From contig NZ_SSWH01000004.1 in NCBI RefSeq assembly GCF_004803505.1, forward strand, positions 186,001 through 250,000: a stretch of DNA of 64,000 nucleotides, written 5' to 3'. The translations under genes were made by a program, and so were the position numbers. Source of the stretch: Arthrobacter echini (GTDB taxonomy: Bacteria; Actinomycetota; Actinomycetes; Actinomycetales; Micrococcaceae). Under the pieces are notes generated by a model. That model was not told the DNA's origin. It made no database searches and saw nothing but the letters and a program-made list of their open reading frames with translations. Within the stretch, counting starts at the first letter, position 1. Each line of letters opens with the position of its first letter. Positions 1 through 64,000 of this stretch are shown in pieces.

Positions 1-756
1 CAGCAGGTCCTCGTACTCGGCGTCGCTGACACCGCCGTGGAAGACCAGGCGATCCGTCGGCGCGAGGGCTTCCAGTTCCGCGCGCCTGGCCGGTGTGATG
101 CGGCTCAGCAGATGCAGGGTGTGTCCGGGCAGCAGGCGCATGGCCCGTACGAGCGTCTCGACGTTCTTGTACGGCATGAACGAGCCCATGTAGAGCAGCG
201 AGGGCGAACGTGGTGCGTCCGGGTCGCGGTGGCGCGCCGAGGGTTGCGGCGCATTACCGACGAGCATCACGGGTCTGCGGGTGAGCCGGTGCGCGCGCAT
301 CAACGCCGCCGTGGTCGAGGAGATGGTGAGGACGACGTCGGCACGGTTCAGGAGCAGTCGCTGCGGCCAGTACGCCAGGTGGTACAGCCGCCAGAGCAGC
401 CGGATGGGCAGTGGCAGGAACGTCGGCGGCGTTCGGTTCTGGTAGTAGATCAGATCGTGCAGGGTGAGGATCAGGGGATAGCGCCTGCCCCAGGAGCCCA
501 TGGTCTGCAGGGGGGAGACGACGACGTCGGGCCGCAGGCGGTTGATGCGCAGGGCGACGAACAGCTCGGCGGGGGAGAGCGGACTGGGGAACAGGACATG
601 AGGGACGTCCGGCAGCAGCGCGACCTGCCGTGGATCGCTGATGAGTACCACGACGTCGTCAGTCCGGCTCAGGGCCTCGACCAGGCCGGCGCCGTAGCGG
701 CTGATGCCGTCGTGGTGATCGGTCCGCGTGAAGCGGGCGTCGAAGAGGACCCTCAT
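1..756 (-). CDS. Glycosyltransferase family 4 (GT-B), C-terminus outside window
   Basis: Reading the minus strand from an ATG at 756 gives an open frame of 252 codons that runs off the left edge. It begins MRVLFDARF and continues with a GT-B-like N-terminal domain. Near residue 186 it has LLYMGSFMPYKN, the segment that in GT4 enzymes opens the nucleotide-sugar-binding C-terminal domain. The likely role is transfer of a sugar from an activated donor to a cell-surface or glycolipid acceptor; the acceptor cannot be told. The ATG overlaps the TGA of the upstream hydrolase by 4 bp, so the two are probably translationally coupled. The complete length and the C-terminal donor-binding motif are not visible. 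Confidence 0.8.
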   Translation of the reverse strand, partial: MRVLFDARFTRTDHHDGISRYGAGLVEALSRTDDVVVLISDPRQVALLPDVPHVLFPSPLSPAELFVALRINRLRPDVVVSPLQTMGSWGRRYPLILTLHDLIYYQNRTPPTFLPLPIRLLWRLYHLAYWPQRLLLNRADVVLTISSTTAALMRAHRLTRRPVMLVGNAPQPSARHRDPDAPRSPSLLYMGSFMPYKNVETLVRAMRLLPGHTLHLLSRITPARRAELEALAPTDRLVFHGGVSDAEYEDLL

Positions 757-1649
757 GCCGGGACCGTCTCCAGGAACCGCTCGATCAGCACTGCGGCTTC
801 GTTCGGCTTCTCGTAGTGCACGAGATGTCCCACGTCCGGGATGATCTCGAGGGTCGCGTCGGGGATGAGCCGTGCGAGCTCCCGTTGGCTCCGGATGGAT
901 CCGATCGGGTCCTGCTCCGCCGCGACGAGCAGCACGGGCATCCCAAGATCCCTCGCCCTCTCCCGGACCGTGCCGGAGATGGAGGCACGGAAGGCCTCGA
1001 GGACCACGCGGCGGCTGGCGAACGAGCTGAAATACGCGCTGTGCTGCCCGTGGATCCAGCGCCGCAGCGACGGGTCCGCCGTCGTCGCCATGAACCCGCT
1101 CATCACGCGCACTATCGCGGGGTTCGAGAGCAGTGCCAGGCCGGCGCGCTCCGGCAGGCGGGCGGCGGCGAGATAATAGGCCTCGGCAGCCCTGGTGGCG
1201 ATCCGGCTCGGTCCCGTCAGGGCCGGGGCACTGATGGGATTGACCAGCACCAGCGCGTCCACGGGCGTCGATCCTGCGGCTGCGGTCTCGGCGGCGACGA
1301 TCGAGCCGAAGGAGTGCCCGAGCAGCACCACGCGCTCATCCGGGTCGTCGACGAGCCGCAGGACGCACTCGGCGATGAAACGTACGTAGGCGGCGACGTC
1401 GTGCGTTCCCGGCAGTTCCTCGCCCTGTCCGAAGCCGGGAAGATCCGGCACGAGGACGCGGTGCGCCGGCAGTTCCCCGACGAGGCGTTCCAGGCCGTGG
1501 TGATCGCCGCGGAACCCGTGCACCATCACGATCGTCGGCGCGGAATCGACGGAAGCGACAGAATCCGGGGAAGTCCCGACAGCAGGGTGGTCCCACACCT
1601 GCTGCACGGTGCCCTCCCACCGTACGGTGTGGACGAGCGAGGGTCGCAT
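753..1649 (-). CDS. Alpha/beta hydrolase
   Basis: A 298-residue alpha/beta-hydrolase fold protein. The oxyanion segment MVHGFRG lies at residues 42-48, the nucleophile elbow GHSFG at 111-115 (Ser113), the acid in AEQDPIG (Asp247) and the histidine in DVGHLVHYEKP (His275), so the triad looks complete. The start at 1649 was chosen because it overlaps the TGA of the aldo/keto reductase by one base; a longer frame back to 1907 lies inside that gene and has non-coding-like composition. It is the middle gene of a three-gene run with the reductase and a glycosyltransferase. The substrate is unknown; esterase, lipase and C-C hydrolase members share this architecture. Confidence 0.85.
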   Translation of the reverse strand: MRPSLVHTVRWEGTVQQVWDHPAVGTSPDSVASVDSAPTIVMVHGFRGDHHGLERLVGELPAHRVLVPDLPGFGQGEELPGTHDVAAYVRFIAECVLRLVDDPDERVVLLGHSFGSIVAAETAAAGSTPVDALVLVNPISAPALTGPSRIATRAAEAYYLAAARLPERAGLALLSNPAIVRVMSGFMATTADPSLRRWIHGQHSAYFSSFASRRVVLEAFRASISGTVRERARDLGMPVLLVAAEQDPIGSIRSQRELARLIPDATLEIIPDVGHLVHYEKPNEAAVLIERFLETVPA

Positions 1650-2476
1650 CAGTCGCGGTTCGCAGAGCCGGAGTGCTGGTCCCGGTCCAGCGCGTCGAGG
1701 GCAGCCAGCTGACCGTCGTCGAGCGAGAAGTCGAAGATGTCCAGATTGGAGCTGATGCGTTCCGGCGAACTGGACTTCGGGATGGTCAGGATGTCGTGCT
1801 GCAGATGCCACCGGAGCACGACCTGCGCCGGTGTCCGACCGAGCTGGGCCGCGATGTCGCCGACGACGGGATCGGTCAGGGCCGTCCCCCGTCCGAGCGG
1901 ACTCCACGCCTGGGTGAGGATCCCGTTCTCGGCGTGGAAGTCACGCAATGCACGCTGCTGGAGGTACGGGTGCAGTTCGATCTGGTTGAGCACCGGACGC
2001 ACTCCGGTCTCGTCCTGCAGGCGCCGGAGGTGGTCCTCCTGGAAGTTCGAGACGCCCACGGAGCGGACGCGCCCGTCTGCTCGCAGCTGATTCAGGGCGC
2101 GCCAGGACTCCACGTACAGACCCTTCGACGGGACCGGCCAGTGGATCAGGTAGAGATCGAGCTGGTCGAGCCCGATGCGATCCATGGTGGCGTCGAAGGC
2201 GCGCAGCGTCGCGTCGTACCCGTGATCGTCGTTCCACACCTTCGAGGTGATGAACAGGTCATCGCGCTCGCCCGAGGAGAGATACGACCGGACCGCAGCG
2301 CCCACACCGGCCTCGTTGCCGTAGAGGGCAGCGGTGTCGATCAGGCGGTAGCCGGCCCCGAGCGCCGTCGAGCACAGCTGCTCCGTCTCCTCGGGAGGGA
2401 TCTTGTAGACGCCGTAACCGATCACGTCCAGCGAGGATCCGTCGGCGAGCAGGGCACGTGGTACGGAGGGATTCAT
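1649..2476 (-). CDS. Aldo/keto reductase
   Basis: A 275-residue NADPH-dependent oxidoreductase of the aldo/keto reductase family, which reduces aldehydes and ketones on a (beta/alpha)8 barrel. The catalytic tetrad is visible: Asp47 in LIDTAALYGNE, Tyr52, Lys79 in ITSKVWN and His112 in LIHWPVP. The family SVGVSNF and C-terminal PKSSSPERI cofactor-binding segments are also present, and the length is typical (270-290). It resembles the bacterial 2,5-diketo-gluconate reductase-like subgroup, but the substrate cannot be deduced. It is first in the run of three overlapping minus-strand genes and lies 64 bp downstream of the SorC-family regulator, so read-through from the latter is possible. Confidence 0.9.
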   Translation of the reverse strand: MNPSVPRALLADGSSLDVIGYGVYKIPPEETEQLCSTALGAGYRLIDTAALYGNEAGVGAAVRSYLSSGERDDLFITSKVWNDDHGYDATLRAFDATMDRIGLDQLDLYLIHWPVPSKGLYVESWRALNQLRADGRVRSVGVSNFQEDHLRRLQDETGVRPVLNQIELHPYLQQRALRDFHAENGILTQAWSPLGRGTALTDPVVGDIAAQLGRTPAQVVLRWHLQHDILTIPKSSSPERISSNLDIFDFSLDDGQLAALDALDRDQHSGSANRD

Positions 2477-2540
2477 GCTGCCACTCTAGCGAGACGGGGC
2501 GCCGATGGCAGCGGAGAAGGGGCCGCCGGTAGCGCAGTCC

Positions 2541-3533
2541 TCAGGCCTGGACCAGGCGCCGGGCCGAGCCCTCGTCGAGGATGAGATCCGTTGCCAGATT
2601 CGCCGCGAGCGCTCCGCGCAGACCGTGGATCTTGGACTCGCCGGACACCACGCAGATGCGCCGGCCCACCCGTCGGAGCTCGTCCAGGTCCGGGCCGGTG
2701 CTGCGCTGGTTCAGCAGGATGTCCCGGTGACTGCCGTCGGAGCGGAAGAACATGGTCGCGACGTCGCCGACCACCTCGTCGGCCTCCAGTGTCTCCAGGT
2801 CCTCGTGATCGAGGTACCCGCCGCTGTACACATGACTCGGGATACCGGCACCGATGGAACCGACGCCGAAGATGGCCATGGTCATCCGCTCCTGCAGATC
2901 GAGGATGCGCCGCACGCTGCGTTCGCGCCACATGGCCTTCTTGGTCTCGGCGTGGTCGAAGAACGCCGGGACGGGGAACTGCTCCACGCGCGAGCCATAG
3001 GCCTGTCCGAAGCGGCGCAGGATCTCGCTCGCGTAGGAGATTCCCGTGGTCTGTGTGTTCCCCGCGCCGTTGAGCTGCACGAATGTGCTGTCGTGGGTCT
3101 GCTTACGTGTCAGCCGGTGGCTCACCGCACTGAGGGTGGAGCCCCAGGCGACACCGATGATGGCGTTGGAGTCGACGAGTGGACCGATCGTGCGGGCGGC
3201 CTGCAGGGCCACACGGTTGAGGACCTCCGAATCGTTGACGGAGTCAGCGATGGGGACCACGTGGGCCTGGACGCCGAAGCGACGGCTGATCTGCTGCTCG
3301 AGCGCAGGGGTACGATCCGTCGGGTTGTTCACCTGGATCTGCACCAGGCCCGTCTCCCGCGCCATCGACAGCAGTCGCGACACCGTGGACCGTGACGTGT
3401 TCAGCTCCCGCGCGATGGCGTTCATGGTCAGGTCCTGCAGGTAGTACATCTGCGCCGCCCGCAGTGCGTCCCGCGACCTGCCGCCGGAGAACGGGGCACC
3501 AGGCATTGCCTCGGCGTCGGAGGTCGGTGCCAT
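2541..3533 (-). CDS. SorC/DeoR-family sugar-binding transcriptional regulator
   Basis: A 330-residue cytoplasmic regulator with an N-terminal helix-turn-helix (AQMYYLQDLTMNAIARELN, then TSRSTVSRLLSMARETGLV) followed by a SorC-type sugar-phosphate-binding domain (IGVAWGSTL, FVQLNGAG, AIFGVGSIG). The start at 3533 has GGAGG eight bases upstream; the frame stays open to 3761 but then overlaps glpD, and another ATG at 3560 lies inside the palindrome. It is divergent from glpD-glpF-glpK, so regulating glycerol use in response to a phosphorylated intermediate such as glycerol-3-phosphate or DHAP is a reasonable inference, not proven. The palindrome at 3554-3567 just upstream of both genes is the likely operator. 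Confidence 0.88.
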   Translation of the reverse strand: MAPTSDAEAMPGAPFSGGRSRDALRAAQMYYLQDLTMNAIARELNTSRSTVSRLLSMARETGLVQIQVNNPTDRTPALEQQISRRFGVQAHVVPIADSVNDSEVLNRVALQAARTIGPLVDSNAIIGVAWGSTLSAVSHRLTRKQTHDSTFVQLNGAGNTQTTGISYASEILRRFGQAYGSRVEQFPVPAFFDHAETKKAMWRERSVRRILDLQERMTMAIFGVGSIGAGIPSHVYSGGYLDHEDLETLEADEVVGDVATMFFRSDGSHRDILLNQRSTGPDLDELRRVGRRICVVSGESKIHGLRGALAANLATDLILDEGSARRLVQA

Positions 3534-3553
3534 CTCCCGATCCTCCACCAGAG

Positions 3554-3567
3554 TGCACATATGTGCA
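3554..3567. promoter_or_regulatory. Perfect 14-bp palindrome, putative operator of the glp regulator
   Basis: TGCACATATGTGCA is a perfect two-fold palindrome 20 bases upstream of the regulator start (3533) and 81 bases upstream of the glpD GTG (3649). A TTGACT hexamer at 3574-3579 on the plus strand could be a -35 element for glpD; no convincing -10 is seen at ideal spacing. Position and symmetry fit a binding site for the divergently encoded SorC-family protein, giving autoregulation plus control of glpDFK. This is inference. Confidence 0.6.
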
Positions 3568-3648
3568 AGGCGGTTGACTGCTATGTCCAGTCCTCGGAGA
3601 CTGAAGATACAAGAACCGATCCAGACATCGACGTTATGGAGTACTACC

Positions 3649-5391
3649 GTGAGCATTGCAGCCGGTCGGACAGAAGGCACAGCAGGATCCACCCGCGCGG
3701 AGGTTCGGGAACTCCGGGACAACCCCCGCGCCTCCGTGCTCATCATCGGCGGCGGGATCAACGGTGTGGGAACATTCCGTGATCTGGCGCTGCAGGGAGT
3801 CGACGTCGCCCTCGTGGAGCGCGGCGACTACTGCCAGGGAGCATCGGGGGCATCCTCGCACATGATCCACGGCGGAATCCGTTACCTCGAGAACGGCGAG
3901 TTCCGCCTCGTGCACGAGTCCGTGGTCGAGCGCAACGCGCTCATGAAGATCGCGCCGCACTACGTCAAGCCACTGAAGACCACCATCCCCATCTTCACCA
4001 CGTTCTCGGGGATCCTCTCGGCTCCGCTGCGCTTCCTGACGCACAAGCAGGGCAAGCAGGTGGAGCGCGGCGCCGTGCTCATCAAGGCGGGCCTGACCAT
4101 GTACGACTTCTTCTCCCGCGACGGCGGCAACGTACCCCGCCACTCCTTCGTGGGGCGCAGGAAGGCGCTGGAGACCATGCCGGACCTGCCCAAGAATGTC
4201 AGGTACGCGGCAACCTACTTCGACGCCTCGGTCCACAATCCCGAGCGGCTCACGCTGGATGTCCTGCGCGACGGCCAGATCGCCAACCCGTCGGCGCGGG
4301 CGGTCAACTACGTCAGCGCGATCGGGAACGACGACGATGGCGTGAGACTGCGCGACGAACTCACGGGTGAGACCTTCAGCTTCCAGGCCGACGTCGTCGT
4401 CAATGCTTCGGGTGCCTGGACCGATATCACCAATACTGCACTGGGCTCGGAGAGCCGGTTCATGGGTGGCACCAAGGGATCACACATCGTGCTGGACCAC
4501 CCCGAACTGCTCCAGGCATGCAACGGTACGGAGATCTTCTTCGAGCACACCGACGGCAGGATCGTGCTCATCTACCCGATGGGCGACAGGGTACTCGTCG
4601 GCACCACCGACATCGACGTCGACGTCACCGAGCAGGCCGTGTGCACCGACGAGGAGATCGAGTACTTCTTCGAACTCATCGGGCACGTCTTCCCGGACAT
4701 CGAGGTCACCACGAAGGACATCGTCTACAGCTTTTCCGGCGTCCGCCCGCTGCCGCGCCACGACGAGACCCAGCCGGGCTTCGTCTCGCGCGACTACCGG
4801 ATCGAGAAGCGCGAGGAGAAGCTCGGGGGCCGCGATGTGACGACCCTGAGCCTTGTCGGTGGAAAGTGGACCACCTTCCGCGCTCTGTCCGAGCATCTCG
4901 CCGACGACACGCTCGCGGCACTCGGAAGCTCACGGAAGACCTCGACCGCGGGCCTGGCCATCGGCGGAGGGCAGGGTTTCCCCACGGACGAGGCAGCGGA
5001 GCGTGCGTGGATCAGGGCGGCCGTACGGCCGGGCTTCGACGAGGACCGCGTGAGGGTGCTGCTGACCCGCTACGGGACACGCGCAAGCGATGTCATCGAA
5101 TATCTCACTGACGGCCCCGACACGGTGTTCAATACGACGAGGGAACTGAGCACGCGAGAACTCGCCTACATGGTCGAGCACGAGCAGATCGGCCACCTGA
5201 TCGATGTACTGATCCGACGGACCTCGCTGGCCTTCCGCGGACTCGTCACCGAGGAACTGCTCGCAGAGCTGTCCGAGACCCTGGCACCCCTGCTGGGCTG
5301 GGACGCCGAGCAGGCAGCGGCGGAGATCGAGCTCGCCGAGAAGGTCCTCGCCGAGGCCCACCGGGTGCAGGTCAAAAGCCTGACGGCGTAG
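3649..5391 (+). CDS. glpD: Glycerol-3-phosphate dehydrogenase (FAD, aerobic)
   Basis: A 580-residue FAD enzyme oxidising sn-glycerol-3-phosphate to dihydroxyacetone phosphate and passing electrons to the membrane quinone pool. The N-terminal dinucleotide-binding motif VLIIGGGINGVGTFRDLA is followed by the family signature ASGASSHMIHGGIRYL; later motifs are MGGTKGSHIVLDHP, the central FSGVRPLP and GGKWTTFR. A GTG start at 3649 is chosen because GGAG (3638-3641) sits seven bases upstream and the length then matches the family (about 560-585); the open frame from 3553 adds a low-quality leader. It heads the glpD-glpF-glpK cluster. A strong hairpin covers its stop codon, which may lower read-through into glpF. 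Confidence 0.96.
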   Translation: MSIAAGRTEGTAGSTRAEVRELRDNPRASVLIIGGGINGVGTFRDLALQGVDVALVERGDYCQGASGASSHMIHGGIRYLENGEFRLVHESVVERNALMKIAPHYVKPLKTTIPIFTTFSGILSAPLRFLTHKQGKQVERGAVLIKAGLTMYDFFSRDGGNVPRHSFVGRRKALETMPDLPKNVRYAATYFDASVHNPERLTLDVLRDGQIANPSARAVNYVSAIGNDDDGVRLRDELTGETFSFQADVVVNASGAWTDITNTALGSESRFMGGTKGSHIVLDHPELLQACNGTEIFFEHTDGRIVLIYPMGDRVLVGTTDIDVDVTEQAVCTDEEIEYFFELIGHVFPDIEVTTKDIVYSFSGVRPLPRHDETQPGFVSRDYRIEKREEKLGGRDVTTLSLVGGKWTTFRALSEHLADDTLAALGSSRKTSTAGLAIGGGQGFPTDEAAERAWIRAAVRPGFDEDRVRVLLTRYGTRASDVIEYLTDGPDTVFNTTRELSTRELAYMVEHEQIGHLIDVLIRRTSLAFRGLVTEELLAELSETLAPLLGWDAEQAAAEIELAEKVLAEAHRVQVKSLTA

Positions 5392-5413
5392 CGGCACCCG
5401 CCGCTACGCCGTC
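5382..5413 (+). terminator. 13-bp perfect hairpin overlapping the glpD stop codon
   Basis: The arms GACGGCGTAGCGG (5382-5394) and CCGCTACGCCGTC (5401-5413) are exact complements with a 6-base loop; the TAG of glpD (5389-5391) lies in the left arm. There is no T-tract, so it is either a U-less actinobacterial-type terminator or an mRNA-stability/processing element. Confidence 0.65.
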
Positions 5414-5416
5414 GAA

Positions 5417-5501
5417 CCGCTGTCACTCACAGCGGCGTGATGCCAACGGCAGCGGTTGCCGGAGGATTCCGATGGGTGCCGTCGAGGCGGCGGCACCCAT
5501 C
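5417..5501 (+). promoter_or_regulatory. Two further hairpins in the glpD-glpF gap
   Basis: CCGCTGT/ACAGCGG (5417-5423, 5429-5435) and GATGGGTGCCG/CGGCACCCATC (5471-5481, 5491-5501) are perfect stems of 7 and 11 bp. With the hairpin on the glpD stop they make three successive stem-loops before the glpF ribosome-binding site AAAGGAG (5517-5523). They may set different glpD and glpF-glpK mRNA levels; function unproven. Confidence 0.5.
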
Positions 5502-5529
5502 AATAAGTTAATGGACAAAGGAGTCAAGG

Positions 5530-6273
5530 ATGTCCCTGGAAGTATTCGTCGCCGAATGTCTCGGCACCATGCTGCTTCTGTTGCTCGGTAACGGCGTGGT
5601 CGCGAATGTCGCGCTCGCCAGGACCAAGGGCAACAACGGCGGCTTTCTCATGGTCAACTTCGGCTGGGGTCTCGGTGTTTTCGCCGGCGTCTACGTGGCG
5701 GCCCTCTCGGGAGCCCACCTGAACTTCGCCGTCACCATCGGTCTACTCTTCAGCGATGCCGCTGAATACGCTCCCGGTGTCGACAAGACGTTCGCCACGA
5801 CACTGGCGTATCTCGCGGCCCAGATGCTCGGGTCGGTCATCGGAGCCGTCCTGGCCTGGCTGTCCTACAAGCAGCACTTCGACGACGAACCCGATCCGGC
5901 CAACAAGCTCGGTGTCTTCGCCACCGGTCCGGCCATCCGATCGTACGGCTGGAATCTGGTCACCGAGATCATCGCGACCTTCGTCCTCGTCCTGGTCATC
6001 CTCTCGTTCGCCGGCACCCCCACCGAGATCGGCCCGCTGGCCGTCGCGCTCCTCGTGGTCGGCATCGGTGCTTCGCTCGGCGGGCCCACGGGCTACGCCA
6101 TCAACCCGAACCGTGACCTCGGCCCGCGTATCGCCCACGCGTTCCTGCCCATCAAGGGCAAGGGGTCCAGCGACTGGGCCTACGCATGGGTCCCCGTGGT
6201 GGGCCCCATCATCGGCGGCGCGCTCGCCGGTCTCATCGTCCAGCTCATCTCGTTCCCCGTCATCGCAGCCTGA
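5530..6273 (+). CDS. glpF: Glycerol facilitator / MIP-family aquaporin with altered NPA boxes
   Basis: A 247-residue major intrinsic protein with the usual six membrane spans, expected to let glycerol diffuse across the inner membrane for GlpK to trap. The start has a strong AAAGGAG six bases upstream. The two pore-lining half-helix motifs are present but not canonical: SGAHLNFAVTIG (NFA, around residues 67-69) instead of NPA, and GYAINPNRDLGPR (NPN) instead of NPA. The Asp-Arg after the second box (NRDLGPR) typical of glycerol facilitators is kept. It lies between glpD and glpK, 63 bases upstream of glpK, which supports glycerol as substrate. The permeability effect of the altered boxes is unknown. 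Confidence 0.92.
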   Translation: MSLEVFVAECLGTMLLLLLGNGVVANVALARTKGNNGGFLMVNFGWGLGVFAGVYVAALSGAHLNFAVTIGLLFSDAAEYAPGVDKTFATTLAYLAAQMLGSVIGAVLAWLSYKQHFDDEPDPANKLGVFATGPAIRSYGWNLVTEIIATFVLVLVILSFAGTPTEIGPLAVALLVVGIGASLGGPTGYAINPNRDLGPRIAHAFLPIKGKGSSDWAYAWVPVVGPIIGGALAGLIVQLISFPVIAA

Positions 6274-6336
6274 GAGCAGGCACAATCGGCTGATTCAAGC
6301 CACTGAGCAACCCGCCATCCACTGAAGGAGTACGAC

Positions 6337-7854
6337 ATGTCGCAGCAGTACGTCATGGCCATCGACCAGGGCACCACCTCCAGCAGAGCCATCGTGTTCG
6401 ATCACCAGGGCGATATCGTCTCGTCCGGGCAGAAGGAACACGAGCAGATCTTCCCGAGGGCCGGCTGGGTGGAGCACGACCCCGCCGAGATCTGGAACAA
6501 CACCCGCGAGGTGATCGGCCAGGCGCTGTCCACGGCCAACCTCACGCGCCACGACATCGCCGCCGTGGGTATCACCAACCAGCGCGAGACAGCCGTCGTC
6601 TGGGACAGGACCACAGGAAAGGCCGTCTACAACGCGATCGTCTGGCAGGACACCCGCACCCAGTCCATCGTCGACGAGCTGGCCGAGGACGGCGGGGTGG
6701 AGCGCTACAAGTCCAAGGTCGGCCTGCCGCTGGCCACGTACTTCTCGGGGACCAAGATCAAGTGGATCCTCGACAATGTGGACGGTGCCAGGGAGAAGGC
6801 GGAGGCCGGCGACCTCATCTTCGGCAACACCGACTCCTGGGTGACCTGGAACCTCACGGGCGGCACAGACGGCGGTGTGCACATCACCGACGTGACGAAT
6901 GCGTCCCGCACGCTGTTCATGGATCTCGACACGCTGTCCTGGGACGAGTCGATCCTCGCCGATTTCGGCGTCCCGGTGTCGATGATGCCCGAGATCAGGT
7001 CCTCCTCAGAGGTCTACGGCACGGTGCACACCTCCCAGTTGCTGCGCGAGACCCCCGTGGCCGGCATCCTCGGTGACCAGCAGGCTGCCACCTTCGGTCA
7101 GGCCGCCTTCGACAAGGGCGGCGCGAAGAACACCTACGGCACCGGTAACTTCCTGATCGTGAACACCGGCGAGGAGATCGTCCACTCGAAGAACGGTCTG
7201 CTCACCACCGTCTGCTACAAGCTCGGTGATGCCAAGCCGGTCTACGCGCTCGAGGGTTCCATTGCCGTCACCGGCTCACTCATCCAGTGGCTCAGGGACA
7301 ATCTGGGCTTCATCAGGAGTGCGCCCGAGGTCGAACAGCTGGCGACGACGGTGGAGGACAACGGCGGGGTCTACGTGGTCCCGGCGTTCTCGGGGCTCTT
7401 CGCGCCGTACTGGCGCTCGGATGCGCGCGGCGCGATAGTCGGCCTGACCCGCTTCGTGAACAAGGGCCATATCGCCCGCGCTGCCCTGGAGGCCACGGCC
7501 TTCCAGACCCGCGAGGTGCTCGACGCCGCCAACGCCGATGCCGGCGTCGACATGGAGGACCTGCGGGTGGACGGGGGGATGGTCGCGAACGACGCCCTCA
7601 TGCAGTTCCAGGCGGACATCCTCGGGATCCCGGTCATCCGGCCGAAGGTCACGGAGACCACCGCTCTCGGGGCCGCCTACGCCGCAGGCCTCGCCGTCGG
7701 TTTCTGGAAGGACACCGACGAACTCGCGACCAACTGGTCCGAGGACAAGCGTTGGAACCCGTCCATGGAGGACAGTGAGCGCGAGCGCCAGCTGCGGCTG
7801 TGGAAGAAGGCCGTCACGAAGACCTTCGACTGGGTCGACGAGGACGTCCACTAG
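6337..7854 (+). CDS. glpK: Glycerol kinase
   Basis: A 505-residue FGGY-family kinase that phosphorylates glycerol to sn-glycerol-3-phosphate with ATP, trapping what GlpF admits. The ATP-binding start [18 protein letters not shown], glycerol-contacting [22 protein letters not shown], the FGGY-type segment [15 protein letters not shown] and the C-terminal [17 protein letters not shown] are all in order, and the length is standard. The start has AAGGAG (6324-6329) upstream. It is the last gene of the glp cluster and is followed by a 12-bp perfect hairpin. No truncation or missing active-site segment is seen. Confidence 0.97.
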
Positions 7855-7869
7855 CAGGTCATCGGAGCA

Positions 7870-7903
7870 GGTACCCGGTGCGTCCGATGATGCACCGGGT
7901 ACC
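7870..7903 (+). terminator. Putative terminator after glpK
   Basis: GGTACCCGGTGC (7870-7881) and GCACCGGGTACC (7892-7903) form a perfect 12-bp stem with a 10-base loop, 15 bases after the glpK stop. No T-run follows. It separates the glp operon from the leuS leader promoter. Confidence 0.7.
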
Positions 7904-7924
7904 CGCGAGGCTCTCGTGCACGCA

Positions 7925-7939
7925 CTGCTAAAGTAGTGC
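7925..7939 (+). promoter_or_regulatory. Extended -10 promoter element before the leuS leader
   Basis: CTGCTAAAGTAGTGC holds a TG-n-TAAAGT extended -10 (TAAAGT at 7929-7934). The same 15 bases occur upstream of rpsT (17142-17156, minus strand), which supports promoter function. Transcription would start about six to seven bases downstream, at or next to the A of the leader ATG at 7941. No good -35 was found. Confidence 0.55.
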
Positions 7940-7940
7940 C

Positions 7941-7967
7941 ATGCGCTTCATCCTTCTGCTTTCCTAG
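7941..7967 (+). CDS. leuS leader peptide (MRFILLLS)
   Basis: A nine-codon frame ATG CGC TTC ATC CTT CTG CTT TCC TAG with three successive leucine codons ahead of a hairpin and an intrinsic terminator. This is the layout of a ribosome-mediated attenuator sensing charged tRNA-Leu. There is no room for a Shine-Dalgarno if transcription starts near 7941, so the peptide may be read from a leaderless mRNA. Attenuators upstream of leuS have been proposed for some Streptomyces; this looks like the same idea in another actinobacterial lineage. Confidence 0.72.
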
Positions 7968-8015
7968 CCGCACAGCATCTCCTGTGCGGCGGCCCCTCCT
8001 GTGTGAGGGGCTTTT
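7968..8015 (+). promoter_or_regulatory. leuS transcription attenuator
   Basis: Directly after the leader stop, CCGCACAG (7968-7975) and CTGTGCGG (7982-7989) form an 8-bp hairpin. Next, GCCCCTC (7992-7998) and GAGGGGC (8005-8011) form a 7-bp stem followed by TTTT, an intrinsic terminator. CACAG in the first hairpin can alternatively pair with CTGTG (7999-8003) in the terminator loop. Which alternative structure is the antiterminator is not clear by eye. leuS begins 125 bases further on. Confidence 0.68.
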
Positions 8016-8140
8016 GTGTGTTCGGCAGCAGGCGCCCGCTTCCGCAGGAACAGCACAGCACCCGCGCGCCGAGGGTTCTCCGGGACCCGCGGGGCTCGAG
8101 ACATCCAGCACCACGATCCACCGACAGGACAGGTCATACA

Positions 8141-10639
8141 GTGAGTACCACCCCAGGGGACGACCAGCCGGACGAGACCACGTACGACGTCGCGGCCATC
8201 GAGGCCCGATGGCCGGCGGTCTGGGAGCGGCTGAAGCCCTTCGCGCCGTCCGACGACGGCGAGCGTGAGCGGCGCTACGTGCTCGACATGTTCCCCTACC
8301 CGTCCGGGGATCTGCACATGGGCCACGCCGAGGCGTTCGCGATGGGCGATGTGGTGGCGCGGTACTACCGGCAGCGTGGATTCGACGTCCTGCATCCCAT
8401 CGGCTGGGACTCCTTCGGCCTGCCCGCCGAGAACGCCGCCATCAAGCGCAACGCCCACCCGGCGGACTGGACCTACGCGAACATCGAGACCCAGGCGACC
8501 TCCTTCAGGCGCTACGCCATCAGCGCGGACTGGAGCAGGCGGATCCACACGTCCGATCCCGAGTACTACCGCTGGACCCAGTGGCTGTTCGTCCGGTTCT
8601 TCCAGCAGCGCCTGGCGTACCGCAGGAACTCCCCGGTGAACTGGTGCCCGAAGGACCTGACCGTGCTCGCCAACGAGCAGGTCGTCAACGGGGTCTGTGA
8701 TCGCTGCGGGACCCCGGTGACCAAGAAGAACCTGAACCAGTGGTACTTCCGGATCACCGACTACGCCGACCGGCTGCTGGACGACATGGAGCAGCTGAAG
8801 GGCCACTGGCCCGAGCGCGTGCTCGCCATGCAGCGCAACTGGATCGGACGCTCCGAGGGCGCACACGTGCACTTCCGCATCGAGGCTCAGGGCGATCAGC
8901 CGGAGAACGACATCGCCGTGTTCACCACACGCCCCGACACCCTGTACGGGGCGACCTTCTTCGTCGTCGCCGCGGACGCCGAGCTGGCGCTGGAACTCGT
9001 CATGCCCGATCGACGCGCCGAGCTGGAGACCTACCGCGAGCAGGTGAAGAACCTGTCGGAGATCGAACGGCAGGCCACGGAGCGTGAGAAGACCGGCGTC
9101 TTCACCGGGCGCTACGCGATCAATCCGCTCACCGGCGAGAAGCTGCCCGTCTGGGCCGCGGACTACGTGCTCGCCGACTACGGTACAGGTGCCATCATGG
9201 CGGTCCCGGCCCACGATCAGCGCGACCTCGATTTCGCGCGCGCCTTCGACCTGAGCGTGCGCACCGTCGTGGACACCGGTGCCGAGGACGCCGCAGCGAC
9301 CGGCATCGCGACCACCGGCGAGGGCACCTTGGTCAACTCGGGAGAGCTCAGCGGACTGGACCGCGACTCCGCCATCCGTCGTGCCATCGAGCTCATCGAG
9401 CAACAGGGCACCGGTGAGCACACCGTCAACTACCGGTTGCGCGACTGGCTGCTGTCGCGGCAACGGTTCTGGGGTACTCCCATCCCGATCATCCACTGCC
9501 CCTCCTGCGGCGAGGTGCCGGTTCCGGACGATCAGCTCCCGGTGACACTGCCCGAGGGTCTGCGCGGCGAGGCCCTGGCGCCCAAGGGCGCATCCCCGCT
9601 GGCCGCGGTCGAGGAGTGGGTGAATGTCCCGTGCCCCTCGTGCGGAGGTGCGGCCAGGCGTGATACCGACACGATGGACACGTTCGTGGACTCGTCCTGG
9701 TACTACCTGCGCTTCGTGGATCCGCACCTGGAGACCGCTCCGTTCGACACCGACGCCGTGAACCGCTGGCTGCCCGTGGGGCAGTACGTGGGGGGCGTGG
9801 AGCACGCCATCCTGCACCTGCTCTACAGCCGGTTCTTCACGAAGGTCCTGTTCGATCTCGGCATGGTCGACTTCACCGAACCCTTCGGCGCACTGCTGAA
9901 CCAGGGGCAGGTGCTCAACGGCGGCAAGGCCATGAGCAAGTCCCTCGGCAACGGTGTGGATCTCGGTGAGCAGCTGGACCGCTACGGGGTGGATGCCGTC
10001 CGCCTCACCATGGTGTTCGCCTCCCCGCCGGAGGACGACGTCGACTGGGCCGATGTCTCGCCGTCGGGCTCCGCGAAGTTCCTCGCGCGGGCCTGGCGCC
10101 TGGGCGCGGACGTGACGAGCGCCGTCGGCGCAGATCCCTCGACCGGGGACAGGGCCCTGCGCTCGGTGACGCACCGGACCCTGGCCGATGCCGCCGAGCT
10201 GCTGGAGGGCAACAAGTTCAACGTGGCCATCGCCAGACTCATGGAACTGGTCAACGTCACCCGCAAGGCGATCGACTCCGGCGTCGGCGGCGCCGACCCT
10301 GCCGTGCGCGAGGCCACCGAGGCGGTGGCGATCATGCTGAGCCTCTTCGCCCCCTACACGGCCGAGGACCTCTGGAGCCGCCTCGGTCATGAGCCGACTG
10401 TCGCGACCGCGGGCTGGCCCGCCGTCGATCCGGGCCTGCTGCGACAGGAGAGCGTGGTCGCGGTGGTGCAGGTGCAGGGAAAGGTGCGCGAGCGCCTGAC
10501 GGTGTCGCCGGACATCGCCGAGGAGGAGCTGCGCGAGCTCGCCCTGGCCAGCGAGCAGGTGCAGCGTGTCCTGGACGGGCGTGACATCCGCACCGTCATC
10601 GTGCGCACCCCCAAGCTGGTCAACATCGTTCCTGCCTGA
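8141..10639 (+). CDS. leuS: Leucyl-tRNA synthetase
   Basis: An 832-residue class I aminoacyl-tRNA synthetase that charges tRNA-Leu. The HIGH motif appears as HMGH (59-62) after MFPYPSGDL, and the KMSKS loop as AMSKS (597-601). Between them lie the CP1 editing domain ([28 protein letters not shown]) and cysteine pairs (CDRCG; CPSCG twice), and the tRNA-binding and C-terminal domains follow. A GTG start at 8141 gives the usual leucyl-synthetase N-terminus; the frame open from 8003 overlaps the attenuator. Expression is probably controlled by the leader peptide and terminator at 7941-8015. Its TGA overlaps a possible ATG of the following degV-like gene. Confidence 0.96.
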
Positions 10640-10659
10640 TGGACGGGAAGGACTCCCCG

Positions 10660-11547
10660 ATGCGAACGGGCGCATCGGCACGCATCGCCGTCGTCACCGA
10701 CTCGGCGGCCGGGTTCCCGCCGGCATGGCGGGAGACGGGCGGAGCCGCGGAGGCGGTGCGAGTGGTCGCGCTGCCGGTGCTGGTCGGCAACGACATCCTC
10801 ACCGGTGAGCACGACGACGTCACAGCGCCCCTGATGCTGGCACTCGCCGCCGGCTCCGATGTGCGCACCTCGCGGCCCTCGCCCGGCCAGTTCGATCGCG
10901 CCTACGGACACCTCGCCGAGCAGGGGTACGACGGCGTGGTCTCCGTCCACCTCTCCGGCTTGCTCTCCGGCACGGTGGAGGCTGCGCGAATGGCCGCAGC
11001 CAGGGCTGCGCTACCCGTGGAGGTCATCGACACACGCACCGCCGGAATGGCGCAGGGACGAGCCGCACTCGCAGCGCTCGATGCAGCGCGCGGAGGTGCC
11101 GATCTGCAGTCGGCCGCTGCCGCCGCCGCGATGACGGCCCGGGACTCCTCGCTCTATTTCTACGTCCCGAGCCTCGAGCAGCTCCGGCGCGGGGGGCGCA
11201 TCACGGCGGCGGCCGGGTGGCTCGGGACGCTCCTGTCCGTCCGGGTGATTCTGCACGTCCGCAGTGGTGCGCTCGTGCCCCTGGAACGCATGCGCTCGGC
11301 GGAGCGCGGGCTGCAGCGGCTCGAGGAGCTCGTCGTCGCCGACGCCGGGGCCAGGGCCGGTCAGGTGCATCTGACGGTGCATCACTTCGGCAACGAGGAC
11401 GAGGCCCTGTCCCTCGCCGAGCGCCTGGGGGCTGCCACGGACGCGACGTCCGTCTCGTGCGCGCCGTGTCCCGCCGTCCTCGCCGCGCATGCGGGCCTCG
11501 GTGTCGTGGCCGTCACCATCAGCGGAGTGCGGTCCCGGGCAGAGTGA
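10660..11547 (+). CDS. DegV family fatty-acid-binding protein
   Basis: A 295-residue DegV-family protein, the type that binds a fatty acid and, in Firmicutes, presents it to a fatty-acid kinase. The family N-terminus IAVVTDSAAGFP, the substrate-loop TSRPSPGQFDRAY and the middle VHLSGLLSGT-EAAR and IDTRTAGMAQG segments are visible, followed by a LRRGGRI-containing C-terminal domain. The start at 10660 has AAGGA (10648-10652) seven bases upstream; an ATG at 10639 overlapping the leuS stop is the alternative. No fatty-acid kinase gene lies nearby, so the pathway role here is uncertain. It is cotranscribed in principle with leuS. Confidence 0.85.
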   Translation: MRTGASARIAVVTDSAAGFPPAWRETGGAAEAVRVVALPVLVGNDILTGEHDDVTAPLMLALAAGSDVRTSRPSPGQFDRAYGHLAEQGYDGVVSVHLSGLLSGTVEAARMAAARAALPVEVIDTRTAGMAQGRAALAALDAARGGADLQSAAAAAAMTARDSSLYFYVPSLEQLRRGGRITAAAGWLGTLLSVRVILHVRSGALVPLERMRSAERGLQRLEELVVADAGARAGQVHLTVHHFGNEDEALSLAERLGAATDATSVSCAPCPAVLAAHAGLGVVAVTISGVRSRAE

Positions 11548-11638
11548 GGCGCACGCTCCGCGGTTCCATGCACGGGAGATGTCCACATAGCCGTGCCTCC
11601 GATCCTGCTGCTGCAGTGCATCCGCCTAGCGTGTCGGT

Positions 11639-12796
11639 ATGGCAAAGCACCGATGGCCGACCGCGGACGGTGGTCGGCACCCGAGTTCCGCTGGAGGAGC
11701 CGTCCGGCCGGAGGTGCACGTGCAGACAGCCTGGGACCCGTACCAGGCCGAAGCGCCTTCGTCCACGAAGCTGCGGATGGGTCCGGATGCCGACCTGCGC
11801 ACCGACACCGAGGTCTCGCTGCCGGTCGTAGCGGGGTCGAGCGCCGGTTCCCCGGCCCCTCGGATCCGCTCTGCCGTACCGCCCGGCTACGTACCCGACG
11901 AGGAGGATACGGACAGGGGCACTGGCTGGGAGGACCCTCGTGCTACCCGCGGCCTCCACTGGCGCGTCTACCGGTCTGCCGCCCTGATCTTCCTCGGGGT
12001 GGCACTGGCCGTCGGAGCCGCACTGTTCCTCGTGCGCAGCTCGGAGCCCTCGGCCGCTGCCATCTCGGTCGAGCTCGACGCCGACCGCCCCGGAGGAAGC
12101 GACACCGGCGCGTCCGGGACGGCCCCGGACACTTCCGCAACCACCCCCTCGCCCACTGCAGGGGTACCGGTCACAGCCTCCGGTGCCGCCGGTTCCAGCC
12201 CGGGGCACGGCAGTGCGGATTCCCCGATCGATGCACCCCTGCCCGGACCGGACGGGGACGGAACGATCGTCGTCTACGTCACGGGTGCCGTCGCAACACC
12301 GGGCGTGGTCACGATCCGGGCCGGCACGCGTCTGGCAGAAGTCCTCGAGGATGCAGGGGGCGCTCTACCCGAGGCCGATCTCGAGAGTATCAATCTGGCC
12401 TCACCGCCCTTCGACGGCCAGCACATCCACGTGCTCGCCGTGGGTGAGGAGCCACGAGCAGACCTGACGGAGCAGGGGATCACTGCGTCGTCACCGACGG
12501 TGGCCGGAGCGCAGGGATCAGGAGGGGTGACCGCGTCAGGAGGTCCAACGTCAGGAGGAGCGCCAGGGGCCGGTACTGCCGGCGCGGACGGTGCAGCAGC
12601 GGCACTCATCGACATCAACACCGCAACGCTCGCCGAGCTCGAGACCCTGCCGCGCGTCGGCCCGGTGCTCGGACAGCGGCTCATCAATTGGCGGGAGGAC
12701 AACGGGCCCTTCCTCCAGGCTGCGGACATCGACGCCGTGCCCGGCATCGGCCCGGCGATGCTCGAGGGCATCCTTCCCCTCATCGTGGCCCGGTGA
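11639..12796 (+). CDS. comEA: ComEA family DNA-binding protein (SLBB plus helix-hairpin-helix)
   Basis: A 385-residue membrane-anchored DNA receptor of the ComEA type. A charged cytoplasmic N-terminus of about 110 residues precedes one membrane segment (AALIFLGVALAVGAALF, about 113-131). A low-complexity Ser/Thr/Gly linker, an SLBB domain (VVYVTGAVATPG, around 215-285), a second Gly/Ser-rich linker and a C-terminal double helix-hairpin-helix (DINTATLAELETLPRVG and VPGIGPAMLEGI) follow. In competent bacteria ComEA binds incoming double-stranded DNA outside the membrane and hands it to ComEC. Its TGA overlaps the comEC GTG by 4 bp, and no pilus genes are in view. Long linkers are common in actinobacterial ComEA. 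Confidence 0.9.
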   Translation: MAKHRWPTADGGRHPSSAGGAVRPEVHVQTAWDPYQAEAPSSTKLRMGPDADLRTDTEVSLPVVAGSSAGSPAPRIRSAVPPGYVPDEEDTDRGTGWEDPRATRGLHWRVYRSAALIFLGVALAVGAALFLVRSSEPSAAAISVELDADRPGGSDTGASGTAPDTSATTPSPTAGVPVTASGAAGSSPGHGSADSPIDAPLPGPDGDGTIVVYVTGAVATPGVVTIRAGTRLAEVLEDAGGALPEADLESINLASPPFDGQHIHVLAVGEEPRADLTEQGITASSPTVAGAQGSGGVTASGGPTSGGAPGAGTAGADGAAAALIDINTATLAELETLPRVGPVLGQRLINWREDNGPFLQAADIDAVPGIGPAMLEGILPLIVAR

Positions 12797-15459
12797 ACCA
12801 GCGCTCCTCGCTGCGCCGGTCACCGCTCCGTGGAGCTCGACGGGATGAAGCAGGGAGCTTCGCAGCACTTGGGCCCGTAGCTGTGTCCGGATCTGCGGCT
12901 GCAGCTGGGTCTCCGTCCGGCGCCGTACCTGGGGATGCGCCGAGGAGAGCGAACGGATCTACCCTGCTGTCGCGGTGGGGCGGTGACGTCAGGCTGGTAC
13001 CGGCGGCTTCGGCGGCCTGGGTCGGAGCCGCACTCGCCATCCGCGGCGGAGCGACAGCCGCGACGGCCGCCGGTCTGCTTGTCGCGGTCGGGGCGGTCCT
13101 GCTGGGATGCCTGGCCCTTCCGGCGGCAGCGGACGACAGACGCCGGCGAATCGTGCTGCCGGTGCAGGGGATCGCGCCCGCAGCTGCCCTGGCCCTGGTT
13201 CTGCTGGCAGCCGGTGGCAGCCTTGCCCGGGCCGAGAGCGGGCCGGTGTCCGAAGCGGTTGCCGGTTCCACCCCGTTCACCGCGCTGCTGCGCATCTCGG
13301 GTGAACCCGTGGCACTCGGGGTCGGGTCCTTCGGAGGGGAGCGGTTCATGGTCGACGCCGAGGTGACCGGCGGCGTCCTGCGGGGCAGGGTCTTTGCTGC
13401 AGCAACCCCGGTGGTGGTCCTCGGCTCGGAGCAGTGGGGGCACCTCGGGCGTGGGGACACCGTCCGGGTACCCGGAACGGCTTCGCCTCCGGATCGACTC
13501 GGACGGGCCACCGCGGTCTTCGTGCCCGCGAGCGCGCCGACGATCGAGGAGGCCGGGGGCCGGCTCGGCTACACAGGTGACCTCCGCGGACGGTTCCGCG
13601 ACCTGTCTCTGCGCGACGCCCGCGACGGAGGGCTCCTTCCGGGTATGGCGCTCGGTGATCGGACCGGCATGGACCCGGCACTCGCCGAGGCCATGAGGAC
13701 GACCGGTCTGACGCATCTGACCGCCGTCAGCGGTGCGAACTGCTCCTACGTGGTCGGCTTCGCCTACCTCGGTCTGCGGACCATCCGGGTGCCGCGCCTG
13801 GTTGCCGCCCTGGGCGCCGTCGTCGCGCTCGTCTGCTTCGTCATGCTGGTGGGACCCGAGCCGAGCGTGCTGCGCGCTGCCGTCATGGGAAGCATCGGGG
13901 TGGCAGCGGTGCTCTCCGGCAGGGGCAAGGTGTCCCTGACCGTCCTGCTGGTCTCCGTCATCGCCCTCCTGGCGGCCGACCCGTGGCTCTGCGTGTCGTT
14001 CGCCTTCATCCTGTCCGTGCTGGCGACACTGGGACTGATCACCGCCGGGCCGATGGTGGTCAGGGTACTCGAGCGGATCATGCCGAGGTTCATCGCGCAG
14101 TTGCTCGCCATCCCGCTGACGGCCCAGATGTTCTGCACACCGGTCCTCGTACTGCTGCAGCCCACTCTGCCGCTGTACTCCCTCCCGGCCAATGTCCTGG
14201 CCTCGCCGGTGGTCCCGGGGATCACGCTGCTCGGCATGCTCGCCGTCCTGGCACTGGTTGCGGCGCCGGCTCTGGCGCATCCGTTGATCACCGCAGCGCA
14301 CTGGGGCACACGCTGGGTCGCAGGCGTATCGGACGTGCTGTCCACCGCCCCCGCAGCCTCGCTCCCGTGGCCGACCGGCGCCGCGGGAACTGTCGCGGCT
14401 GTCCTCGGAGCGGTGCTCCTGCTGCTTCTCCTCGCCAGGTACGAGACAGCTGCCCGGCGGGGGAGCCCTGCCGGGAGCACGGAGGAGGAGGATCCGCGCC
14501 TGCGTCCTCCCTCAGCGAGTTCGCTGCGCCTGCGCGGTGGCCGTCGCCCGACGGGACGGGCGGGGCCGCCCCGTCGGGTCGGACCGGGCGCGCGGCCTTT
14601 CGCCCGTTCCCTCGTGCGTCCGGTCGCGATCGCCGTGGCGGTGTGCATCGCCGGAGGCCTCGTCCTCGTGGGGCGGAGCGCGCCGCCGGAGGCACGCTGG
14701 ATCCTCACGATGTGCGACGTCGGGCAGGGCGACGGGATCGTCGTCAGGACGACCGAGGGACACGCGCTGGTGGTCGATGTCGGCCCCGATCCCGAGGCGA
14801 TCGACCACTGTCTGGACACTTTGGGCATCCAGGTGATCGACGCGCTCGTCATCTCCCACCTGCACGAGGACCACTACGGCGGAATCGAGGGAGCGGTGCG
14901 CGACAGGACCGTCTCGGCCCTGTACTACTCCACAGGAGAATCGAGCCTACCCGGGGTCCTGGCCGATGCCGCTGGCAGCGCCGGGGTCGCCGTCACGAGG
15001 CTCACCGACACCACCGAGCTCGATCTACCACCCCTGGCGGTGGATGTCCTCTGGGCGGGAGGCCACACGGCCGGGACCGAGGAGAACGATTCCAGCGCCG
15101 TCCTCGAGATCCTCGTTCCCACCTCCGAGCGGCCGATCTCGGTCCTTCTGCTGGGGGACCTCGAGGAACAGGCGGCGGCCACCTTGCTGGCGGAGCAGCC
15201 GGACCTCGCCGGCAGTACGGTGGATGTGCTGAAGATCGCCCATCACGGTGCGCGGAACGGCGGTACGGCCCTGATCGAAGCGCTCCGGCCGAGGCTCGCT
15301 CTCATCTCGGTCGGCAGCGACAACGGCTATGGTCACCCCCATGCCGCCACTCTGGAGGCACTGGATTCGGTCGGGACAGCCACCGCGCGGACGGACCAGC
15401 TCGGCTCCTTCACGCTCGATGTCGTCGATTCACTGCTCGAGATACACCGCATCAGGTGA
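12793..15459 (+). CDS. comEC: ComEC/Rec2 DNA-uptake channel
   Basis: An 888-residue polytopic membrane protein predicted to form the channel for single-stranded DNA import during transformation. The central competence domain shows LRRA/GLTHLTAVSGANCSYV-like signatures (TGLTHLTAVSGANCS) with many hydrophobic spans; the C-terminal third is a metallo-beta-lactamase domain with DVGQGDGIVV and the metal site HLHEDHYGG (about 689-697). The GTG at 12793 overlaps the comEA stop; an ATG at 12688 lies inside comEA and is unlikely. The N-terminal 60 residues are basic and low-complexity. Together with comEA this is the classic late-competence pair; whether this strain is transformable is not shown. Confidence 0.93.
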   Translation: MNQRSSLRRSPLRGARRDEAGSFAALGPVAVSGSAAAAGSPSGAVPGDAPRRANGSTLLSRWGGDVRLVPAASAAWVGAALAIRGGATAATAAGLLVAVGAVLLGCLALPAAADDRRRRIVLPVQGIAPAAALALVLLAAGGSLARAESGPVSEAVAGSTPFTALLRISGEPVALGVGSFGGERFMVDAEVTGGVLRGRVFAAATPVVVLGSEQWGHLGRGDTVRVPGTASPPDRLGRATAVFVPASAPTIEEAGGRLGYTGDLRGRFRDLSLRDARDGGLLPGMALGDRTGMDPALAEAMRTTGLTHLTAVSGANCSYVVGFAYLGLRTIRVPRLVAALGAVVALVCFVMLVGPEPSVLRAAVMGSIGVAAVLSGRGKVSLTVLLVSVIALLAADPWLCVSFAFILSVLATLGLITAGPMVVRVLERIMPRFIAQLLAIPLTAQMFCTPVLVLLQPTLPLYSLPANVLASPVVPGITLLGMLAVLALVAAPALAHPLITAAHWGTRWVAGVSDVLSTAPAASLPWPTGAAGTVAAVLGAVLLLLLLARYETAARRGSPAGSTEEEDPRLRPPSASSLRLRGGRRPTGRAGPPRRVGPGARPFARSLVRPVAIAVAVCIAGGLVLVGRSAPPEARWILTMCDVGQGDGIVVRTTEGHALVVDVGPDPEAIDHCLDTLGIQVIDALVISHLHEDHYGGIEGAVRDRTVSALYYSTGESSLPGVLADAAGSAGVAVTRLTDTTELDLPPLAVDVLWAGGHTAGTEENDSSAVLEILVPTSERPISVLLLGDLEEQAAATLLAEQPDLAGSTVDVLKIAHHGARNGGTALIEALRPRLALISVGSDNGYGHPHAATLEALDSVGTATARTDQLGSFTLDVVDSLLEIHRIR

Positions 15460-15567
15460 GACACGGCACGTCCCACACCCCCTCGGGCACATCGCCCGAC
15501 ACCGGCTTTCGGGCCACGGCGACGCCGTGCGAGAGTAGGAGCTGATCCGACAGAAGGGACCCACCGC

Positions 15568-16566
15568 GTGGCATCACCCAGGGCAGGGAGCGCAGGAGAA
15601 TCGACGTCCTGGCGCGAGGTACGCCCATCGGCCGTCGTGCTCCTGTCCGGTCCGGAGGAGTACCTGGCCTCGAAGGCTGCGGAGTCGATCCGCCACCAGG
15701 TCCGGGCAGTCCATCCCGAGGCCGAACTCGTGAGCATCGACGCCGGATCGTACGAGGCGGGAGCGCTCGCGCTGCAGACCAGTCCGTCGCTGTTCGGCGA
15801 CTGGAAGATCGTCGAGGCCACGGGCCTGGCACAGATGAACGACGACTTCCTCGTCGACTCCCTCGCCTATCTCGCCGATCCGGCGCCCGATGTCGTTCTC
15901 GTGCTCGGCCACTCGGGAGGCAACCGCGGCAGGAAACTGCTCGACACCGTCAAGGCGATGAAGGCCACGATCGTCGACTGCCAGCCGCTGAAGAAGGATG
16001 CCGAGCGGGCCGACTTCGTCAGCACGGAGTTCCGCACCGCGCATCGGCGCATAGCACCCGACGCCGTCCGCGCCCTGGTCGCCGCCGTCGGCTCGAAACT
16101 ACCCGAGCTCGCGGCAGCCTGTCAGCAGCTCATGGCGGACACCGGCGGCGAGGTCACCGTGGAACTCGTCGAGAAGTACTACGGCGGCCGGATCGAGGCC
16201 ACGGGTTTCAAGGTGGCCGATGCCGCGCTGGCAGGACGAACAGCGCAGGCACTGTCGATGCTCCGTCACGCTCTTGCAACCGGCGCTGATCCGGTGCCGA
16301 TCGTCGCGGCCCTCGCGCTGAAGGTACGCGCCGTGGCGAAGGTACACGGCGCCAGGGGCTCCTCCGGGCAGCTCGCCAGGGAACTGGGCATGGCGCCGTG
16401 GCAGGTGGACCAGGCTCGCAAGGAGGCCCGGCGCTTCAGCTCTGCGGCCCTTGCGCGCTGTATCCGTGCACTGGCCGAGGCTGATGCGCAGGTCAAGGGC
16501 GAGGCGCGGGATCCCGTGTACGCCGTTGAACGCGCCGTGACCGTCATAGCACTGGCAGAGGACTGA
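15568..16566 (+). CDS. holA: DNA polymerase III subunit delta
   Basis: A 332-residue clamp-loader delta subunit, which opens the sliding beta clamp during replication. The N-terminal AAA+-like domain lacks a Walker A, as expected for delta, and begins with the conserved VVLLSGPEEYLASKA. The C-terminal helical collar (LRHALATGADPVPIVAALALKVRAVAKV ... ARRFSSAALARCIRALAEADAQVKGE, given here in pieces) is typical. A GTG start at 15568 has AAGGGA upstream. It follows comEC by 108 bases, the usual arrangement comEA-comEC-holA, and converges on rpsT across a strong two-way hairpin. Confidence 0.92.
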   Translation: MASPRAGSAGESTSWREVRPSAVVLLSGPEEYLASKAAESIRHQVRAVHPEAELVSIDAGSYEAGALALQTSPSLFGDWKIVEATGLAQMNDDFLVDSLAYLADPAPDVVLVLGHSGGNRGRKLLDTVKAMKATIVDCQPLKKDAERADFVSTEFRTAHRRIAPDAVRALVAAVGSKLPELAAACQQLMADTGGEVTVELVEKYYGGRIEATGFKVADAALAGRTAQALSMLRHALATGADPVPIVAALALKVRAVAKVHGARGSSGQLARELGMAPWQVDQARKEARRFSSAALARCIRALAEADAQVKGEARDPVYAVERAVTVIALAED

Positions 16567-16683
16567 GTCCGGCCGGCGCAGCGGCATCAGAGCCGCCGTC
16601 CGGGTACCCCGACCATCGGTAGAGGCCACCCGACCCCCGCGGGTCGTGGTGCGCCGTTCGGTCGGCCGTTGGACCCACACGGA

Positions 16684-16722
16684 CATGAGGGGCCCGTTCC
16701 GTACCGGAACGGGCCCCTCATG
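16684..16722. terminator. Bidirectional terminator between holA and rpsT
   Basis: An 18-bp perfect stem, 16684-16701 paired with 16705-16722 around a 3-base TAC loop, with core AGGGGCCCGTTCCG. It lies 117 bases after the holA stop and 32 bases after the rpsT stop on the opposite strand, so it can serve both convergent genes. Confidence 0.85.
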
Positions 16723-16754
16723 GTCGAACGCCGGTGGCGTGCTCGAGCGCAGCT

Positions 16755-17015
16755 CTAGAGCGCGTTGACCTTCTTCGAGATCGCCGACTTGCGGTTCGCA
16801 GCGTTGTTGCGGTGCAGCACACCCTTGCTGACAGCCTTGTCCAGCTTGCGGCTGGCAGTGCGCAGGGCCGTGGTGGCGGCGTCCTTGTCCGACCCGGCCA
16901 CCGCGGTGTTCACGGCACGGATGGCCGTCTTGAGCTCGGAATTGATCGAGCTGTTGCGCTGCCTCGCCTTCTCGTTGGTGAGGATGCGCTTCTTCTGGGA
17001 CTTGATGTTTGCCAC
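16755..17015 (-). CDS. rpsT: 30S ribosomal protein S20
   Basis: An 86-residue basic protein of the small ribosomal subunit that binds 16S rRNA. It begins with the hallmark [21 protein letters not shown] (GTG read as Met) and ends [10 protein letters not shown]. The start at 17015 is fixed by homology; the frame upstream to 17138 is spurious. It is transcribed alone, opposite holA, with its promoter (TAAAGT-type extended -10 at 17142-17156) about 130 bases upstream and the two-way hairpin downstream. The 126-base leader between promoter and GTG could hold the autoregulatory site known for S20 in other bacteria, but I see no specific element. Confidence 0.96.
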
Positions 17016-17369
17016 GTATGAGAACTTTCTTCGTAGTGCGGACTGGTCATGAGGGTTGTCCGGCCGATCGGGGACCGAGCGGCGTGGGGACACCGTGTGG
17101 AGATCGGCCGAAGTGCCCGAAGACCTTCGCGGACACACAGCGCACTACTTTAGCAGAACGGCATCCGCCCTGCCCAACGGAAGGCTCCTCCCGGACGGTG
17201 TGCGCAAGCCGAGAGCCCGGTGCGGAGCCTGAGGCCGGGGCGCCTGCCGCAGCGCGGGACACGGCATGGGACACTGGGAGGTGAACCTGCAGGAGCCGGC
17301 CCGGCCGTTCGCGACGAACGAACCGGCAGGTCCCTGCCCAGCCCGCATCCGCCAACGTGAGGAACCTAC
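17016..17369. promoter_or_regulatory. rpsT/lepA divergent intergenic region
   Basis: No gene is visible in these 354 bases. The minus strand carries CTGCTAAAGTAGTGC (17142-17156), an extended -10 for rpsT identical to that before leuS, with a weak TTGGGC further upstream. lepA is driven rightward; its Shine-Dalgarno GAGGA (17359-17363) lies six bases before the GTG. A distinct lepA promoter could not be assigned. Confidence 0.5.
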
Positions 17370-19223
17370 GTGTCACCCATGGCCCGCACCGCGCCGGTGC
17401 CTGCCGCCACCGATCCGGCGATCATCAGGAACTTCTGCATCATCGCGCACATCGATCACGGGAAGTCCACGCTGGCCGACCGCATGCTCCAGCTCACCGG
17501 CGCCGTCGAGCAGCGCGACATGAAGGCGCAGTACCTGGACCGCATGGACATCGAGCGGGAGCGGGGCATCACCATCAAGTCGCAGGCCGTCCGGCTGCCC
17601 TGGGAGCTCGACGGCACGTCCTACGCGCTGAACATGATCGACACACCGGGCCACGTCGACTTCACCTACGAGGTCTCGCGCTCGCTGGCCGCCTGCGAGG
17701 GGGCCATCCTGCTCGTCGACGCGGCACAGGGGATCGAGGCGCAGACCCTGGCCAACCTGTACCTGGCGATGGAGAACAACCTCACGATCATCCCGGTGCT
17801 CAACAAGATCGATCTGCCCGCCGCACAGCCCGAGAAGTACGCGGCGGAGCTCGCCGGTCTGATCGGCGGCGATCCCGAGGACGTACTGCAGGTCTCCGGC
17901 AAGACCGGCGTCGGCGTCGAGGCGCTGCTCGACAAGATCGTGCGCGACCTCCCGCCTCCCACGGGAGACCCCGACGCGCCGGCTCGCGCCATGATCTTCG
18001 ATTCCGTCTACGACACCTACCGGGGTGTGGTCACCTACGTCCGCGTCGTCGACGGGAACCTGCGGCCGCGCGAGCGGATCCAGATGATGTCCACGCGGGC
18101 CAGTCACGAACTGCTCGAGATCGGCGTCAGTTCACCCGAGCCCAAGCCCTCCAAGGGGCTGGGCGTCGGTGAGGTGGGCTACCTCATCACCGGCGTCAAG
18201 GACGTACGCCAGTCGAAGGTCGGTGACACCGTGACCACACTGGCCAAGCCGGCCGCGGAGTCGCTCGGCGGCTACGAGGATCCCAAGCCCATGGTGTTCT
18301 CCGGTCTCTACCCCCTCGACGGCACGGACTACCCGGTGCTGCGGGACGCCCTGGCGAAGTTCACCCTGAACGACGCCGCCCTGGTCTACGAGCCGGAGAC
18401 CTCCGCTGCACTGGGCTTCGGGTTCCGTGTCGGCTTCCTCGGCCTGCTGCACCTGGAGATCACCCGCGAGCGGCTCGAGCGGGAGTACAACCTCGATCTG
18501 ATCTCCACCGCACCCAACGTCGAGTACCAGGTCACTCTCGAGGACAGGACGGTCCTGCTGGTCACCAACCCGAGTGAGTATCCGAGCGGGAAGATCGCCG
18601 AGGTCCGCGAACCCATGGTGTCCGCGACGATCCTCGCGCCCTCCGAGTTCGTCGGCGCCATCATGGAACTCTGCCAGCAGCGCCGCGGAGTCCTCGGAGG
18701 GATGGACTACCTGTCGGAGGACAGGGTCGAGATCAGGTACAGATTGCCGCTGGCCGAGATCGTCTTCGACTTCTTCGATCTGCTGAAGTCCAGGACGCGC
18801 GGCTACGGATCCCTGGACTGGAAGGCCGACGGTGATCAGGTCTCCGACCTGGTGAAGGTCGACATACTCCTGCAGGGTGACCAGGTGGACGCGTTCAGCG
18901 CCATCACACACCGCGACAAGGCCTACGCCTACGGCGTGATGATGACCGGCAAGCTGCGCGAGCTCATTCCACGGCAGCAGTTCGAGGTACCGATCCAGGC
19001 AGCGATCGGGGCCCGCATCATCGCGCGTGAGAGCATCAGGGCCATCCGCAAGGACGTGCTGGCCAAGTGCTACGGCGGCGACATCACGCGTAAGCGCAAG
19101 CTGCTGGAGAAGCAGAAGGAGGGCAAGAAGCGGATGAAGATGGTAGGACGGGTAGAGGTGCCCCAGGAAGCGTTCATCGCCGCCCTGTCCTCCGACGAGG
19201 CCAAGGACAAAGCCAGGAAGTGA
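17370..19223 (+). CDS. lepA: Elongation factor 4 (LepA)
   Basis: A 617-residue translational GTPase, EF4, which acts on stalled or mis-translocated ribosomes and in ribosome assembly. G1 is AHIDHGKST (26-34), followed by the switch region [17 protein letters not shown] (G3) and NKIDLP (G4). Domains II, III and V and the LepA-specific C-terminal domain follow, ending [28 protein letters not shown] sequence. The GTG at 17370 has GAGGA six bases upstream and is preferred to ATG at 17379. It is followed by hemW after 45 bases, a conserved actinobacterial neighbourhood. Confidence 0.97.
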
Positions 19224-19268
19224 CCGAGGACGTGGATCGATCCGCATCGCCCGGCGCCGAGGATGCCG

Positions 19269-20501
19269 ATGGCGCCTAGCACCCTGCCACTCGGCCTGCC
19301 CGCGCCGGAGGACGGTTCGGTGCCTCCGGCCGCCGTCGAGGGAGCCGGCACGAGGAGCTTCGGTCTCTACGTGCACATCCCGTTCTGTGCCGTCCGGTGC
19401 GGCTATTGCGATTTCAACACCTATACGGCCACCGAGCTCGGGGGCGGGGCGTCGCAGGACGCCTACGCCGGGTCCGTGCTGGCCGAGCTCGATCTCGGGG
19501 CCCGCGTCCTGACCTCCTCGGGCTTCCCCGACAGGGAGCTGTCCACCGTGTTCTTCGGCGGAGGGACACCGACCCTGCTCCCCGCGTCGGATCTTGCGAC
19601 GATCCTGCGTGCCTCGACTGCACTGTGGGGACTGGCTCCGGACGCGGAGGTCACCACGGAGGCCAATCCTGATTCCGTGACTCCGGAATCACTGCGGATC
19701 CTCCGGGAGGCGGGCTTCACGCGCGTCTCCTTCGGGATGCAGTCGGCGGTGCCCCATGTCCTCGCCGTCCTCGATCGCACGCATGCCCCGGAGCGGGTGC
19801 CGCAGGCGGTGGCGTGGGCCAGGGAAGCGGGTCTGAAGGTCAGCCTCGACCTGATCTACGGAACACCGGGGGAGTCCCTCGAGGACTGGCGGACCTCGCT
19901 GTCCACAGCCCTGTCCTACGAGCCCGATCACATCTCCGCCTACGCCCTGATCATCGAGGAGGGCACGCGACTCGCCTCGCGCATCCGCCGCGGTCAGGTT
20001 GCGCCCATCGACGACGACGATCACGCCGACAAGTACCTGCTCGCGGACGAGATGCTCGCCCAGGCCGGCTTCCAGTGGTACGAGGTGAGCAATTGGGCGC
20101 GGACACCGCTCGACGAGTGCAGGCACAATCTGGCGTACTGGCGCGGAGACGACTGGTGGGGGGCAGGGCCCGGCGCGCATTCGCATCTCGGAGGCACCCG
20201 CTGGTGGAACGTGAAGCATCCCAGGGCCTATGCGCAGGCCCTGGATGCAGGACGCTCACCGGCGGCCGGACGGGAGATCCTCTCCGCCGGCGACCGCTCC
20301 GTCGAGGAGGTCATGCTGAGAGCCCGACTGAGTGAGGGACTGCCGACCGACCGCTTGACGCCGGCGGGCAGGAGGGCCATTGCCGGGCTCATCGCCGACG
20401 AACTCATCCAACCTGCTGCCGCATTCGCCGGCACAGTGGTGCTGTCGTTCCGGGGCAGGTTGCTCGCGGACGCCGTCGTCCGGCGCCTGCTGCCCGACTG
20501 A
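19269..20501 (+). CDS. hemW: Radical SAM heme chaperone HemW
   Basis: A 410-residue radical SAM protein of the HemW group, formerly annotated as coproporphyrinogen III oxidase-like. It binds heme and an iron-sulfur cluster and is proposed to deliver heme to respiratory proteins. The cluster motif CAVRCGYC (Cys40, 44, 47) follows YVHIPF, with the HemW-type extra aromatic/cysteine context FCxxxCxYC-DF. GGGTPTLL and the EANPDSVT segment follow, and GAGPGAHSHLGG is near the end. GAGG (19259-19262) lies six bases before the ATG at 19269; ATG 19263 is possible. Heme chaperoning fits with the cytochrome genes elsewhere in the window, though they are not linked. Confidence 0.92.
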   Translation: MAPSTLPLGLPAPEDGSVPPAAVEGAGTRSFGLYVHIPFCAVRCGYCDFNTYTATELGGGASQDAYAGSVLAELDLGARVLTSSGFPDRELSTVFFGGGTPTLLPASDLATILRASTALWGLAPDAEVTTEANPDSVTPESLRILREAGFTRVSFGMQSAVPHVLAVLDRTHAPERVPQAVAWAREAGLKVSLDLIYGTPGESLEDWRTSLSTALSYEPDHISAYALIIEEGTRLASRIRRGQVAPIDDDDHADKYLLADEMLAQAGFQWYEVSNWARTPLDECRHNLAYWRGDDWWGAGPGAHSHLGGTRWWNVKHPRAYAQALDAGRSPAAGREILSAGDRSVEEVMLRARLSEGLPTDRLTPAGRRAIAGLIADELIQPAAAFAGTVVLSFRGRLLADAVVRRLLPD

Positions 20502-20513
20502 ACGGCTGGACCG

Positions 20514-20930
20514 TCAGCGGATCAGGCGCAGATTCAGGGCATACCGGTGAGGTCTGCCCCTGTTCACCTGAATGCCCGCGTGCACGGACGTCAGGGTGAG
20601 TGCGAGCCAGATCAGCGCGTTGATCACCGCGAACGCCGCTCCGACTCCAGGAAGGAGTGAGAGGATCAAGGCCATCAGGGCGAGGATCGTCGGCGGCAGG
20701 GTGAAGTTCAGCGCCTCCTTCGCTTCCTGCGCGGTGAACGGTCCCCTGTCCCTGAAGATCAGGAAGATCAGCAGGGACGGGACGAATCCGAGGATGCCGC
20801 CGAAGTGCGCGAGTGTGGCGAACTGCCGATCCTGGGACGCGGTCAGCACCGGAGCCTGCGCCGGTGACCCTTCGAACGCGGGCGTCTGCCCGCCCTGGCT
20901 GTGCGGCCGGTGATCGGCGGTGTCGGACAA
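20514..20930 (-). CDS. DUF4870 domain membrane protein
   Basis: A predicted 138-residue small membrane protein of the DUF4870 (Tic20-like) type. A polar N-terminus of about 40 residues is followed by FATLAHFGGILGFVPSLLIF, the motif TAQEAKEALNFTLP and two to three hydrophobic helices. A TTG start at 20930, with AGGGGA about seven bases upstream, is chosen because the ORF further upstream (to 21140) runs into the DUF3097 gene and is non-coding in character. It converges on hemW with a 12-base gap. Function unknown; the family is common in Actinobacteria. Confidence 0.75.
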   Translation of the reverse strand: MSDTADHRPHSQGGQTPAFEGSPAQAPVLTASQDRQFATLAHFGGILGFVPSLLIFLIFRDRGPFTAQEAKEALNFTLPPTILALMALILSLLPGVGAAFAVINALIWLALTLTSVHAGIQVNRGRPHRYALNLRLIR

Positions 20931-20999
20931 CGGTGTTCCCCTGGTCTCTCTCTGGATGTTTGGTGGATGCTCGATTGCCGATGGGCAAGTCCTGGCCCT

Positions 21000-21038
21000 C
21001 TCTGCCGATCCGGGACCAGCCTCTGCCGATCCGGGACC
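21000..21038. repeat. Short tandem direct repeat, two 18-base copies
   Basis: CTCTGCCGATCCGGGACC occurs at 21000-21017 and 21021-21038, separated by AGC (period 21). It lies between the DUF4870 and DUF3097 genes, upstream of the former's TTG. It probably arose by local duplication; no function is evident. Confidence 0.7.
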
Positions 21039-21060
21039 GGGTCCTGGCCGACCATCGGAC

Positions 21061-21915
21061 TCAGTCGGCACCCGGATGCGCCGTGAGGAAGTCGATGACC
21101 TCCTCGATGCGGCCCAGCAGTGAGGGTTCGAGGTCGGCATAGGTCGTGACGGAGCCCAGGATCCGCTGCCATCCCCGGGCGACAGCGGCCTGGTCGTCGT
21201 GGGGCCAGCCCAGACCGGCGAGGATCCCGGTCTTCCAGTCCTGGCCGCGCGGGACCACCGGCCAGTCCGCCAGACCGAGCACCTGCGGTTTCACCGCCTG
21301 CCAGATGTCCACGTAGGGATGCCCGACGATCAGGACGTGGTGCCGCGCCCCCGGAACGGTCAGGGCCTGCTGGGCGATCCGGAACTCCTTGGTGCCGGGC
21401 AACAGATGGTCGACGACGACGCCCAGCCTGCGCTCGGGACCGGGGCCGAAGGCCCGTATCGCACTCTCCAGGTCGTCGACACCGTGCAGCGGCTCGACGA
21501 CGATCCCTTCAAGGCGCAGATCGTCACCCCAGACCTTCTCGACGAGTTCGGCGTCGTGCTTTCCCTCCACCCAGATCCTGCTCGCGCGAGCCGTCCGCGC
21601 CCGCGATCCTTCGACCCGTACGGAGCCCGAGGCCGTGCGCGCAGGGGCGGCCGGTGCGCGAGGGACCAGGGGTGCGACGACGCGGACGGGGTTGCCCTCG
21701 AGCAGGAATCCATGGCCCAGCGCGAAGGTGCGGTGCCTCCCGCGCCGGTCCTCGAGGACCATCACGTGCAGACCACCCGACTTCTCGACCCGCACGACGG
21801 CTCCCACGAAGCCGCTTTGGGCGTCCTCGAGGACGAGGTGCCGCTCGACCGGCACCTCGGGAAGAGTCGCCCGCTTCGGAGCCGTGAGGTCCTGTGCTCC
21901 CCAGCCGTAGTCCAT
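21061..21915 (-). CDS. DUF3097 family protein
   Basis: A 284-residue actinobacterial protein of the DUF3097 family, with start MDYGWGAQDL at 21915 preceded by purine-rich GGACAGGTCGGGA. It has an N-terminal beta-rich part (VGAVVRVEKSGGLHVMVLEDR) and then ASRIWVEGKHDAELVEKVWGDDLR, GVVVDHLLPGTKE and HHVLIVGHPYVDIWQAVKP. The pattern E-G-x-x-D plus a later D-H recalls Toprim nucleic-acid enzymes, but that is only a resemblance. The longer frame to 23178 runs antisense through hrcA and is a shadow. No function is established. It is divergent from hrcA, with the CIRCE box between them. Confidence 0.85.
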   Translation of the reverse strand: MDYGWGAQDLTAPKRATLPEVPVERHLVLEDAQSGFVGAVVRVEKSGGLHVMVLEDRRGRHRTFALGHGFLLEGNPVRVVAPLVPRAPAAPARTASGSVRVEGSRARTARASRIWVEGKHDAELVEKVWGDDLRLEGIVVEPLHGVDDLESAIRAFGPGPERRLGVVVDHLLPGTKEFRIAQQALTVPGARHHVLIVGHPYVDIWQAVKPQVLGLADWPVVPRGQDWKTGILAGLGWPHDDQAAVARGWQRILGSVTTYADLEPSLLGRIEEVIDFLTAHPGAD

Positions 21916-21998
21916 TCCCGACCTGTCCTCCCGACGACGGAGCGGCCGGATGCCGGCACCGATGCCCAATGCTAACAATCGTCCGGAACGTACTAGAC

Positions 21999-22025
21999 TT
22001 GGCACTTGGACGTGTCGAGTGCTAA
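21999..22025 (+). promoter_or_regulatory. CIRCE element (HrcA operator)
   Basis: Left arm TTGGCACTT (21999-22007), 9-base spacer, right arm GAGTGCTAA (22017-22025); the consensus is TTAGCACTC-N9-GAGTGCTAA, so the right arm is perfect and the left has two changes. A possible -10 TAGACT (21994-21999) abuts it, so HrcA binding would cover the start of transcription. Confidence 0.9.
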
Positions 22026-22113
22026 TCGACGGAGTGCTCGTCGACCATGACCGTCGTGGGCCCGCGATCGGGAGTGAGCCACTGACGCAGGACAGATCCG
22101 GAGGTGACTGAGG

Positions 22114-23127
22114 ATGAGTGAACCACGCCGCCTGGAGGTACTCCGGGCGATCGTCGAGGACTACGTCCACTCGAGGGAACCGGTAGGTTCCAAGGCGCTC
22201 GTGGACCGCCACCGGCTCGGGGTCTCCTCGGCCACCATCCGCAACGACATGGCGGTCCTGGAGGAAGAAGGCCTGATCGCCGCACCGCACACGAGCTCGG
22301 GACGGATACCCACGGACAAGGGGTACCGCCTCTTCGTGGACCGTATCTCCGAGGTGAAGCCGCTGTCGGCGCCGGAGAAGAAGGCCATCCGGTCGCTCCT
22401 CGAAGGAGCCGAGGATCTCGACGACGTCATGGCCCGGACGGTCCGGCTGCTCGCTCAGTTGACCAACCAGGTGGCCGTCGTCCAGTTCCCGCGTACGCAG
22501 CGGGCGTCCGTCCGGCACATGGAGTGCGTACTGGTGGCCCCTGCCCAGGTCCTGGTCGTCCTCATCAGTACCGACGGCAGTGTGCAGCAGCGGATCGTGT
22601 GGCTGCCCACGGAGATCACCGAAGCAGAGCTGTCCGATCTCAAGCAGCGCATCCAGTCCGCGGTGTCGGGCGTGAAGCTCTCCTCGCTGCCGGCAGTGCT
22701 GGAGGCGGTGCTGTCTCAGCTGCCGCCGCCCGCGAAGTCGCACGGGGGTACCATCGTCAAGGCGCTCGAGCAGCTGGCGGACCTCGGGCGGGACGACAGG
22801 ATCGTGCTGGCCGGTACAGCGAACCTCGCCCGTTTCACCGGGGACTTCCCCCTGAGCATCGGACCTGTTCTCGAGGCACTCGAGGAGCAGGTGGTGATGC
22901 TGCGGCTGCTGTCCGAGATGGAGTTCGACGCCCGCGGCATCTCCGTGCGGATCGGTAGCGAGAATCCCTATGGCGGGCTCTCGGAAGCATCCGTGGTCGC
23001 AACGGGTTATGGACCTGATGCGGGCGCGAGACTGGGTGTGCTCGGGCCGACCCGGATGGATTACCCGACGACGATGGCCGCGGTGCGCGCCGTCGCACGC
23101 TACGTCTCGAGGGTTCTCGAGGAGTAG
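22114..23127 (+). CDS. hrcA: Heat-inducible transcription repressor HrcA
   Basis: A 337-residue repressor of class I heat-shock genes that binds CIRCE and is stabilised by GroEL. An N-terminal winged helix (LRAIVEDYVHSREPVGSKAL, then SSATIRNDMAVLEEEGLI) precedes the GAF-like effector domain and the conserved C-terminal IGSENPYGGLSEASVV and LGPTRMDYPTTMAAVRAV. GGAGG lies upstream of the ATG at 22114. A CIRCE box 88 bases upstream implies autoregulation, and dnaJ follows after 95 bases. groEL is outside the window. Confidence 0.96.
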   Translation: MSEPRRLEVLRAIVEDYVHSREPVGSKALVDRHRLGVSSATIRNDMAVLEEEGLIAAPHTSSGRIPTDKGYRLFVDRISEVKPLSAPEKKAIRSLLEGAEDLDDVMARTVRLLAQLTNQVAVVQFPRTQRASVRHMECVLVAPAQVLVVLISTDGSVQQRIVWLPTEITEAELSDLKQRIQSAVSGVKLSSLPAVLEAVLSQLPPPAKSHGGTIVKALEQLADLGRDDRIVLAGTANLARFTGDFPLSIGPVLEALEEQVVMLRLLSEMEFDARGISVRIGSENPYGGLSEASVVATGYGPDAGARLGVLGPTRMDYPTTMAAVRAVARYVSRVLEE

Positions 23128-23222
23128 GGCCCGCGCGGGTCCGTCATGTCGTGCCCAGGCTCTACCGCAAGTGGACATGCAGCAGAAATTCAGTGGTTTT
23201 CAACAGGAAGTGATGTGCACGA

Positions 23223-24356
23223 GTGAGTAATCACTATGAGGTTCTCGGTGTAGCGCAGGATTCGACCGGGGAGGAGATCAAGAGGGCGTACCGCAAACTG
23301 GCCCGGAAGCTTCATCCGGATGTGAACACGGGCGACACCGCGGCCGAGGAATTCAAGCTCGTGACCCGGGCGTACGAGGTTCTGTCGGACCCCCAGAAGC
23401 GGCGGGTGTACGACACGACGGGCAACGAGAACGGGACCGATACCGGATACGGCGCCGGCTACTCCGGGTCGGGCTTCGCCTTCCAGGACATCTTCGAGAC
23501 GTTCTTCGGTGGCGGCGGGGGCCAGCAGACCCGCCCACCCTCGAGGACACGTCGCGGCCAGGATGCGCTCATCAACGTGCGGATCGATCTCAAGGACGCC
23601 GTCTTCGGCGCCAACAAGAAGATCGAGGTGGACACGGCGGAAGTGTGTCCCACGTGCGACGGCACCTGCTGCGAGCCGGGTACCACGCTGCGCACCTGCG
23701 ACATCTGCGGCGGCTCCGGCCAGGTCCAGCGCGCGGTGCGGTCGATCCTCGGCCAGGTCATGACGAGCGCGCCCTGCGGAACCTGCCAGGGATACGGCAC
23801 CGTCATCCCCCACCCGTGCCACGAATGCAGCGGTGAGGGCCGCATCCGTGCGCGCCGGACGCTGACCATCAAGATCCCGGCCGGAGTCGCCACGGGTACG
23901 CGCATCCAGCTCGCCGGTCAGGGCGAGGCCGGCGTGGCCGGTGGTCCCCAGGCGGATCTGTACGTGGAGATCCGCGTGAACACCGACTCGACCTTCCTGC
24001 GCGACGGCGACGACCTGCACGTGACGCTCAGCGTACCGATGACCGCTGCGGCACTCGGCACGACCGTGCGTCTGGACACCTTCGACGGAGATCAGGAGCT
24101 GGACATCAAGCCCGGTACGCAGTCGGGGGAGATCCTCACACTGCGCAACCTCGGCGTGACCCACCTGCGCAACCAGGGCAGGGGAGATCTCCGGGTCCAC
24201 CTCAACGTGGAGACACCCCGCAACGTCGATCCACAGCAGGAGGAACTGCTGCGCCAGCTCGCCGGACTCCGTCAGGAGGAGTACACGGACGGCCAGCTCG
24301 CGAGCAGCGGCTCGGGAGTGTTCGCCCGCCTGCGGGAGCGGCTCGGGAATCGCTGA
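23223..24356 (+). CDS. dnaJ: Chaperone DnaJ
   Basis: A 377-residue type I J-protein that stimulates DnaK and binds unfolded proteins. The J domain has HPD at 31-33. A Gly-rich stretch follows, then four zinc-binding cysteine repeats: [24 protein letters not shown] and CHECSGEG. The first repeat ends in Cys instead of Gly, as in actinobacterial DnaJ2 proteins. Two C-terminal substrate domains follow. The GTG start at 23223 has only a distant AGGAAG. In the operon after hrcA it is likely under CIRCE/HrcA control. Linkage to hrcA rather than dnaK-grpE suggests this is the second DnaJ (DnaJ2). Confidence 0.95.
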
Positions 24357-24359
24357 TCG

Positions 24360-25124
24360 ATGACACGGCCCCTCTTCTTCGCTCCGCCGCAGGCTGTCCG
24401 CTCGGCGCTGCCGGGCGACAGCTTCGTGCTCGACGGCGAGGAGGGCCGTCATGCGGCGACGGTGCGCAGACTGGGCCCGGGAGAGCAGATCGAGGTCTCC
24501 GACGGCGCCGGACACCGGATCAGCGGTAGCGTCGCGACGGTCGGAGCGGGCACGCTGGAGCTCGTGGTCGAGACCGCGGACCTGGACCCGGCGCCGAGAC
24601 ACCGCCTCGTCCTCGTCCAGGCTCTCGCCAAGGGCGGCCGCGACGAACAGGCCGTCGAGGCCGCGACGGAGCTCGGGGTGGACTGCATCGTCCCCTGGCA
24701 CGCCGAGCGCAGCATCGTGCGCTGGCGGGACGAGCGCGCCGAGAAGGGGCGCCGGAAGTGGCAGTCGCTCGTGGAGGCGGCGTCGAAGCAGTCCCGCCGA
24801 TCCTTCGTCCCCGGGGTGCATCCCGTCCTCGACACGCGGGGGCTGATCCGCCAAGCCGCGTCGCTCGATCGGGTGATCGTCCTCCACGAGGAGGCCACCG
24901 AGCCGCTGGCACAGGTCTGGTCGGCGTTCGAGGACTCGGTTCAGCTCGACCACACGTCGACCGCGGTGATCGTGGGGCCGGAGGGAGGGATCGGTGCAGC
25001 GGAGCTCGACGTACTGCTCGCCGCCGGTGCCCGCCCGGCCTGCCTGGGCCGGAACGTCCTGCGCTCCTCGTCGGCCGGTCCGGCCGCCCTCGTCCTGCTG
25101 AATCATCTGCTCGGGCGCTGGTAG
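24360..25124 (+). CDS. rsmE: 16S rRNA m3U1498 methyltransferase
   Basis: A 254-residue SPOUT methyltransferase that modifies U1498 of 16S rRNA in the decoding region. The N-terminal PUA-like domain holds GEEGRHAATVRRLGPGEQIEVSDG. The knotted C-terminal domain shows QALAKGGRDEQAVEAATELGV, IVGPEGGIGAAEL and LGRNVLRSSSAGPAAL, where the family usually has LR-TETA. The ATG at 24360 is three bases after the dnaJ stop, so it belongs to the hrcA-dnaJ-rsmE unit. It converges on the GerMN gene with a 44-base gap. Confidence 0.93.
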   Translation: MTRPLFFAPPQAVRSALPGDSFVLDGEEGRHAATVRRLGPGEQIEVSDGAGHRISGSVATVGAGTLELVVETADLDPAPRHRLVLVQALAKGGRDEQAVEAATELGVDCIVPWHAERSIVRWRDERAEKGRRKWQSLVEAASKQSRRSFVPGVHPVLDTRGLIRQAASLDRVIVLHEEATEPLAQVWSAFEDSVQLDHTSTAVIVGPEGGIGAAELDVLLAAGARPACLGRNVLRSSSAGPAALVLLNHLLGRW

Positions 25125-25168
25125 GCACACGGACCGCGTCCGGAGTGGCCCCTCCGGGCGAGGACGGA

Positions 25169-26149
25169 CTACCTGATGAGGACGGACTTCGAGTCCGCCG
25201 CCATGCCGCCGTCGGAGGGCACCGACACGATGATCTCGTAGCGGCCGGGTGGGAGGTCGACGAAGAAGGAATAGGCGCCATCGTCCGTCCCGATCTCCGT
25301 GGTGCCGTCCCGGAAGTACGCGCTGCTGCCGTCCTGACCTCCGTCCGGGGTCTCGGGCACGCGCGCTATCCGCCACTGAGCCTCGCCCTGGTCCGCCGGA
25401 GCCAGGCCATGGACGATCAGACCGTCAGTGCCCGCTTCGACCTGCTCCTGAGGGTCGATGATCCACACCGGAGCGAGCACCGAGGTGTCCCGCGTCCACT
25501 CCCCGTGGAGCTCGACGGCACCGAAAGCACTGTAGTCCGCGGCGCCGTCCACGAGTACGACCACCGAACTGGACTCACCGCCCTGGATGAGCCCGGCGTT
25601 GGCGGCCGCGGCCGTGGCGGTGAAGACGAGTTGCTGCACGGCCAGACGCGCCTCGTCGTCGGCGAGTCCCTCCGAGAAGGCGTCCGAGGACAGATCCAGG
25701 GTGATGACGTTCTTCGTCGAGATCGACGACGTCACGCTCGCCGCCGGGTTCCAGGGTGAGCTGTAGTCCGGATCCAAAGGGCTTCCCGAGGTCATGAGGT
25801 GCACCGCGTCGGCGATCGGATCCCCTGAGACCTCGGCGGGCGCGGGATGGAACTCCCTGAACAGGACCTGCCGTCCGGCTGCCTCGCCCAGCCAGTACAC
25901 CGGCGTCAGCGATGGTGCTCCCCGAGCGGGAGCGGAGGGCCCGGGCCCCTCGGCCGGTGCGGCGGGACCGGCGGAAAGCCGGGTCGTCGGCGCCGTCGTG
26001 GCCGCGGTGAGGTCGGTTGTCGCATCCCCACCGAGCACTTCCATGGCAGGAGCAACGAAGACACTGCCGATCACCAGCACACCGCCGGAGACGAGCAGGA
26101 TCCGGCCGAGTCCCAGCCGCTTCCGCCGCAAGGGATCGGATTCGTTCAT
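25169..26149 (-). CDS. GerMN plus Gmad2 domain exported protein
   Basis: A 326-residue protein with a basic N-terminus (RRKRLGLG), one hydrophobic segment (ILLVSGGVLVIGSVFVAPAM, about 17-36) and a Thr/Ala/Pro-rich linker. A GerMN domain (PVYWLG, LFREF, DAVHLMTSGSPLDPDY) and a C-terminal Gmad2 immunoglobulin-like domain (LIVHGLAPADQG to RYEIIVSVPSDGG) follow. It is probably anchored outside the membrane. In spore formers GerM acts at the spore envelope; in non-sporulating actinobacteria such proteins are thought to be cell-envelope factors of unknown role. It is transcribed alone, divergent from phoH. Confidence 0.82.
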   Translation of the reverse strand: MNESDPLRRKRLGLGRILLVSGGVLVIGSVFVAPAMEVLGGDATTDLTAATTAPTTRLSAGPAAPAEGPGPSAPARGAPSLTPVYWLGEAAGRQVLFREFHPAPAEVSGDPIADAVHLMTSGSPLDPDYSSPWNPAASVTSSISTKNVITLDLSSDAFSEGLADDEARLAVQQLVFTATAAAANAGLIQGGESSSVVVLVDGAADYSAFGAVELHGEWTRDTSVLAPVWIIDPQEQVEAGTDGLIVHGLAPADQGEAQWRIARVPETPDGGQDGSSAYFRDGTTEIGTDDGAYSFFVDLPPGRYEIIVSVPSDGGMAADSKSVLIR

Positions 26150-26507
26150 ACCAACCCCTTCCGTAGGTCGCAGTGGTCACGGGTGAATGTCATGGAGGGC
26201 CCGGAACAGCTTGCCACAGGGCAGGCAGGCCACCTGTCCGGATCGCGCCCGTACGCCGGACCGAGACCTGATCGATACGAAGACGTAGCCCGATCGCGAC
26301 CATCCGGCCACGAGCGTCCCGCCGATCACGCCGCCGGCGCAGGACGCTCGTGACCCGCGCACTCCGGGGACGGACCCTCGATGGCGTACCATTGGCCTGT
26401 CTGCGCCAGGCTTCTGCCCGCCCATCACAGGGCGTGGAACGAGCCGCGCAGCAGGTATCAGCGGGACTACTCGGACGAGGGGCGATCAGAGGCCGGATGG
26501 CCGAACT
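26150..26507. other. Intergenic region before phoH, no gene seen
   Basis: 358 bases between the divergent GerMN protein and phoH. Short frames on both strands lack family resemblance or a good ribosome-binding site. TACCAT (26387-26392) could be a -10 for phoH, but no partner -35 stands out. Some actinobacteria have a HIT-family gene here; none is present. Confidence 0.4.
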
Positions 26508-27542
26508 ATGAGCGAATCTTCAGCAGGCATCAATGCGGCAGGGCTGGACACCAGGATCTTCGTCTTCGACTCCACGGAACAGATGGTCCAGGCGCTCGGT
26601 TCCAACGACGAGGCGCTCCGGTTGATCGAGGAGTCGTTCCCCGGCGTCGGGCTGCAGGCCAGGGGGAACGAGCTGACCATCACCGGTCCTTCGGCGGATG
26701 TGCTGCGTACCGAACGCCTCGTGGGAGAGATCCGGACCATGGCGATGAACAACGCGACCGTCTCGGCGCAGGTGCTCGGGCAGCTGGTCACCATGCTCAG
26801 GACCCAGAGCGCAGCCCGGCCCTCGGACGTCCTGTCGGTGAACATCCTGTCCTCGCGCGGCAGGACGATTCGTCCGAAGACCCAGAACCAGGGCACCTAT
26901 GTCGATGCCATCGACCGCAACACGATCGTCTTCGGGATCGGTCCGGCGGGCACCGGTAAGACCTATCTGGCGATGGCCAAGGCCGTCCAGGCGCTGCAGC
27001 ACAAGGAGGTGAACCGGATCATCCTCACCCGACCGGCCGTCGAGGCGGGGGAGCGGCTCGGATTCCTCCCCGGGACACTCAGCGACAAGATCGATCCGTA
27101 TCTGCGACCGCTCTACGATGCCCTCCACGACATGATGGATCCGGACACCATCCCGCGTCTCATGGCTGCCGGGACCATCGAGGTGGCGCCGCTGGCCTAC
27201 ATGCGCGGCAGGACGCTCAACGATGCGTTCATCATCCTCGACGAGGCCCAGAACACCACGCCGGAGCAGATGAAGATGTTCCTCACACGCCTGGGCTTCG
27301 GCTCGAAGATGGTCGTCACCGGCGATGTCACGCAGGTCGACCTGCCCAGCGGTTCCAGTTCCGGCCTGCGGATCGTCAGGGAGATCCTCGACGGGATCGA
27401 CGACGTCCACTTCAGCGAACTCGATTCGTCCGACGTCGTACGCCATCGACTGGTGGGGGACATCGTGAGCGCCTACGGGCGGTGGGACGAGGAGCAGCAC
27501 GCCGGGCAGCACCGGATCATCCGGTCGGCGGCCTCCCGATGA
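26508..27542 (+). CDS. phoH: PhoH family ATPase
   Basis: A 344-residue PhoH-like P-loop ATPase of the PhoH/PhoL type encoded before ybeY, linked with RNA metabolism and ribosome maturation. An N-terminal KH-like region (about 17-110) precedes the Walker A GPAGTGKT (145-152) and Walker B FIILDEAQN, with the family motifs RPAVEAGERLGFLPG and TGDVTQVDLP. The ATG at 26508 begins MSESSAGI. It overlaps ybeY by 4 bp, and the run phoH-ybeY-CBS protein-era is a conserved actinobacterial operon. Confidence 0.93.
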   Translation: MSESSAGINAAGLDTRIFVFDSTEQMVQALGSNDEALRLIEESFPGVGLQARGNELTITGPSADVLRTERLVGEIRTMAMNNATVSAQVLGQLVTMLRTQSAARPSDVLSVNILSSRGRTIRPKTQNQGTYVDAIDRNTIVFGIGPAGTGKTYLAMAKAVQALQHKEVNRIILTRPAVEAGERLGFLPGTLSDKIDPYLRPLYDALHDMMDPDTIPRLMAAGTIEVAPLAYMRGRTLNDAFIILDEAQNTTPEQMKMFLTRLGFGSKMVVTGDVTQVDLPSGSSSGLRIVREILDGIDDVHFSELDSSDVVRHRLVGDIVSAYGRWDEEQHAGQHRIIRSAASR

Positions 27543-28012
27543 GCGTCGAGGTGAACAACGAGACGGACTACGACGTCGACGGCGCACTGCTGGTCCGGCT
27601 CACGAACTTCCTCTTCGAGTCGCTCTTCATCCATCCCGAGGCTGAGCTGTCGATCGTGCTGGTCGACGTACCGGCCATGGAGAAGCTGCACGTCGAGTGG
27701 ATGGACGAGCCAGGGCCCACCGATGTCCTGTCCTTCCCCATGGACGAACTCCGCCCGGGAACGCCCGGCCAGGTGAGCTCCGCGGGTCTGCTGGGGGATA
27801 TCGTGCTGTGTCCGGAGGTCGCCGAGACCCAGGGCACCGCTGCGGGTCACGGTACGGACGGGGAGCTGCTCCTGCTCACCACCCACGGCGTGCTCCACCT
27901 GCTCGGGTACGATCATGCCGAACCAGATGAGGAGAAGGAGATGTTCGATCTCCAGGGTCGCCTCCTCGCCGAGTTCCTCGAGGGCCGGGCATCGAGGGAG
28001 ACGCGCGCTTGA
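27539..28012 (+). CDS. ybeY: Endoribonuclease YbeY (rRNA maturation factor)
   Basis: A 157-residue single-domain metalloprotein acting in 16S rRNA 3' maturation and ribosome quality control. The zinc site HGVLHLLGYDH gives His116, His120 and His126; TDVLSFPMDE and LGDIVL are the other family motifs. The ATG at 27539 overlaps the phoH stop (ATGA); an ATG 57 bases earlier lies inside phoH. Its own stop overlaps the TTG of the next gene, so translation is coupled through the operon. Confidence 0.95.
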   Translation: MSVEVNNETDYDVDGALLVRLTNFLFESLFIHPEAELSIVLVDVPAMEKLHVEWMDEPGPTDVLSFPMDELRPGTPGQVSSAGLLGDIVLCPEVAETQGTAAGHGTDGELLLLTTHGVLHLLGYDHAEPDEEKEMFDLQGRLLAEFLEGRASRETRA

Positions 28013-29319
28013 CCATCTGGCTCCTCGCACTCCTGGGCCTGCTCTTCACCCTCACGGCGGCGCTCGTCACTGCCGCAGAAGCGGCCTTCGTCTATCTGCC
28101 GCGCCAGGAGGGTGAAGCCCTCGTCGAGGAATCGGGCAGATCCTCCCTCCGGCGCATCCTCGACGCGCCGGTCGCCCACATGCACGCATTGCGTTTCTGG
28201 CGCGTCTGGTTCGAGATGGCAGGGGCCGTCGCCGTCGCCATCCTGTTCCACGACCTGCTCGACAACGTCTGGCTCGCCGGTCTCCTCGCGACGGCGGTGA
28301 TGGCCCTGATCGGCTTCGCGGTCGTCGGCGTCTCACCGCGACAGCTCGGGCGGGCCCACGCATCCGCCGTCGTCCGCCTGACCGGTGGCCCGGTGGCCGT
28401 CCTCCGGGCGGTCCTCGGACCCGTTCCACGCTGGCTCGTACGTATCGGCAGTTCGATCACCCCGGGCGCACCACAGGACGAAGCGGCCTTCTTCACGGAG
28501 GAGGAGTTCCGCGAGCTCCTCTCGCGCGCCTCGGATGCCGAGATGATCGAGGACAACGAGGCGGAGCTGATCCATTCCGTGTTCGAACTCGGCGACACCA
28601 AGGTCCGCTCGGTCATGGTCCCGCGCACCGACATGCTCACGATCGACTCGGGTTCGACACTGAGCGAGGCCATGCCGCTCTTCCTGCGCTCGGGGTATTC
28701 CAGGATTCCCGTGATCGGCGAGAGTTCCGACGACATCAAGGGTCTGCTGTACCTCAAGGACGTCGTCGCCCAGCTCCACGGCGGCCCGGAGTCGAACCGG
28801 TCCCGTGCGGTCGACGCCGAGACCCGCCCTGCCCGCTACGTCCCGGAGTCGAAGCCGGTGGGCGATCTGCTGCGGGAACTGCAGCGCGAATCCACCCACG
28901 TCGCGATCGTGATCGACGAGTACGGTGGCACCGCCGGCCTGGTGACCCTGGAGGATCTCATCGAGGAGATCGTGGGCGAGATCGTCGACGAGTACGACTC
29001 GGAGGTGCCGGAGCAGGAGCAGCTCGAGGATGTCGGCTACCGGGTGAGCGCCCGGATGGGCATCGACGATCTCGGTGAACTGTTCGGCCTCGACCTGGAC
29101 GACGAAGAGGTGGATACCGTGGGAGGATTGCTGGCCAAGACCCTCGGCAGGGTGCCGATCGTGGGGTCGGAGGTCGCCATCGACGGTATCGGTCTGCGCG
29201 CCGAGCGCGTGGAGGGCCGGCGGAACCGCATATCCCATGTGATCGCGTACCGGCTGCCACCAGGGGAGACCGAGCAGGCGGACCACGAGACGATGGAGGC
29301 AGACAATGAGCGACGCTGA
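28009..29319 (+). CDS. Hemolysin-type CNNM/CBS-domain membrane protein
   Basis: A 436-residue protein of the CorC/HlyC-CNNM family, likely a magnesium/cobalt transporter or transport regulator of the inner membrane. It has an N-terminal CNNM region with about three to four hydrophobic helices (residues 1-125), a paired CBS domain (VMVPRTDM at about 205 to [28 protein letters not shown] sequence) and a C-terminal transporter-associated CorC_HlyC domain. The TTG start at 28009 overlaps the ybeY stop and leads directly into a hydrophobic signal-anchor-like helix. It overlaps era by 14 bp. Despite the name, no hemolytic role is implied. Confidence 0.9.
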
Positions 29320-30235
29320 GCACAGGGCCGGGTTCGTCTCGCTCGTGGGGCGACCCAACGCGGGCAAGTCGACACTGACCAATGCCCTGGTGGGACAGAA
29401 GGTGGCCATCACCTCCGCCAAACCGCAGACGACCCGGCACACGATCCGCGGCATCGTCAATCGTGAGGACTCCCAGCTGATCCTCGTAGACACGCCCGGC
29501 CTGCACCGTCCACGCACCCTGCTGGGGCAGCGGCTCAACGACCTGGTGGCGGACACGCTCGCCGAGGTCGACGCCGTCGGATTCTGCCTGCCCGCCAACG
29601 AGAAGGTCGGACCGGGCGACCGCTTCATCGCCGAGCAGCTGGCACGACTGCACCGGAAGCCCGTGATCGCCGTCGTGACGAAGACGGACCTCGTGGACCG
29701 CGCTGCGCTCACGCAGCAGCTCCTCGCCGTCCAGAAGCTGGGAACCGACGTCGCGGGAGCCGACGGCTGGGCGGACATCGTCCCGGTCTCGGCCTCGGCA
29801 GGGATCCAGGTGGACACCGTGGCCGAGGTGTTCAGCTCCCACATGCCCGTCTCGCCGGTGCTCTACCCGGACGGTGAACTGACCGACGAGCCCGAGGCGG
29901 TCATGGTGGCCGAACTCGTGCGGGAGGCCGCCCTCGAGGGAGTACGCGACGAACTGCCGCACTCCCTGGCCGTGGTCGTCGAGGAGATGAATCCGCGAGA
30001 GGGCCGCAGCGAGGACGATCCGCTGCTGGATGTCCACGTCAACCTCTACGTCGAGCGGCCGTCCCAGAAGGCGATCATCATCGGCAAGGGTGGAGCGCGG
30101 CTCAGGGACGTGGGCACCACGGCGCGCCGCAGCATCGAGGCACTGCTCGGAACCCGGATCTACCTGGATCTGCACGTGAAGGTCGCCAAGGACTGGCAGC
30201 GGGACCCGAAGCAGCTCGTGAAGCTCGGCTTCTAG
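29306..30235 (+). CDS. era: GTPase Era
   Basis: A 309-residue GTPase for 30S subunit assembly, binding the 3' end of 16S rRNA. G1 is GRPNAGKST (15-23), G3 DTPG and G4 TKTD; the C-terminal KH domain contains IIIGKGGARLRDVGTTARRSIE. Gene order phoH-ybeY-CBS-era places three rRNA-maturation proteins together. The ATG at 29306 lies inside the 3' end of the CBS-protein gene and has GGAGG upstream. Length is normal and no motif is missing. Confidence 0.96.
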   Translation: MSDAEHRAGFVSLVGRPNAGKSTLTNALVGQKVAITSAKPQTTRHTIRGIVNREDSQLILVDTPGLHRPRTLLGQRLNDLVADTLAEVDAVGFCLPANEKVGPGDRFIAEQLARLHRKPVIAVVTKTDLVDRAALTQQLLAVQKLGTDVAGADGWADIVPVSASAGIQVDTVAEVFSSHMPVSPVLYPDGELTDEPEAVMVAELVREAALEGVRDELPHSLAVVVEEMNPREGRSEDDPLLDVHVNLYVERPSQKAIIIGKGGARLRDVGTTARRSIEALLGTRIYLDLHVKVAKDWQRDPKQLVKLGF

Positions 30236-30346
30236 GGGGCCCAGCCCGGCAGCCCCTACCCGTGTCCTTGCCGTCCGTACTGCCCGCCGGCGGTAACGTT
30301 CACACGGTCTGCACCAGAGATCACCAGCCACTGAAGGAGCACCGGC

Positions 30347-31924
30347 ATGACCGGCCAATCGCCGCGCGAGGGTACGGACGGCGTCGTCGGCGCTTCCAGC
30401 GGACCAGCACGAGGAGAATCCGGCGGAGCACATGGAGGGCGCCACCTGCGTCGGACGCGTGGTCGGCGTGGCCTGAAGCTGACCGCCATCGTGCTCGCAT
30501 CCGTTCTGGTGGCCGCCGTGGCGTTCGTCGCCGTGGTGGTCCTCCGGCTGCAGTCGAACGTGCTGACCCTCCCATTGAATCTGGGCCAGACGCAGGAGAG
30601 TTCCCTTCCCGTCGACTCCAGCACCGATCCCCTCCAGCTCCTCGTCCTCGGCACGGACACGCGCACAGGCAATGACGGACGGTTCTTCGGCGGGGAGGAT
30701 CTCTCCTCGGGACAGGGCAACTCCGATGTGATGATGCTCGTGACGCTGTCCGCGGACCGCGAGAACGTCACCGTGGTGTCCTTTCCCCGTGACCTGCTCG
30801 TCCCGTTGCCCCGGTGCGTGGATCCGATGACCGGCGACGTCTCCCGCGCGGTCGAGCTGGGGCAGCTCAACGGCGCTCTGAAGGAGGGCGGTCCCGGATG
30901 TACCGTGGCCGCGATCAACGACCTGACGGGACTCTCGATCGACCACTTCATGATGGCCGACTTCAATGCCGTGAAGGAACTGTCCTCCACGCTCGGCGGC
31001 GTCGAGGTCTGCGTCGAGGAGGCAGTCGACGACGAGTACTCGGGTCTGACGCTCCCGGCCGGTACCAGCGAGGTGGAGGGGGAGCAGGCGCTCGCCTTCC
31101 TGCGCACCCGGTACAGCTTCGGCGACGGCGGGGACGCCGGGCGCATTGCCGCCCAGCAGTCGTTCCTGGCGTCCATGGCGCGCAAGGTACGCGCCGAGGG
31201 AACGCTCACGAATCTGCCCAGGCTCTATTCCATCGCCGACGTGGTCACCCGCAATCTCACGGTCAACGAGGAACTGTCCAGGCCCTCCGAGCTGCTGAAG
31301 ATCGCGGACCGGCTGAAGGACGTCGACCTCGGCAACATCGCTTTCGTGACCGTCCCCACCCGTCCCTGGGTGGAAGACCCGAACCGGCTGGTCCTCGACG
31401 AGGCGCCGGCGGAACGACTGTTCGAAGCACTGCGCCAGGACCGGGGACTGTCGGAGCCGACGCCGTCGCCGACGTCGGGCACCGACTCCGCCTCTGCTGC
31501 TCCCTCATCGACCTCATCGACCGGCTCGGCAGCGCCGACCGGGTCCGCGCAGGCACCATCGATCGATCCCTCGGTCATCCAGGTGCTGGTCCTGAACGCG
31601 ACCGACGATGCCGATCGCGGCAGGGAAGTGCAGGAGCTGTTGATCGAGGCCGGGTACACCGGGGCCGTCCCACTACAGGCGCAGCCCCAGGAGGAGACGC
31701 AGATCCTCTTCGGCACCGGGTTCGACGACGCAGCAGCGCTCCTGGCGGAGCGCTTCGGGGTCCCGGCCTCGCAGGTCCTCTACAGCCCGACGGCCAACGG
31801 CCTCGAACTCGTCGTCGGCACCGATCTCGCGACCGGCACCAGCGTCGACCAGCCGCCGCTCGAGAGCGTGCTGGACGGCCAGACCGCCGAGCAGGAGACC
31901 TGCCAGGCGACCTCGGGGTTCTAG
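30347..31924 (+). CDS. LytR-CpsA-Psr family cell-wall glycopolymer transferase
   Basis: A 525-residue LCP-family protein that, in Gram-positive bacteria, attaches teichoic-acid-like or arabinogalactan-type polymers to peptidoglycan. After a 43-residue cytoplasmic Arg/Gly-rich tail comes one membrane helix (about 44-66). The LCP domain follows with LLVLGTDTR, SDVMMLVTLS, VVSFPRDLLV and RTRYSFGDGGDAGR (catalytic Asp/Arg context), then a Ser/Thr/Pro linker (about 375-405) and a LytR_C domain (IQVLVLNATDDADRG to the end). AAGGAG lies upstream of the ATG at 30347. It is followed by a hairpin and converges on the M13 peptidase. Confidence 0.9.
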   Translation: MTGQSPREGTDGVVGASSGPARGESGGAHGGRHLRRTRGRRGLKLTAIVLASVLVAAVAFVAVVVLRLQSNVLTLPLNLGQTQESSLPVDSSTDPLQLLVLGTDTRTGNDGRFFGGEDLSSGQGNSDVMMLVTLSADRENVTVVSFPRDLLVPLPRCVDPMTGDVSRAVELGQLNGALKEGGPGCTVAAINDLTGLSIDHFMMADFNAVKELSSTLGGVEVCVEEAVDDEYSGLTLPAGTSEVEGEQALAFLRTRYSFGDGGDAGRIAAQQSFLASMARKVRAEGTLTNLPRLYSIADVVTRNLTVNEELSRPSELLKIADRLKDVDLGNIAFVTVPTRPWVEDPNRLVLDEAPAERLFEALRQDRGLSEPTPSPTSGTDSASAAPSSTSSTGSAAPTGSAQAPSIDPSVIQVLVLNATDDADRGREVQELLIEAGYTGAVPLQAQPQEETQILFGTGFDDAAALLAERFGVPASQVLYSPTANGLELVVGTDLATGTSVDQPPLESVLDGQTAEQETCQATSGF

Positions 31925-31927
31925 TCG

Positions 31928-31953
31928 CCGGAGCACCGGCGCCGCTGCTCCGG
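31928..31953. terminator. Putative terminator between LCP gene and M13 peptidase
   Basis: CCGGAGCA (31928-31935) and TGCTCCGG (31946-31953) form an 8-bp stem four bases after the LCP-gene stop. No T-run. GGGATCACC is repeated just downstream. Confidence 0.5.
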
Positions 31954-32005
31954 GATCACCGGGATCACCGGGCAACCGGAGCAGCAGCCCGCACGGGTCC
32001 TCCCG

Positions 32006-33997
32006 CTACCAGATTCTGACGCGTTCGGCGGGATCGAGCCACAGGTCGTCGTCGGGCGCGACGTCGAAGGCCTCGTGGAACTCGTCGAGATTGCGCACCA
32101 CCTGATTGCAGCGGAACTCGTTCGGTGAGTGGGGGTCGACGGTCAGGCGCCGCCTGGCCTCTTCGGGACGGATCTTCTGCTGCCAGCAGGTGGCCCAGGA
32201 GAGGAAGAACCGCTCGGTTCCGGTCATGCCGTCGATGATCGGCGCTTCCTCGCCCCCGAGGCTGAGGAGATAGGCGCGGTAGCTGATGCCGAGCCCGCCC
32301 AGGTCGCCGATGTTCTCGCCGAGGGTCAGTTCCCCGTTCACCTTCTCACCGGGTACCTCGGCCGCCTCGAGAGCCGCGTACTGGCTCACGAGGCGGCCGG
32401 TGAGGGCGTCGAAGGCCTGTCGGTCGTCCTCGCTCCACCAGTTCAGCAGTCGCCCGGACCCGTCGAACTGGGACCCCTTGTCGTCGAAGCCGTGACCTAT
32501 CTCGTGGCCGATCACCGCACCGATCGCGCCGTAGTTGACGGCGTCGTCGGCATTGATGTCGAAGAACGGTGGTTGGAGGATCGCGGCAGGGAAGACGATC
32601 TCGTTCATCGTCGGCATGTAGTAGGCGTTGACGGTCTGCGGTGTCATGAGCCAGGCACCGCGGTCGATCGGCCCGCCCAGTTTGTCGAGCTGCCGGCCGT
32701 GCTCGAACTCCGCGGCGCGCAGGACGTTGCCGTACAGGTCGCCCGCACGGATCTGAAGAGAGCCGTAGTCGATCCACTCCTCCGGGTAGCCGATCTTCGT
32801 GGTGAACTGCGAGAGCTTCTCCAGCGCCCGGGCGCGTGTTGCATCGGTCATCCATGTCAGTGCCGTGATGGACGTCCGATAGGCGTCGATGAGGTTCCCG
32901 ACCAGGTCGAGCATCGCGGCCTTGTGCGTCGCGGGGAAGTGCCGCTGGACGTAGCGCTGCCCGATCGCCTCGCCCATCGCACCCTCGACGAGAGCGACCC
33001 CGCGCTTCCAGCGCTCCTTCAGCCGCGGGGTCCCCGCGAGATGGGTGCCGTAGAAGGCGAAGACCGCGTCGACGAATCGTTCGTCGAGATAGTCGGCGGC
33101 ATGCAGCAGGACCCGGCTCACCAGCCACTGTTTCCAGTCCGCCAGGTCCTGCTCGCCCAGAGCGCCGTCGAGACCACGCAGGAAGTCCGGCTGGTTCAGC
33201 ACCACCTCGGCGACCTGCGAGGGCGAATCGGAGACGATGCGCAGCCACGGTGCAAGCAGGGCGGACATCGCGACGAGGTCGTCGTGCTGCAGCAGGTTGT
33301 AGGTCTTCTGCGGATCCCGCCGCTCCACGCTCCCCATGGAGGAGGACGCGAGGCGGGTCTCGAGGGCCAGGACGCGTGCTGCGGCGTCCGCGGGATCGGA
33401 CAGCTCCGCCAGCCCGAAGAGGGTCGAGAGCAGTTCCTCGTACTTCTCGCGCGTCGCTGCGAACCCCTCCTCCCGGTAGTACGACTCGTCCGGGAGCCCG
33501 AGGCCCGACTGGTGGAGATGGAGCAGATAGCGATCGGGATCGCCGGCGTCGTTGCTGACGTACGGGGCGAGGATCCCCTGGACGCCCGAGCGCGTGAGAC
33601 CGGCGCTCAGCGCCACCAGTTCCCCGATCGACGTCACGGCCTGGATCCGCTCCAGGAGGCCGGAGACCGGAGTCGACCGCTCCGCCTCGACCCGGGCGGT
33701 GTCCATGAAATCCGCGTACAGGGTCCCCAGCTTCGCATCGATGCCCCCGGCACGTTCGTCGGCCGCTGCGTCGGTTCCGTCAGCTCCGGCGGCCGAAGCC
33801 GCCGACGCAGCGTCCTCGATGATGGTCCTGACGGCGAGTTCGGACGCATCGCGTAGCGCGGTGAAGGAACCCGCCAGCGGTCGGTCGTCCGGGATGACCG
33901 CCTCGCTCAGCCACACGCCGTTCGCATGCCTGAACAGGTCGTCCTGCGGCCGGACTGTCGCGTCCAGCTGGTTCGGGTCGAGTGTGCTGATCGTCAT
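32006..33997 (-). CDS. M13 family metallopeptidase (neprilysin-like)
   Basis: A 663-residue zinc endopeptidase of family M13 (PepO/neprilysin). The zinc motif HEIGH is at residues 498-502 (VIGHEIGHGFDDKGSQFDG), with the third ligand in GENIGDLGG. The substrate-binding NAYYMPTMNEIVFPAAIL and the N-terminal M13_N domain starting DDLFRHANG-W are present. There is no signal peptide or membrane anchor, so a cytoplasmic peptidase is likely, as for PepO of lactic acid bacteria. The ATG at 33997 gives full family length. The gene ends with the typical tryptophan (RVRIW). It is divergent from leuA. Confidence 0.93.
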   Translation of the reverse strand: MTISTLDPNQLDATVRPQDDLFRHANGVWLSEAVIPDDRPLAGSFTALRDASELAVRTIIEDAASAASAAGADGTDAAADERAGGIDAKLGTLYADFMDTARVEAERSTPVSGLLERIQAVTSIGELVALSAGLTRSGVQGILAPYVSNDAGDPDRYLLHLHQSGLGLPDESYYREEGFAATREKYEELLSTLFGLAELSDPADAAARVLALETRLASSSMGSVERRDPQKTYNLLQHDDLVAMSALLAPWLRIVSDSPSQVAEVVLNQPDFLRGLDGALGEQDLADWKQWLVSRVLLHAADYLDERFVDAVFAFYGTHLAGTPRLKERWKRGVALVEGAMGEAIGQRYVQRHFPATHKAAMLDLVGNLIDAYRTSITALTWMTDATRARALEKLSQFTTKIGYPEEWIDYGSLQIRAGDLYGNVLRAAEFEHGRQLDKLGGPIDRGAWLMTPQTVNAYYMPTMNEIVFPAAILQPPFFDINADDAVNYGAIGAVIGHEIGHGFDDKGSQFDGSGRLLNWWSEDDRQAFDALTGRLVSQYAALEAAEVPGEKVNGELTLGENIGDLGGLGISYRAYLLSLGGEEAPIIDGMTGTERFFLSWATCWQQKIRPEEARRRLTVDPHSPNEFRCNQVVRNLDEFHEAFDVAPDDDLWLDPAERVRIW

Positions 33998-34168
33998 GGG
34001 CGCTTCCCGTTTCCTCGGTGGTGCTGCTGCTTGCTGGTCTGGATACTCATCCGGTCCCTGATCCGTGTCCGGTCTGTTGTGTCGACGGCTCGTCGTCAGG
34101 ACCTCCGAGCCATCCTATGTGCCGTGCTACTGTGACGATGTGCGTGGACTGATGGCCCTTCTTCGGTG

Positions 34169-36029
<1,861 letters not shown>

Positions 36030-36093
36030 CACGTACGCTCCCTGCTCGAACGTCGGACGCCGTGTACGGGGGTGACGGATGGGACAATGAAGA

Positions 36094-36840
36094 GTGCCCT
36101 CGTCCTCAGCATCACGAACCTACCGCGCCCAGGGTGTCGTCCTGCGTACCTACAAACTCGGCGAAGCGGATCGCATCATCGTCCTGCTCACCCGGGAGCA
36201 CGGCCAGGTGCGCGCCGTGGCGAAGGGTGTACGCAGGACCAGCAGCAAGTTCGGCTCGCGACTGGAACCCTTCATGGCGGTGGACCTGCTCCTCGCCCAC
36301 GGCCGGAATCTCGACATCGTCACGCAGGTCGAGATCAGAGGCGCCTACGGCTACGACATCGCCTCCGATTACGGTCGCTACACCGCCGCAACGGCGATCG
36401 CCGAGACGGCCGAGCGGCTGACCGACATCTCCGAGGCCGGGGGAGCGCAGTACGCCCTTGCCGTCGGGGCCTTCTCCGCGCTGGGCCGGGACCTGCACCC
36501 GGCAGGGCTCATCCTCGACTCCTATCTCCTGCGCGCGCTGGCGACGTCCGGATGGGCCCCCAGCTTCACCGACTGCGCCCGCTGCGGGACGCCCGGACCG
36601 CACAGTGCCTTCTCCGCTCCTCTCGGCGGTGCCGTCTGTTCCTCCTGCCGCCCGCCGGGGGCCGCATCGCCGTCGATCGCCACGATGGACCTGCTCGGAG
36701 CCCTGCTGACGGGTGACTGGCACACCGCGGACGCCTCCGGGGACGGGGCGCGCCGTGAAGGTGCGGCTCTCGTGGCCGCCTATGTGCACTGGCACCTCGA
36801 GCGTGCACTACCATCCCTCAAGCACGTGGAGCGGGTATGA
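36094..36840 (+). CDS. recO: DNA repair protein RecO
   Basis: A 248-residue recombination mediator that with RecR loads RecA on SSB-coated single-stranded DNA. The N-terminal OB fold shows [20 protein letters not shown] (read in part), [14 protein letters not shown] and LEPF. The C-terminal domain carries CARCG and CSSC, a likely zinc site. The GTG start at 36094 lies just after a weak leader; no strong Shine-Dalgarno is seen. Its stop overlaps uppS by 4 bp (ATGA), the usual recO-uppS pairing in Actinobacteria. Confidence 0.92.
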
Positions 36841-37634
36841 GAAGAACCGAACGGCCTCCGGTGGCACCCTGGGCCCACCCCAGTGGGGAGAAAGCCCCCT
36901 CGGTACCACGGGCATTCGTGCCGAACCATGTGGCGATCATCATGGACGGCAACGGACGGTGGGCCAACGAGCGGGGACTGCCGCGCACCGAGGGACACCG
37001 GGCTGGAGAAGCGGCGCTGCTCGACGTCGTGGCCGGAGCCATCGAGATCGGCGTCAGGCACGTGTCCGTCTACGCCTTCAGCACGGAGAACTGGAAGCGC
37101 TCCCCCGAGGAGGTGCGGTTCCTCATGGGGTTCAACAGGGAGGTACTCCGGCGCCAGCGGGACCAACTCGATGCCTGGGGAGTGCGTATCCGCTGGTCGG
37201 GGAGACGACCGAAACTGTGGCAGTCCGTGATCCGTGAACTCGAGTCCGCACAGCAGCAGACGCTCCACAACACGGTCTGCACCCTGACCATGTGTGTGAA
37301 CTACGGCGGACGTGCGGAGATCGCGGATGCCGCCAGGGCCATCGCCGAGGACGTCGCCGCCGGCACGCTGAAGGCCTCCTCGGTGAGTGAGCGGACCATC
37401 CAGCGGTACCTCGACGAACCGGACCTGCCCGACGTCGATCTCTTCCTGCGGACCTCCGGCGAACAGCGCCTCTCGAACTTCATGCTCTGGCAGTCGGCCT
37501 ACGCCGAGATGGTCTTCATGAACACGCTCTGGCCCGATGTGGACCGCAGGACGCTCTGGCGGGCCATCGAGGAGTACGCCGCACGCGACCGCCGGTACGG
37601 GGGAGCCGTGGATCGGGCCGCCTCGGGCGGCTAG
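36837..37634 (+). CDS. uppS: Isoprenyl (undecaprenyl) diphosphate synthase
   Basis: A 265-residue cis-prenyltransferase making the C50-C55 lipid carrier for peptidoglycan and wall polymers. The diphosphate-binding Asp is in [10 protein letters not shown] (Asp37); [24 protein letters not shown] and the C-terminal [28 protein letters not shown] signature (in parts) are all present. An N-terminal extension of about 30 residues is usual in actinobacteria. Translation is coupled to recO. The 3' end overlaps the convergent hydrolase gene by 4 bp. Confidence 0.95.
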
Positions 37635-38716
37635 CCACCGGTCGCGAGTCCGCTGCTCTCCCCGGCGTCGCGCACCCGCGGGCTGCGCTGCAGGACCTCA
37701 CCGGGCACCTGCACCTCCAGCCAGCGGAGCACCGCGTCGGTGGCCTCCCGCCGCACCTCAACCCTGGACAGGAAGACGTCGTGCAGCGCGCCCGGCAGTC
37801 GGCGGATGGTGATGCTGTTGCCGAGCTCTGCCGCACGGTGCACCATCGGGGTCACATCGAGAATGCTGTCCGTGTGCCGCATCGCCTCGTCCCAGGTGGC
37901 GCTGATGGTGGACGAGGCGGAGCAGACCACGAGGATCGGCACGTCGATGCTCACGCCGTGGGCGAGGTCGGCGTGTCCCGCAAGGACGGCCCGCAGCCAG
38001 CCGACGCGGATGGGGAAGCCTGCTTCCGGACGCCACGCCGGGTCGATCGGCCACTCGCCGTCGCGGGTGTCGCTGATGTTCCTGAAGTAGAACCCCAGTT
38101 CCGGCAGGGGAATGCGCGCCTTGGGCCGACGACGCGAGACCGTCGCGAGGATGCCCTGGGCTGCTGGGCGCAGCAGGGCACTGCCCTGCATGTCCAGCCA
38201 CGGGCTGTTCAGGACCAGCGCGGAGACCCGGCCGGGATTCCGCGCGGCCCAGAGGGCGGCGGTCAATCCGCCCATGGAGTGCGCCATCAGGACGAGATCG
38301 AGGACGACGGGCGCCCCGGCACGCTCCCGGAGCCTGCGCTCGAGTGCGGCGAGTGCGGCTTCGAGATCGGCGTCGTAGTCCTGCAGCGACGTGACGAAGC
38401 CCGGAGTCTGCCCCGGCAGCAGGCTGCGTCCGTACTTGTGCAGATCGAGGGCGAAGAACGCCCACCCACGTTCATGCAGCGCTTGCGCGAGCTCCGCGTG
38501 GAGGAAATAGTCGCTGAACCCGTGAAGATAGAGCACCGCACGCACCCGTTCGGCTTCCGTGGCGGGGTCGGTGCGCATCGACTGCCCGGCCGGGGCACCG
38601 TCGGGTTCATACGCCACGAGGGTTGCTACGCGGCGTCCTTCGTCGTCGGGCTCGAGTGGCAGGGTCAGTGAGCGGAACGAGGCTCCGAGGATGTCCTCCG
38701 ACCAGGGCTCGTGCAT
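37631..38716 (-). CDS. Alpha/beta hydrolase, serine aminopeptidase S33/lysophospholipase type
   Basis: A 361-residue hydrolase. The oxyanion strand [11 protein letters not shown] lies around residues 61-71, followed by [10 protein letters not shown], the nucleophile AHSMGG (Ser147) and a likely histidine in [11 protein letters not shown]. The monoglyceride-lipase/lysophospholipase group has this HGFSDY-plus-HSMGG pattern, so a lipid ester substrate is plausible but unproven. There is no signal peptide. Its last four bases overlap the uppS end on the other strand, so the two convergent genes share no separate terminator. Confidence 0.85.
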
Positions 38717-38794
38717 GCCTCGACCCTACCGCTGCCGGGTCGGTGCGGACCGTCCGTAGTTGGACGCTGCGGCCGGTCGTGGGATTCTGGGACG

Positions 38795-39874
38795 ATGCGC
38801 ATCTACCCGACGTTCTTCCGGATCGTCTTCTCCGGGATGGACGCCGAGAAGGCACACAGGCTCGGTTTCGCCCTCATCAGGACGGCGGACCGCACCCCGC
38901 TGGGCCGGGTGCTGCGTCGGATCTGTGCGCCGCACCCATCTCTGGCGACGACGGCGTTCGGCGTCCGGTTCCCCTCGCCGTTCGGTCTCGCCGCGGGCTT
39001 CGACAAGGCAGGCACGGGTGTCCTGTCATTGACCGCACTCGGCTTCGGCCACGTGGAGGTCGGAACGATCACCGGTCAGGCACAGCCCGGCAATCCCAGG
39101 CCACGCCTGTTCCGGCTGGTCGAGGACCGGGCAGTCATCAATCGCATGGGCTTCAACAACGACGGCGCGGCAACGGTCGCTCCGCGTCTGCGGTCGGCCC
39201 GGCTCGGGCTGCGGCGTCGCTACGCGCCGGGCCGCCGTCCTGTCGTGGGGGCCAACATCGGCAAGACCAAGGCCGTGGATCTCACGGACGCCGTCGCGGA
39301 CTACCTTGTGAGCGCGCGGGAACTGGCCCCTGTCGCGGACTACCTCGTGGTCAACGTCTCGTCACCGAATACTCCCGGCCTGCGGCTCCTGCAGGGCGTC
39401 GATCACCTCAGGCCGCTCCTGGAAGCGGTGCGCCGCACGGCCGATGACGCAGCGGGCAGGCATGTCCCGCTCCTGGTGAAGATCGCGCCGGATCTGCTGG
39501 ACAGCGACATCGACGACGTCGGATCGCTGGCGCTCGAGCTGGGCCTCGACGGCATCGTGGCGACCAACACGACGATCACGCGGGAGAATCTGAGCTCCAG
39601 CGCTGATCCTGCGGTCACCGGCGGGGTGGGCGGGCTCAGTGGTGCACCCCTGAAGGCGCGGTCCCTCGAGGTCCTCGGACGCCTGCGCTCGATCGTGGGG
39701 ACCGAGCTGACCCTCGTCTCGGTCGGCGGCGTCGAGACGGCGGGCGACGTCCTCGAACGGCTCGCCGCCGGAGCGACCCTGGTCCAGGGTTACACGGGGT
39801 TCCTCTACGAGGGACCGTTCTGGGCCCGGAGCATCAACCGCAAGCTGGTGGGCCGGGTACCCCGGTTGAGCTGA
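38795..39874 (+). CDS. pyrD: Dihydroorotate dehydrogenase, quinone-dependent (class 2)
   Basis: A 359-residue FMN enzyme oxidising dihydroorotate to orotate in pyrimidine synthesis, reducing membrane quinone. Class 2 features are the N-terminal membrane-associating helix (YPTFFRIVFSGMDAEKAHRL), FGLAAGFDKAG, NRMGFNND and the catalytic serine in NVSSPNTPGLR. LLVKIAPDL, TNTT and the FMN phosphate site VGGVETAGD/ATLVQGYTG follow. The ATG at 38795 begins at MRIYPTFF; the frame from 38711 adds a spurious leader overlapping the divergent gene. It converges with the DUF3043 gene. Confidence 0.95.
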   Translation: MRIYPTFFRIVFSGMDAEKAHRLGFALIRTADRTPLGRVLRRICAPHPSLATTAFGVRFPSPFGLAAGFDKAGTGVLSLTALGFGHVEVGTITGQAQPGNPRPRLFRLVEDRAVINRMGFNNDGAATVAPRLRSARLGLRRRYAPGRRPVVGANIGKTKAVDLTDAVADYLVSARELAPVADYLVVNVSSPNTPGLRLLQGVDHLRPLLEAVRRTADDAAGRHVPLLVKIAPDLLDSDIDDVGSLALELGLDGIVATNTTITRENLSSSADPAVTGGVGGLSGAPLKARSLEVLGRLRSIVGTELTLVSVGGVETAGDVLERLAAGATLVQGYTGFLYEGPFWARSINRKLVGRVPRLS

Positions 39875-39892
39875 TCAGCTCACGCGGGGTAC
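39857..39892. terminator. Bidirectional terminator covering both stop codons of pyrD and DUF3043
   Basis: Outer arms GTACCCCG (39857-39864) and CGGGGTAC (39885-39892) enclose a perfect 16-base palindrome TGAGCTGATCAGCTCA (39867-39882), giving one long stem-loop. The pyrD TGA (39872-39874) and the opposing gene's stop (39880-39882) both fall inside it. Confidence 0.75.
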
Positions 39893-40470
39893 TGACCCCG
39901 GCGCACCTGCGGTTTGGGCAGTCTCAACCGACGGATCTGCATGGCCCGGGTCGTCGCGTACCAGAGATCGCCCTGGTTCGGCGCGCCGAACTTCTCGGTC
40001 AGCTTCTTCCGCAGCTTCCTGCGCATCAGGAGGACGTCGAGGACCACGGCGATGATCAGCACCCAGAACGCCGTGAGGATGGCGCCCTGGACCGCCAGTG
40101 ACTGGAAGAAGCTGAGCACCACGAACACCAGCGCGGCGATCATGAGGAACTCACCGAGGTTGAAGCGCGCATCGACGAACTGGCGCACATACCGGCGCTG
40201 CGGTCCCTTGTCGCGCAGTGGCAGATAGCGCTCGTCGTCGGTATCGAGTGCCAGGCGGGTGCGGGCCCGCTCGTCACGCGCAGTACTGCGGCTCTGTTCC
40301 CGGGCGGCCTTGCGGTCGTCCGGCACGAGAGGCCGCCTGCGCGCGGCTTCCTGCACACTGCGCTTGGGAGTCGGCGCGCCCTTTCCCTGCGAACGCTGCG
40401 CCTGAGGCGCGGGCGAGGCGCTGTCGATGACGTCCTGGGCGGTGGGAGCTTCTCTGTTTCGTCCGAACAC
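39880..40470 (-). CDS. DUF3043 membrane protein
   Basis: A 196-residue protein of the actinobacterial DUF3043 family. A charged, disordered N-terminus (about 1-95, rich in Arg/Ala/Gln) contains KGAPTPKRSVQEAARRRPLV. It is followed by two membrane helices (LGEFLMIAALVFVVLSFF and ILTAFWVLIIAVVLDVLLM) and a basic C-terminus (KLRKKLTEKFG). The ATG at 40470 is the only good start. Function unknown; the conserved basic tail suggests interaction with RNA, lipid or a partner at the inner face of the membrane, which is speculative. Confidence 0.88.
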   Translation of the reverse strand: MFGRNREAPTAQDVIDSASPAPQAQRSQGKGAPTPKRSVQEAARRRPLVPDDRKAAREQSRSTARDERARTRLALDTDDERYLPLRDKGPQRRYVRQFVDARFNLGEFLMIAALVFVVLSFFQSLAVQGAILTAFWVLIIAVVLDVLLMRRKLRKKLTEKFGAPNQGDLWYATTRAMQIRRLRLPKPQVRRGQYPA

Positions 40471-40526
40471 CCTCTCAGGATACCGGCTGGGCGTGCGGAC
40501 CCGGCCCGGCTGTGTAGGGTGCTGGC

Positions 40527-41945
40527 ATGACTCATACTCCCACCGACCAGCCGATCGACCCGGACCGCACCCCGGATCTCCTGCGGAGCAGTATCGATGC
40601 CGCCTTCCCCCGCATCGTCGGGCAGCTCTCGGAGCTCGTCGCCATCCGCGGCATCGCCTGGGAGGCGTTCGACGCGCAGGAGCTCGAGGCGAGCGCCGCC
40701 GCTGTCGCCGATCTCGTCCGCGGGGTGGGCATCGAGGATGTCCGCATACTGCGTGTCGACAACGAGGGAACGCCGGGCGGCCCCGCCGTCGTCGCGCGCC
40801 GTCCCGCCGCCGCAGGTAGACCGACGGTACTGCTGTACGCGCACCACGACGTCCAGCCGCCGGGCGACGAAAGCCTGTGGGAGAGCCCTCCCTTCGAGGC
40901 GACCGAGCGCGACGGCAGGCTGTACGGTCGCGGTGCTGCCGATGACAAGGCGGGCATCATGGCGCACATCGGGGCGTTCGGGGCGCTCAGTGAGGTCCTC
41001 GGCGATTCCTTCGGGGTCGGCGTGACGCTGTTCATCGAGGGGGAGGAGGAGGCAGGGTCTCCGACCTTCCGCACATTCCTCGACACCTACCGTGACGATC
41101 TCGAGGCGGACGTGATCGTCGTCGCGGACTCCAGCAACTGGCGCGTCGGTGTACCGGCGCTGACCACGAGCCTCCGTGGTCTCGTGGACGGCACCATCGA
41201 GGTCCGGGTCCTGGAGCACGCCGTGCACTCGGGCATGTTCGGAGGCCCGGTCCTGGACGCTCCGACACTCCTGGCACGGCTCATCGCAACATTGCACGAC
41301 GACGCCGGCGATGTGGCGATCGCCGGGCTGGCAGGTCGTGATGATGCCGCGGTCGACTACCCGGAGCAGGACTACCGATCCGACGCGTCGGTGCTCGACG
41401 GCGTCCAGCTCGCCGGTACCGGCTCCATCGCCTCCCGCCTCTGGCACAAGCCCGCACTGTCCATCATCGGGATGGACATCCCGAGTGTCGCGGTGTCCTC
41501 GAACACCCTGCTGCCGCGCGCTCGCGCCAAGTTCAGTCTCCGGCTCGCGCCCGGGCAGGATCCCGGCGCCGCCATGGCTGCTGTGCGTGCCCACGTCGAG
41601 GCGCAGGCCCCGTTCGGGGCGCAGGTTCTCTTCGAACCGGGGGAGACGGGAAGCCCCTTCCGGACCGACACGACCGAGCCGGCCTCCCGTCTGGCCCTGG
41701 AATCGCTGAAGGAGGCATGGGGCGTCGAGGCCGTCGAGGCCGGGATGGGCGGATCGATCCCGTTCATCGCAGATCTCACCGAGGTGTTCCCCTCGGCGCA
41801 GATCCTGATCACCGGTGTGGAGGACCCGGACTCCAGGGCCCACAGCGCCAACGAGTCGCTCCACCTCGAGGAGTTCAAGAAGGCGATCCTGGCAGAGGCG
41901 ATCCTCCTCGCACGGATCGACGACGGGGGGCTGACGCGTCAGTAG
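40527..41945 (+). CDS. M20 family dipeptidase/deacylase
   Basis: A 472-residue zinc hydrolase of the M20 family. The first metal His-Asp pair is in LLYAHHDVQPPGDE, the bridging Asp in GRGAADDKAG, the catalytic Glu pair in EGEEEAGSP, then the dimerisation domain (EHAVHSGMFGGPV) and the C-terminal metal His in RAHSANESLHLEEF. This pattern matches ArgE/DapE/CNDP-like dipeptidases; DapE cannot be claimed. It lies 56 bases from the divergent DUF3043 start. ATG at 40527. Confidence 0.9.
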   Translation: MTHTPTDQPIDPDRTPDLLRSSIDAAFPRIVGQLSELVAIRGIAWEAFDAQELEASAAAVADLVRGVGIEDVRILRVDNEGTPGGPAVVARRPAAAGRPTVLLYAHHDVQPPGDESLWESPPFEATERDGRLYGRGAADDKAGIMAHIGAFGALSEVLGDSFGVGVTLFIEGEEEAGSPTFRTFLDTYRDDLEADVIVVADSSNWRVGVPALTTSLRGLVDGTIEVRVLEHAVHSGMFGGPVLDAPTLLARLIATLHDDAGDVAIAGLAGRDDAAVDYPEQDYRSDASVLDGVQLAGTGSIASRLWHKPALSIIGMDIPSVAVSSNTLLPRARAKFSLRLAPGQDPGAAMAAVRAHVEAQAPFGAQVLFEPGETGSPFRTDTTEPASRLALESLKEAWGVEAVEAGMGGSIPFIADLTEVFPSAQILITGVEDPDSRAHSANESLHLEEFKKAILAEAILLARIDDGGLTRQ

Positions 41946-42105
41946 CGCCTCGCGGGCCGATTCCCGGACGTGCCGGCCTCCTGGATCCGTTGTACCATCC
42001 GGTTATGCTCGGTACCGGCCGCAGCATAGAATTGAGCCACGCCGTGAGCTCCATCCCGCGGCACTCAGAACGGGCACCCGCAGAGTCCGAGCTAGGAGAA
42101 ACACC

Positions 42106-42486
42106 ATGAACACCTCGACCACCGACACCGCCTCCGCCGCCGAGTCCGCAGCTCTCGCCGCGCACGAGGTCGATCTCTCCGACGTTGCGGCCGGAAAAAT
42201 ACGCAGCCTGCTCGAGCAGGAGGGCAGAACAGATCTGCGCCTGCGCGTCGCCGTCCAGCCCGGCGGATGCTCAGGACTGATCTACCAGCTCTACTTCGAC
42301 GAGCGGGTCCTCGAGGGGGACGCCGTTCGTGACTTCGACGGCGTCGAGGTGATCGTCGACAAGATGAGCGTTCCCTATCTCTCCGGTGCGTCCATCGACT
42401 TCGAGGACACCATCTCGAAGCAGGGTTTCACGATCGACAACCCCAACGCGGGCGGCTCCTGTGCCTGCGGGGATTCCTTCCACTAG
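42106..42486 (+). CDS. erpA: Iron-sulfur cluster insertion protein (ErpA/HesB type)
   Basis: A 126-residue A-type iron-sulfur carrier. The three cluster cysteines are Cys55 in GGCSGLIY and Cys119/Cys121 in GGSCACGDSF. The N-terminal 20 residues are Thr/Ser/Ala-rich and outside the domain. AGGAGAAACACC upstream of the ATG gives a good ribosome-binding site. It precedes the cytochrome oxidase operon, with an intrinsic terminator between, so it is likely a separate unit; delivery of clusters to proteins such as the Rieske subunit is an inference from its neighbourhood. Confidence 0.93.
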   Translation: MNTSTTDTASAAESAALAAHEVDLSDVAAGKIRSLLEQEGRTDLRLRVAVQPGGCSGLIYQLYFDERVLEGDAVRDFDGVEVIVDKMSVPYLSGASIDFEDTISKQGFTIDNPNAGGSCACGDSFH

Positions 42487-42498
42487 CACGTTTCCGCG

Positions 42499-42539
42499 AA
42501 GGCCCGGAGGACGCCGAATAGGCGTGTTCCGGGCCTTTT
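42499..42539 (+). terminator. Intrinsic terminator after erpA
   Basis: AAGGCCCGGA (42499-42508) and TCCGGGCCTT (42528-42537) form a 10-bp stem with an inner ACGCC/GGCGT stem and end in TTTT (42536-42539). Confidence 0.88.
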
Positions 42540-42658
42540 GCATGTCACCGGATCGACGGTCTTACGGGTAAGCTCTACACCGAGTAGTAAAACTGGAGGT
42601 GCACCCCGGACAGCTTCCTGGGCGGGTGGCAACGCACGAAGAGAAGGAAGGTCCGTCT

Positions 42659-43528
42659 GTGATATCGCAGGACCGAACCAGTAGCAGGCGCGGCAGGATC
42701 GCAAAACTATCCGGCATCTCGCTGGTGGGTGCACTGGCGCTGACCGGATGCTCCGCAGAAGCCCAGCGGGGCTGGCTGCCCGGAGACCGGGACACCACCA
42801 ACCACACGAGTCTGGTCACCGACCTGTGGGTCAACTCCTGGATCGCGGCCACCGTCGTGGGGCTCATCACCTGGGGTCTGATCATCTGGTGCATGGTTGC
42901 GTACCGTCGTCGCAAGAACGACACGGGCTACCCGCGACAGATCAGCTACAACCTTCCCCTGGAGGTCTTCTACCTGACGATCCCGGTGTTCATGGTGCTC
43001 GTCTTCTTCTACTTCACCGAGCGGGACATCGCGACGATCGATGCGCGGGTGGACGATCCCGACGTCGTCGTGGACGTTCGCGGCAAGCAGTGGTCATGGG
43101 ACTTCAACTACGTCAATGAGAACAGGTACTCCGCCGGTGTCCAGGCCAATCTGACGGGGGAGGAGGGAGTGCCGGAGACCCTGCCGACACTGTATCTTCC
43201 GGTCAACCGGTCGGTGGAGCTCCAGCTCAATGCCCGAGACGTCCAGCACTCCTTCTTCGTGCCGGCCTTTTTGCAGAAGCGCGATCTGTACCCCGGTCGC
43301 ACCAACTACATCAACGTGACCCCGACGCAGGAGGGCACCTTCGCAGGCAAGTGCGCCGAACTGTGCGGTCAGTACCACTCGGAGATGCTGTTCAACGTCG
43401 AAGTCGTCTCGCAGGCAGAGTTCGACGCACAGATGGAGCAACTCGAGATCGGTCAACTCGGCGACGAGTACGACCGCGACTCCTACCCGGATGATGATCC
43501 CGACCTCGATACACCCAGGAGCAGCTGA
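42659..43528 (+). CDS. ctaC: Cytochrome c oxidase subunit II
   Basis: A 289-residue lipoprotein subunit of the aa3 oxidase carrying the CuA centre that takes electrons from cytochrome c. The signal peptide ends in the lipobox LALTGC (Cys31). Two membrane helices follow (about 59-80 and 103-121). The cupredoxin domain has HSFFVPAF and [12 protein letters not shown] (Cys232, Cys236, His240, Met243). A GTG start at 42659 with AAGGAAGG about eight bases upstream is chosen over ATG 42599. The C-terminus ends in an Asp-rich tail. Its TGA overlaps the ctaD ATG by one base. Confidence 0.93.
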
Positions 43529-45255
43529 TGTCCACCTTCGAATACACCCTCGAGGAGGCCGGCACCGTAGCCGCTCCCCGTGTTGTTCCGAGGTCCAAGG
43601 GACGCATCGTCGTCAACTGGATCACCTCGACCGATCACAAGACGATCGGCTACATGTACCTGATCGCCTCGTTCATCTTCTTCTGCTTCGCCGGCGTGAT
43701 GGCACTGATCATCCGGGCCGAGCTTTTCGAACCGGGTATGCAGATCCTGCAGACCAAGGAGCAGTACAACCAGCTCTTCACGATGCACGGCACCGTGATG
43801 CTCCTGATGTTCGCCACGCCGTTGTTCGCGGGTTTCGCGAACGTGATCATGCCGCTGCAGATCGGTGCGCCCGACGTCGCCTTCCCGCGTCTGAACGCAC
43901 TGGCCTTCTGGTTCTTCCTCTTCGGCAGCACCATCGCTGTCTCCGGGTTCATCACCCCGCAGGGCGCTGCCTCCTTCGGCTGGTTCGCCTACGCACCGCT
44001 CTCCAGCACCACTTTCTCCCCGGGCATCGGTGGTGACCTGTGGGTGTTCGGGCTGGCGCTGTCAGGGTTCGGAACCATCCTCGGATCGGTCAACTTCATC
44101 ACGACGATCATCTGCCTGCGCGCGCCGGGCATGACCATGTGGCGGATGCCGATCTTCACCTGGAACACACTGATCACCGGCATCCTCGTGCTGATGGCGT
44201 TCCCCCCGCTGGCGTCGGCTCTGTTCGCCCTGGGTGCGGACCGTCGATTCGGAGCGCACATCTTCGATCCCGAGGCAGGCGGCGCCATTCTCTGGCAGCA
44301 CCTGTTCTGGTTCTTCGGCCACCCGGAGGTCTACATCATCGCGTTGCCGTTCTTCGGCATCGTGTCGGAGATCTTCCCGGTCTTCAGCCGGAAGCCCATC
44401 TTCGGGTACAAGGGCATCGTCTTCGCGACCATCGCCATCGCTGCGCTGTCCATGACGGTGTGGGCGCACCACATGTACGTCACCGGAGCCGTGCTGCTGC
44501 CGTTCTTCGCGTTCATGACCATGCTGATCGCTGTTCCCACGGGTGTGAAGTTCTTCAACTGGATCGGGACGATGTGGCGGGGCTCCATCACCTTCGAGAC
44601 GCCCATGCTGTGGAGCATTGGCTTCCTGGTGACCTTCCTCTTCGGAGGTCTTACGGGGATCATCCTGGCCTCGCCTCCGCTCGACTTCCACGTCTCGGAC
44701 ACGTACTTCGTGGTGGCCCACTTCCACTACGTGGTGTTCGGTACGGTCGTCTTCGCGATGTTCGCGGGCTTCTACTTCTGGTGGCCTAAGTTCACCGGGA
44801 AGATGCTGAACGAGCGACTCGGCAAGATCCACTTCTGGATGCTCTTCCTCGGGTTCCACGCCACCTTCCTGATCCAGCACTGGCTCGGTGTCGACGGTAT
44901 GCCCCGACGCTACGCGGACTACCTGCCGGAGGACGGCTGGACCGCCATGAACCAGTTCTCCACGGTGGGATCCTTCGTCCTCGGCGCATCGATGATCCCG
45001 TTCTTCTGGAACGTGTACATCACCTGGCGGACCGGCAAGAAGGTGGACGTCGACGATCCGTGGGGCTTCGGGGCCTCACTCGAGTGGGCAACCTCGTGCC
45101 CGCCGCCGCGCCACAACTTCACCTCACTTCCCCGGATCCGTTCCGAGCGGCCGGCGCTGGACCTCCACCATCCGGAGCTGCAGCAGACACACACCCCCGA
45201 CGAGAGTGCCGCCGGCTTCATGGGAGCGGCTGACCGACAGGACACGAACGCATGA
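43528..45255 (+). CDS. ctaD: Cytochrome c oxidase subunit I
   Basis: A 575-residue heme-copper oxidase catalytic subunit with 12 expected membrane helices. Key elements: [13 protein letters not shown] at the start, [11 protein letters not shown] (low-spin heme ligand), [14 protein letters not shown] (CuB His with cross-linked Tyr), WAHHMYV (CuB His pair) and [10 protein letters not shown] (heme a and a3 ligands). The Glu of the D-channel is not certain by eye. The 60-residue hydrophilic C-terminus ends in a His/Pro-rich tail. It is translationally coupled to ctaC and ctaF. Confidence 0.97.
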
Positions 45256-45653
45256 AGATCGAGGCCAAACTCTTCTCCCTCCTCATGCCGTTCTTCTTCC
45301 TGGTCGGCACGGTGTATGGGTTCCTCGTCGAGTGGACGGAGCCGGTGGGCTTCCTCGCTCTCTACCTGACCGGTGGTCTGGCCGGAATGATCGGCTTCTA
45401 CCTGGCCTTCACGGCCAGGCGGGTGGGGATGCGACCGGAGGATCGGCTCGACGCCGAGATCCACGAGGGATCCGGCGAGCAGGGACACTTCAGCCCCTGG
45501 AGCTGGTGGCCCCTCGTGCTGGCTCTCGCTGCAGCCACCGGATTCCTCGGAATCGCGGTCGGATTCTGGATCCTCTACATCGGGGTCGGCTTCGCGGCGA
45601 TCGCCCTCGTCGGGTGGGTCTTCGAGTACAGCCGCGGGGACCACGCCCACTAG
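45252..45653 (+). CDS. ctaF: Cytochrome c oxidase subunit IV, actinobacterial type
   Basis: A 133-residue membrane subunit with four hydrophobic segments (about 8-28, 32-52, 83-100, 103-124). The hallmark is MKIEAKLF at the start; [13 protein letters not shown] precedes the second pair of helices. It is an accessory subunit of actinobacterial aa3 oxidase in the bcc-aa3 supercomplex. The ATG overlaps the ctaD stop. A 12-bp hairpin 38 bases after its stop closes the ctaC-ctaD-ctaF unit. Confidence 0.93.
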
Positions 45654-45690
45654 GACGAGGTCAGGCACGAGCAGATCGTCAATTCGAATC

Positions 45691-45717
45691 GGGAAGCCCG
45701 CCAGCGGCGGGCTTCCC
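45691..45717 (+). terminator. Terminator of the ctaCDF operon
   Basis: GGGAAGCCCGCC (45691-45702), AGC loop, GGCGGGCTTCCC (45706-45717): a perfect 12-bp stem, with no T-run after it. Confidence 0.75.
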
Positions 45718-45785
45718 GTCGTTCGGGTACTTCGCCACCGACGCCGCCGTCCGCGGTGGTGGGAAAACCGGCGTGAGGAGTCATC

Positions 45786-46574
45786 GTGATACGGCCGCGG
45801 CCTTTCGATGCCGAGCTCCTCGACGAGGACTCCGCCGAGGCGAAGCATGTGCAGCTCCGCAAGAGTCTGAGGAGCTACGTTCAGCAGCACGGTGAGCCGG
45901 GCGCGGCGATCCCGTCCGAGCGGCAGCTGAGCGAGTATTACTCCGTGGCGCGCATGACTGTACGCCAGGCCATCGATGCGCTCGTCGCCGAGGAGATCCT
46001 GGAACGCGTCGTCGGCCTCGGCACCTTCGTGGCGCGGAGCAAGCTCGACCTCCAGATGAAGCTCACCTCCTACACCGAGGAGATGATCCGCCGCGGCATG
46101 GTGCCGGACGCCCGCGTACTCAGTTTCGAGCAGCAGGCCGCGACGCCTCTCGTCGCCAGGGAGCTGCAGATCGAGATCGGCCAGCCCGTCATACGCTTCC
46201 GCCGACAACTCCTCGCCGACGGCGAGCCCATGAGCGTCGACGAGAATTTCATTCCCGCACATCGGGTCAGAGGGATTCTCGACGATCCTCCTCCGACCTC
46301 GCTCTACAACGTGCTGAGCGAGAAGTACGGACTCGTCATGGAGTGGGGCGAGGACACCATCGAAGCCACGGCTGCCTCACCCTCCATCGCCCGGCTCCTC
46401 AACGTGGAGATGAACGCGCCGCTGCTGAGGATCCAGCGACACGCGTACGTGGCACGCACCATGATCGACTATTCCGTGTCCTACTACCGGGCGGACCGGT
46501 ACAAGCTCTGGGTGCCGCTGCAGCGTCCCGGGGTCAGGACACCCCGAGGGTACAGCTCCAAGCGCCTCGGCTGA
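45786..46574 (+). CDS. GntR family regulator with UTRA domain (HutC-like)
   Basis: A 262-residue regulator with an N-terminal winged helix (KHVQLRKSLRSYVQ, then IPSERQLSEYYSVARMTVRQAIDALVAEEIL) and a C-terminal UTRA ligand domain (SYTEEMIRRGMVPDARVL, PVIRFRRQLLADGEPMSVDENFIP, DYSVSYYRADRYKLWVPLQ). UTRA regulators often sense sugar phosphates, amino-sugar derivatives or histidine-pathway compounds; the ligand here is not evident. The GTG start has GAGGAG (45776-45781) upstream. It sits between the oxidase and bc1 operons and need not regulate either; a UTRA protein could act on the amino-sugar locus about 8 kb away, which is speculation. Confidence 0.9.
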   Translation: MIRPRPFDAELLDEDSAEAKHVQLRKSLRSYVQQHGEPGAAIPSERQLSEYYSVARMTVRQAIDALVAEEILERVVGLGTFVARSKLDLQMKLTSYTEEMIRRGMVPDARVLSFEQQAATPLVARELQIEIGQPVIRFRRQLLADGEPMSVDENFIPAHRVRGILDDPPPTSLYNVLSEKYGLVMEWGEDTIEATAASPSIARLLNVEMNAPLLRIQRHAYVARTMIDYSVSYYRADRYKLWVPLQRPGVRTPRGYSSKRLG

Positions 46575-46857
46575 GTCCGACGGCGAAGCCGAATATTCAG
46601 AAGCCACATACCGGTGGATCTCACCTCGTCACCGGCTGCCATATCGGCGACCACGAACGACCGCCGGCTGTACCCGCTTAACCAGGAGCAGGGACACCGT
46701 GGCGTCCTTCACCGGGCGAGCGGAGCGACGGGCGCGCTCCTCGGATCTCCACCGTCACGGCGCCGTGCACGAACTGCTGCGCCCAAGATCTCGAAAGGCA
46801 ATTCTGTCGTGGCGAGTGCAGGATACAACTCGGTCGATCGGGTTGACCTCCAAGCGA
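46575..46857. other. Intergenic region after the GntR gene, no convincing gene
   Basis: About 280 bases. GTG starts at 46699 and around 46808 have nearby purine-rich tracts (AGGAG; AAAGG), but neither product resembles a family, and the second, of about 23 codons, ends inside the terminator hairpin. No repeat or RNA is recognised. Confidence 0.4.
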
Positions 46858-46900
46858 ACGAGGAGGGGCCCGGGCGCTGAACGCCCGGGCCCCTCCTCGT
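46858..46900. terminator. Strong bidirectional terminator at the end of qcrB
   Basis: A 19-bp perfect stem, 46858-46876 with 46882-46900, loop CTGAA, core GAGGAGGGGCCCGGGCG. It lies 11 bases past the qcrB stop on the minus strand and also faces the GntR gene. Confidence 0.88.
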
Positions 46901-46911
46901 TGAACCGTGAA

Positions 46912-48594
46912 CTACCGGCTGGCGATGGACTCGCGATCCTTCGTACCGGCGACCTCGTCGTGATGATCGTCGTGGGAAGCGGCCAGTTCGCTGGGCCGGA
47001 CCGGAGCCACCCTGTCCTCGAAGAAGAACCGGGACAGACGGCCGTGGACCTTGTCGAGGCGGCTGACCTTCCCGTTCTCGTCCGGCGTCGGCTGCGATAC
47101 CCGGGGCGAGTCGAAGCTCGTCAGCGTGTAGAGCTTGTAATCGTCGACAGGCTCGTGGACCTCGATGAACTCGCCGTGGGGCAGACGCACAATGCGCCCG
47201 GTCTCACGACCGTGGAGGGCGATCTCGCGGTCCTTGCGCTGCAGCGCCAGGGAGATCCGGCGCGACACCATGAATCCGAGGATCGGCCCGATGATCACGA
47301 GCGCTCTCAGCCAGTACGTGACGTCGTTGAGGGACACCATGAAGTGGGTTGCGATGAGGTCGGAGCTTGCAGCCGCCCACATCACGCAGTAGAAGACCAC
47401 TCCCGCGACACCGATAGCGGTACGTGTAGGAGCGTTGCGCGGCCGGTCGAGCAGATGATGCTCACGTGTGTCCTTCGTGACCCACCCTTCGATCCAGGGC
47501 CAGGCGAACATCAGGGTGAAGAGGATGATCGCGGGTACCAGCGCCGGTATCAGTACATTGAGCGACAGTGCATTGGTTCCCCAGGGGAAGGGGATCATGA
47601 ACTCGAGGTCGAAATTCCCGAGCGTCCCGGGCATCAGGCGTAGCGCGCCGTCGACCCAGCCGATGTACCAGTCCGGTTGCGTACCGGCGGACACGGGGGA
47701 GGGGTCGTACGGCCCGTAATTCCAGATCGGGTTGATGGTGAATGCTGCCGCGATAGCGGCGAGGACGCCGAACACGATGAAGAAGAAGCCGCCGGCCTTC
47801 GCCGCGTAGACCGGGCCGACGGGGTATCCCACGACGTTCGTGTTGGTCCGTCCCGGACCGGGGTACTGCGAGTGCTTGTGCAGGACCACCAGGAACAGGT
47901 GCAGCCCGATCATCAGCAGGATGACCGCCGGCACCAGCAGGATGTGGAGGACGTAGAGTCGCCCCACGATCGCCGTACCCGGGAACTCGCCACCGAAGAG
48001 GAAGAAACTCAGGTAGGTACCGATCACGGGGATGGCCTTCATCACCCCGTCGATGATGCGCAGACCGTTGCCCGAGAGCAGATCATCAGGCAACGAGTAT
48101 CCGGTGAATCCGGCCGCCAGGCTGAGGATGAGCAGGACACAACCGATGATCCAGTTGAACTCACGGGGCTTGCGGAACGCACCTGTGAAGAAGACGCGCA
48201 GCATGTGGACAGCCACCGCGGCGACGAACAGCAGGGCCGCCCAGTGGTGTACCTGACGCATGAACAGTCCGCCGCGGACGTCGAAGGAGATGTCGAGAGT
48301 GGAGGCGTACGCCACCGACATCTCCACGCCCCGCAACGGCAAATAGCTACCGTCGTACTCCGTCTCGGCCATCGAGGGATCGTAGAAGAAGGTCAGGAAC
48401 GTGCCGGAGATGAGCAGGATGACGAACGTGTAGAGCGCCACCTCACCGAACATGAACGTCCAGTGATCGGGGAAGATCTTGCGCCCGAACTCCTTGACGA
48501 GGCTCGAGCCGCCCACGCGCGAGTCGACATAATCGGTGACCTTGCCGACGCGCGTCTTCGGCACGAAGTCTTGCGTCGCAGTTGAGCTGCTCAT
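46912..48594 (-). CDS. qcrB: Cytochrome bc1 complex cytochrome b subunit
   Basis: A 560-residue cytochrome b of the bcc complex, oxidising menaquinol and passing electrons across the membrane. It has the usual eight-plus hydrophobic helices, with heme-ligand histidines in VHHWAALLFVAAVAVHMLRVF and ILLVPAVILLMIGLHLFLVVLHKHSQYPG (given in part). The Qo-type segment (NPIWNYGPYDPS) and a long hydrophilic C-terminal extension of about 120 residues, characteristic of actinobacterial QcrB, are visible. ATG at 48594 directly follows qcrA (one base apart). Last gene of ctaE-qcrC-qcrA-qcrB. Confidence 0.95.
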   Translation of the reverse strand: MSSSTATQDFVPKTRVGKVTDYVDSRVGGSSLVKEFGRKIFPDHWTFMFGEVALYTFVILLISGTFLTFFYDPSMAETEYDGSYLPLRGVEMSVAYASTLDISFDVRGGLFMRQVHHWAALLFVAAVAVHMLRVFFTGAFRKPREFNWIIGCVLLILSLAAGFTGYSLPDDLLSGNGLRIIDGVMKAIPVIGTYLSFFLFGGEFPGTAIVGRLYVLHILLVPAVILLMIGLHLFLVVLHKHSQYPGPGRTNTNVVGYPVGPVYAAKAGGFFFIVFGVLAAIAAAFTINPIWNYGPYDPSPVSAGTQPDWYIGWVDGALRLMPGTLGNFDLEFMIPFPWGTNALSLNVLIPALVPAIILFTLMFAWPWIEGWVTKDTREHHLLDRPRNAPTRTAIGVAGVVFYCVMWAAASSDLIATHFMVSLNDVTYWLRALVIIGPILGFMVSRRISLALQRKDREIALHGRETGRIVRLPHGEFIEVHEPVDDYKLYTLTSFDSPRVSQPTPDENGKVSRLDKVHGRLSRFFFEDRVAPVRPSELAASHDDHHDEVAGTKDRESIASR

Positions 48595-48595
48595 G

Positions 48596-49630
48596 TCAGC
48601 CTCGCTCCCAGAAACTAGGTCCTACGGGTTCTTGAAAATCGCTCGAGGCGACCAGGTAGCCCTCGTCGTCCACCTCGATGGGCAGTTGGGGCAACGGACG
48701 AGCCGCTGGGCCGAAGATGACCTTCGCCTCCTGCTCGACGTCGAAGGTCGACTGGTGGCAGGGGCACAGCAGGTGGTGTGTGTGCTGTTCGTAGAGAGCT
48801 ACAGGACAGCCGACGTGCGTGCAGATCTTGGAGTAGGCCACGATCCCGTCGTAGCCCCAGTCCTCGCGTCCGGGGGACGGGTTCAGATCGTTCGGATCGA
48901 GACGCATCAGCAGCACAACGGCCTTGGCCTTCTCCTCGAGCATGTCCTCGACCTCGTTGAGACCCTCGGGAATGACGTGGAACGCCGAACCGATGGTGAC
49001 GTCCGATGCGCGGATGGGGGTGCCGCTGGGGTCGCGCGTCAACCGCACTCCGGTGTCCCACAGCGTCTCCTTGAGGACGTTGCCGGGAAGCGGACCGAGG
49101 TCGCGGAAGATCGCGATGGCGGGAAGAGGTGCCAGCAGGACCGCGCCGAGGAGCGTGTTGCGGATCAGGGGACGACGCTTGATACCGGATTCTTCGAGAA
49201 TGTCGTTGACCATCTGCTCGGCGTCCTGGCGGTCGCTCTCCGGGCGGATGTCGTGACGGTCCTCGGTGACCTCGTGGTCGGGCATCAGGGTCTTGGCCCA
49301 GTGGACGATGCCGACGCCGATGCCGAGCATCGCGAATGCCGTACCCAGCCCGAGCGTCAGATTCTGCAACCTGAGGCGCTCGATCGTGTCGTTGAGGGGA
49401 ATGAAGAAGTAACCGACGAAGAACAGGACGGTGCCGATGACCGAGATCGTGAAGAGGAGGGCGACCTGGCGCTCCGCACGCTTCTCGGCACGCGGGTCCC
49501 GGTCCGCGAGGCGCGGCCGGTGCGGCGGGATACCCGGGTTCTCGAACTCGTCCACCAGTTCGTTCGGCGAGCCGAATTCGATCGTCGTTCCCGGGGTGCC
49601 GTGACTAGCGTCGGCCATGATCCCTCGCAT
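48596..49630 (-). CDS. qcrA: Cytochrome bc1 complex Rieske iron-sulfur subunit
   Basis: A 344-residue actinobacterial Rieske protein. After a charged N-terminus come three predicted membrane helices (around 75-95, 105-135 and 180-200). The 2Fe-2S site is CTHVGC plus CPCHQS in the C-terminal third. The three-helix anchor is the actinobacterial form; the mature Rieske domain faces the outside. The start at 49630 reads MRGIMADASHG; MADASHG four codons later is an alternative. It lies between qcrC and qcrB. Confidence 0.94.
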   Translation of the reverse strand: MRGIMADASHGTPGTTIEFGSPNELVDEFENPGIPPHRPRLADRDPRAEKRAERQVALLFTISVIGTVLFFVGYFFIPLNDTIERLRLQNLTLGLGTAFAMLGIGVGIVHWAKTLMPDHEVTEDRHDIRPESDRQDAEQMVNDILEESGIKRRPLIRNTLLGAVLLAPLPAIAIFRDLGPLPGNVLKETLWDTGVRLTRDPSGTPIRASDVTIGSAFHVIPEGLNEVEDMLEEKAKAVVLLMRLDPNDLNPSPGREDWGYDGIVAYSKICTHVGCPVALYEQHTHHLLCPCHQSTFDVEQEAKVIFGPAARPLPQLPIEVDDEGYLVASSDFQEPVGPSFWERG

Positions 49631-49696
49631 CCTTCATGGGCTGGTGAGTTGTTCGGCAGTATGCAGGTGATTCGTGACCGACGGGCTTCCGGATGG

Positions 49697-50488
49697 TCAT
49701 GACGACCTCGATGTCAGCCAGACGGTGAAGGCGATGATGACGCCCAGCCCGGCCACCCAGATGAACAGGCCTTCGGACACTGGTCCGAGCGACCCGAGAT
49801 CGGCGCCTCCGGGCGAGCCCTGCTCCCCGATGGTGTCGAGGAAGGCGATGATGTCCTGCTTGTCCTCGGGCGTGATGTTGGCGTCGTTGAAGACCGGCAT
49901 GTTCTGCGGCCCGGTGACCATGGCCTCGTAGATGTGCTTCGCGCTCGTACCATCGAGCGCCGGGGCGTACTTGCCCCGCGTCAGGGCGCCGCCCGCAGCG
50001 GCAGCGTTGTGGCACATCGCGCAGTTGACGCGGAACAGTTCCCCGCCTGCAGCGGTATCGCCCTCGGACGCATCGAGGACGTCGTCGGAGGGGATGGCCG
50101 GTCCGGCGCCCAGCGAGGCCACGTAGGCGGCCAGCTGACGAGTCTGCTCCTCGGTGAACTGCACGGGCTTGACCTGCGCCTGGGGGCCGTCCATCTGCAT
50201 GGGCATGCGGCCCGTGCCGACCTGGAAGTCCACCGAAGCCGCTCCCACGCCCACCAGGGACGGTGCGGCATCGGAGCCGGTTGCGCCCATGCCGTGGCAC
50301 GACGCGCAGTTCGCGGTGAACAGCTTGCTGCCCTCTTCGACATCGTTCGCGGTGAACGAGGTGGTCTGCGCCTGCGCCTCGTTGGCGGTGCTGGCTGCGG
50401 CGTAGATACCGCCGGTCGTCAGGAGCGCCATGAGGAGCAGCGCGACTGCTGCCAGGGGGTGACGCCGCCGCTGGGAAAGTGCCTTCAC
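49697..50488 (-). CDS. qcrC: Cytochrome bc1 complex diheme cytochrome c subunit
   Basis: A 263-residue membrane-anchored diheme cytochrome c that links the bc complex directly to the aa3 oxidase in actinobacteria, replacing soluble cytochrome c. The N-terminal signal anchor is AAVALLLMALLTTGGIYAAAS (13-33, read in part). Heme motifs are CASCH (61-65) and CAMCH (156-160), with axial-Met-containing MPMQMDGP and MPVFND, and there is a C-terminal membrane helix (LFIWVAGLGVIIAFTVWL). The ATG at 50488 follows GGAAGTAAT; another-frame ORFs here are shadows. Confidence 0.95.
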   Translation of the reverse strand: MKALSQRRRHPLAAVALLLMALLTTGGIYAAASTANEAQAQTTSFTANDVEEGSKLFTANCASCHGMGATGSDAAPSLVGVGAASVDFQVGTGRMPMQMDGPQAQVKPVQFTEEQTRQLAAYVASLGAGPAIPSDDVLDASEGDTAAGGELFRVNCAMCHNAAAAGGALTRGKYAPALDGTSAKHIYEAMVTGPQNMPVFNDANITPEDKQDIIAFLDTIGEQGSPGGADLGSLGPVSEGLFIWVAGLGVIIAFTVWLTSRSS

Positions 50489-50575
50489 GGATTACTTCCT
50501 GCCTCTTGTGGTACCAGAGCTTCTGGAGATCTGCATCGGATTCTACCTCTAGTAGAAGAACGTACGGGGGGTGAA

Positions 50576-51214
50576 TTACTGAAGGAAGTAGATGATCAGG
50601 AACAGACCGATCCAGACGACGTCCACGAAGTGCCAGTAGTACGAGGTCACGATCGCGGACGTTGCTTCGAAGTGCCCGAACTGACGCGCCAGGAACGCCC
50701 GTCCGATGATCAGCAGGAAGGCGACGAGACCACCGATCACGTGGATACCGTGGAATCCGGTGGTGATGTAGAAGGCGGACCCGAACGGGTTGGACGAGAG
50801 CGAGACACCCTCGGACACGAGCTGCGCATACTCGTACGCCTGGACGGCGACGAAGATGGAACCCATCAGGAACGTGAGCAGGAACCACTCCACCATGCCC
50901 CAGCGGGAGATGGCGAAGGGGCCGCCGATCCGTCGCGGCTGGAGCCGCTCTGCCGCGAACACGCCGAACTGGCAGGTAACGGAGCTCAACACCAGAATGA
51001 TGGTGTTGACGAGCGCGAACGGGACGTTCAGCTTCTGAGTCTCTACTGCCCACAACTCACCGGAGGTGGAGCGGAGGGTGAAGTACATGGCAAAGAGGCC
51101 TGCGAAGAACATCAACTCGCTCGACAGCCACACCACGGTTCCCACGGAAACCATGTTGGGGCGGTTGAGCGCGGGATGCGGCGCGGCGCTGGGGGCTTGG
51201 GTCGCGGAGGTCAC
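50576..51214 (-). CDS. ctaE: Cytochrome c oxidase subunit III
   Basis: A 212-residue oxidase subunit with five hydrophobic helices, of the short actinobacterial type. [45 protein letters not shown] and the terminal [19 protein letters not shown] (given in parts) are diagnostic. It is encoded apart from ctaCDF but ahead of qcrC-qcrA-qcrB, which is usual in this phylum and reflects the bcc-aa3 supercomplex. ATG at 51214. It is divergent from trpD with 147 bases between. Confidence 0.95.
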
Positions 51215-51345
51215 GAGTTCATTATGTCCCCAAGAACAGCGCGATCACCAACACGAAACGGCCTGCATTTCGCGCCGGTGACTGGTAGTCGGCTGCCACG
51301 CCCGTGTTCACGCGGAAGTTCGCCGTCGCCGTCTTCTACATTTCG

Positions 51346-51351
51346 TAGATA
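51346..51351 (+). promoter_or_regulatory. Putative -10 of trpD (leaderless transcript)
   Basis: TAGATA (within TCTACATTTCGTAGATAATC) lies ten bases before the trpD GTG at 51362, so transcription would begin almost at the start codon. No Shine-Dalgarno is present. TCTAC/GTAGA around it forms a small inverted repeat. Confidence 0.45.
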
Positions 51352-51361
51352 ATCTTGGACG

Positions 51362-52423
51362 GTGAGTCCGCCAACACCAGCCCCTTCGCCGTCCTCCACA
51401 TGGCCATCGATCTTCTCGTCCCTGGTCGCAGGGAGGGATCTCGGGGCGGAGCAGAGCCGCTGGGCAATGGACTCGATCATGGCCGGCGAGGCGAGCCATG
51501 CGCAGATGGCCGGCTTCCTCATGGGACTGCGGGCCAAGGGGGAGTCCGTCGCCGAACTCGCCGGGCTGGTCCAGGCGATGCTCGATCGCGCCCACCGGAT
51601 CACAGTGGGCGGACCGACCCTGGACATCGTGGGCACCGGCGGGGACGGCCTGAACACGCTGAACATCTCGACGATGAGCTCCCTCGTGGCCGTCGGTGCC
51701 GGGGCGAAGGTGGTCAAGCACGGGAACAGGGGAGCCTCGTCCGCCTCGGGCGCCGCGGACGTGATCGAGGCGCTCGGCGTCCGGCTGGATCTGGAACCCG
51801 CCAACGTCGCGCGGACCGCGGAGCTGGCCGGCATCACCTTCTGCTTCGCGCAGGTCTTCCACCCGTCGATGAAGCACGTGGCTGTGCCCCGGCGCGATCT
51901 GGGTGTCCCGACCACCTTCAACTTCCTCGGCCCGTTGAGCAATCCGGCGGGAGTGAGTGCACAGGCGCTCGGTTGCGCCGACGCGAGAATGGCACCGCTG
52001 ATGGCGGGCGTCCTCGCGGGAAGAGGAGTCAGAGCGCTCGTGTTCCGGGGTGACGACGGTCGGGACAAGCTGACCACGAGCGGAACGTCGACGATCTGGG
52101 AGGTCCGCGACGGCGCCGTCCGTGCGTACGGGGTGCATCCGGGGGATTTCGGGCTGGATGTCGTGCCCGTCGATGCGCTACGGGGTACCACCGCGGGTGC
52201 CAATGCGGACGTGGTGCGGGCTGTTCTCGACGGGCAGGACGGGCCGGTGCGCGACGCCGTCGTGCTCAATGCCGCAGCAGGACTCGTGGCGCTCGACGAG
52301 CGGGCCGACGGGGACCTCGTCGAGCGGATCGTGCGTGCCATGGCCCGCGCACGCTCAGCCATCGACTCGGGAGCAGCAGCACGGGCGCTGGCACGGTGGA
52401 TCGAGGTGAGCAGGTCCTACTGA
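51362..52423 (+). CDS. trpD: Anthranilate phosphoribosyltransferase
   Basis: A 353-residue enzyme joining anthranilate to PRPP in tryptophan synthesis. The PRPP site [17 protein letters not shown] starts around residue 88; [21 protein letters not shown] (in part), [14 protein letters not shown] and [13 protein letters not shown] are the other family blocks. The GTG start lacks a Shine-Dalgarno and probably lies at the 5' end of the transcript. It is alone here, with no other trp genes nearby, as in many Micrococcales. Confidence 0.94.
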
Positions 52424-52569
52424 CGGGCGGTGAGGCAGAACCTGGCCGGCTGAGGACGCTACTGCAGCCGTGGGACAGGATCCACCGGGGACGGCCGGGT
52501 CGTCGAAGCCGCCTCGGCGAGCTGAATGGCTGAAGCTCCTCGGTGAGCTGTTCCCCGGACCTGCGAGGC

Positions 52570-52851
52570 TCAGTTGTCGAAGCCGAGGGAGAACGCGGCG
52601 TCGAGGTCGTGCTGGGAGTACGAGCGGAAGGCGATCTGGGTCGTCGTCGAGCGGATGCCCTCGATCTTCGACAGCCGATCCGCGATCACGTCGGCCAGGT
52701 CCTCGTGACGGCTCACCCGCGCGATGGCGATCAGGTCCCACTCGCCGGTCACCGAGTACACCTCGCTGATGCCCTCGATCTCCGAAATGGACTGGGCGCT
52801 CTCGGGGATGCGCGAGGCATCGGTCTGGATGAGGACGAAGGCGGTGATCAT
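52570..52851 (-). CDS. Stand-alone Lrp/AsnC ligand-binding (RAM) domain protein
   Basis: A 93-residue protein matching only the C-terminal ligand-binding domain of Lrp/AsnC regulators: MITAFVLIQTD, VYSVTGEWDLIAIARV and IADRLSKIEGIRSTTTQIAF. No helix-turn-helix is present or encoded upstream. Such single-domain proteins bind amino acids and may modulate full-length Lrp proteins by mixed oligomer formation; that is inference here. The position next to trpD (convergent) is recurrent in actinobacteria but no functional tie is known. Confidence 0.88.
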   Translation of the reverse strand: MITAFVLIQTDASRIPESAQSISEIEGISEVYSVTGEWDLIAIARVSRHEDLADVIADRLSKIEGIRSTTTQIAFRSYSQHDLDAAFSLGFDN

Positions 52852-52892
52852 GGCGAGCCTTTCACGGAAGCCGGGGAAGTCGTGCTCCTACG

Positions 52893-53441
52893 CTACCGGT
52901 CGCCACAGGTCGTCGATGATGCCGGATTGTGCACCGAGCGAGCGCCGGACCGCAGCCGTCCGGGGAGGTCAGGGAAGCCGGCTCGGCGGACGGCGGCCGA
53001 GAGGTGGGCCCGGCTCGCGTCGAGCGCGACGTTGCTGACGAGTACCGCGGGGCCGCGGTGGACGAGTCCGTCAGTCAGCGGCCGGCACCGGATGCCGCCC
53101 CTGCCGCGCATCGCCCTGTGCGCCCCGGGCGCCAGTACCCTGTCCATCCAGACGCAGGGGTGCGCAGGACGACCGGCGTGGAACGCGACACTGTGGCCTG
53201 CCGATTCGAGCACGAAGTCCTCGCCCAGGAGTGGAGCGAGCTCCGCGCCGCGCAGGACGACGTTCCGACGGGGCAGGAGAGGATCGAAAGGTGCCTCGCC
53301 GAGTTCTCGTGCAATGTCCTCGAGTGCCTCGACGGCGAAGAGCGTCACGGCCGCGTCCATGTGCGCCGCCTTGCCGAAGAAACGATCGCCGACGATCCCC
53401 TTGCCGGCGACGACCCTCACACTGTCCTCGTCGGATGTCAC
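52893..53441 (-). CDS. MOSC-domain protein with uncertain N-terminus
   Basis: The frame starting at GTG 53441 encodes 182 residues with MOSC features: AGKGIVGDRFFGKAAHMDAAVTLF, PRRNVVLRG, HAGRPAHPCVWMD (the conserved Cys) and RAMRGRGGIRC. MOSC domains carry sulfur for molybdenum-cofactor or related chemistry. The same frame stays coding-like upstream (ILHLLVSPEHAYFGRARDG), where this family normally begins. The only ATG (53540) is followed after two codons by an in-frame TAG (53529-53531). So either a rare start codon is used, the GTG start gives a shortened protein, or the gene carries a nonsense change. Confidence 0.75.
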   Translation of the reverse strand: MTSDEDSVRVVAGKGIVGDRFFGKAAHMDAAVTLFAVEALEDIARELGEAPFDPLLPRRNVVLRGAELAPLLGEDFVLESAGHSVAFHAGRPAHPCVWMDRVLAPGAHRAMRGRGGIRCRPLTDGLVHRGPAVLVSNVALDASRAHLSAAVRRAGFPDLPGRLRSGARSVHNPASSTTCGDR

Positions 53442-53601
53442 GACATCGGCCGCGCCGTCCCGGGCTCGGCCGAAATATGCATGCTCGGGCGAGACCAGCA
53501 GGTGCAGGATCTCGACGTCGTACCGATACTAGTGGGCCATGGTGCAACGCTAGCCGGACGGGACCGGCCGGAGCCAACCGCCGGCATCCATGTCCCGGCG
53601 A

Positions 53602-54381
53602 TCAGTTCCTGACCGTCTGATTGCCCTCCGTGTCCCGGGGCAGCAGCGCGGCGGCTTCCTCGTCGACGAGCACGGTCACATTTCCATGGAGCTGCAGGAT
53701 GGACGCCGGACAACGAGGCGTGATCGGTCCGTGCAGTGCGTCGTGAAGTGCCTGGGCCTTACCGCTTCCCTGGGCGATCAGCAGAAGCGCGTGTGCCTCG
53801 CGGATGGTGCCGAGACCCTGCGTGAGGCAGTGCGTGGGCACCTCCGCCAGCGAATCGAAGAAGCGCTCGTTGGCCCGGCGGGTGTCCTCGGTGAGGCGCT
53901 CCGTCCTGGTGCGGGAATCCAGTGCTGCTCCGGGCTCGTTGAACGCCAGGTGCCCGTTCCGGCCGATGCCGAGGACCTGGAGGTCCACACCGCCGGCTGC
54001 AGCGATGAGCCGCTCGTAATCGGCTGCAGACTCCTCCAGGTCGTCGACATGCGGGTTCGGTACATGGACGGTCGACGGATCGAGTCCGAGGGGCTCGACG
54101 ATCTCGCGTTCCAGTACCTTGACGTAGCTCTGCGGATGATTCGGCGGCAAGCCGACGTACTCGTCCAGGGCGAACCATCGCGTGGCGGCGAAGTTCCCCT
54201 TCTCTGCACTGAGGGCGGCGTAGAGCGGCGAGGGCGAGGAGCCGGTGGCGACGCCGATCACGGGCGCATCCGAGCCGCGCACCACTTCCATGACGAGGTT
54301 CGCCGCGGTCGGCCCGATGGTCGTCGAGTCGAGTCGGCGAACGACCGGAGGCGTGGTGCGGTGCAGTGCAGCGTGCGTCAT
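53602..54381 (-). CDS. nagB: Glucosamine-6-phosphate deaminase
   Basis: A 259-residue enzyme converting glucosamine-6-phosphate to fructose-6-phosphate and ammonia, the last step of amino-sugar breakdown. The fold signatures are VATGSSPSPLY (45-55), the catalytic Asp in FALDEYVGLP (Asp73) and GIGRNGHLAFNEPG with the active-site His. The length is that of monomeric Gram-positive NagB. The ATG at 54381 overlaps the regulator's stop by 4 bp; the long frame upstream to 55296 is spurious. It links the nanA-nanK-nanE product line to glycolysis. Confidence 0.95.
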   Translation of the reverse strand: MTHAALHRTTPPVVRRLDSTTIGPTAANLVMEVVRGSDAPVIGVATGSSPSPLYAALSAEKGNFAATRWFALDEYVGLPPNHPQSYVKVLEREIVEPLGLDPSTVHVPNPHVDDLEESAADYERLIAAAGGVDLQVLGIGRNGHLAFNEPGAALDSRTRTERLTEDTRRANERFFDSLAEVPTHCLTQGLGTIREAHALLLIAQGSGKAQALHDALHGPITPRCPASILQLHGNVTVLVDEEAAALLPRDTEGNQTVRN

Positions 54382-55115
54382 GGTGCAACCCCTAATTTGG
54401 CGAGTTCGGCTCGGATTCCGTCGAAATGGCATCTCAGCCTGGTCGCGGCCAGAGCCTTGTCTCCCGCCTCGACGGCCTCGAAGATGCCGCGGTGCATGGC
54501 GGCGGTTTCCACGAGATTCAGGAACGGGTCCCCGACCAGTTCCGAATGGATCTTCCGGTAGACCTTCCAGAAGACGGACATGAGATTGGACAGCAGCTCG
54601 TTGTCCAGTGGTTCGAAGAGCTGATAGTGGAACTGCTCGTCCGTCGCCGTGAACACCTCGCCGCGCAGGGCCGCCGACTCCATCCTGCGCACGGATGCCT
54701 CGATGACACCGAGGTGTTCGGGTGTCATGAGATCCATGGCTTCCCCGATCAGACCAGCTTCCAGTGCCTGCCGGACGTCGACCAGCTGGGTGGCCTCCTG
54801 ACCCTCGTGACGCAGGGACAACCTGCCGCGAAAGGTCAGCCCGTCGGTGAGCGCATCGAAGTTCCTCGGTGCGACGAACATGCCGAAACCATGGCGGATC
54901 TCGACCACTCCGAGTGCCTGGAGTACCTTCAGAGCCTCCCGCAGGGTGTTCCGGCCGATTCCGAGTGCCTGGGCGAGCTCGACCTCCGTGGGCAGCGGGT
55001 CGCCCGCGGAGAGGTCCCGTTCGAGGATCAGCTCCATGATCTCCGACTGGAGGGCACGGGATCGATTCTGTGCGCCGAACCGTGCTGGTGGAGCAGGAAC
55101 GTCTGGCGGTGTCAT
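54378..55115 (-). CDS. nanR: GntR/FadR-type (FCD domain) regulator of the amino-sugar locus
   Basis: A 245-residue regulator with an N-terminal winged helix (LQSEIMELILERDLSAGD, PTEVELAQALGIGRNTLREALKVLQ) and an all-helical FCD ligand domain (VDVRQALEAGLIGEAMDLM, DEQFHYQLFE, ETAAMHRGIFEAV). ATG 55115 is preferred because AGGAG is seven bases upstream; ATG 55121 sits too close. It is divergent from the ABC importer and cotranscribed with nagB. FCD regulators control sialic acid genes in several bacteria, so the ligand is probably N-acetylneuraminate or a downstream amino-sugar phosphate. The symbol reflects context and needs binding data. Confidence 0.82.
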   Translation of the reverse strand: MTPPDVPAPPARFGAQNRSRALQSEIMELILERDLSAGDPLPTEVELAQALGIGRNTLREALKVLQALGVVEIRHGFGMFVAPRNFDALTDGLTFRGRLSLRHEGQEATQLVDVRQALEAGLIGEAMDLMTPEHLGVIEASVRRMESAALRGEVFTATDEQFHYQLFEPLDNELLSNLMSVFWKVYRKIHSELVGDPFLNLVETAAMHRGIFEAVEAGDKALAATRLRCHFDGIRAELAKLGVAP

Positions 55116-55195
55116 GCACATGCTCCTGGATCGGCGAACGGAAGGGAGGGAACGAGTGGAACAGCGATGGACAGGGCGTCACTGCGCTCCCCACG

Positions 55196-55310
55196 TTATC
55201 GGACGTCCCATTTCCCGGAAGCCTCATGGCGCGGATGAACTCTATGCTTGACCGACGGCTGTGATGAACCTTACAGTTTCCGTAGTCGTTGGACATCCTA
55301 CGTCCGATAA
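55196..55310. promoter_or_regulatory. Divergent promoter region with two inverted operator-like motifs
   Basis: TTATCGGACGT (55196-55206) recurs inverted as ACGTCCGATAA (55300-55310). Between them lies a rightward promoter: TTGACC (55248-55253) and TACAGT (55272-55277), 18 bases apart. The right motif is about 17 bases past the expected start point, and the left one lies toward the regulator gene. This is the arrangement expected for repression of both directions by the FCD regulator, possibly with looping. Confidence 0.68.
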
Positions 55311-55334
55311 GTACCTGAAGGGTAAGGCACCGAG

Positions 55335-56945
55335 ATGAGCAACAGTTTCGAGACCAGTGGTCTCGTCAACGATTCCAGTCGGCGGAACTTCCTGAAGCTG
55401 GCCGGCGTCATGGGCGCTGCGGCGGCGTTCGCCGGATCCGTGGCAGCCTGCAGCCCGGGCGGAAGTCCCTCGTCCGAGGGCGGCTCCGAGGAGGGCGAGG
55501 GCTCGATCCAGGCCGGCATCTCGTACCAGCTCTCCACCGGGTTCGATCCCATGCTCGCCACCGGTGCGACGCCGCTCGCGGCGAACCTGCATGTGTTCGA
55601 GGCCCTCGTGGAACTCCACCCGGCGACCCGTGAACCCTACCTCGGGCTGGCCGCGGAAGATCCGACCAGGGTCGACGACACCACCTACGAGGTGCAGCTC
55701 CGCGACGGCGCCACGTTCCACAACGGGGAGCCCGTCACCGCGTCGGATGTGGTCTTCTCCTTCGAGAGGGTTCTCGACCCGGCCAACGAGTCACTGTTCG
55801 CCGGTTTCATCACGTTCATCGACAGCGTCACCGCGACCGACGACACGACCGTCAGGTTCTCGCTGAACTACCCGTTCCCCGCCTTCAGTCAGCGCATCTC
55901 GGTCATCAAGATCGTCCCGGAAGCGGCCGTGAGCGCCGATCCCGCAGAATTCGACCTCAATCCCATCGGCTCGGGCCCCTTCAGGCTTGTGTCCGCGGTG
56001 AAGGAGGACAGAATCGAGTTCGAGCGGTTCGAGGACTACAACGGCGAGTACCCCGCCCGCGTCCAGGACATGACCTGGCTGCTGCTGTCCGATCCCGCCG
56101 CACGCGTCGCCTCCATTCCCTCCCGCACCCAGGCGATCGAGGACGTGCCCTACCTCGACGTGGACCAGCTGGCCACCTCGGTCGAGGTCGAATCGGTCCA
56201 GTCGTTCGGGCTCCTGTTCCTCATGTTCAACTGCGAGTCGGACACCTTCTCGGACCGGCGCGTGCGGCAGGCACTGCACTACGCGATCGACACCGATGCG
56301 GTCATCGAGAAGGCGCTGCTCGGCAATGCCGCGGCCGCGACCTCCTACTTCCAGGAGGGGCACCCCTCCTACAGCGAAGCCTCCAACGTCTACGGCTATG
56401 ACGTCGACATGGCGACCTCGCTGCTCGAGGAGGCCGGCGCGCAGGACATCAACATCACGCTGACGGCGACCGACACGGGCTGGGTGGCACGCGTCGTCCC
56501 GCTCATCAAGGAGTACTGGGACGCCGTCGGTGTGAACACGACCCTGGAGATCCTCCAGTCGGCGGCGGTCTACGCGCCGGAGAAGGTCGACGGAGGGAAC
56601 TACGACGTGCTCTGCGCACCGGGCGATCCTTCCGTCTTCGGCAACGACGGCGACATCCTGCTCAGCTGGTTCTACCGCGGTGGAACGTGGATGGAGAATC
56701 GGGCCCGCTGGAGCGAGACACCGGAGTACGCCGAGGTGCAGGAGAGACTGGACGAGGCTGCCCAGCTCGAGGCGGACGAGGCGCAGGCGGTCCACGCCGA
56801 GGTCGTCAACATCGTGTCCGAGGAAGTCCCGCTGTACCCGCTGTTCCACCGCCAGCTGCCTACCGCGTGGGACGACGAAGCCCTCGACGGCTTCCAGCCG
56901 TTGCCGACCACAGGCCTGTCGTTCATCGGAGTAGGACGCAACTAG
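55335..56945 (+). CDS. ABC importer substrate-binding lipoprotein (family 5) with Tat signal
   Basis: A 536-residue solute-binding protein of the peptide/nickel/opine family 5. The N-terminus has a twin-arginine motif SRRNFLKLAG (Arg16-Arg17) followed by a hydrophobic stretch and lipobox SVAAC (Cys39), then a Ser/Gly/Glu-rich spacer. The mature part shows GFDPMLATGATPLAANLHVFEAL, LRDGATFHNGEPVTASDVVFSFERV and DRRVRQALHYAIDTD (parts). Family 5 proteins bind peptides but also sialic acid (SatA type). The four-gene layout matches, as I recall it, the sialic acid importer SiaEFGI of Corynebacterium glutamicum. First gene of the importer operon, a few bases after the operator region. Confidence 0.9.
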   Translation: MSNSFETSGLVNDSSRRNFLKLAGVMGAAAAFAGSVAACSPGGSPSSEGGSEEGEGSIQAGISYQLSTGFDPMLATGATPLAANLHVFEALVELHPATREPYLGLAAEDPTRVDDTTYEVQLRDGATFHNGEPVTASDVVFSFERVLDPANESLFAGFITFIDSVTATDDTTVRFSLNYPFPAFSQRISVIKIVPEAAVSADPAEFDLNPIGSGPFRLVSAVKEDRIEFERFEDYNGEYPARVQDMTWLLLSDPAARVASIPSRTQAIEDVPYLDVDQLATSVEVESVQSFGLLFLMFNCESDTFSDRRVRQALHYAIDTDAVIEKALLGNAAAATSYFQEGHPSYSEASNVYGYDVDMATSLLEEAGAQDINITLTATDTGWVARVVPLIKEYWDAVGVNTTLEILQSAAVYAPEKVDGGNYDVLCAPGDPSVFGNDGDILLSWFYRGGTWMENRARWSETPEYAEVQERLDEAAQLEADEAQAVHAEVVNIVSEEVPLYPLFHRQLPTAWDDEALDGFQPLPTTGLSFIGVGRN

Positions 56946-56955
56946 CACGACCACG

Positions 56956-56989
56956 GTCCATGGGGCGCCGCAAGCGGCGCCCCATGGAC
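56956..56989 (+). terminator. 15-bp hairpin between binding-protein and permease genes
   Basis: GTCCATGGGGCGCCG (56956-56970) and CGGCGCCCCATGGAC (56975-56989), loop CAAG: a perfect stem ten bases after the lipoprotein stop, with no T-run. It probably stabilises the upstream message and partly ends transcription, raising binding-protein level over the membrane parts, a common pattern in ABC operons. Confidence 0.65.
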
Positions 56990-57013
56990 ACCCCCCGGAT
57001 CGGAGTTCCCTGA

Positions 57014-57973
57014 ATGGTCATGTTCATCCGCCTGCTCGCCCGCCGATTGGCAGTGCTGCCGATCATGTTGCTCGGTGTCACCATCATGGTCTTCATCGTC
57101 CTCTCCGTGATCCCTGCGGATCGGGCCACGGCGGTGCTCGGCGAGAACGCCAGTGAGTCGGCGAAGGAGGCCTGGCGTGAGGAGCGTGGGCTCAACGATC
57201 CGCTGATCGTCCAGTTCTTCAGATACCTCGGGGGAGTGATCCGGCTCGATTTCGGTGTGACCAATCCGCCGGAGGAATCCGTCGCCACCAAGATCGCGGC
57301 GGCGTTCCCCATCACTCTCCAGCTGACCTTCCTCGGGGTGCTGCTCGCCGTCGTGCTCTCCCTGACCCTCGGTATCGCCGGCGCCCTCTACCGGGACCGC
57401 TGGCCGGACCAGCTGATCCGGCTCTTCTCCATCGCCGCCATCGCGACACCGTCGTTCTGGCTGGCGATCCTCCTCATCCAGTGGTTCGCCCTGCCCGAGG
57501 GCTCGATCTTCCCCACCGGTGGTCTCGGCTGGGCCGACGAGTTCGGCTTCGTGGGCTGGCTCTACTCCATGGCACTGCCCGCCCTCGCACTCGGTATTCC
57601 GGTCTCGGCGTCGCTGATCAGGGTCGTGAGGACGTCGATGGTGGAGGAACTCGACCGCGACTACGTGCGCACTGCCATCGGCAACGGCGTGCCGTACCGC
57701 ACCGTCGTCGCCCGCAACGTGCTCAGGAATGCACTGGTCACCCCGGTCACGGTGCTCGGTCTGCGGATCGGTTACCTGCTCGGAGGCGCCGTGGTCATCG
57801 AGAAGATCTTCAGTCTCAACGGCATGGGCGATCTGATCGTGGTCGGGCTGACCACCTCTGACACGAATCTCGTGCAGGGCGCGGTGCTGACCATCGCGGT
57901 CGCCTTCGTTCTCGTGAACATCGTCGTGGACCTTCTCTACCTCCTCATCAATCCCAGAATCCGGACGGTGTAA
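57014..57973 (+). CDS. ABC importer permease (DppB type)
   Basis: A 319-residue integral membrane permease with the DppB-family start (MFIRLLARRLAVLPIMLLGVTIMVF-like, given in part) and six hydrophobic helices. The cytoplasmic EAA loop is in RVVRTSMVEELDRDYVRTAIGNGVPYRTVVARNVLRNAL (segments), which contacts the ATPases. It is paired with the permease half of the following fusion protein. GGAG (57001-57004) precedes the ATG at 57014. Two bases separate its stop from the next gene. Confidence 0.92.
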   Translation: MVMFIRLLARRLAVLPIMLLGVTIMVFIVLSVIPADRATAVLGENASESAKEAWREERGLNDPLIVQFFRYLGGVIRLDFGVTNPPEESVATKIAAAFPITLQLTFLGVLLAVVLSLTLGIAGALYRDRWPDQLIRLFSIAAIATPSFWLAILLIQWFALPEGSIFPTGGLGWADEFGFVGWLYSMALPALALGIPVSASLIRVVRTSMVEELDRDYVRTAIGNGVPYRTVVARNVLRNALVTPVTVLGLRIGYLLGGAVVIEKIFSLNGMGDLIVVGLTTSDTNLVQGAVLTIAVAFVLVNIVVDLLYLLINPRIRTV

Positions 57974-57975
57974 GC

Positions 57976-60117
57976 ATGCGCAACTCACTAGCCGATCGAC
58001 TCAGCGCCACCGGTGCCCGCTTCACCGCCCTCAACCTCAGTTCCAAGCTCGCGCTCGGGTTCCTCGTCTTCATCGTGCTGGTCGCGATCTTCGGACCGTA
58101 CCTGGCGCCCTACGGTGAGAACGAGTCCGCCGCCCCGGTCGTGGCTCCGAACGGTGACTACCCCTTCGGTACGGACGGCCTGAGCTACGACGTCCTCTCA
58201 CGCCTGCTGTACGGCGCACGGGTGTCCATCTCGATCGGACTCGGCGCGGTCGCCGTCGCGCTGATCCTCGGCTCGATCTTCGGTGCCGTCGCCGCGACCT
58301 CCCGCAGGTTCGTCAGCGAGACCGTCATGCGTGTCCTGGACGTCGTCATGGCCTTCCCCGGCATCGCCCTCGCAGCGGCCCTGCTCTTCGCGCTGAGGCA
58401 GTACTCGCTGGATCTGTTCGGGTCCACCGTCCCGGTCCTCATCATCGCGATTGCGATCGTGTACACACCCCAGCTGGCCCGGGTGGTCCGGGCGAACGTC
58501 CTGTCCCAGTACGGCGAGGACTACGTCCGCGCCGAGCGCGTGATCGGAGCCTCCCGCACCTACATCCTGATCAAGCACATCGCACGCAACTGTGCAGCGC
58601 CGATCCTCGTCTTCGCGACGGTCATGGTGGCCGATGCGATCATCCTCGAGGCATCGCTGTCCTTCCTCGGTGCGGGTGTACAGCAGCCCGCCGCGTCCTG
58701 GGGCAATGTGATGGCCGATGGACGGAACGTCGTCTTCAGCGGAGCGTGGTGGCCCACGACCTTCGGCGGCATCACGATCCTGCTGACGGTCCTGGCGCTG
58801 AACATCCTGGCCGAGGGGCTCACGGATGCCATGGTGAATCCGGGGTCCTCGAAGCGCCGCCGGAGCAAGGACAAGGACCCTCTCGCTCCTGCCGCGGTCG
58901 CGACGGCGGCTCAGCCGTCGGCCCTCGACTCCGAGGGTGTCTCGATGACGCAGAAGGACGGGGAAGCGGCCCGCACGGGCGGCGAGACCGCCATTCCCAC
59001 CGGGCGTGGGGGCGGCGCCGACACTCCGGGGTCCCTCGAAGCCCTCTCGACCGAGCTGAACATGCTGGCCTCCGTCGAACGGCGCAGGAACGACCGGTTG
59101 CCGGCGGTCCAGGACGACGCTCCCGTCGTCCTGGAGGTCAAGGACCTCTCGATCCGCTTCCCCGAGCGGTACGGGGACACCGCCATCGTGGACAGGATGA
59201 GCTTCACCGTCCGCGAGGGCGAGACGATGGGCCTCGTGGGCGAGTCCGGATCGGGGAAGTCGCTCACCGCACTGGCGATCATGGGACTGCTCCCCCCGAC
59301 GGCCCGGCTGTCCGGATCCATCACGTTCAACGGCAAGGAACTGCTCACGAACAGTCCACGTGAGCGGGACCGCCTGTACAGGGGCCTGCGGGGAGAGCAG
59401 ATCGCGATGGTGTACCAGGACGCGCTGAGCTCACTGAACCCCTCGATGCTCGTCAAGGACCAGATGCGCCAGCTCACCCAGCGCAACGGTCGCAAGAGTC
59501 CCCGCGAGCTCCTCGAACTCGTCCAGCTCGATCCCGACCGCACGCTGAAGAGCTATCCGCACGAACTCTCCGGTGGTCAGCGTCAGCGCGTACTCATCGC
59601 CATGGCCCTGTCGCGGTCTCCGAAGATCGTCGTGGCGGACGAACCGACCACGGCCCTCGATGTGACGGTCCAGAAGCAGGTCGTGGATCTGCTCAACCAG
59701 CTGCGCGAGCAGCTCGGCTTCGCGATGGTCTTCGTCAGTCACGACCTGGCGCTCGTCGCGTCCCTCGCGCACCGCGTGACGGTGATGTACGCGGGCCAGG
59801 TGGTGGAGTCGGCAGACGTGCCGGAGCTGCTGACCAATCCGCGGCACGAGTACACCAAGGGTCTGCTCGGGGCGGTCCTGTCCATCGAGGCCGGTGCCGA
59901 GCGCCTTCACCAGATCCAGGGCACCGTCCCGTCGCCCAACGACTTCGCCTCCGGCGACCGGTTCGCCGAACGTTCGCTGCGCCCGGATGCCGATCCGGAG
60001 CAGGTGCTCGAGTTCGTGCAGGTGGGGGACGTGGACCACTACTGGGCCAGCCATGAGACGGTGAGCCACGGCTCCTCCGTTCTCGTCGACGACAGGACAG
60101 CGAGGCAGCAGCAATGA
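57976..60117 (+). CDS. ABC importer fused permease (DppC) and ATPase (DppD)
   Basis: A 713-residue fusion. Residues 1-285 are a DppC-type permease (GPYLAPYGENES, PFGTDGLSYDVLSRLLYGARVS, EDYVRAERVIGAS as the EAA loop, SFLGAGVQQPAASWG). A polar linker of about 100 residues (Ala/Lys/Asp/Gly-rich, about 290-385) leads to an ATPase with Walker A GESGSGKS (near 421-428), Q-loop VYQDALSSLNP, signature LSGGQRQR and Walker B VVADEPTTALD. The C-terminal oligopeptide-transporter extension continues to the end. Such fusions are known in actinobacterial importers, including sialic acid uptake. The frame is uninterrupted, so this is not an assembly join of two genes. It overlaps the next ATPase gene by 4 bp. 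Confidence 0.93.
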   Translation: MRNSLADRLSATGARFTALNLSSKLALGFLVFIVLVAIFGPYLAPYGENESAAPVVAPNGDYPFGTDGLSYDVLSRLLYGARVSISIGLGAVAVALILGSIFGAVAATSRRFVSETVMRVLDVVMAFPGIALAAALLFALRQYSLDLFGSTVPVLIIAIAIVYTPQLARVVRANVLSQYGEDYVRAERVIGASRTYILIKHIARNCAAPILVFATVMVADAIILEASLSFLGAGVQQPAASWGNVMADGRNVVFSGAWWPTTFGGITILLTVLALNILAEGLTDAMVNPGSSKRRRSKDKDPLAPAAVATAAQPSALDSEGVSMTQKDGEAARTGGETAIPTGRGGGADTPGSLEALSTELNMLASVERRRNDRLPAVQDDAPVVLEVKDLSIRFPERYGDTAIVDRMSFTVREGETMGLVGESGSGKSLTALAIMGLLPPTARLSGSITFNGKELLTNSPRERDRLYRGLRGEQIAMVYQDALSSLNPSMLVKDQMRQLTQRNGRKSPRELLELVQLDPDRTLKSYPHELSGGQRQRVLIAMALSRSPKIVVADEPTTALDVTVQKQVVDLLNQLREQLGFAMVFVSHDLALVASLAHRVTVMYAGQVVESADVPELLTNPRHEYTKGLLGAVLSIEAGAERLHQIQGTVPSPNDFASGDRFAERSLRPDADPEQVLEFVQVGDVDHYWASHETVSHGSSVLVDDRTARQQQ

Positions 60118-60914
60118 CCGATACCACTCCCGTCCTCGAACTGAAGGACATCAAGGTCTACCACCGGGCGCGTTCCGGGTCCCTGTTCCGGCCGAACATC
60201 GTGAAGGCCATCGACGGGGTCGATTTCACGATCAGTCGCGGAGAGACCGTCGGCGTGGTGGGGGAGTCCGGTTCCGGCAAGTCCACGCTCGCCACGGTGC
60301 TGGTGGGGCTCCAGGAGCCCACCGCGGGCGAGGTGCTCTTCAGGGGTGAGCGGGTCAATACCCGTGCTTCCTCCTCGAAGAAGCTCTTCGGGCGCGATGT
60401 CGGCGTGGTCTTCCAGGATCCCTCCACTGCGCTGAACCCACGGATGACCATCCATGACATCCTCACCGATCCGCTGCAGGTGCACGGCATCGGGAACCAG
60501 AGCAGTCGTGAGGCGAAGGTGAAGGATCTGCTGCAGCTGGTCGGTCTGCCGCAGTCCGCCGCGGAGGTCACACCCAATCAGGTCTCCGGTGGTCAGCGCC
60601 AGAGGGTCGCCATTGCACGCGCGCTCACCCTGGATCCCTCGATCATCGTCGCCGACGAGCCGACCTCGGCCCTCGACGTGTCCGTGCGGGCCCAGGTGCT
60701 GAATCTGCTCTCGGACCTGAAGAAGGAGCTCGACCTGGGGATGGTCTTCATCTCCCACGACATCCAGACAGTGCGCTATGTCTCGGACCGCATCTGCGTC
60801 ATCTACCTCGGCCGCATCGTCGAACAGGGTTCTGCCCACGAGGTCTTCGAGAACCCGACGAACGACTACACGAAGAGCCTCCTCGGAGCAGCTCCCAGCC
60901 TCCTGCACATCTGA
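60114..60914 (+). CDS. ABC importer ATPase (DppF type)
   Basis: A 266-residue ATPase, partner of the ATPase half of the preceding fusion. Walker A is GESGSGKST (50-58), Q-loop VVFQDPSTALNPRMT, signature VSGGQRQRVAIARAL and Walker B IIVADEPTSALD, with the H-loop SHD in VFISHDIQTV. It lacks the long oligopeptide-transporter C-terminal extension of some DppF proteins. ATG at 60114 overlaps the fusion gene stop. Fourth and last importer gene; the aldolase starts 20 bases later. Confidence 0.93.
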   Translation: MTDTTPVLELKDIKVYHRARSGSLFRPNIVKAIDGVDFTISRGETVGVVGESGSGKSTLATVLVGLQEPTAGEVLFRGERVNTRASSSKKLFGRDVGVVFQDPSTALNPRMTIHDILTDPLQVHGIGNQSSREAKVKDLLQLVGLPQSAAEVTPNQVSGGQRQRVAIARALTLDPSIIVADEPTSALDVSVRAQVLNLLSDLKKELDLGMVFISHDIQTVRYVSDRICVIYLGRIVEQGSAHEVFENPTNDYTKSLLGAAPSLLHI

Positions 60915-60934
60915 TACGAACACTGGAGAACATC

Positions 60935-61867
60935 TTGAACACCCGATCCACGCCCGGTTTCCACGGCGTCATCCCCCCCGTCGTCACGCCCCGCTCGAAC
61001 GACGGCGCCGTCGATACCGGTTCACTCGAGAGACTGACGAAGTATCTGCTCGACGGCGGCGTGAGCGGACTGTTCGTCCTGGGCTCCTCGGCCGAGGTCT
61101 CCTATCTGACCAATGAGGAACGGGACCTCGTCGTGAGGACGATCGTGGGCGTGAACGCGGGTCAGGTCCCGGTGGTCGTCGGAGCCAACGAACAGACGAC
61201 AGCGCGCGTCATCGACGAGGGACGACGACTGATCGACCTCGGGGCCGATGCGATCGTCGCCACGTCGCAGTTCTACGCCATCTCGGACCTGCGCGAGACG
61301 GAGGCACACTTCCGGTCGCTGCATGCCGCGCTCGACGTCCCCCTGCTGGCCTACGACGTACCCGTCCGGACTCACTTCAAGCTGCCGCTCGGTCTACTGG
61401 TGGCCCTCGCCCGGGACGGCGTGCTCGCGGGTGTCAAGGACTCCTCGGGCGACGACGTCTCGTTCCGCCAGCTCCTCCTCGCGACCAGGAACATCGAGAA
61501 CTTCGACGTCCTGACCGGACACGAGGTCGTGGTCGACGGAGCTCTCCTCGGCGGCGCGGACGGAGTGGTACCGGGGCTCGGCAATGTCGATCCGGCGGGC
61601 TACGCGGCGCTCTACGACGCGAGCCGCCGGGGTGACCACACGGCTGCGGCACGCGAGCAGGACCGCCTGGCCGAGGTCTTCAACATCGTCTATGCGCCCA
61701 CACCGGGACGTGTATCACCGGGGGCCGCGGGTCTGGGCGCATTCAAGACGGCGCTCATGCTCCTGGGTGTCATCGACACGAACGTGATGTCCGAACCGAT
61801 GGTACGGCTCGACGAGGACGAGACGGCTCTCATCCGCACCGTCCTCGAGAACACCGGACTGCTCTGA
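60935..61867 (+). CDS. nanA: N-acetylneuraminate lyase-like aldolase (DapA/NanA superfamily)
   Basis: A 310-residue class I aldolase. The Schiff-base lysine is Lys168 in GVKDSSGD and the catalytic tyrosine Tyr140 in LLAYDVPVRT. The family loop that is usually GSTGE in sialic acid lyase is GSSAEVSYL (50-58) here, so the Thr-Gly part is changed. From context, cleavage of N-acetylneuraminate to ManNAc and pyruvate is most likely; other 2-keto-3-deoxy acids are possible. The TTG start at 60935 has GGAGA six bases upstream. It lies between the importer and nanK/nanE. Confidence 0.82.
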   Translation: MNTRSTPGFHGVIPPVVTPRSNDGAVDTGSLERLTKYLLDGGVSGLFVLGSSAEVSYLTNEERDLVVRTIVGVNAGQVPVVVGANEQTTARVIDEGRRLIDLGADAIVATSQFYAISDLRETEAHFRSLHAALDVPLLAYDVPVRTHFKLPLGLLVALARDGVLAGVKDSSGDDVSFRQLLLATRNIENFDVLTGHEVVVDGALLGGADGVVPGLGNVDPAGYAALYDASRRGDHTAAAREQDRLAEVFNIVYAPTPGRVSPGAAGLGAFKTALMLLGVIDTNVMSEPMVRLDEDETALIRTVLENTGLL

Positions 61868-61872
61868 GCCCC

Positions 61873-62838
61873 GTGCCACACGTCGTCGGCCTCGACCTGG
61901 GAGGCACCAAGATCGCAGGCGGGGTCGTCGATGTGTCCGGAGGTCTGGCGCTCCACCGCGAGGTTCCCACACCGGCACGGGACGGCGCCGAAGCCGTCCT
62001 CGATGCGGCCGCGTCCCTCGTAGCGACACTCGTCAGCGAGGCCGGAGCGCAGGACCTGGTCGTCCAGGGGCTGGGGATCGGCTCGGCAGGGGTGATCGAC
62101 TCCGACAGCGGCGTCGTCGTCTCCGCCACCGACGCGATCACGGCCTGGGCCGGCACGCGACTCACCGCAGGACTCGCCGCACGGACGGGTCTGCCCAGCA
62201 CGGCGATCAACGACGTCCACGCGCACGCCCTGGGCGAGAGCTGGCTCGGGGCAGGCGCGGACGCGGAGAGCATCCTGTTCGTCGGCATGGGCACGGGTGT
62301 CGGTGGCGGTTTCGTACTGCGCGGCGAAGGCCTCGAAGGTGCCACCCACACGGCCGGCCATGTGGGCCACATCGCATCCCCGCTCGCGTACGACGACGGC
62401 GTACCGCTGCCCTGCACCTGCGGAGGTGCCGGGCACGTCGAGGCAATCGCATCAGGACCGTCCATCCACGCCCTGTTCCAGCGACTCGGTGGCACCTCCG
62501 CGGCGGACACGCGCGCCGTCTATCGACTCGCCGTCGCGGGAGACCGGCATGCCCTTGCCGCCGTCCAGCGTGGTGCAGCGGCAGCCGGTCAGATGATCGG
62601 CGGACTCGCCAATGTCCTCGACCCCCACGTCGTGGTCGTCGGGGGAGGACTCGCCTCGGCGGGTCCGCTCTGGTGGGACGCCATGCAGGATGCCGCACGG
62701 CAGGAACTCCTGCTCCCGCTGCTCGGCCTCGACATCGTCCCGGCCGAACTCGGCACCACGGCCGCCATCCGGGGAGCGGCACGCCGGGCCCTGGCGCTCA
62801 TCGACATCCCTGAAGGACACCATGCTGCAGCTCGATAG
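61873..62838 (+). CDS. nanK: ROK family kinase, probable N-acetylmannosamine kinase
   Basis: A 321-residue ROK sugar kinase. ATP motif DLGGTK is at 8-13, the catalytic Asp in INDVHAHALGE, VGGGLAS near the end. The zinc motif normally CxCGxxGCxE reads CTCGGAGHVE (181-190), so the third Cys is His188; the upstream metal His in GHVGHIASPL is kept. A His ligand could still hold zinc. Context (aldolase before, epimerase after) makes ManNAc phosphorylation likely, but glucokinase or GlcNAc kinase share the fold. GTG start at 61873. It overlaps nanE by 17 bp. Confidence 0.88.
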   Translation: MPHVVGLDLGGTKIAGGVVDVSGGLALHREVPTPARDGAEAVLDAAASLVATLVSEAGAQDLVVQGLGIGSAGVIDSDSGVVVSATDAITAWAGTRLTAGLAARTGLPSTAINDVHAHALGESWLGAGADAESILFVGMGTGVGGGFVLRGEGLEGATHTAGHVGHIASPLAYDDGVPLPCTCGGAGHVEAIASGPSIHALFQRLGGTSAADTRAVYRLAVAGDRHALAAVQRGAAAAGQMIGGLANVLDPHVVVVGGGLASAGPLWWDAMQDAARQELLLPLLGLDIVPAELGTTAAIRGAARRALALIDIPEGHHAAAR

Positions 62839-63496
62839 TCTCCGTTCCTCCTTGATCGTCTCCTGCCAGGCGTATCCCGGCGAACCGATGAGGGATCCGC
62901 GAACCACCGCGCAGTTCGCGCAGTCCGCCGTCATCGGTGGAGCAGCAGCCGTGCGGGTCCAGGGCATCGCCGACATCCAGGCCACCCGATCGGCCGTCGA
63001 GGTTCCCGTGATCGGACTGTGGAAGGACGGGCAGGAGGGTGTCTTCATCACGCCGACCGTGCATCACGCACTGGCCTGTGCGCAGGCGGGCGCGCACATC
63101 GTCGCGCTCGACGGCACCCGGAGACCACGTCCCGACGGACTCTCCTTGCAGGAGACCATCACCAGGGTGCACGGCGGATCGAACGCTTTGGTGATGGCCG
63201 ATTGCGGCTCCCTTGCCGACGCACGCGCCGCGGAAGAGGCCGGTGCCGACCTGATCGGCACCACTCTCGCCGGATACACCGGAGAACGGCCCAAGACCAC
63301 CGGCCCCGATCTCGATCTCCTGCGCGAACTCGCGGGATCCGGTCTGGGCGTACCGATCATCGCCGAGGGCCGTATCCACACCCCTGCCCAGGGGCGTCAG
63401 GCACTCGACGCGGGCGCTTTCGCCGTCGTCGTCGGCACCGCCATCACCCACCCGGCCACCATCACGGACTGGTTCGCCTCGGCGCTGTCGGCATGA
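62822..63496 (+). CDS. nanE: N-acetylmannosamine-6-phosphate 2-epimerase
   Basis: A 224-residue TIM-barrel enzyme converting ManNAc-6-P to GlcNAc-6-P. Diagnostic parts are SLIVSCQAYPGEPM, GLWKDG (catalytic Lys), MADCGSLADARAAEEAGADLIGTTLAGYT (in parts) and the catalytic Glu in IIAEGRIHTP. ATG 62822 with GAAGGA upstream is chosen; the frame back to 62612 lies inside nanK. GlcNAc-6-P then needs NagA before NagB; nagA is not in the window. Confidence 0.93.
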   Translation: MLQLDSLRSSLIVSCQAYPGEPMRDPRTTAQFAQSAVIGGAAAVRVQGIADIQATRSAVEVPVIGLWKDGQEGVFITPTVHHALACAQAGAHIVALDGTRRPRPDGLSLQETITRVHGGSNALVMADCGSLADARAAEEAGADLIGTTLAGYTGERPKTTGPDLDLLRELAGSGLGVPIIAEGRIHTPAQGRQALDAGAFAVVVGTAITHPATITDWFASALSA

Positions 63497-63584
63497 GCAG
63501 CTCCACCATGCCTGCGCGTTCCATCATCCCGACGGATTCACCCGATCAGTTCTCCCTGCAGACCCCCTCGAAAGGACACCACTC

Positions 63585-63935
63585 ATGAGGCTCGAAGGCT
63601 GGCACATCGTCATCGTCGTCGTTCTGGCGATCGTTCTGTTCGGCGCTCCCAAGCTCCCCGGACTTGCGCGGAGCGTGGGGCAATCGCTGCGCATCTTCAA
63701 GTCCGAGGTCAGGCAGCTCAAGGATGAGAACACCACGGCTGGATCCGGGCACGACGAGCACGACGTCACCGATGTCACCGACGCGCACCGGCAGGACCCT
63801 CGGCCCAGTGCTGCGCACACCGCGCAGCCGGCGTCCACGCACAGGCACACGGTCCAGGACGAGCACCCGGTCCAGGACGAGCACCCGGTAGGTCGGGCGC
63901 AGCACAGCGGTTCCTCGTCACCAAGCGTCCCGTAG
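63585..63935 (+). CDS. tatA: TatA/E-like twin-arginine translocase subunit
   Basis: A 116-residue protein: one membrane helix (about 7-19), the FG hinge (Phe19-Gly20) and an amphipathic helix (KLPGLARSVGQSLRIFKSEVRQL, about 23-45, read in part). A long acidic/His-rich tail carries DEHDVTDVTDAH and a duplicated VQDEHP. This is the TatA architecture of the twin-arginine protein exporter. The tail is longer and more His/Asp-rich than usual. It follows nanE by 88 bases with GAAAGGA upstream. tatC is not visible. Its linkage to a Tat-signalled lipoprotein gene is of interest. Confidence 0.88.
   Translation: MRLEGWHIVIVVVLAIVLFGAPKLPGLARSVGQSLRIFKSEVRQLKDENTTAGSGHDEHDVTDVTDAHRQDPRPSAAHTAQPASTHRHTVQDEHPVQDEHPVGRAQHSGSSSPSVP
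63851..63886 (+). repeat. 18-bp tandem duplication inside tatA
   Basis: GGTCCAGGACGAGCACCC occurs twice head to tail (63851-63868, 63869-63886), giving the in-frame repeat VQDEHP-VQDEHP in the TatA tail. Likely replication slippage; copy number may vary between strains. Confidence 0.85.
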
Positions 63936-63997
63936 TCCGGTGTACCTACCCTGAGTCATCCCCACCGGGAGAAGTTCCCAACCATCTGGAGGACGTC

Positions 63998-64000
63998 GTG
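63998..64000 (+). other. Possible start codon of the next gene (cut by window edge)
   Basis: GTG in the last three bases, five bases after GGAGG (63988-63992). Probably the next gene of the same direction; its identity cannot be known here. Confidence 0.4.

Follow-up and report, generated by a model that had tools for sequence, protein, structure and literature searches.

A second tatA gene in a putative sialic acid catabolic operon of Arthrobacter echini

The nan locus and its tatA gene

Here we describe a sialic acid (nan) locus at the end of the window, by which we mean the whole analysed stretch of 64,000 nucleotides from Arthrobacter echini. The first-pass annotation had set nagB and an FCD regulator gene opposite a four-gene importer, nanA-, nanK- and nanE-like genes and tatA, and all of these lie where it had placed them. 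Contrary to what had been supposed, tatA is not the last gene of the cluster, since the gene for a 975-aa sialidase (NanH, BNR_2) starts at 63998, 62 bp past tatA; the locus runs beyond the window edge, and the tatA in question, tatA2, sits between nanE and nanH. The features are as follows.

53602..54381, minus strand: gene for a NagB-like glucosamine-6-phosphate isomerase (PF01182, E=3.5e-20), with a 4-bp overlap with the regulator gene
54378..55121, minus strand: GntR/FCD regulator gene (PF07729 and PF00392), NanR-like by context
55248..55277, plus strand: sigma-70-like promoter of the operon, TTGACC-18-TACAGT, the only promoter-like site in 55000-64000
55289..55307, plus strand: candidate operator, the 19-bp near-palindrome TTGGACATCCTACGTCCGA, just 3' of the -10 and upstream of the importer
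55335..56945, plus strand: gene for a SatA-like sialic acid binding lipoprotein, or SBP (SBP_bac_5, TAT_signal, TIGR01409)
57014..57973, plus strand: importer permease (BPD_transp_1)
57976..60117, plus strand: importer permease-ATPase fusion (BPD_transp_1 and ABC_tran within a single 713-aa frame)
60114..60914, plus strand: second importer ATPase (ABC_tran)
60935..61867, plus strand: NanA-like aldolase with a TTG start (DHDPS family)
61873..62838, plus strand: NanK-like ROK kinase (PF00480), with a 17-bp overlap with nanE
62822..63496, plus strand: NanE epimerase (PF04131, E=1.3e-55; NCBIfam NF002231 over cut-off)
63493..63588, plus strand: 31-codon open frame found by direct reading, with ATGA (4-bp) overlaps with the nanE stop and the tatA2 start
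63585..63935, plus strand: tatA2 (PF02416, E=3.4e-16; NCBIfam NF001854 over cut-off)
63998..64000, plus strand: start of the sialidase gene nanH, with a GTG start codon; the remainder lies past the window (L004:999-3926)

The genes from the SBP gene to tatA2 are tightly spaced, and the sole terminator-like pattern scored near tatA falls within the tatA gene itself. The promoter call is weak alone, because shuffled sequences yield 0.5 such sites on average. The NanA-like aldolase has as its top PDB match 5c54, a dihydrodipicolinate synthase/N-acetylneuraminate lyase (E=9e-80), and in NCBIfam the DapA model scores higher, yet under its cut-off; the NCBIfam N-acetylmannosamine kinase models match the NanK-like kinase, also below cut-off. 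The 31-codon frame is possibly a remnant of an esterase gene or of a tatB segment; as regards the esterase, the shared ending may simply be a ribosome site.

The importer lipoprotein begins with SSRRNFLKLAGVMGAAAAFAGSVAAC, exactly as given in the first-pass annotation, and carries the twin-arginine motif SSRRNFLKLAG and a lipobox; the proposed signal is borne out by PF10518 (TAT_signal, 23.3 bits; cut-off 22.7) and by TIGR01409, also over cut-off. Its closest PDB matches, 5za4, 5z99 and 5yyb, reach E ~1e-181 over residues 56-535, and 5z99 is described as SatA with Neu5Ac (PMC11364026).

TatA2 (LFGAPKLPGLARSVGQSLRIFKSE) scores 58.7 bits against PF02416 (cut-off 21) and 83.9 against the NCBIfam TatA model NF001854 (cut-off 72). 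It has an FG hinge, judged by eye, and an amphipathic segment; the hinge and the amphipathic helix are functional features of TatA. A further tatA beside tatC, the existence of which had been left as a question, is indeed present: the genome has two strong TatA, of which TatA2 (contig C36) is the second, and TatA1 adjoins the only TatC found, on another contig (C33). A TatB-like match lies on a third contig (C40) at 48.3 bits, below the model cut-off of 56.5. No TatC of its own was found beside TatA2, the one TatC found genome-wide being elsewhere. That tatA2 might be the sole tatA, followed by tatC just past the window, is ruled out, as nanH comes next and tatA1-tatC lies elsewhere. As for its tail, the supposed richness in His holds (9 of 65 residues; TatA1 has 4 of 57), whereas the supposed unusual acidity does not (10 of 65 against 8 of 57). 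Over the conserved part, TatA2 and TatA1 differ at 5 of 43 residues, and among TatA2 and its nan-linked relatives dN is low against dS (for example, 0.043 against 0.687 over 43 codons). A TatA nucleotide tree gave no resolution, TatA being too short.

Tat genes beside nan genes in related bacteria

The nanE-tatA link, whose conservation had been put forward as a check, recurs in another genus: in 13 of the 19 nanE-bearing genomes of a neighbouring genus tatA lies just 3' of nanE, and in the other six the link is absent. None of the 10 nanE-less genomes in the same comparison has a second strong TatA. Three loci of that genus were read gene by gene (L066, L067 and L069), and all have nanE-esterase-tatA with 4-bp overlaps.

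Elsewhere the sets are larger. Arthrobacter bussei has tatB-tatA-tatC at its nan locus, and extra tat sets adjoin nan in Cryobacterium and Leifsonia; altogether, a second tatC plus tatA stands beside nan in seven named genomes (A. bussei, three Cryobacterium and three Leifsonia), each with two TatC. The TatC tree requires the "beside nan" label to change three times, and each change is imposed by branches with good support. Most simply, then, nan-linked tatC would have arrived three separate times; a single gain with two losses would in principle also account for the three changes. A single clade of nan-linked TatC is absent from the tree and from the bootstrap trees (0% of 200).

Within the window's family, 36 nan stretches were read; four of them have tat genes, and these four come from a single genus. 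For the order's other families, 80 nan loci were read and gave no tat gene, in stretches that barely passed the regulator. Curtobacterium, with two TatC, has no tat gene within the nan stretch read. Across the order, the counts do not support a general association of nan with a second TatC: of 396 genomes, 23 have at least two TatC, and NanE is present in 8 of these.

Predicted control by a sialic acid operator

Upstream of the SBP gene, the operator pattern is present in 53 of 148 loci scanned, with the conserved site TNGGACRTCNNAYGTCCNA. In the 3.18-Mb A. echini genome TTGGACATCCTACGTCCGA occurs exactly once, and no other site has fewer than two mismatches. A position weight matrix was built solely from sites upstream of SBP genes, taken from the scored loci themselves and from related ones; in each of the eight tat-linked Microbacteriaceae loci it places a site no more than 120 bp from a tat start, at 12.9-21.3 bits, and every site of at least 12 bits in those eight loci falls at a tat start, at an SBP promoter or at nanH of L144. 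Where tat genes lie apart from nan (18 loci), the best score is 13.9 bits, in Frondihabitans, which exceeds that of the weakest tat-linked site (12.9, in L158); all the others score at most 6.0. The tat genes of some relatives look like genes under the same predicted sialic acid control site.

The FCD regulator is presumed to be the repressor of the operon. Its best NCBIfam match is NanR, at 85 bits, far under the cut-off of 260; this score and the different site, TNGGACRTCNNAYGTCCNA rather than (GGTATA)n, speak against an E. coli-type NanR, the E. coli-type operator being described as a GGTATA repeat (PMC8012715).

Why a sialic acid operon might carry its own tatA

We consider it probable that the locus is a sialic acid catabolic operon with a built-in second tatA, such that Tat export capacity rises together with cargo. 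This builds on gene content, the second copy, operon spacing, recurrence, the operator at relatives' tat promoters and the conserved RR signal. The FCD regulator would sit on the operator at 55289 and let go in the presence of sialic acid or one of its metabolites; a single transcript would then supply the SatA-type lipoprotein, the importer, NanA, NanK and NanE, TatA2 and the sialidase. The SatA-type SBP would fold, be directed by its RR signal to Tat for export and end up anchored as a lipoprotein, while TatA2, because the genome yielded a single tatC and a single tatB, would be expected to join the housekeeping TatB-TatC receptor, supplying the component needed in excess. We infer that TatA2 helps in exporting SatA and perhaps NanH. 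In some related bacteria, fuller sets (tatBAC, tatACB) stand beside the same operon.

The first-pass annotation had suggested an extra TatA co-regulated with a Tat-exported SBP. The second copy, the nanE-tatA recurrence, the tight spacing and the operator at tat genes elsewhere speak for this; the RR signal is not specific. Indeed, that signal is present on the SatA-like SBP in 17 of 17 distinct tat-linked cases and also in 97 of 108 distinct SBPs without a tat gene in the stretch read, so it is no special mark of tat-linked loci and is instead a general trait of the transporter family; by itself, therefore, it does not require TatA2. Likewise, RR-SatA is common at tat-less loci, and so an extra TatA is not needed for the SatA cargo class.

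NanH, overlooked in the first-pass annotation, is a possible second Tat cargo, and the extra TatA might serve mainly the sialidase, as a bulky folded protein needing more TatA, or both cargoes equally. We regard this as unlikely. It agrees with the adjacency of nanH to tatA2 in A. echini, with the nanH matches of at least 45% identity that 11 of the 23 linked loci show in the part read (some genomes standing under two locus ids), and with RRxF-type starts on some linked sialidases (e.g., RRPFK in L069, L108 and L109). Against this, the window's NanH starts with NRRAVRTP, a weak Tat motif with no TAT_signal match; in the other 12 linked loci the part read contains no such nanH (e.g., L106, L107, L111, L113-L115, L134-L137), though it may be elsewhere in the genome; and SatA is present in all 23.

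Scarcely different in standing, and a shade less probable, is that tatA2 is a neutral passenger, a duplicate travelling with the nan block and expressed by chance. The block does look mobile, because strong NanE is found in none of seven other sampled genomes of the window's genus, and most nan loci read are without tat genes. A passenger would, however, sit poorly with the tatC arrivals, most simply three separate ones, with nan operators at tat promoters across several arrangements, with the retained 4-bp gene overlaps and with the few amino-acid changes against many silent ones. Finally, a true partnership of tatA2 with neighbouring iron-uptake-like genes, the nan adjacency being accidental, is rejected as highly improbable: a DyP peroxidase, a classical kind of Tat substrate, starts with SRRGLF and is encoded about 0.9 kb past the sialidase (L004:4795-6084), the nearest relative, L106, has a similar frame directly after tatA, and Bacillus TatCy loci are described as often linked to efeB (PMC3827258), but the peroxidase gene is on the opposite strand and none is seen after tatA in the stretch listed for L066, L067, L069 and L107, while nan is always present.

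The preferred reading, a nan operon with its own tatA, has partial precedents. In Bacillus subtilis, TatAd-TatCd/PhoD is described as a specialised Tat set under the influence of phosphate, with linkage to the gene for its substrate (PMC3827258); there, as would be so for tatA2, a Tat paralogue is linked to a Tat substrate and a nutrient state, and in both cases another set lies elsewhere. Here, in contrast, the cargo is a sugar-acid binding lipoprotein rather than a phosphodiesterase, the predicted control is by a GntR/FCD-type operator, and in the window TatA alone, of the actinobacterial TatABC type, is duplicated; TatA2 lacks a TatC of its own beside it, but A. bussei, Cryobacterium and Leifsonia have one. 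Campylobacter jejuni also has two TatA, with different substrates described as depending on one or the other (PMC4148689); its TatA2 is without two key residues, whereas that of A. echini is close to TatA1 and lies in a catabolic operon. The importer shares its SBP_bac_5 binding protein with SatABCD/ST3, given as the common actinobacterial sialic acid importer type (PMC8754123), and differs in its Tat-type lipoprotein signal, its permease-ATPase fusion and, in some species, the tat genes in or beside the operon. The main text of that survey of actinobacterial sialic acid use does not contain tat, tatA, translocase or twin-arginine, and no paper joining nan and tat genes appeared among the matches listed, going by titles and abstract openings.

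Across the two families we lean, by a small margin, towards recurring nutrient-switched Tat modules: on several occasions, nan operons in Micrococcaceae and in Microbacteriaceae would have taken up tat genes, whether tatA by itself, tatBAC or tatACB, and put them under a sialic acid operator, co-inducing the machine and its lipoprotein cargo. Tat is often viewed as a standing housekeeping machine, and here one nutrient appears to switch on Tat genes together with their presumed cargo. If true, the tatA-only form would mean that TatA supply alone sets Tat capacity, and TatA dosage would therefore be a natural control point of export. These loci are natural material for testing whether export is limited by the supply of TatA, and why Tat should be the route for a simple binding lipoprotein without a known cofactor; they would also add an export step to the picture of actinobacterial sialic acid use.

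A second tatA in a predicted sialic acid operon

The nan/tat block reaches the end of the window and continues beyond it in the fetched locus L004, with the following features:

Window end, (-): nagB and a GntR/FCD regulator, overlapping by 4 bp and divergent from the nan/tat block
(+), in order: binding lipoprotein, permease, permease-ATPase fusion, ATPase, NanA-like aldolase, NanK-like kinase, NanE (nanK/nanE overlap of 17 bp), TatA
57976-60117, (+): importer permease and ATPase fused in one 713-aa protein
63493-63588: 31-codon frame between nanE and tatA2, with a 4-bp ATGA overlap at both the nanE stop and the tatA2 start
63585-63935, (+): tatA2, the nan-linked TatA
Beyond the window: sialidase gene nanH (975 aa), starting 62 bp 3' of tatA
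L004:4795-6084: gene for a DyP-type peroxidase that has a Tat-type start; convergent with nanH
L004:3634-4719 and L004:11241-12323: inverted repeat (1.09 kb, 97.8% identity) whose copies contain the nanH 3' end and the next small frame, with the DyP peroxidase and following genes between them

In comparisons with the PDB, the binding protein matched 5za4, 5z99 and 5yyb at E about 1e-181, 5z99 being described in an excerpt of PMC11364026 as SatA with sialic acid bound; the best solved relatives of the sialidase, 1eut and 1wcq, are themselves listed as sialidases (E about 1e-131). From these matches we classify the locus as a predicted SatA/ST3-type sialic acid operon. The names NanA and NanK rest on context and weaker matches, both under the NCBIfam cut-offs, and DapA gives the higher NCBIfam score for the NanA-like aldolase. 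The permease-ATPase fusion recurs as a single hit of at least 600 aa in 139 of the 162 fetched loci having any match.

A search of the 3.18-Mb genome (41 contigs, completeness 99.99%) gave strong matches to TatA at two places and a single match to TatC. The first-pass annotation had considered an ordinary alternative, a sole tatA followed by tatC; this is not what the genome holds, since the only TatC found neighbours TatA1 on contig C33 (flanked on its other side by a gene judged by eye to be a helicase), and TatA2 lies on C36. A TatB-like gene on C40, at 48.3 bits, falls below the cut-off of 56.5. TatA2 and TatA1 differ at 5 of 43 residues in their conserved part. Against the nan-linked TatA of the nearest named loci, L106 (a MAG labelled Arthrobacter sp.) and L107 (A. 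bussei), TatA2 gives dN 0.043 with dS 0.687 and dN 0.049 with dS 0.726, respectively, each over 43 codons only; these values fit a kept function. As the genome search gave one TatB and one TatC, the housekeeping TatB-TatC receptor is the most likely partner of TatA2.

The gene order in A. bussei is nanE-esterase-tatB-tatA-tatC, and the 31-codon frame of the window may preserve translational coupling where an esterase or tatB was lost. A similar frame, with GTGA/ATGA overlaps, is found in L106, in which nanH is missing after tatA.

Recurrence and origins of nan-linked tat genes

Strong NanE was found in none of seven other sampled genomes of the window's own genus. Among 29 genomes of a neighbouring Micrococcaceae genus searched for NanE and TatA, 19 carry full-strength NanE, and in 13 of these the NanE match is followed on its own strand, at 98 to 1070 bp, by a strong TatA; the link is absent from the other 6, and none of the 10 NanE-less genomes has a second strong TatA (Fisher p about 0.0004, counting genomes as independent regardless of kinship). 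A gene-by-gene reading of three of these loci (L066, L067 and L069) gives the order nanE, esterase, tatA with a 4-bp overlap at each junction, the esterase of L066 belonging to Abhydrolase_3. One of the 19 genomes, G146, has its extra tatA 45 kb from nan (L105:9353-9600), in a cluster that includes a TPP enzyme and a protein judged by eye to be acyl-carrier-like. In a wider sample of the family, 4 of 36 nan stretches contained tat genes, all 4 in this neighbouring genus.

Of the best 80 permease loci, 19 have tat genes in the stretch, 11 Micrococcaceae and 8 Microbacteriaceae, the families being assigned from the organism names. The latter carry, beside nan, tatA-tatC-tatB (three Cryobacterium), tatC-tatA facing tatB (three Leifsonia) or tatA (Agromyces italicus and Subtercola boreus). 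These nan-linked genes are extra copies, because the Cryobacterium and Leifsonia genomes, like that of A. bussei, hold two TatC each, and Agromyces and Subtercola each have another strong TatA beside TatC elsewhere. The second tatA-tatC of A. bussei stands in a context resembling that of tatA1-tatC in the window's genome, with flanking genes matched by eye.

In a TatC tree of 29 rows, the label "beside nan" changes three times, all forced by strongly supported branches. The count of changes alone would also allow one gain followed by two losses, but the two TatC of A. bussei are each other's nearest rows, and the simplest reading of the tree has nan-linked tatC gained separately in A. bussei, Leifsonia and Cryobacterium. 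Gross estimates put the chance of 8 in 12 Microbacteriaceae loci below 1e-11 and that of three independent events below 0.001, both depending on kinship assumptions and on how events are counted. In the order's remaining families, 80 nan loci were read out of 95 selected, all from genomes with a strong TatC, and none had a tat gene in about 10 kb around NanE; as these stretches end shortly past the regulator, a Microbacteriaceae-type arrangement beyond the regulator would mostly be missed. A SatA-type gene is present in 44 of these 80.

A candidate operator at nan and tat promoters

A 19-bp near-palindrome, TNGGAC(A/G)TCNNA(C/T)GTCCNA, lies roughly 15-75 bp 5' of the estimated binding protein start and is a candidate operator. 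Of 148 upstream stretches, 53 contain the strict pattern, most of them from Micrococcaceae and some from Microbacteriaceae. The window's copy (55289-55307) follows, at 11 bp, the -10 element of the single promoter-like site detected and is the genome's only site with fewer than two mismatches. There is no separate site 5' of tatA2 in the window, and tatA2 is predicted to rely on the operon promoter.

With a weight matrix built solely from sites upstream of binding protein genes in these and related loci, every site of at least 12 bits in the eight tat-linked Microbacteriaceae loci belonged to one of three places: the promoter of the binding protein, nanH (L144) or a tat promoter. The tat promoters score 18.6 bits (tatA, three Cryobacterium loci), 14.5 (Agromyces tatA), 15.2 (Subtercola tatA) and 12.9, 21.3 and 21.3 (Leifsonia tatA/tatB). 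Among 18 tat loci away from nan, 17 score 6.0 bits or less and Frondihabitans 13.9, above the weakest linked score of 12.9; this site (L207:3070) is about 0.6 kb 5' of the only tatA-tatC found there, and the Frondihabitans nan stretch has no tat genes. When 120-bp windows were drawn at random from the eight loci with the promoters of the binding proteins excluded, 0.5% reached at least 12.9 bits, these hits being, by the site list, the tat and nanH sites themselves. The order's other families gave 91 matrix sites of at least 12 bits in 1.54 Mb.

Cargo and relation to known Tat sets

The twin-arginine pattern was scored in the 125 distinct binding proteins that reach 40% identity and have a readable N-terminus; 114 of them carry it, namely all 17 tat-linked ones and 97 of the 108 others. 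Since those 97 have the signal too, it belongs to the family in general, and the extra tat genes have been added to it locally. Of the 23 linked loci, 11 have a nanH match of at least 45% identity within the stretch read, and the window's NanH has a weak twin-arginine motif; SatA is the predicted twin-arginine cargo common to linked loci.

Only 8 of 23 genomes with at least two TatC (among 396) have NanE, and extra Tat sets therefore also serve other uses. In another member of the Micrococcaceae (G018, with four TatA/B-type matches), a tatA and a tatB-like gene have as neighbours a phosphoesterase and a protein that resembles purple acid phosphatase and has an SRRGFF signal (L103:8929-13000), possibly the same principle applied to phosphate.

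According to an excerpt of PMC4383559, tatAC together with tatB elsewhere is normal in Actinobacteria; tatBAC or tatACB as one cluster is on that account unusual. Substrate-linked Tat sets are already known, as with Bacillus PhoD and TatAdCd (excerpt of PMC3827258). The main text of a survey of actinobacterial sialic acid clusters contains no tat, tatA, twin-arginine or translocase (PMC8754123), and no paper among the matches listed joins nan and tat genes, judged by title and abstract start.
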